Part shown: positions 1-18,887 of the stretch, piece after piece
Position numbering within the stretch: the first letter of the stretch is position 1
How the letters are laid out: the number at the start of each line of letters is the position of its first letter
NCBI GenBank assembly: GCA_007116535.1
Contig: SKIG01000187.1
Coordinates: 1 to 18,887, forward strand
Direction: 5' to 3'
Length of the DNA stretch: 18,887 bases
Source of the DNA: Psychroflexus sp.
Lineage (GTDB): Bacteria > Bacteroidota > Bacteroidia > Flavobacteriales > Flavobacteriaceae
The notes under the pieces: model-generated
Databases searched by the model: none
Told to the model about the DNA's origin: nothing
The model's input: only the letters and a program-made list of their open reading frames with translations
Program-made: the position numbers and the translations under genes

Positions 1-22
1 ATGCCAATATGGCATATTTTTT
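1..22 (+). terminator. Probable intrinsic terminator of a plus-strand gene left of the window
   Basis: The first 15 bases form a perfect inverted repeat, ATGCCA-ATA-TGGCAT, followed by ATTTTTT. This is the shape of a rho-independent terminator read on the plus strand. It would end a gene beyond the left edge that converges on the azurin gene. The stem may extend further left, which cannot be seen. The loop is only three bases and the visible stem is short, so the call is tentative. Confidence 0.4.
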
Positions 23-72
23 AAGTAAATTTATGTCATTTTGTCGCTTTCTGTTAAGCATGTTACCCTCAT

Positions 73-99
73 AAAAAAAGCCACCTTTTCAGATGGCTT
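73..99 (-). terminator. Intrinsic terminator of the azurin gene
   Basis: Read on the minus strand, AAGCCATCT and AGGTGGCTT pair over 9 bp with one G-U wobble. They are closed by a GAAA tetraloop and followed by a run of at least five T. It lies about 28 bases after the azurin stop codon and is a well-formed rho-independent terminator. Confidence 0.85.
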
Positions 100-126
100 A
101 CTTTATAAATTTGAAAGAATAATTCT

Positions 127-660
127 TTACTCAACAATAAATTTTCCTTTCATTAATGCTACATGCCCCGGGAATGAACAGATAAAATCATATTCCCCTT
201 TTTCAGGAGCATCGAAAGTTACCGTGGTTGTTTCTCCACCACCAATCATTTCAGTATATGCAATAATCTCTTCGGAACCTTCAGGTATGTAACCATTTTC
301 CTGAGCTCCTGCAGCTTTTTCTCCAAAAGCCATAATGTCTGTACCTTTTGCTAAGAGCACAAAATTATGTCCCATAGTTTCTTTGCTCATTTGTCCTGTA
401 TGCTTCAATGTTAACTTTACTTGGTTACCTTCTTTAGTAACAAGTCGGTTTCTATTGAATTTCATTTCATCAGAAGACTCTAACACTATTTCTGTTACAC
501 CATCATCTTCTACTTTCTTTTCAGGAGCTGCTTCTTCTGTTTTATTGCCTATGCTAATTGGTTTTTTTGCATCGTCTTTTTTATCTGCCTCGCCTCCTCC
601 ACACGCTATAAGTGTAGCTATTGAAAGAATGCTAAATAACTTTACTATTGATTTTTTCAT
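127..660 (-). CDS. Azurin-type blue copper lipoprotein
   Basis: Single-electron carrier of the azurin/cupredoxin family, 177 aa, probably anchored in the cell envelope. Residues 1-20 form a lipoprotein signal peptide with lipobox L-I-A-C ending at Cys20. A charged, low-complexity linker of about 35 residues (Lys, Glu, Asp, Ala rich) follows. The cupredoxin domain covers about residues 55-177. The type 1 copper ligands are all present with azurin spacing: His98 in the MGHNF motif, then Cys161, His166 and axial Met170 in C-SFPG-H-VAL-M. The cysteine pair that forms the disulfide in Pseudomonas azurin is missing, because Cys161 is the only cysteine in the mature domain. The gene stands alone between two terminators, and its redox partner cannot be read from the context. 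I found no convincing promoter in the short leader. Family assignment is firm, the physiological role is not. Confidence 0.93.
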   Translation of the reverse strand: MKKSIVKLFSILSIATLIACGGGEADKKDDAKKPISIGNKTEEAAPEKKVEDDGVTEIVLESSDEMKFNRNRLVTKEGNQVKLTLKHTGQMSKETMGHNFVLLAKGTDIMAFGEKAAGAQENGYIPEGSEEIIAYTEMIGGGETTTVTFDAPEKGEYDFICSFPGHVALMKGKFIVE

Positions 661-698
661 GCTTTGTATGTTTTAATTAAATTTACTTCGAAAATAGA

Positions 699-747
699 AA
701 AAAACAGCCAACTACTTTTTTAATGTTTAAGTAATTAACTGTTTTTT
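699..747 (-). terminator. Intrinsic terminator of gltA
   Basis: On the minus strand two 19-base arms pair around an 11-base A-rich loop, with three G-U wobbles. The arms begin with AAAAAACAG and end with CTGTTTTTT, so the A and T tracts form part of the stem and the T run serves as the release tract. It starts about 16 bases after the gltA stop. The A-tract, T-tract symmetry could let it work weakly in the other direction too. Confidence 0.8.
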
Positions 748-763
748 GTGTGTAATTGATGGA

Positions 764-2044
764 TTATCTGTTAGATATTTCCATATACGGTCTGTATGTT
801 TCACCTACGTAGATTTGTCTTGGTCTACCAATAGGTTCTTTCATAAGGCGCATTTCTCTCCACTGAGCAATCCACCCCGGTAGTCTTCCTAAAGCAAACA
901 TTACTGTGAACATTTCTGTTGGTATACCTAAAGCTCTGTAGATTATTCCTGAATAGAAATCTACATTTGGGTAAAGCTTTCTATCAACAAAATAATTGTC
1001 TTCTAGAGCTTCTTTTTCCAAACCTTTAGCGATATCTAGAACAGGGTCTTGGATACCCAGATCTCCTAGAACTTCATCAGCAGATTTTTTGATGATTTTT
1101 GCTCTTGGGTCAAAGTTTTTGTAAACTCTATGTCCGAATCCCATTAATCTAAATGGATCATCTTTATCCTTAGCCTTAGCCATATACTTTTTAGTATCAC
1201 CTCCATCTTCTTTGATTGCTTCTAGCATTTCAATTACCGCTTGGTTGGCACCTCCGTGAAGTGGTCCCCAAAGAGCTGATACACCTGCTGATATTGAAGC
1301 GAATAACCCTGCATGAGAAGAACCTACAATTCTTACTGTTGAAGCAGAACAGTTTTGTTCGTGATCTGCATGAAGAATCAACAACTTATTGAGCGCCGAA
1401 GACACAACGGGGTTAATTTTGTATTCTTGGTTTGGCTTCTTGAACATCATTTTAAGAATGTTGTCGATATAACCTAGAGAATCATCTCCGTAATCTAGTG
1501 GTTGACCTGCTTTCTTTCTTAATGCCCAAGCACAAAGCACGGGGAATTTACCCATTATTTTTACAATAGCCTGGTACATATCTTCTTTTGAATCCACATT
1601 AACAGAACCAGGATTGAAGGCAATTAAGGCACTTGTTAGTGAAGAAACAACTCCCATTGGGTGAGCTGACTTAGGAAAACCATCTAAAATCTTCTTGACA
1701 TCCTCATCTACTTGAGACTCATTTTTGATGTCTTGATGAAACTTTTCCAATTCAGCTTTACTTGGTAATTCTCCAAAAATCAACAGGTATGCAACCTCTA
1801 AAAATCCTGCATTTTCAGCAAGCTCCTCAATAGCATAGCCTCGGTAACGTAAAATTCCTTTTTCACCATCAAGAAAGGTGATTCCACTTTCGCAAGAACC
1901 TGTATTCTTATAACCTCTATCTAGGGTTATTAATCCTTTTGTTGCTACTCTTAAAGTTGAAATATCGATTGCGTGCTCATTTTCGGAGCCCTTTACGACC
2001 GGCAACTCATATTTATTTCCATTGAATTCAATAGATGCGTTCAT
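764..2044 (-). CDS. gltA: Citrate synthase (type II, hexameric-type)
   Basis: Condenses acetyl-CoA and oxaloacetate to citrate in the cytoplasm, the entry step of the TCA cycle. The protein is 426 aa, the usual length for the GltA-type enzyme. Key residues are in place: His228 in HADHEQN, catalytic His263 in GPLHGG, His305 in FGHRVYK and catalytic Asp362 in NVDFYSG. The C-terminal GRPRQIYVG-type motif precedes the end. The N-terminal region has the beta-rich domain typical of the bacterial NADH-sensitive class, so allosteric control by NADH is possible but not shown. It has a leader of its own with a Bacteroidota-type -7 box and lies between the eno terminator and its own terminator. It is therefore probably monocistronic despite conserved linkage to eno and carA. 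Confidence 0.97.
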   Translation of the reverse strand: MNASIEFNGNKYELPVVKGSENEHAIDISTLRVATKGLITLDRGYKNTGSCESGITFLDGEKGILRYRGYAIEELAENAGFLEVAYLLIFGELPSKAELEKFHQDIKNESQVDEDVKKILDGFPKSAHPMGVVSSLTSALIAFNPGSVNVDSKEDMYQAIVKIMGKFPVLCAWALRKKAGQPLDYGDDSLGYIDNILKMMFKKPNQEYKINPVVSSALNKLLILHADHEQNCSASTVRIVGSSHAGLFASISAGVSALWGPLHGGANQAVIEMLEAIKEDGGDTKKYMAKAKDKDDPFRLMGFGHRVYKNFDPRAKIIKKSADEVLGDLGIQDPVLDIAKGLEKEALEDNYFVDRKLYPNVDFYSGIIYRALGIPTEMFTVMFALGRLPGWIAQWREMRLMKEPIGRPRQIYVGETYRPYMEISNR

Positions 2045-2076
2045 GTATGTATATTTATGTTATTAATAATATTTTA

Positions 2077-2084
2077 CAAATTTA
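2077..2084 (-). promoter_or_regulatory. Putative -7 box of the gltA promoter
   Basis: TAAATTTG on the minus strand exactly matches the Bacteroidota sigma-A -7 consensus TAnnTTTG. It lies 32 bases before the gltA ATG, which would leave a leader of roughly 26 bases. The -33 position has only a partial match (CCTG in place of TTTG at 19-base spacing), so this is a moderate call. Confidence 0.45.
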
Positions 2085-2118
2085 AACAAAAGCTTGTTAA
2101 GCACAGGTTAACAAAGAA

Positions 2119-2176
2119 AGGGTCGGTTAAAAATCAGGCATAACTTTATGTTAAATCCTCATTTTAAACCGACCCT
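2119..2176 (-). terminator. Terminator hairpin after eno
   Basis: On the minus strand AGGGTCGGTT pairs perfectly with AACCGACCCT. A T-T mismatch and five more A-T pairs continue the stem inward. The apical region can fold further (AGG with CCT, CATA with TATG). It is followed by TTTCTTTG, a slightly interrupted U tract. It begins about 22 bases after the eno stop and is unusually large for a terminator in this window. Confidence 0.7.
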
Positions 2177-2198
2177 AAAAGTACGAAAAATTTCGTAA

Positions 2199-3509
<1,311 letters not shown>

Positions 3510-3521
3510 TCATGCAATTTA

Positions 3522-3552
3522 CGAAAATATATGCATTGTAAATATGACCAAA
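3522..3552 (-). promoter_or_regulatory. Bacteroidota-type promoter of eno
   Basis: On the minus strand TTTG (3549-3552) is followed by exactly 19 bases and then TATTTTCG (3522-3529). This is a perfect -33 box with a -7 box that differs from TAnnTTTG at one position. It predicts transcription starting about 7 bases downstream and a 5' leader of roughly 24 bases before the eno ATG. Best promoter candidate in the window. Confidence 0.6.
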
Positions 3553-3646
3553 GACTCTAAAAATGAATAATTATCAGCTAAAACGTTATAGAAATAAAAA
3601 TAAAACATAGTACTTCTCTAAAAACATAGAGCTTATTAGTAATACA

Positions 3647-3677
3647 AAAAAAGGCAACCGAGATAGTTGCCTTTTTT
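3647..3677 (-). terminator. Intrinsic terminator of carA
   Basis: Minus-strand AAAAAAGGCAAC pairs perfectly with GTTGCCTTTTTT around the 7-base loop TATCTCG. It begins one base after the carA stop codon. It is a textbook rho-independent terminator with the T run built into the stem. Confidence 0.9.
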
Positions 3678-3678
3678 C

Positions 3679-4791
3679 TTATGCTTTTTTGGATTTTATC
3701 ATATCAATAAAATCGTCAAATAAGTAAGTTGCATCATTTGGTCCTGGACCTGCTTCAGGATGGTATTGAACACTAAAGCAAGGTTTATTTTTAATTTTAA
3801 TTCCTGCTAAAGTATCGTCATTCAAATGTAAGTGGGTAACCTCGATATCAGCATGGTTTTCCGCCGCGTTTCTATCTACAGCGAAACCATGGTTTTGAGA
3901 AGTAATTTCAGATTTACCCGTAACAAGATTGATTACAGGATGGTTGATTCCTCGATGTCCATTGTGCATTTTGAAGGTTGGTAAGCCCATAGCTAGAGAT
4001 ATAATCTGATGACCTAGACATATTCCAAACATAGGTATATGCTTTTCTAAAGCTTCTTTTGCTAACTCAATTGCAGATGTCAATGGCATGGGGTCTCCGG
4101 GTCCATTAGATAAAAAAATCGCATCTGGCTCATAAGTCATTAAATCTTCTAAACTAGCATTCCAAGGAAATACCTTTAAAGAACAGTTTCTTTTTGACAG
4201 ATGACGGAGAATGTTTGACTTAACGCCCAAATCCAATATAGAAACTTTATATTCTTCTGTTTCTGAGGCAATTTCATAAGCTTCTTTTGTAGAAACTTTT
4301 GAAGCTAACTCCAAGCCCTTCATTGATGGCAGCTCCTTTAACTCTTTTCTTATTGCGTCAAGATTATCTACTTTTGTAGTTATAACAGCGTTCATTGAGC
4401 CATTGTCTCTGATATGTGAAACTAATGCTCTTGTATCTACATCAGATATAGCCAAAGTCTGGTATTTATCTAAGTAATCTTCTAAACTCCCATCGCTTTC
4501 ATAGCGAGAAGGATTAAAAGAAAAGTTTTTACAAACTAAGCCTGCAATTTTAACTGAATTAGATTCAGCTTCATCATTTTTAACGCCGTAATTTCCAATA
4601 TGAACGTTTGCAGTCACCATAATTTGCCCGAAATAGGATGAGTCGGTGAATATTTCTTGGTAACCTGTCATACCAGTATTGAAACAGATTTCACCATAAG
4701 CTGTATCTAAATTAGCAGATACGGCTTTTCCTTTAAAAACAGTACCGTCCTCTAATACTACAATTGCATCCTTTTTTTGTTTGTACTTCAT
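3679..4791 (-). CDS. carA: Carbamoyl-phosphate synthase small (glutaminase) subunit
   Basis: Hydrolyses glutamine and passes ammonia to the large subunit CarB to make carbamoyl phosphate for pyrimidines and arginine. The protein is 370 aa. Residues about 8-140 form the CarA N-terminal domain with GEICFNTGMTGYQE at 33-46. Residues about 182-366 form a class I glutamine amidotransferase domain. Its catalytic triad is complete: nucleophile Cys258 in GICLGHQ, plus His344 and Glu346 in YHPEAGPGPND. The oxyanion-strand motif SNGPGDP is at 228-234. carB is not in the window. The gene follows rplQ, but a terminator lies between them, so it is either read through or driven by an unrecognised promoter in the short leader. 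Its linkage to the ribosomal cluster is a recurring Bacteroidota arrangement. Confidence 0.97.
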   Translation of the reverse strand: MKYKQKKDAIVVLEDGTVFKGKAVSANLDTAYGEICFNTGMTGYQEIFTDSSYFGQIMVTANVHIGNYGVKNDEAESNSVKIAGLVCKNFSFNPSRYESDGSLEDYLDKYQTLAISDVDTRALVSHIRDNGSMNAVITTKVDNLDAIRKELKELPSMKGLELASKVSTKEAYEIASETEEYKVSILDLGVKSNILRHLSKRNCSLKVFPWNASLEDLMTYEPDAIFLSNGPGDPMPLTSAIELAKEALEKHIPMFGICLGHQIISLAMGLPTFKMHNGHRGINHPVINLVTGKSEITSQNHGFAVDRNAAENHADIEVTHLHLNDDTLAGIKIKNKPCFSVQYHPEAGPGPNDATYLFDDFIDMIKSKKA

Positions 4792-4817
4792 CGGTTTGGG
4801 TATAAAATTTAAATTAT

Positions 4818-4850
4818 AAAAAAAAGGATAGCCAATAAAGACTATCCTTT
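4818..4850 (-). terminator. Intrinsic terminator at the end of the ribosomal cluster (after rplQ)
   Basis: Minus-strand AAAGGATAG and CTATCCTTT form a perfect 9-bp stem with a 10-base loop, followed by further T residues. It starts about 24 bases after the rplQ stop. It marks the end of the long str-S10-spc-alpha transcript and separates it from carA. Confidence 0.85.
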
Positions 4851-4874
4851 AATAATAAAAAATCGTATGATATT

Positions 4875-5354
4875 TTACTCTTCACTAGAAGCTTCTTTTG
4901 TTTCAGTGGTTGGAGCAACATTCTCGGTGGCTGTTTTTTTACCAGCTCTACGAGTAGATTTTTTCTTGGTTTGTTTAGTATTAGGATTGTAAAGCTCATT
5001 AAAATCAACTAATTCAACCATTGCCATTTGGGCGTTATCCCCCAAACGATTACCAAGTTTAATAATACGCAAGTAACCTCCAGGTCTGTCAGCAACTTTC
5101 GGTGCTACATCTCTAAACAAGTCAGCTACCGCATACTTACTTCTTAACTTTGAAAATACAAGACGTCTGTTGTGCGTAGTATCTTCTTTAGATTTTGTAA
5201 TAAGAGGCTCAACAAACTGTCTTAAAGCTTTCGCTTTAGCAACTGTAGTATTGATTCTTTTATGTTCTATAAGAGAGCAAGCCATATTAGCTAACATCGC
5301 TTTTCTATGCGCTGTTTTTCTCCCTAAATGATTTATTTTTTTTCCGTGTCTCAT
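4875..5354 (-). CDS. rplQ: 50S ribosomal protein L17
   Basis: Large-subunit protein bL17, 159 aa. The conserved core is residues about 1-120, with [13 protein letters not shown] at the start and the [26 protein letters not shown] motif near 90-110. The rest is a C-terminal tail, first Lys/Arg/Thr rich and then acidic (ending EASSEE). That tail makes it longer than the roughly 127 aa of E. coli L17, which is common in this phylum. It follows rpoA by 21 bases when the full-length rpoA frame is used and is the last gene before the cluster terminator. Confidence 0.96.
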
Positions 5355-5375
5355 TGTATTTTCTTTTTACGACGA

Positions 5376-5504
5376 CTAGTCTTTATCTAACTTATATTTT
5401 GACAAATCCATACCAAAGTCAAGACCTTTGTTAGCAACTAGCTCTTCTAACTCAGTAAGTGACTTTTTACCGAAGTTTCTAAACTTCATCAAGTCATTTT
5501 TGTT
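5376..5504 (-). pseudogene. rpoA: In-frame 3' remainder of rpoA beyond a premature TAA
   Basis: These 42 codons plus TAG continue the rpoA frame directly after the TAA at 5505-5507. They encode the second half of the alpha C-terminal domain, including the hallmark [14 protein letters not shown] segment and the end KYKLDKD typical of Bacteroidota alpha. There is no further stop, no frameshift and no sign of drift. Joined to the upstream part it gives 330 codons, the normal family length. As written it would not be translated, except by readthrough or by re-initiation at the ATG at 5487-5489, which would yield a 37-residue fragment. Confidence 0.85.
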
Positions 5505-6368
5505 TTAAGTAACTAGGTCACCTAAAGTATCTACTTCAGCAGCTTTTAAACAATTTAATGCTCTAACTGATAGATCTAAATCTACTAATTTAGTTTTTAG
5601 CAATTGTCTCATGTGCAATGATTCTTCATCATAAGTATCAGCTTGAGACATTTCTTCAGTTTCAAGAGTTATTCTTTCATCAGAAAATAACATGAAATGA
5701 TGAATAAGTGTTTTAGCAGCTTCTGTTAAAGCATCTTTAGGATGAATTGATCCGTCAGATTTAATTTCAAAAACTAATTTTTCGTAATCTGTTTTTTGCT
5801 CAACACGGAAGTTTTCGATACTATACTTAACATTCTTGATAGGTGTAAAGATAGAATCTGTAAATATTGTTCCGATTGGAGCTTTTTCAGTTTTATTTTC
5901 TTCAGCAGTAACATACCCTCTACCTTTCTCAATGGTAATCTCCATATTGAAAGCAACGTCAGAGGACATATTACAAATCACTAAATCAGGGTTAAGAATT
6001 TCAAATCCATTCATGAATTTTTGAAAATCTCCTGCTTTCAAAACTTCTTGACCTGAAACAGAAATATTTACTGCTTCATTATCAAGTTCATCAACTTGCT
6101 TTTTGAAACGAACCTGTTTTAGGTTAAGTATGATTTCAGTAACATCTTCTACTACTCCAGGAATAGTTGAAAATTCGTGATCTACTCCTTCAATTCTAAC
6201 GGAAGTTATAGCAAAACCTTCAAGCGCTGATAACAATACTCTGCGCAAGGCGTTACCTACTGTTAAACCATAACCAGGTTCAAGTGGTCTAAATTCGAAA
6301 ACGCCCTCGAAATCGGTAGATTCTACCATAATTACTTTATCGGGCTTCTGAAAATTAAATAATGCCAT
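5505..6368 (-). CDS. rpoA: RNA polymerase alpha subunit, truncated in the C-terminal domain
   Basis: Alpha is the scaffold for RNA polymerase assembly, and its C-terminal domain binds UP elements and activators. The N-terminal assembly and dimerisation domain is complete in residues about 1-235, with the signature [20 protein letters not shown] at 33-52. The linker includes an acidic stretch. The C-terminal domain starts near residue 250 and contains [23 protein letters not shown], where the Arg and Asn of RALNC match the DNA-contacting Arg265 and Asn268 of E. coli. It then stops at codon 288 with TAA, where relatives have Tyr or Phe. The second helix-hairpin-helix half with GKKSL follows in frame but after the stop. 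As written the product is 287 aa instead of about 330. Assembly should be possible, but domain folding and UP-element binding would be lost. A base-call error is a real alternative, because the gene is essential and the downstream codons are intact. It lies between rpsD and rplQ as expected. Confidence 0.93.
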
Positions 6369-6389
6369 AATATTAGTTCTGTCTATTAA

Positions 6390-6995
6390 TTATTTAGAGT
6401 ATAATTCGACGATGTACTGTTCGTTGATGTTTTCAGGAATTTGAGTTCTTGTAGGAACTGCAAAGTAAGTACCTTCTTTTTTATCAGCATTCCAAGTCAT
6501 CCATTCGTAAACAGATTTGTTAGCTGATAAAGAATCATTGATAGCAGAAAGAGATTTTGATTTCTCTCTTACAGCAACAACATCGTTAGGTTTAAGTTGG
6601 TAAGAAGGTATATTTACAATCTCTCCGTTCACAGTAATATGCTTGTGAGAAACTAACTGTCTAGCAGCTCTTCTAGATGGAGCTATTCCAAGTCTGAAAA
6701 CAACGTTGTCTAATCTTGATTCACAAAGTTGAAGTAAAACTTCACCTGTAATTCCTGTTGAACGTGTTGCTTTTTCGAACATGTTTCTAAACTGACGCTC
6801 TAAGATACCATAAGTATACTTAGCTTTTTGTTTTTCTATCAGCTGTACAGCGTATTCAGATTTTTTTCCTCTACGTCTGTTGTTTCCATGTTGTCCTGGA
6901 GGATAATTTCTTTTTTCAAAAGATTTATCAGCTCCGAAAATAGCCTCTCCGAATTTTCTAGCTATTTTAGTTTTGGGACCAGTGTATCTTGCCAT
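6390..6995 (-). CDS. rpsD: 30S ribosomal protein S4
   Basis: Primary 16S rRNA binder uS4, 201 aa. It nucleates 30S body assembly and forms part of the mRNA entry site. The N-terminal segment has [10 protein letters not shown] near residues 28-37. The S4 RNA-binding domain runs from about 90 to 155, with [12 protein letters not shown] and the [17 protein letters not shown] turn. There is no cysteine cluster, so this is the zinc-free form. In many bacteria S4 represses its own operon by binding leader mRNA. The 54-base foldable spacer just upstream of this gene is a candidate site. Confidence 0.97.
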
Positions 6996-7011
6996 TGTAT
7001 AAATGTATTTG

Positions 7012-7043
7012 GGTTATGAATTAAGGTCTTTCCTTCGATAACC
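7012..7043 (-). promoter_or_regulatory. Foldable rpsK-rpsD spacer, candidate S4 control element
   Basis: The 54-base gap before rpsD is much wider than its neighbours. On the minus strand GGTTAT (7038-7043) pairs with ATAACC (7012-7017). Inside it AAGG pairs with CCTT around AAAGA. This gives a two-step stem with internal loops and no U tract, so it does not look like a terminator. The regulatory role is inferred from its position ahead of rpsD. S4 autoregulation is established in other phyla but not shown here. Confidence 0.35.
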
Positions 7044-7049
7044 AATTAA

Positions 7050-7433
7050 TTAAACTCTTCTTCTTTTAGGTGGTCTACATCCGTTGTGAGCAACCGGAGT
7101 AACGTCAATAATTTCAGTTACTTCAATTCCTGAATTATGGATAGCTCTGATTGCAGATTCTCTACCATTTCCAGGTCCTTTTACGAATACTTTTACTTTC
7201 TTTAAACCAGCCTCGTGAGCTACTTTACTTGCATCTTCAGAAGCTAATTGAGCTGCATAAGGAGTGTTTTTCTTACTTCCTCTAAAGCCCATTTTTCCTG
7301 CTGAAGACCAAGAAATAACGTCACCATTTTTGTTTGTAAGCGAAATGATAATATTGTTGAAAGAAGCATTTACGTGAGCTTCACCAAAAGAATCAACGAT
7401 TACTTTTCTCTTTTTTACTGTTGACTTAGCCAT
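7050..7433 (-). CDS. rpsK: 30S ribosomal protein S11
   Basis: uS11, 127 aa, a platform protein that contacts 16S rRNA near the E site and mRNA exit. The sequence begins with a Lys/Arg-rich tail. It includes [24 protein letters not shown] near 23-46, [14 protein letters not shown] and the conserved [14 protein letters not shown]. It ends with the diagnostic [12 protein letters not shown]. Nine bases separate it from rpsM, consistent with co-transcription. The start has the AATT-ATG context seen at several genes in this cluster, with no Shine-Dalgarno. Confidence 0.97.
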
Positions 7434-7442
7434 AATTAAAAA

Positions 7443-7817
7443 TTATTTAGTTGCTTTTTTCTTGTTATCAACAGTTTTTCTTCTTCCTTTACGTGTTCTA
7501 GAGTTATTTTTAGTTCTTTGTCCACGAAGCGGCAAACCAGCTCTGTGTCTAATTCCTCTATTACATCCAATATCCATCAAACGTTTGATGTTCATAGAAA
7601 CTTCCGAACGTAATTCTCCTTCTATTGTGTACTGACCAACAGCTTCACGGATATTACCGATTTCGTCGTCATTCCAATCAGACACTTTAGTATTCTCGTC
7701 TACTTTGGCAGTTGCTAAAATTTTCTTAGCTGAACTTCTGCCAATACCGAAGATATAGGTCAATGCTATAACTCCTCGCTTTTGTTTTGGTATATCAACA
7801 CCTGCAATTCTTGCCAT
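7443..7817 (-). CDS. rpsM: 30S ribosomal protein S13
   Basis: uS13, 124 aa, at the head of the small subunit, contacting the P-site tRNA and the bridges to L5. It starts [14 protein letters not shown] and has [14 protein letters not shown], the first part of the helix-two-turn-helix region. The conserved [22 protein letters not shown] sits near the C-terminus and is followed by a Lys-rich tail that reaches toward tRNA. It follows rpmJ by two bases. Confidence 0.97.
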
Positions 7818-7819
7818 AA

Positions 7820-7936
7820 TTAGCCTTGTCTTTGTTTGAATTTAGGATTCTTTTTATTTATTACGTATAGTCTACCTTTGCGGCGAACTATCTTGCAATC
7901 TGCACTTCTCTTTTTAATAGATGCTCTTACTTTCAT
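7820..7936 (-). CDS. rpmJ: 50S ribosomal protein L36, zinc-free form
   Basis: bL36, 38 aa, beginning [10 protein letters not shown] and ending KFKQRQG, which is unmistakable for the family. The zinc-ribbon form carries three cysteines and a histidine. Here only Cys14 is left: the first cysteine position is Ser and the third is replaced by Asn/Lys residues. This is therefore the C-minus type that does not bind zinc, as is common in Bacteroidota. It fits exactly between infA (five bases upstream) and rpsM, where L36 is expected in alpha operons. Confidence 0.95.
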
Positions 7937-7941
7937 GACTA

Positions 7942-8157
7942 TTAATATCTATATGTTATGCGAGCCTTAGTTAAATCATAAGGACTCATTTCTAATTTTA
8001 CTTTATCACCTGGTAATAGTTTGATGTAATGCATTCTCATTTTACCAGATATGTGTGCTGTCACTATGTGACCATTTTCTAACTCAACTCGAAACATTGC
8101 ATTAGACAATGCTTCAATGATTGTTCCATCTTGTTCTATAGAAGGTTGCTTTGCCAT
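7942..8157 (-). CDS. infA: Translation initiation factor IF-1
   Basis: 71-aa factor that binds the A site of the 30S subunit and helps IF-2 and IF-3 select the start codon. The whole protein is one S1-like OB fold. Recognisable segments are [22 protein letters not shown] near 7-28, [19 protein letters not shown] and the end [11 protein letters not shown]. It starts two bases after secY stops, and there is no map gene between them, which differs from gammaproteobacterial and Bacteroidales layouts. Confidence 0.97.
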
Positions 8158-8159
8158 AA

Positions 8160-9503
8160 TTACGCTACTGCTTTTCTATTTTTACCTGATTTCATTAAGC
8201 CATCATAGTGACGGTTAAGCAAATATGAATTTACTTGTTGGATAGTATCTATAGATACCCCCACCATAATCAACAATGACGTTCCTCCGAAGAATAAAGC
8301 CCAATTTTGCTGTACATCTAATAAAGAAACTAAAACAGCAGGGAAAACCGCTATCAAAGCTAAAAATATAGATCCCGGTAATGTAATTTGAGACATTATC
8401 TTATCTAAAAATTCAGCAGTCTCAGTTCCAGGACGAATCCCAGGAATGAAGCCACCGCTTCTTTTTAAATCATCAGCCATTTTATTTGTAGGAACTGTAA
8501 TAGCAGTATAGAAATAAGTAAATACAATAATCAACAATCCGAATACTAGGTTGTACCAAAATCCGAACATATCGTTGAAAGTAGCTTTAATCATTTCTGA
8601 AAACTCGCTATTAGAGATTCCAGCTACAGCAGCAGGAACAAACATAATTGCCTGCGCAAAAATAATTGGCATTACCCCTGAGGCATTCAACCTTAATGGA
8701 ATAAACTGTCTTGCACCTGCAAAAGAACTTTTCTCAAATTTACCTGAGGCATTTTTCCTTGCGTACTGAACAGGAATTTTTCTAACTGCCATTACTAACA
8801 TAACTGAAGCAAGAATAATCAAGAACCAAATTGCTAACTCAATAAGAATTAAAATTAATCCCCCATTTGAATCAGAAGAGTTACGAGATACAAATTCTTG
8901 TACAAAAGCTTGTGGCAATGTAGCTATAATACCTACCATAATAAGCAATGAAATACCATTACCTATTCCTTTATCTGTTATTTTTTCACTTAACCACATT
9001 GCAAAAATACAACCCGTGGTTAACAAGATTACAGAAGATACAATGAAGGTAGCAGAATCGTTAAGAACGAAAGCTGATGAAGGTAAAATATTATACAAAT
9101 TATAGATGTAACCCGGACCTTGAACTAAGGTAATACCAATAGTTAACCATCGAGTAATTTGTGTTATTTTTTTACGTCCACTTTCACCCTCTTTCTGTAA
9201 TTTCTGAAGGTAAGGAATTGCTATCGTCATTAACTGAACAACAATCGAAGCAGAAATGTAAGGCATAATACCCAACGCAAAGACAGAGGCATTAGAAAAT
9301 GCACCTCCTGTAAAAGCGTTTAGTAAACCTAACAAACCGCCATCAGTTTGCTTTGAAAGCTCAGCAATTTGTGAAGCATCGATACCAGGTAAAACAATTT
9401 GAGCACCAAAACGGTAAACCATAAGTAAGCCGAGTGTAAGAATAATTCTATTCTTCAGCTCTTCTATTTTCCAGATATTCTTAAGCGTTTCAATAAACTT
9501 CAT
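8160..9503 (-). CDS. secY: Preprotein translocase subunit SecY
   Basis: Channel-forming subunit of the SecYEG translocon in the inner membrane, 447 aa with ten predicted membrane helices. Family motifs in order are [14 protein letters not shown] (78-91), the cytoplasmic [11 protein letters not shown] (105-115), [12 protein letters not shown] (177-188) and the SecA/ribosome-contacting loop with [10 protein letters not shown] (350-359). A further helix [17 protein letters not shown] covers 407-423. The first helix around 20-38 and plug segment around 50-70 are intact. Its place among ribosomal protein genes ties insertion capacity to ribosome output. Two bases separate it from infA and ten from rplO. 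Confidence 0.98.
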
Positions 9504-9513
9504 TATTGGAATA

Positions 9514-9966
9514 TTAAAGGGTTACTGCTTTACCTCCTTTAGATTCGATAGAATCCTTAGCTGTTTTTGTAAATTTATGTGCGGTTACGTTAATGCTTGC
9601 ATTAAGTTCGCCTCTTCCTAAAATTTTTACAAGATCCTTAGATTTAATTACTCCCAATTCAACAAGAGTAGCGTGATCTACAGAGTCTTTAATCTTTCCG
9701 TCATCAACTAATTGCTGTAGTACATCTAAATTAACTCCTTTGTATTCTACTCTGTTAGGCTTTGTAAATCCAAACTTAGGAACTCTACGTTGCAAAGGCA
9801 TTTGACCTCCTTCAAAACCAACTTGTTTAGAGTAACCTGAACGAGACTTTGCTCCTTTATGTCCTCTTCCTGCTGTACCACCATTACCAGTTGCTTCACC
9901 GCGACCTTTTCGGCTGCTAGAAGATTTTACTGATCCGTGTGCAGGTTTTAAATTATGTAATTCCAT
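9514..9966 (-). CDS. rplO: 50S ribosomal protein L15
   Basis: uL15, 150 aa, a late-assembly protein of the large subunit. The N-terminal extension is Gly/Ser/Arg/Lys rich and threads into 23S rRNA (GRGEATGNGGTAGRGHKGAKSR-like, about 22-43). It is followed by GFEGGQMPLQRRVPKFGF near 49-66 and a globular C-terminal domain with LGRGEL. It starts MELHNLKPAHGS, normal for the family. Fourteen bases separate it from rpmD, in standard spc order. Confidence 0.97.
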   Translation of the reverse strand: MELHNLKPAHGSVKSSSSRKGRGEATGNGGTAGRGHKGAKSRSGYSKQVGFEGGQMPLQRRVPKFGFTKPNRVEYKGVNLDVLQQLVDDGKIKDSVDHATLVELGVIKSKDLVKILGRGELNASINVTAHKFTKTAKDSIESKGGKAVTL

Positions 9967-9980
9967 TATCTAATTTGGTA

Positions 9981-10160
9981 TTAAAGTTCTTTAACAGAAA
10001 CTAAATGTTTAACTTTATTCACCATACCTAAGATTGCAGGTGAAGCTTCGTGTTCTACAGTTTGACCAATTTTCTTCAAACCAAGTGCTTCTAAAGTAAG
10101 CTTTTGCTTAGCCGGCTTTTTGATTGCACTTTTTACTTTTGTTACTTGTATTGTTGCCAT
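9981..10160 (-). CDS. rpmD: 50S ribosomal protein L30
   Basis: uL30, 59 aa, translated from the ATG at 10158-10160 to the TAA at 9981-9983. It starts MATIQVTKVKSAI. It then shows the short family core with LEALGLKKIGQTVEH near 23-37, and ends with ILGMVNKVKHLVSV and a short tail. Length is typical of bacterial L30. It fits tightly between rpsE (five bases) and rplO, where L30 belongs. A GGA seven to nine bases before the ATG is a weak Shine-Dalgarno-like match. Confidence 0.95.
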   Translation of the reverse strand: MATIQVTKVKSAIKKPAKQKLTLEALGLKKIGQTVEHEASPAILGMVNKVKHLVSVKEL

Positions 10161-10165
10161 TGATC

Positions 10166-10690
10166 TTATCCGTTAAAAAGTTTATCTAAAGTTATTCCTC
10201 TTTGTTTAGCAACTGTATCAGCACTTCTTAATTGAAGTAACGCATCAAAAGTTGCTTTTACAACATTGTGTGGGTTAGATGAACCTTGGTTCTTTGATAG
10301 TACATCATGTACACCGACAGATTCAAGTACAACACGTGCAGGGCCCCCAGCGATAACACCTGTACCAGGAGAAGCTGGTAGTAATAAAACTTTTGCGCCG
10401 CCGTATTTACCTTTTTGTTCGTGAGGTAATGTACCTTTGTGTAATGGAACTCTAACAAGGTTTTTCTTTGCATCTTCTACTGCCTTAGCAATAGCATCAG
10501 CAACCTCTTTAGATTTTCCAAGTCCGTGACCAACTACACCATCTTCGTTACCAACTACTACAATAGCAGAAAAACCAAAAGCTCTACCACCTTTCGTAAC
10601 CTTTGTAACACGCTGAACTCCAACAAGACGATCTTTAAGATCTAATCCTCCTGGCTTTACTATTTCTACGTTTTTATAATCTTGATACAT
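10166..10690 (-). CDS. rpsE: 30S ribosomal protein S5
   Basis: uS5, 174 aa, involved in decoding accuracy and mRNA helicase activity at the entry tunnel. The N-terminal double-stranded RNA-binding fold contains [18 protein letters not shown] near 31-48 and [13 protein letters not shown]. The C-terminal domain holds [21 protein letters not shown] and the conserved [16 protein letters not shown]. The short N-terminus ([15 protein letters not shown]) is normal for this phylum. Spacing to rplR and rpmD is five bases each. Confidence 0.97.
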
Positions 10691-10695
10691 ACTTC

Positions 10696-11052
10696 TTAAA
10701 ATTTAAGCCCTCCCTCACGAGCGCCGTCTGCTAATGATTTAACTCTTCCGTGATAAAGGTAACCACCTCTGTCAAAAGAAACTCTTTCTACACCAAGCTT
10801 GGTTGCTTTTTCTGCAATTGACAAACCAACTAATTTAGATTGCTCTATTTTGGTTTTTCCTGATGCATCGTCTCCTAAATGGAATGATGACATAGAAACA
10901 AGAGTTTTTCCGTTTACGTCATCTATTAACTGTGCATAGATAGCTTTGTTACTTCTATATACTGAAAGACGTGGTCTTTCCGCTGTACCCGTAACTGTTT
11001 TACGAATACGCTTTCTAATTTTTAATCTTCTTTTTTGCTTAGAGAATGCCAT
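10696..11052 (-). CDS. rplR: 50S ribosomal protein L18
   Basis: uL18, 118 aa, binds 5S rRNA in the central protuberance together with L5. The N-terminus is strongly basic ([16 protein letters not shown]). [20 protein letters not shown] follows near 27-46. The C-terminal motif [26 protein letters not shown] is diagnostic. Standard position between rplF and rpsE. Confidence 0.97.
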
Positions 11053-11063
11053 AGTATTATGTA

Positions 11064-11606
11064 TTAAGCTGATTTACCTGCTTTTCTTCTAATGTACTCA
11101 CCTACATACTTCACACCTTTTCCTTTGTAAGGCTCAGGTCTTCTGAATGAACGGATTTTTGCAGCAACTTGAGAAACTAATTGCTTGTCGTAAGAAGAAA
11201 GTTTAATAATTGGATTTTTACCTTTTTCAGATATTGTTTCTACTTTCACCTCAGGTGCTAAGTCGATAACAATATTGTGAGAGAAACCTATTGCGATATC
11301 AAGTTTTTGTTCTTGATTTGACGCACGGTAACCAACACCTACTAATTCCAACTGCTTGGTAAAGCCTTCAGAAACACCAATCACCATGTTGTTGATTAAT
11401 GATCTATACAAACCATGTTTAGCTTTTGAAGATTTGTTATCAGATTCTCTATCGACGATAACTTCGTTACCTTCTACACGAACTGAAACTTCGCTAAATT
11501 CTTGTTGTAGCTCCCCTAATTTACCCTTCACAGTGATTGTGTTGTCATTCACAGCTACTGTTACTCCTTCGGGAATGCTAACAGGATTTTTTCCTATTCT
11601 TGACAT
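11064..11606 (-). CDS. rplF: 50S ribosomal protein L6
   Basis: uL6, 180 aa, near the GTPase-associated region and the sarcin-ricin loop. It has two tandem domains of similar fold. The first starts [15 protein letters not shown] and contains [14 protein letters not shown]. The second contains GVGYRASNQ near 91-99, and the end has [26 protein letters not shown]. Normal bacterial length and position. Confidence 0.97.
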
Positions 11607-11624
11607 TTTTAATTAAATTTATGA

Positions 11625-12023
11625 TTAGTAAATATAGCAAAGAACTTCCCCACCAACATTTTCCTTACGAGCTTGCTTGTCTGTCATCACTCCGTGTGAA
11701 GTGGAAACAATAGCAATTCCAAGACCGTTAAGAATTCTAGGTAATTCTGAAGCACTTGCATACTTTCTTAAACCTGGTTTACTAATACGTTGAATCTTTT
11801 TAATAACTGGATCGTTGTTAAGCTTATCATACTTTAAGGCAATTTTAATTTTACCTTGCTTATCGTCATCGATAAACTTGTAGCTTAAGATATATCCTTG
11901 ATCAAAAAGAATCTTAGTAATCTCTTTTTTCAGATTAGAAGCAGGTATTTCAACTACTCTATGAGAAGCTGCTACCGCATTTCTAATTCTTGTTAAATAA
12001 TCTGTTACTGGATCTAAATTCAT
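11625..12023 (-). CDS. rpsH: 30S ribosomal protein S8
   Basis: uS8, 132 aa, binds helix 21 of 16S rRNA and is central to 30S platform assembly. It starts with [24 protein letters not shown]. The C-terminal domain carries the RNA-binding signature [26 protein letters not shown]. In E. coli this protein represses the spc operon by binding mRNA near rplE; I did not find an equivalent structure here. Unlike most neighbours it has a Shine-Dalgarno-like AAAGGA seven bases before the ATG. Confidence 0.97.
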
Positions 12024-12030
12024 TTTTAAT

Positions 12031-12036
12031 TCCTTT
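12031..12036 (-). promoter_or_regulatory. Shine-Dalgarno-like site before rpsH
   Basis: Minus-strand AAAGGA lies seven bases before the rpsH ATG, optimal spacing for pairing with the 16S 3' end. It stands out because most other starts in the window have only A/T-rich sequence. It may be chance in an A-rich spacer, or may mark tighter initiation control of S8. Confidence 0.4.
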
Positions 12037-12039
12037 TAA

Positions 12040-12309
12040 TTACCAACTTGCTTTTTTGACTCCAGGAATTAAACCTTGATTAGCCATTTCGCGAAATGTT
12101 ACACGAGAAATACCAAATTGTCTCATATAACCTTTTGGTCTTCCTGTTAATTTACAACGGTTATGCTTTCTAACAGGAGATGCATTTTTAGGAAGCTTTT
12201 GAAGACCTTCGTAATCTCCTGCTTCTAATAATGCTTTCCTTTTTTCATCATATTTTTCTACCATTTTGGCACGCTTTACTTCACGTGCTTTCATTGATTC
12301 TTTAGCCAT
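12040..12309 (-). CDS. rpsN: 30S ribosomal protein S14, zinc-free long form
   Basis: uS14, 89 aa, in the head of the 30S subunit. It begins [17 protein letters not shown]. The C-terminal half has [26 protein letters not shown] near 51-76 and ends GVKKASW. The short zinc-binding S14 is about 61 aa with four cysteines. This one has a single cysteine and about 30 extra internal residues, so it is the zinc-independent type. It starts 16 bases before rpsH and is separated from rplE by one base. Confidence 0.97.
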
Positions 12310-12310
12310 A

Positions 12311-12862
12311 TTACTTCTTTTTAAAAGGTAATCCTAATTCGGTTAATAAAGATTTAGCTTCCTTATCTGTTTCAGCAGAGGTCACAAAAGTAATATCCAT
12401 TCCAGAAATACGATTCACTTTATCGATATTTATTTCTGGAAAAATAATTTGCTCAGTAACACCTAGGTTGTAATTACCTCTTCCATCAAAACCTGTAGCT
12501 TTGATTCCATTAAAATCTCTTACACGGGGTAAAGCTGAAGTTACCAATCTGTCCAAAAATTCGAACATACGGTCACCTCTTAAAGTTACCATTGCGCCAA
12601 TAGGCATACCCTTTCTAAGTTTAAAAGATGCAACATCTTTTTTAGACTTACGCTGGATAGCTTTTTGACCTGTAATTAATGTAAGCTCATCAGTAGCATG
12701 GTCAATCAACTTTTTATCAGCAATCGCATCACCTACACCTCTACTTAAAACAATCTTTTTAAGTTTTGGAGCTTGCATTGGGTTCTTATAACCAAACTCT
12801 TCCATTAAAGCAGGAAGAATTCTGTCTTTATACTCTTCTTTAAGTCTTGGTACGTAACTCAT
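12311..12862 (-). CDS. rplE: 50S ribosomal protein L5
   Basis: uL5, 183 aa, binds 5S rRNA and forms the bridge from the central protuberance to S13. It begins with [22 protein letters not shown]. The RNA-binding centre includes [14 protein letters not shown] and [26 protein letters not shown], followed by the conserved [21 protein letters not shown] and [21 protein letters not shown]. Full length with no oddities. It follows rplX by two bases. Confidence 0.97.
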
Positions 12863-12864
12863 AA

Positions 12865-13176
12865 TTAAATTACTTCATTTGTTTTTTTAGAATACCTAAC
12901 TTTTTTTCTATCTTCAACTCTGAAACCTACTTTAGTAGTTTCACCGTCTTTTGTAAGTAAGCTTACATTAGAAATATGAATAGGTGCTTCCATCTCTTTA
13001 ACGCCTCCTTGTGGATTTGTAGCGCTTGGCTTCATATGTTTTTTTACTAGTTTCACTCCTTCCACAATTACGCGATCTTTATCCTTCAGGATTTTCTGAA
13101 TTTTCCCTTGTTTTCCTCTGTGCTCTCCTGAAGTAACTTGTACGTTATCTCCAACTTTTACTTTAAACTTCTTCAT
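12865..13176 (-). CDS. rplX: 50S ribosomal protein L24
   Basis: uL24, 103 aa, an assembly-initiating protein located at the peptide exit tunnel. The KOW motif is near residues 6-32 ([20 protein letters not shown]). It continues with [16 protein letters not shown] and [10 protein letters not shown], both family hallmarks. Normal length. It is the gene between rplN and rplE in standard order. Confidence 0.97.
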
Positions 13177-13188
13177 TTTTATGTAGAA

Positions 13189-13557
13189 TTAAAGCTCCTC
13201 GGGTGCAAGTGAAACAATTTTCATGAATTGGTTGTCTCTAAGTTCCTTAGCAACTGGGCCAAAAACACGAGTACCTCTCATTTCTCCTGTAGCATTAAGC
13301 AACACACAAGCATTGTCGTCAAAACGGATGTAAGATCCATCAGGACGTCTTACTTCTTTGTTTGTTCTAACAACTACCGCTGTTGATACTGAACCCTTTT
13401 TCACACTTCCATTAGGAGTTGCTTCCTTTACCGCAACAACAATTTTGTCACCAACTGAAGCATAACGCTTCTTAGTTCCTCCTAATACACGGATAACCAA
13501 AACTTGTTTGGCTCCTGTGTTGTCAGCTACTTTTAATCTTGATTCCTGTTGTACCAT
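13189..13557 (-). CDS. rplN: 50S ribosomal protein L14
   Basis: uL14, 122 aa, at the subunit interface where it contributes to bridges with 16S rRNA and is the docking site of silencing factor RsfS. It begins [18 protein letters not shown]. It includes [26 protein letters not shown] near 21-46, a basic loop GSVKKG, and ends with [25 protein letters not shown]. Highly typical. Starts in the AATT-ATG context. Confidence 0.97.
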
Positions 13558-13559
13558 AA

Positions 13560-13817
13560 TTATTTAGCTCTTTCTATTATATCAACTAATCGCCAGCATT
13601 TATTTTTGCTAAGCTTTCTAGTTTCCATAATTCTTACTTTATCGCCTTCGTTGCAGTCGTTGTTTTCATCATGAGCAACATACTTTTTTTTCTTAAGTAC
13701 GAATTTCCCATATTTTGGGTGCTTCACTTTTTTCGTTTCAGAAACAACAATTGACTTTTCCATTTTATTGGAAGTAACTACGCCGATACGTTCTTTTCTT
13801 AAATTTCTTTTTTCCAT
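13560..13817 (-). CDS. rpsQ: 30S ribosomal protein S17
   Basis: uS17, 85 aa, an OB-fold protein that binds the 5' domain of 16S rRNA. Recognisable parts are [22 protein letters not shown] near 3-24, [20 protein letters not shown] and [23 protein letters not shown] near the end. It sits 11 bases after rpmC and 2 bases before rplN, in family-typical order and size. Confidence 0.97.
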
Positions 13818-13828
13818 TGTAAGTAGAA

Positions 13829-14029
13829 TTATTCTAATTCTCTTTTAGTTAATTCCGTAGCCAATCTTGCTACTGTACGACGTACAGATCTGATTTGGAT
13901 TGGATTGTCTAAAGGACTAATTGCGTGAGTCATTTTCAAGTCTGAAAGTAACTTTCTATTTTTCCCTAGCTCTTCCTGTAAGTCAGCTACAGATAACTCT
14001 TTAACTTCTGATTGTTTCATAACTTTCAA
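13829..14029 (-). CDS. rpmC: 50S ribosomal protein L29
   Basis: uL29, 66 aa, near the peptide exit site, where it helps form the docking platform for trigger factor and SRP with L23. It is a helical hairpin with [23 protein letters not shown] in the first half. [22 protein letters not shown] in the second carries the family signature near residue 45. It starts two bases after rplP stops. Confidence 0.96.
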
Positions 14030-14031
14030 AA

Positions 14032-14451
14032 TTATTCTTGATAATCTCTAGCAAGTATAAATTTAGTTCTAACAGGTAATTTTTGTGCAGCTAGTCGAAG
14101 TGCTTCTTTCGCAACTGAAAGAGGGACTCCTCCTAACTCAAACATAATTCTACCTGGCTTTACAACAGCTGCATAGTATTCTACTGCACCCTTACCTTTA
14201 CCCATACGTACCTCAAGAGGCTTCTTTGTAATAGGCTTGTCTGGAAAGATTCTGATCCATAGAGACCCTTCTCTTTTCATGTAACGAGTTGCTGCAATCC
14301 TTGCTGCTTCAATTTGTCTTGCTGTAATAAAAGATGAATCAAGTGATTTTAAACCAAAGGTTCCATTGGATAAAAGGTGCCCTCTTTGAGAGTTACCTTT
14401 CATTCTACCTTTCTGTTGTTTACGATGTTTCGTTCTTTTAGGCTGTAACAT
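14032..14451 (-). CDS. rplP: 50S ribosomal protein L16
   Basis: uL16, 139 aa, a late-assembly protein close to the A-site tRNA and needed for the peptidyl transferase centre. It begins [20 protein letters not shown]. It contains [21 protein letters not shown] near 33-53. Arg82 in [11 protein letters not shown] corresponds to Arg81 of E. coli, the residue hydroxylated there by RoxA. Whether this organism has that enzyme cannot be told from the window. Confidence 0.97.
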
Positions 14452-14469
14452 TGTTTAATTCTTTTAAGA

Positions 14470-15189
14470 TTACTTTCTACGACGTGCTTTCGCTGGACGT
14501 CTTCCTGCTGTTTTACCTTTTCCTTCTGATTTAGAAAGACCAACGAGAGGAGAGAGCTCTCTTTTTCCGTAAACTTCACCTTTCATAATCCATACTTTAA
14601 CTCCAAGGCGACCATACGTAGTATGCGCCTCAACTAAAGCATAGTCGATGTCTGCTCTAAAAGTTGATAACGGAATTCTTCCATCTTTGTAAGCTTCAGA
14701 ACGCGCCATTTCTGCTCCATTTAAACGTCCAGATATCTGAATTTTGATACCTTCTGCGTTCATTCTCATAGTTGCAGCAATTGCCATTTTGATAGCTCTT
14801 CTGTAAGAAATTCTGTTTTCAATCTGTCTTGCCACACTGGTAGCAACAAGAAAAGCATCAAGCTCAGGTCTTTTGATTTCAAAAATGTTTACCTGAACTT
14901 CCTTCCCAGTAATCTTCTTAAGCTCTTCTTTTAACTTGTCTACCTCTTGACCTCCTTTCCCGATAATGATACCAGGTCTAGCTGTAGTGATAGTAACGGT
15001 TACAAGTTTCAGCGTACGCTCAATGATTATTCTTGACACACTAGCTTTAGATAAACGAGCATGGATATACTTACGTATCTTATCGTCTTCAGCTAGATTA
15101 TTTCCATAATCTCTACCACCATACCAGTTAGAGTCCCATCCTCTGATGATACCTAATCTATTGCCTATTGGATTTGTCTTTTGTCCCAT
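14470..15189 (-). CDS. rpsC: 30S ribosomal protein S3
   Basis: uS3, 239 aa, lines the mRNA entry tunnel with S4 and S5. The N-terminal domain starts [13 protein letters not shown]. It contains a type II KH domain with the RNA-binding loop GIIIGKGG, GxxG at residues 77-80. The C-terminal domain holds [20 protein letters not shown] and the conserved [33 protein letters not shown] follows. The tail is Gly/Lys/Arg rich ([14 protein letters not shown]). A weak GGA precedes the start at eight bases. Confidence 0.97.
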
Positions 15190-15199
15190 GATCTATATC

Positions 15200-15607
15200 C
15201 TAGCTTTCAGTGTTAATTCTTTCTCCTAAAGTAATGGTAACGTGGTTCGATCTTTTTCTGATACGATGAGCTCTACCTTGTGGAGCCGGACGTAATCTTT
15301 TAAGCATACTACCACCATCTACTTTAATTTCTTGTACATATAGCTGTGCATTTTCTACATCAGCATCTTCATTCTTTTGTTGCCAGTTTGAAATGGCAGA
15401 CAAAAGTAATTTCTCTAACTTCCTTGAAGCTTCCTTAGTGCTGAATTTTAGGATTTGTAAAGCTATCTGAACATCTTTACCTCTTACCAAATCAGCAACT
15501 AATCTCATCTTTCTTGGAGAAGTAGGACAATTATTTAGCTTTGCAAAAGCTACATCCTGTCTTGAATCTTTCAGCGCTTGCGCTGTATTTCTTTTACGAA
15601 CTCCCAT
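15200..15607 (-). CDS. rplV: 50S ribosomal protein L22
   Basis: uL22, 135 aa. Its long hairpin reaches into the nascent peptide exit tunnel next to L4, where macrolide resistance changes arise in other bacteria. The core contains NNCPTSPRKMRLVADLVRGK near 25-44. The tunnel hairpin is around residues 98-120, with SMLKRLRPAPQGRAHRIRKR. The end matches the THVTI-type strand of the family (NHVTITLGE). No insertion or deletion is evident in the loop. Confidence 0.97.
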   Translation of the reverse strand: MGVRKRNTAQALKDSRQDVAFAKLNNCPTSPRKMRLVADLVRGKDVQIALQILKFSTKEASRKLEKLLLSAISNWQQKNEDADVENAQLYVQEIKVDGGSMLKRLRPAPQGRAHRIRKRSNHVTITLGERINTES

Positions 15608-15613
15608 TGCCTA

Positions 15614-15892
15614 CTATTTTTTACCTTTATTTTTCGCACCCGCATGCCCTCTAAAAGAACGCGTTGGTGAAAATTCTCCTAATTTATGTCCTACCATGTT
15701 TTCTGTAACAAAAACAGGAACAAACTGCTTTCCGTTATGAACACCAAAAGTCTGCCCTACAAAATCAGGTGTAATCATAGAAGCTCTTGACCAAGTTTTG
15801 ATTACAGACTTCTTTCCTGACTCAACATTTTGAGCAACTTTTTTCTCTAACTTATAATGAACGTAAGGTCCTTTTTTTAATGATCTTGCCAT
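15614..15892 (-). CDS. rpsS: 30S ribosomal protein S19
   Basis: uS19, 92 aa, in the 30S head next to S13 and contacting 23S rRNA bridges. It begins [19 protein letters not shown] and has [30 protein letters not shown] near 34-63. The signature [19 protein letters not shown] is near the end. Typical in length and order, six bases after rplB-side neighbour spacing and adjacent to rplV. Confidence 0.97.
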
Positions 15893-15895
15893 AGC

Positions 15896-16723
15896 TTATT
15901 TCTTTCTACGTTCTACAATATGTTTATTACTAGCCTTTTTCTTAGATCTAGTTTTGAATCCTTTTGCAGGTATACCATTTCTAGATCTTGGGTGTCCTCC
16001 TGAAGCTCTACCTTCACCACCACCCATTGGATGATCTACAGGGTTCATAGCAACAGGTCTTGTTCTTGGTCTTCTACCTAACCATCTGCTACGTCCAGCT
16101 TTACCTGAAACAAGTAACTGATGATCACTGTTAGAAACTGCACCAATTGTAGCTAAACAATCAGCTAAAACAATACGAGTTTCACCAGAAGGCAGTTTGA
16201 TAGTTGCATACTTTCCATCGCGCGCCATAAGCTGAGCAAATGTACCAGCACTACGAGCCATTACAGCTCCTTGACCTGGACGCAACTCAACACAAGATAT
16301 AATAGTACCGAAAGGAACTTGAGAAAGAGGCATAGAATTACCAATTTCTGTAGGAACATTTTCTTTACCTGACACAAGGCTGTCTCCAACCTTTAATCCT
16401 GCTTGTGCAACCACATAGCGTTTTTCTCCATCTGCATAAGACAATAAAGCAATAAATGCAGATCTGTTTGGATCGTATTCAATACTTACAACTTCACCAG
16501 CAACATCAAATTTGTTACGTTTAAAGTCGATGATACGATAACGGCGCTTATGACCACCACCTTTATAGCGCATGGTCATTCTACCCTGATTGTTTCTACC
16601 TCCAGACTTTTTAATCGGAGCGAGCAAGCTCTTCTCCGGCTTATCAGTAGTGATGGCGTCGAAACCATTCACAACTCTAAAACGCTGTCCTGGGGTAATA
16701 GGTTTTAATTTTCTTACCGACAT
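15896..16723 (-). CDS. rplB: 50S ribosomal protein L2
   Basis: uL2, 275 aa, required for subunit association and peptidyl transferase activity. It starts [18 protein letters not shown]. It has [22 protein letters not shown] near 42-63, and then an OB fold followed by an SH3-like domain. The catalytically important region reads [19 protein letters not shown]. The Asp-His pair equivalent to E. coli Asp228-His229 is kept, while the next His of the proteobacterial DHPHGGG is Met, a pattern seen across Bacteroidota. The tail is strongly basic. It is three bases from rpsS and nine from rplW. Confidence 0.97.
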
Positions 16724-16732
16724 TTTTTAATA

Positions 16733-17023
16733 CTATAGATTATTATAAAAATCAATCACTTCTCCATCCGTCACTTTCACAGCAGCTTTCTTGATAAATT
16801 TCTTTCTACCTGTAACTACCCCTGTTTTAGTGAAACGGCTCTTCACCTTCGGATATACGTTCATAGTACGCACAGCCTCTACGGTAACTCCGTATAAAGA
16901 CTCTACTTCCTCTTTTATTTGTATCTTATTAGCTTTAGGCTCAACTACGAACCAGTAAGTGTTTTTCAACTCGCTGTCCGCAGTAGCTTTTTCAGTTATA
17001 ATAGGTTTTTGAATAATTCCCAT
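16733..17023 (-). CDS. rplW: 50S ribosomal protein L23
   Basis: uL23, 96 aa, at the tunnel exit, where it is the main docking site for trigger factor and SRP. It starts with IIQKPIITEKATADSE and has YWFVVEPKANKIQIKEEVESLYGV near 23-46. The family motif VRTMNVYPK follows, and a Lys-rich loop (RKKFIKKAAVKV) near the end. Normal length and order between rplD and rplB. Confidence 0.97.
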   Translation of the reverse strand: MGIIQKPIITEKATADSELKNTYWFVVEPKANKIQIKEEVESLYGVTVEAVRTMNVYPKVKSRFTKTGVVTGRKKFIKKAAVKVTDGEVIDFYNNL

Positions 17024-17027
17024 AAGA

Positions 17028-17657
17028 CTATTTCTCTAAATTTGATTCAATTATTCCTAAAGCAGCCTCAGAAATTACCAAAGCTCTATTGTTAAGAATC
17101 CCATAAGTATTTAATTCTGAGGTTGTTACAACTCTTGAACCTGTCAAATTACGGGACGACAAATATACATTATTATTTTGTTCTGCAAGAACTAATAACG
17201 ATTTTTTATCTGATATATTCAGATTATGAAGCACTTGCTTAAATTCCTTTGTTTTTGGAGTCTCAAAAGAGAAGTCTTCAACTATAAGAATTTCGTTGTT
17301 TGCAAACTTTTGCGATAAAGCAGATGCTCTTGCCAAACGCTTCAATTTTTTTTTTAATTTGAAGTGATAGTCACGTGGTCTTGGACCAAAAACTCTACCT
17401 CCACCTTTGAAAACAGGAGACTTAATACTACCTGCTCTAGCTGTACCTGTACCTTTCTGTTTTTTGATTTTACGAGTACTTCCTGTAATTTCAGCTCTTT
17501 CTTTTGCTTTATGAGTACCTTGACGCTTGTTGGCTAAATGTTGCTTAACATCTAGATAAATAGCGTGTTTGTTAGGCTCTAAGCCAAAAACATTCTCAGA
17601 AAGGCTAACCTCTCTTCCTGTCTCTTTTCCGTTGATATCTAATACTGCTAGCTTCAT
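17028..17657 (-). CDS. rplD: 50S ribosomal protein L4
   Basis: uL4, 209 aa, with an extended loop that lines the peptide exit tunnel. The loop is about residues 44-95 and includes [28 protein letters not shown] and [18 protein letters not shown]. The globular part ends with [25 protein letters not shown] sequence. Its start overlaps the rplC stop by one base (TAATG), which implies translational coupling. In gammaproteobacteria L4 represses the S10 operon through the leader RNA. A hairpin upstream of rplC is the only comparable structure seen here. Confidence 0.97.
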
Positions 17658-18274
17658 TACTTCTCAATCATTACGTAAGCATTACGGTGACCAGGAACAC
17701 ATCCTTTAACAACAAGTAAATTCTTGTCTGCCACAACTTTTAATACTTTCAAGTTTTGTACTTTAACTCTCTTATTACCCATCTGTCCTGCCATTCGCAT
17801 TCCTTTGAAAACACGTGATGGATCAGACGCAGCACCAATAGAACCTGGAGCTCTTAGACGGTTATGTTGACCGTGAGTAGATTGGCCAACTCCTCCAAAA
17901 CCGTGTCTTTTTACAACACCTTGGAATCCTTTTCCTTTAGAAGTACCTGCTATATCGACAAATTCTCCTTCTTCAAATAAATCAGCAGTGATAACATCTC
18001 CTAATTTATACTCTCCAACATAATCACGGAATTCAACGACTTTTCTTTTTACAGATGTATTCGCTTTTTTAAAGTGACCTTGAGCCGCTTTTGTAGCGTT
18101 TTTGTCTGATTTGTCATCGAAACCTAATTGGAGGGCATTGTACCCGTCAACCTCTTCGGTTCTGACTTGGGTAACTACGCATGGCCCAACTTCTAAAACG
18201 GTACATGGAATGTTTTTTCCATTCTCGTCAAAAATGCTGGTCATGCCGACTTTTTTTCCTATTAACCCAGACAT
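17657..18274 (-). CDS. rplC: 50S ribosomal protein L3
   Basis: uL3, 205 aa, one of the first proteins to assemble on 23S rRNA, with a loop near the peptidyl transferase centre. It begins [19 protein letters not shown]. It contains [19 protein letters not shown] near 110-128, [20 protein letters not shown] and [16 protein letters not shown]. In E. coli the residue after GSIG is Gln150, which is methylated by PrmB. Here that position appears to be Ala148, so this target is absent. The gene follows an 88-base spacer with a terminator-like hairpin, and it leads the S10-type run. Confidence 0.97.
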
Positions 18275-18310
18275 ATTTAATTATTAAAATGATTACTATT
18301 TAAAATTCAT

Positions 18311-18340
18311 AAAAATTCAGGACAAACAGATTGCCCTGAA
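18311..18340 (-). terminator. Terminator or attenuator hairpin between rpsJ and rplC
   Basis: On the minus strand TTCAGGGCAA (18331-18340) pairs with TTGTCCTGAA (18316-18325) over 10 bp, with one G-U pair and a 5-base loop TCTGT. Five T follow at once. It starts 22 bases after rpsJ stops and ends 36 bases before the rplC ATG. It has full intrinsic-terminator shape inside what is otherwise a continuous operon. It therefore probably terminates a fraction of transcripts from the str side or acts as a regulated attenuator. No separate promoter was found downstream of it. Confidence 0.7.
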
Positions 18341-18362
18341 CTTAATACTCTATATATACTAA

Positions 18363-18668
18363 CTATACTTTAATTTCTACTTCAACACCACTTGGCAATT
18401 CAAGTTTCATTAGCGCATCGATAGTCTTTGAAGAAGAACTATAGATATCTAAAAGGCGTTTGAATGAATTAAGCTCGAACTGCTCACGTGATTTTTTGTT
18501 TACGTGAGGTGAACGTAATACCGTAAAAATTTTCTTTTTGGTAGGTAATGGAATTGGTCCTGTTACCACCGCACCTGTTGTTTTTACAGTTTTAACTATC
18601 TTTTCAGCAGACTTATCTACTAAGTTATAGTCGTATGATTTTAATTTAATTCTTATTTTTTGACTCAT
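18363..18668 (-). CDS. rpsJ: 30S ribosomal protein S10
   Basis: uS10, 101 aa, in the 30S head; the same protein serves as NusE in antitermination complexes with NusB. It begins [20 protein letters not shown]. It contains [35 protein letters not shown] near 31-65, which holds the long loop that enters the head rRNA. It is 12 bases from fusA, so it belongs transcriptionally with the str operon here. The spacer after it carries the hairpin described separately. Confidence 0.97.
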
Positions 18669-18680
18669 GACAAGTTCCTA

Positions 18681-18887
18681 TTAAACGTTAGTACCTTTTG
18701 CAGCTGCAATAACTGCTTCAGAAATGTTAGATGGTGTTTCTTCGTAGTGTGAAATCTCCATTGTAGAAGTTGCACGACCAGAAGATAGCGTTCTTAAAGT
18801 TGTTACATATCCAAACATTTCAGATAATGGCACAATTGCTTTTACAACTTTAGCTCCCGAACGGTCTGACATATCATTTACCTGACC
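18681..18887 (-). CDS. fusA: Elongation factor G, C-terminal fragment (gene runs off the right edge)
   Basis: Only the last 68 codons of the gene lie in the window; the open frame continues unbroken to the right edge. The residues belong to domain V of EF-G, the GTPase that drives translocation of tRNA and mRNA. The visible motifs are [20 protein letters not shown], then [20 protein letters not shown] and [15 protein letters not shown]. The internal ATG at 18870-18872 is not the start, because the conserved sequence extends upstream of it. Position directly before rpsJ is the classic str operon order. Confidence 0.95.

Follow-up and report, generated by a model that had tools for sequence, protein, structure and literature searches.

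An internal TAA codon in rpoA of a Psychroflexus species raises the question of whether this bacterium makes a shortened RNA polymerase alpha subunit or whether a base in the assembled sequence is wrong. The gene is part of the window analysed here, that is, the whole 18,887-nucleotide stretch of contig SKIG01000187.1 (assembly GCA_007116535.1), where it sits within a ribosomal-protein gene cluster. It forms a frame of 330 codons with one in-frame stop on the minus strand (6368..5379), with rpsD as the next gene upstream (6390..6995, minus) and rplQ as the next gene downstream (4875..5354, minus), both without internal stops. The TAA is codon 288 (5507..5505, minus). The 42 codons past it (5379..5504, minus) are free of stops, encode the second half of the alpha C-terminal domain with its usual end and run into a normal TAG at 5378..5376 (minus). 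Membership of the RpoA family is clear, as residues 1–287 score 396.9 bits against the NCBIfam equivalog NF003516 (cut-off 353), and the match to the C-terminal domain model PF03118 (5436-5627) extends across the TAA. A 287-residue product would retain Arg269 and Asn272 but would be without the GKKSL hairpin. In all these respects the letters bear out the initial annotation, which had described the stop, the intact frame behind it and a product keeping the Arg/Asn contacts without the GKKSL half. When compared with bacterial RpoA in general (TIGR02027, NF003516, with the PF03118 C-terminal domain), the frame likewise has 330 codons, the length of nearly all listed relatives, and the window record alone differs by a TAA at codon 288. 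Elsewhere in the window, an intact gene of 59 codons (9967-10165, minus), slightly below the length limit of the open reading frame list, is presumably rpmD, encoding ribosomal protein L30.

The residues that relatives carry at this site were taken from 119 RpoA homologues (the best 120 of 8,000 scored, minus the window's own). Position 288 is Phe in 59 of them, Tyr in 55, His in 4 and Ser in 1, and within the genus 11 genomes have Tyr and 4 have His (15 of the 26 other genus genomes with the locus). The earlier statement that relatives have Tyr or Phe here was thus nearly right, His and Ser being the exceptions. The codon directly before the stop, which the initial annotation did not mention, is also unusual. 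Codon 287 (5508..5510, minus) is ACT for Thr, a second private change adjoining the stop; the same 119 homologues have Ser (110), Ala (7) or Val (2) and never Thr at this position, and all 15 other genus genomes with the locus have Ser. In a wider set of loci, Thr is found at 287 in 9 of 110, the window's own counted. The rpoA region is matched at the DNA level in all 27 genus genomes, the best loci by RpoA match being those of P. salis, P. sediminis and P. aurantiacus.

Among the listed homologues, the nearest RpoA by length-matched identity is P0003, a full-length protein of 330 residues encoded on another contig of 97 kb; PDB entry 9n9p_A, a relative of P0003, has 330 residues too, the same length as the window frame. 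P0003 and the window RpoA differ at 3 of 330 residues, the stop counted, namely 184, 287 and 288. At residue 184 the window has the common Ile (114 of the 119 listed homologues), so that P0003 is the variant there, while at 287 and 288 it is the window that is odd. For independent changes, the chance that two of the three differences would be adjacent is about 0.012 (a post hoc P). Such adjacency is unlikely, and the pair at 287 and 288 looks more like a short run of bad bases than like separate changes. The proposal of a substitution rather than an indel fits the data, but the odd codons are two adjacent ones and not one.

The quality of the assembly provides a second line of evidence. The source assembly (G000) consists of 1,253,292 bases in 260 contigs, of which the window is contig 49, and is estimated to be 52% complete. 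A sample of 61 pieces including the window (384,402 bases, 31%, with 5,727 N) was compared with 955 open reading frames from 1.2 Mb of a relative of the same genus (G019), with an ATG start, at least 120 residues and an identity of at least 55% required. The comparison covered 31,047 aligned residues of 104 genes and revealed no frameshift pairs but 4 isolated in-frame stops, which fall in rpoA, a uvrA-like gene, a bamA-like gene and a KefC-like gene. Applied to a sister genome (G018; 222,311 bases, 9%), the same procedure detected 0 stops and 0 frameshifts across 14,432 residues of 52 genes. A second control took six genes around rpoA from 80 named-genome loci; its 469 gene copies, with 102,075 residues, contain no stop, although these are other genes than those of the G000 sample and mostly slower-evolving. 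Since the window had been picked for its stop, it was left out of the rate test. The remaining sample of 83 genes has 3 stops in its 26,315 residues, and the controls have none in 116,507 (Fisher P 0.006); against G018 alone, which is too small as a control, the difference is not significant (P 0.31).

Of the single substitutions in window codons, 5.1% yield a stop. On this basis, and if the three stops outside the window are all errors, the share of wrong bases would be about 0.07% (95% interval 0.015 to 0.22%), a rate at which one would expect about 0.6 stops among the 5,534 codons counted in the window. No stop interrupts five long G000 genes that lie beyond the sample (rpoB, rpoC, polC, gyrA and a second gyrA-model match, which we take to be parC-like), and errors would therefore be sparse in this assembly, which is still compatible with the estimated rate. 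Two other genes were not added: the matches to valS are weak (best 4.4e-8) and were left uncounted, and alaS lies inside a sampled contig (C1 of G000) and is no extra gene. Relatives are not entirely free of stops either: the split valS gene of G009 contains TGA and TAG codons, and one TGA lies within a weak match of G014. In G009, a single-contig assembly, valS (C1:426328-428903) and gyrA (C1:832850-835281) are both split between matches, as indel errors would cause. An initial stop count, made over 60 genes with a 60% identity floor and with GTG and TTG starts allowed, had given 6 stops, four of which were judged false. Two of these came from a G019 frame extended upstream of enolase and two from an antisense frame over rplV, and all four dropped out once an ATG start was required, the floor was set at 55% and more sequence was included. 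An apparent stop in carA of G019 is the natural end of carA.

Of the three other stop-bearing genes, the uvrA-like one, identified by a UvrA model match, has a TGA at a Trp codon (L125:7695, contig C3 of G000), the bamA-like gene, identified by a BamA model match, has a TAA at a Tyr codon (L127:7241, contig C5), and the KefC-like gene, with a weaker KefC model match, has a TAA (L145:445, contig C43). Intact near-identical copies are known for three of the four genes: besides P0003 for rpoA, these are P0123 for the bamA-like gene (3 of 558 residues differ, the stop counted) and P0243 for the uvrA-like gene (2 of 708, the stop counted). In the bamA piece, Thr398 and Gly433 each occur in none of 120 listed relatives, and across the 27 genus genomes a stop inside the BamA-model match is found in G000 only. 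BamA is essential in Gram-negative bacteria, and the TAA in this bamA-like gene would therefore be a stop in a gene that cannot be lost. A single PF03118 match was found in G000, and the missing half of the genome might hold another copy of either bamA or rpoA. The stops in the KefC-like and uvrA-like genes could also mark true pseudogenes.

Taken together, the comparisons make it highly likely that the TAA in rpoA is a consensus base error in a fragmentary draft of a Psychroflexus species, and the organism very probably encodes a normal alpha subunit of 330 residues. Thin or poor short-read data would have produced wrong bases and hence stops, and those in the rpoA, uvrA-like, bamA-like and KefC-like genes would all have this origin. 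The suggestion that the base is wrong, one of the two offered in the initial annotation, is supported by the scattered stops elsewhere in the assembly, by the lack of frameshifts in the compared part and by the intact near-identical copies of three of the four genes. Spurious internal stops have been documented in bacterial drafts, where low coverage inflates the numbers of both frameshifts and stops, and reads of low quality chiefly that of stops (Cooley and Wright 2024, PMC11017572). As in the spurious pseudogenes described there, the stops of G000 are isolated and in frame, interrupt otherwise intact genes, are absent from near-identical relatives and occur in a fragmentary assembly; stops without frameshifts fit the documented artefact. 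The present case is known from assembled sequence. A lone in-frame stop in a core gene of a fragmentary draft should be weighed against the stop rate of the same assembly first.

If the stop were instead a recent and real nonsense allele, as the initial annotation had also considered, the cells would make a 287-residue alpha subunit without the second half of its C-terminal domain, and the contacts of this subunit with UP elements, activators and NusA would be weakened. The frame past the stop is undecayed, as it would be in a very young allele, and with P0003 intact and near-identical the change would have to be at the strain level. Such a truncation is nevertheless improbable because Bacillus subtilis cannot do without the alpha C-terminal domain, although Bacteroidota may still differ. 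According to PMC4495994, a B. subtilis strain with the truncated form only could not grow, and attempts to introduce R261A and G292A failed. By positional alignment with a common offset of 8, these two residues correspond to Arg269 and Gly300 of the window, and Gly300 lies behind the TAA. The engineered B. subtilis deletion in that account resembles the window product, were the stop real, but there the whole folded domain is gone, whereas the window product would lose the second half. Point mutations in this domain, and no truncation, were found for E. coli in the part of PMC3533792 consulted. The three further stops in the compared part of G000, one of them in the bamA-like gene, and the adjacency of two of the three differences from P0003 also stand against a real allele. 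The stop recurs in none of the 97 other domain-bearing genomes among the matches listed and is absent from P0003, a comparison that an allele private to one strain would escape. The proposed fresh allele, with its altered response to UP elements and activators, gained no positive evidence and would need a cell that lives on half of the domain. A narrow search found no literature on the alpha C-terminal domain in Flavobacterium and no direct test in Bacteroidota. It is improbable that a natural Psychroflexus population lives with a real rpoA nonsense allele and an alpha subunit minus the second helix-hairpin-helix half, perhaps through a lesser dependence of Bacteroidota promoters on the domain or through low-level readthrough; if it does, it would offer a natural experiment on the need for this domain in Bacteroidota.

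Three further readings are less probable still. A symbiont-like lineage in decay, with real pseudogenes genome-wide and rpoA among them, could account for a stop in 4 of 104 compared genes and for the small assembly of 1.25 Mb, but the small size accompanies the 52% completeness, there are 0 frameshift pairs in 104 genes when decay yields indels too, and near-identical proteins are intact at all three sites compared (rpoA, bamA-like and uvrA-like). Moreover, the 30 window genes examined align with G018 and G019 over their full or nearly full length, and decay is very unlikely. That TAA is read as an amino acid, through a changed code or a suppressor tRNA, would agree with the frame running on past it, but of the 30 window genes examined 24 terminate in TAA and 6 in TAG, in-frame stops number 4 in 31,047 codons (three TAA and one TGA), and a partial sampling of 60 G000 pieces yielded 3 tRNAs, none of them a suppressor. 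As the codon still terminates and is rare in frame, recoding is hardly credible. Finally, a conserved and established truncation of alpha in the group, which close relatives sharing the same stop would indicate, is refuted within the genomes searched and has a negligible probability overall. PF03118 is present in 98 of 100 genomes, the window's own included, and among the matches listed a stop inside it is found in G000 only and in 0 of the other 97. In addition, 118 of the 119 other listed homologues have at least 330 residues, and the exception, P0114 (292 residues), ends by an apparent frameshift; no support for an established truncation was found.

Ribosomal-protein genes of the window carry private radical changes in rpsD (codon 178, V to F), rpsK (codon 115, P to A) and rpsM (codon 117, A to D), at columns in which the 76 to 80 orthologs show no other variation, and these are possibly further base errors. 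By the count of private changes over five genes, the window has 3 in 941 columns and ranks 7 of 83, tied, and is not an outlier. Two other RpoA entries have unusual lengths: P0114 breaks off at almost the same spot of the C-terminal domain as the window TAA, and P0001 (441 residues) contains an internally duplicated stretch. Both entries resemble artefacts of assembly.
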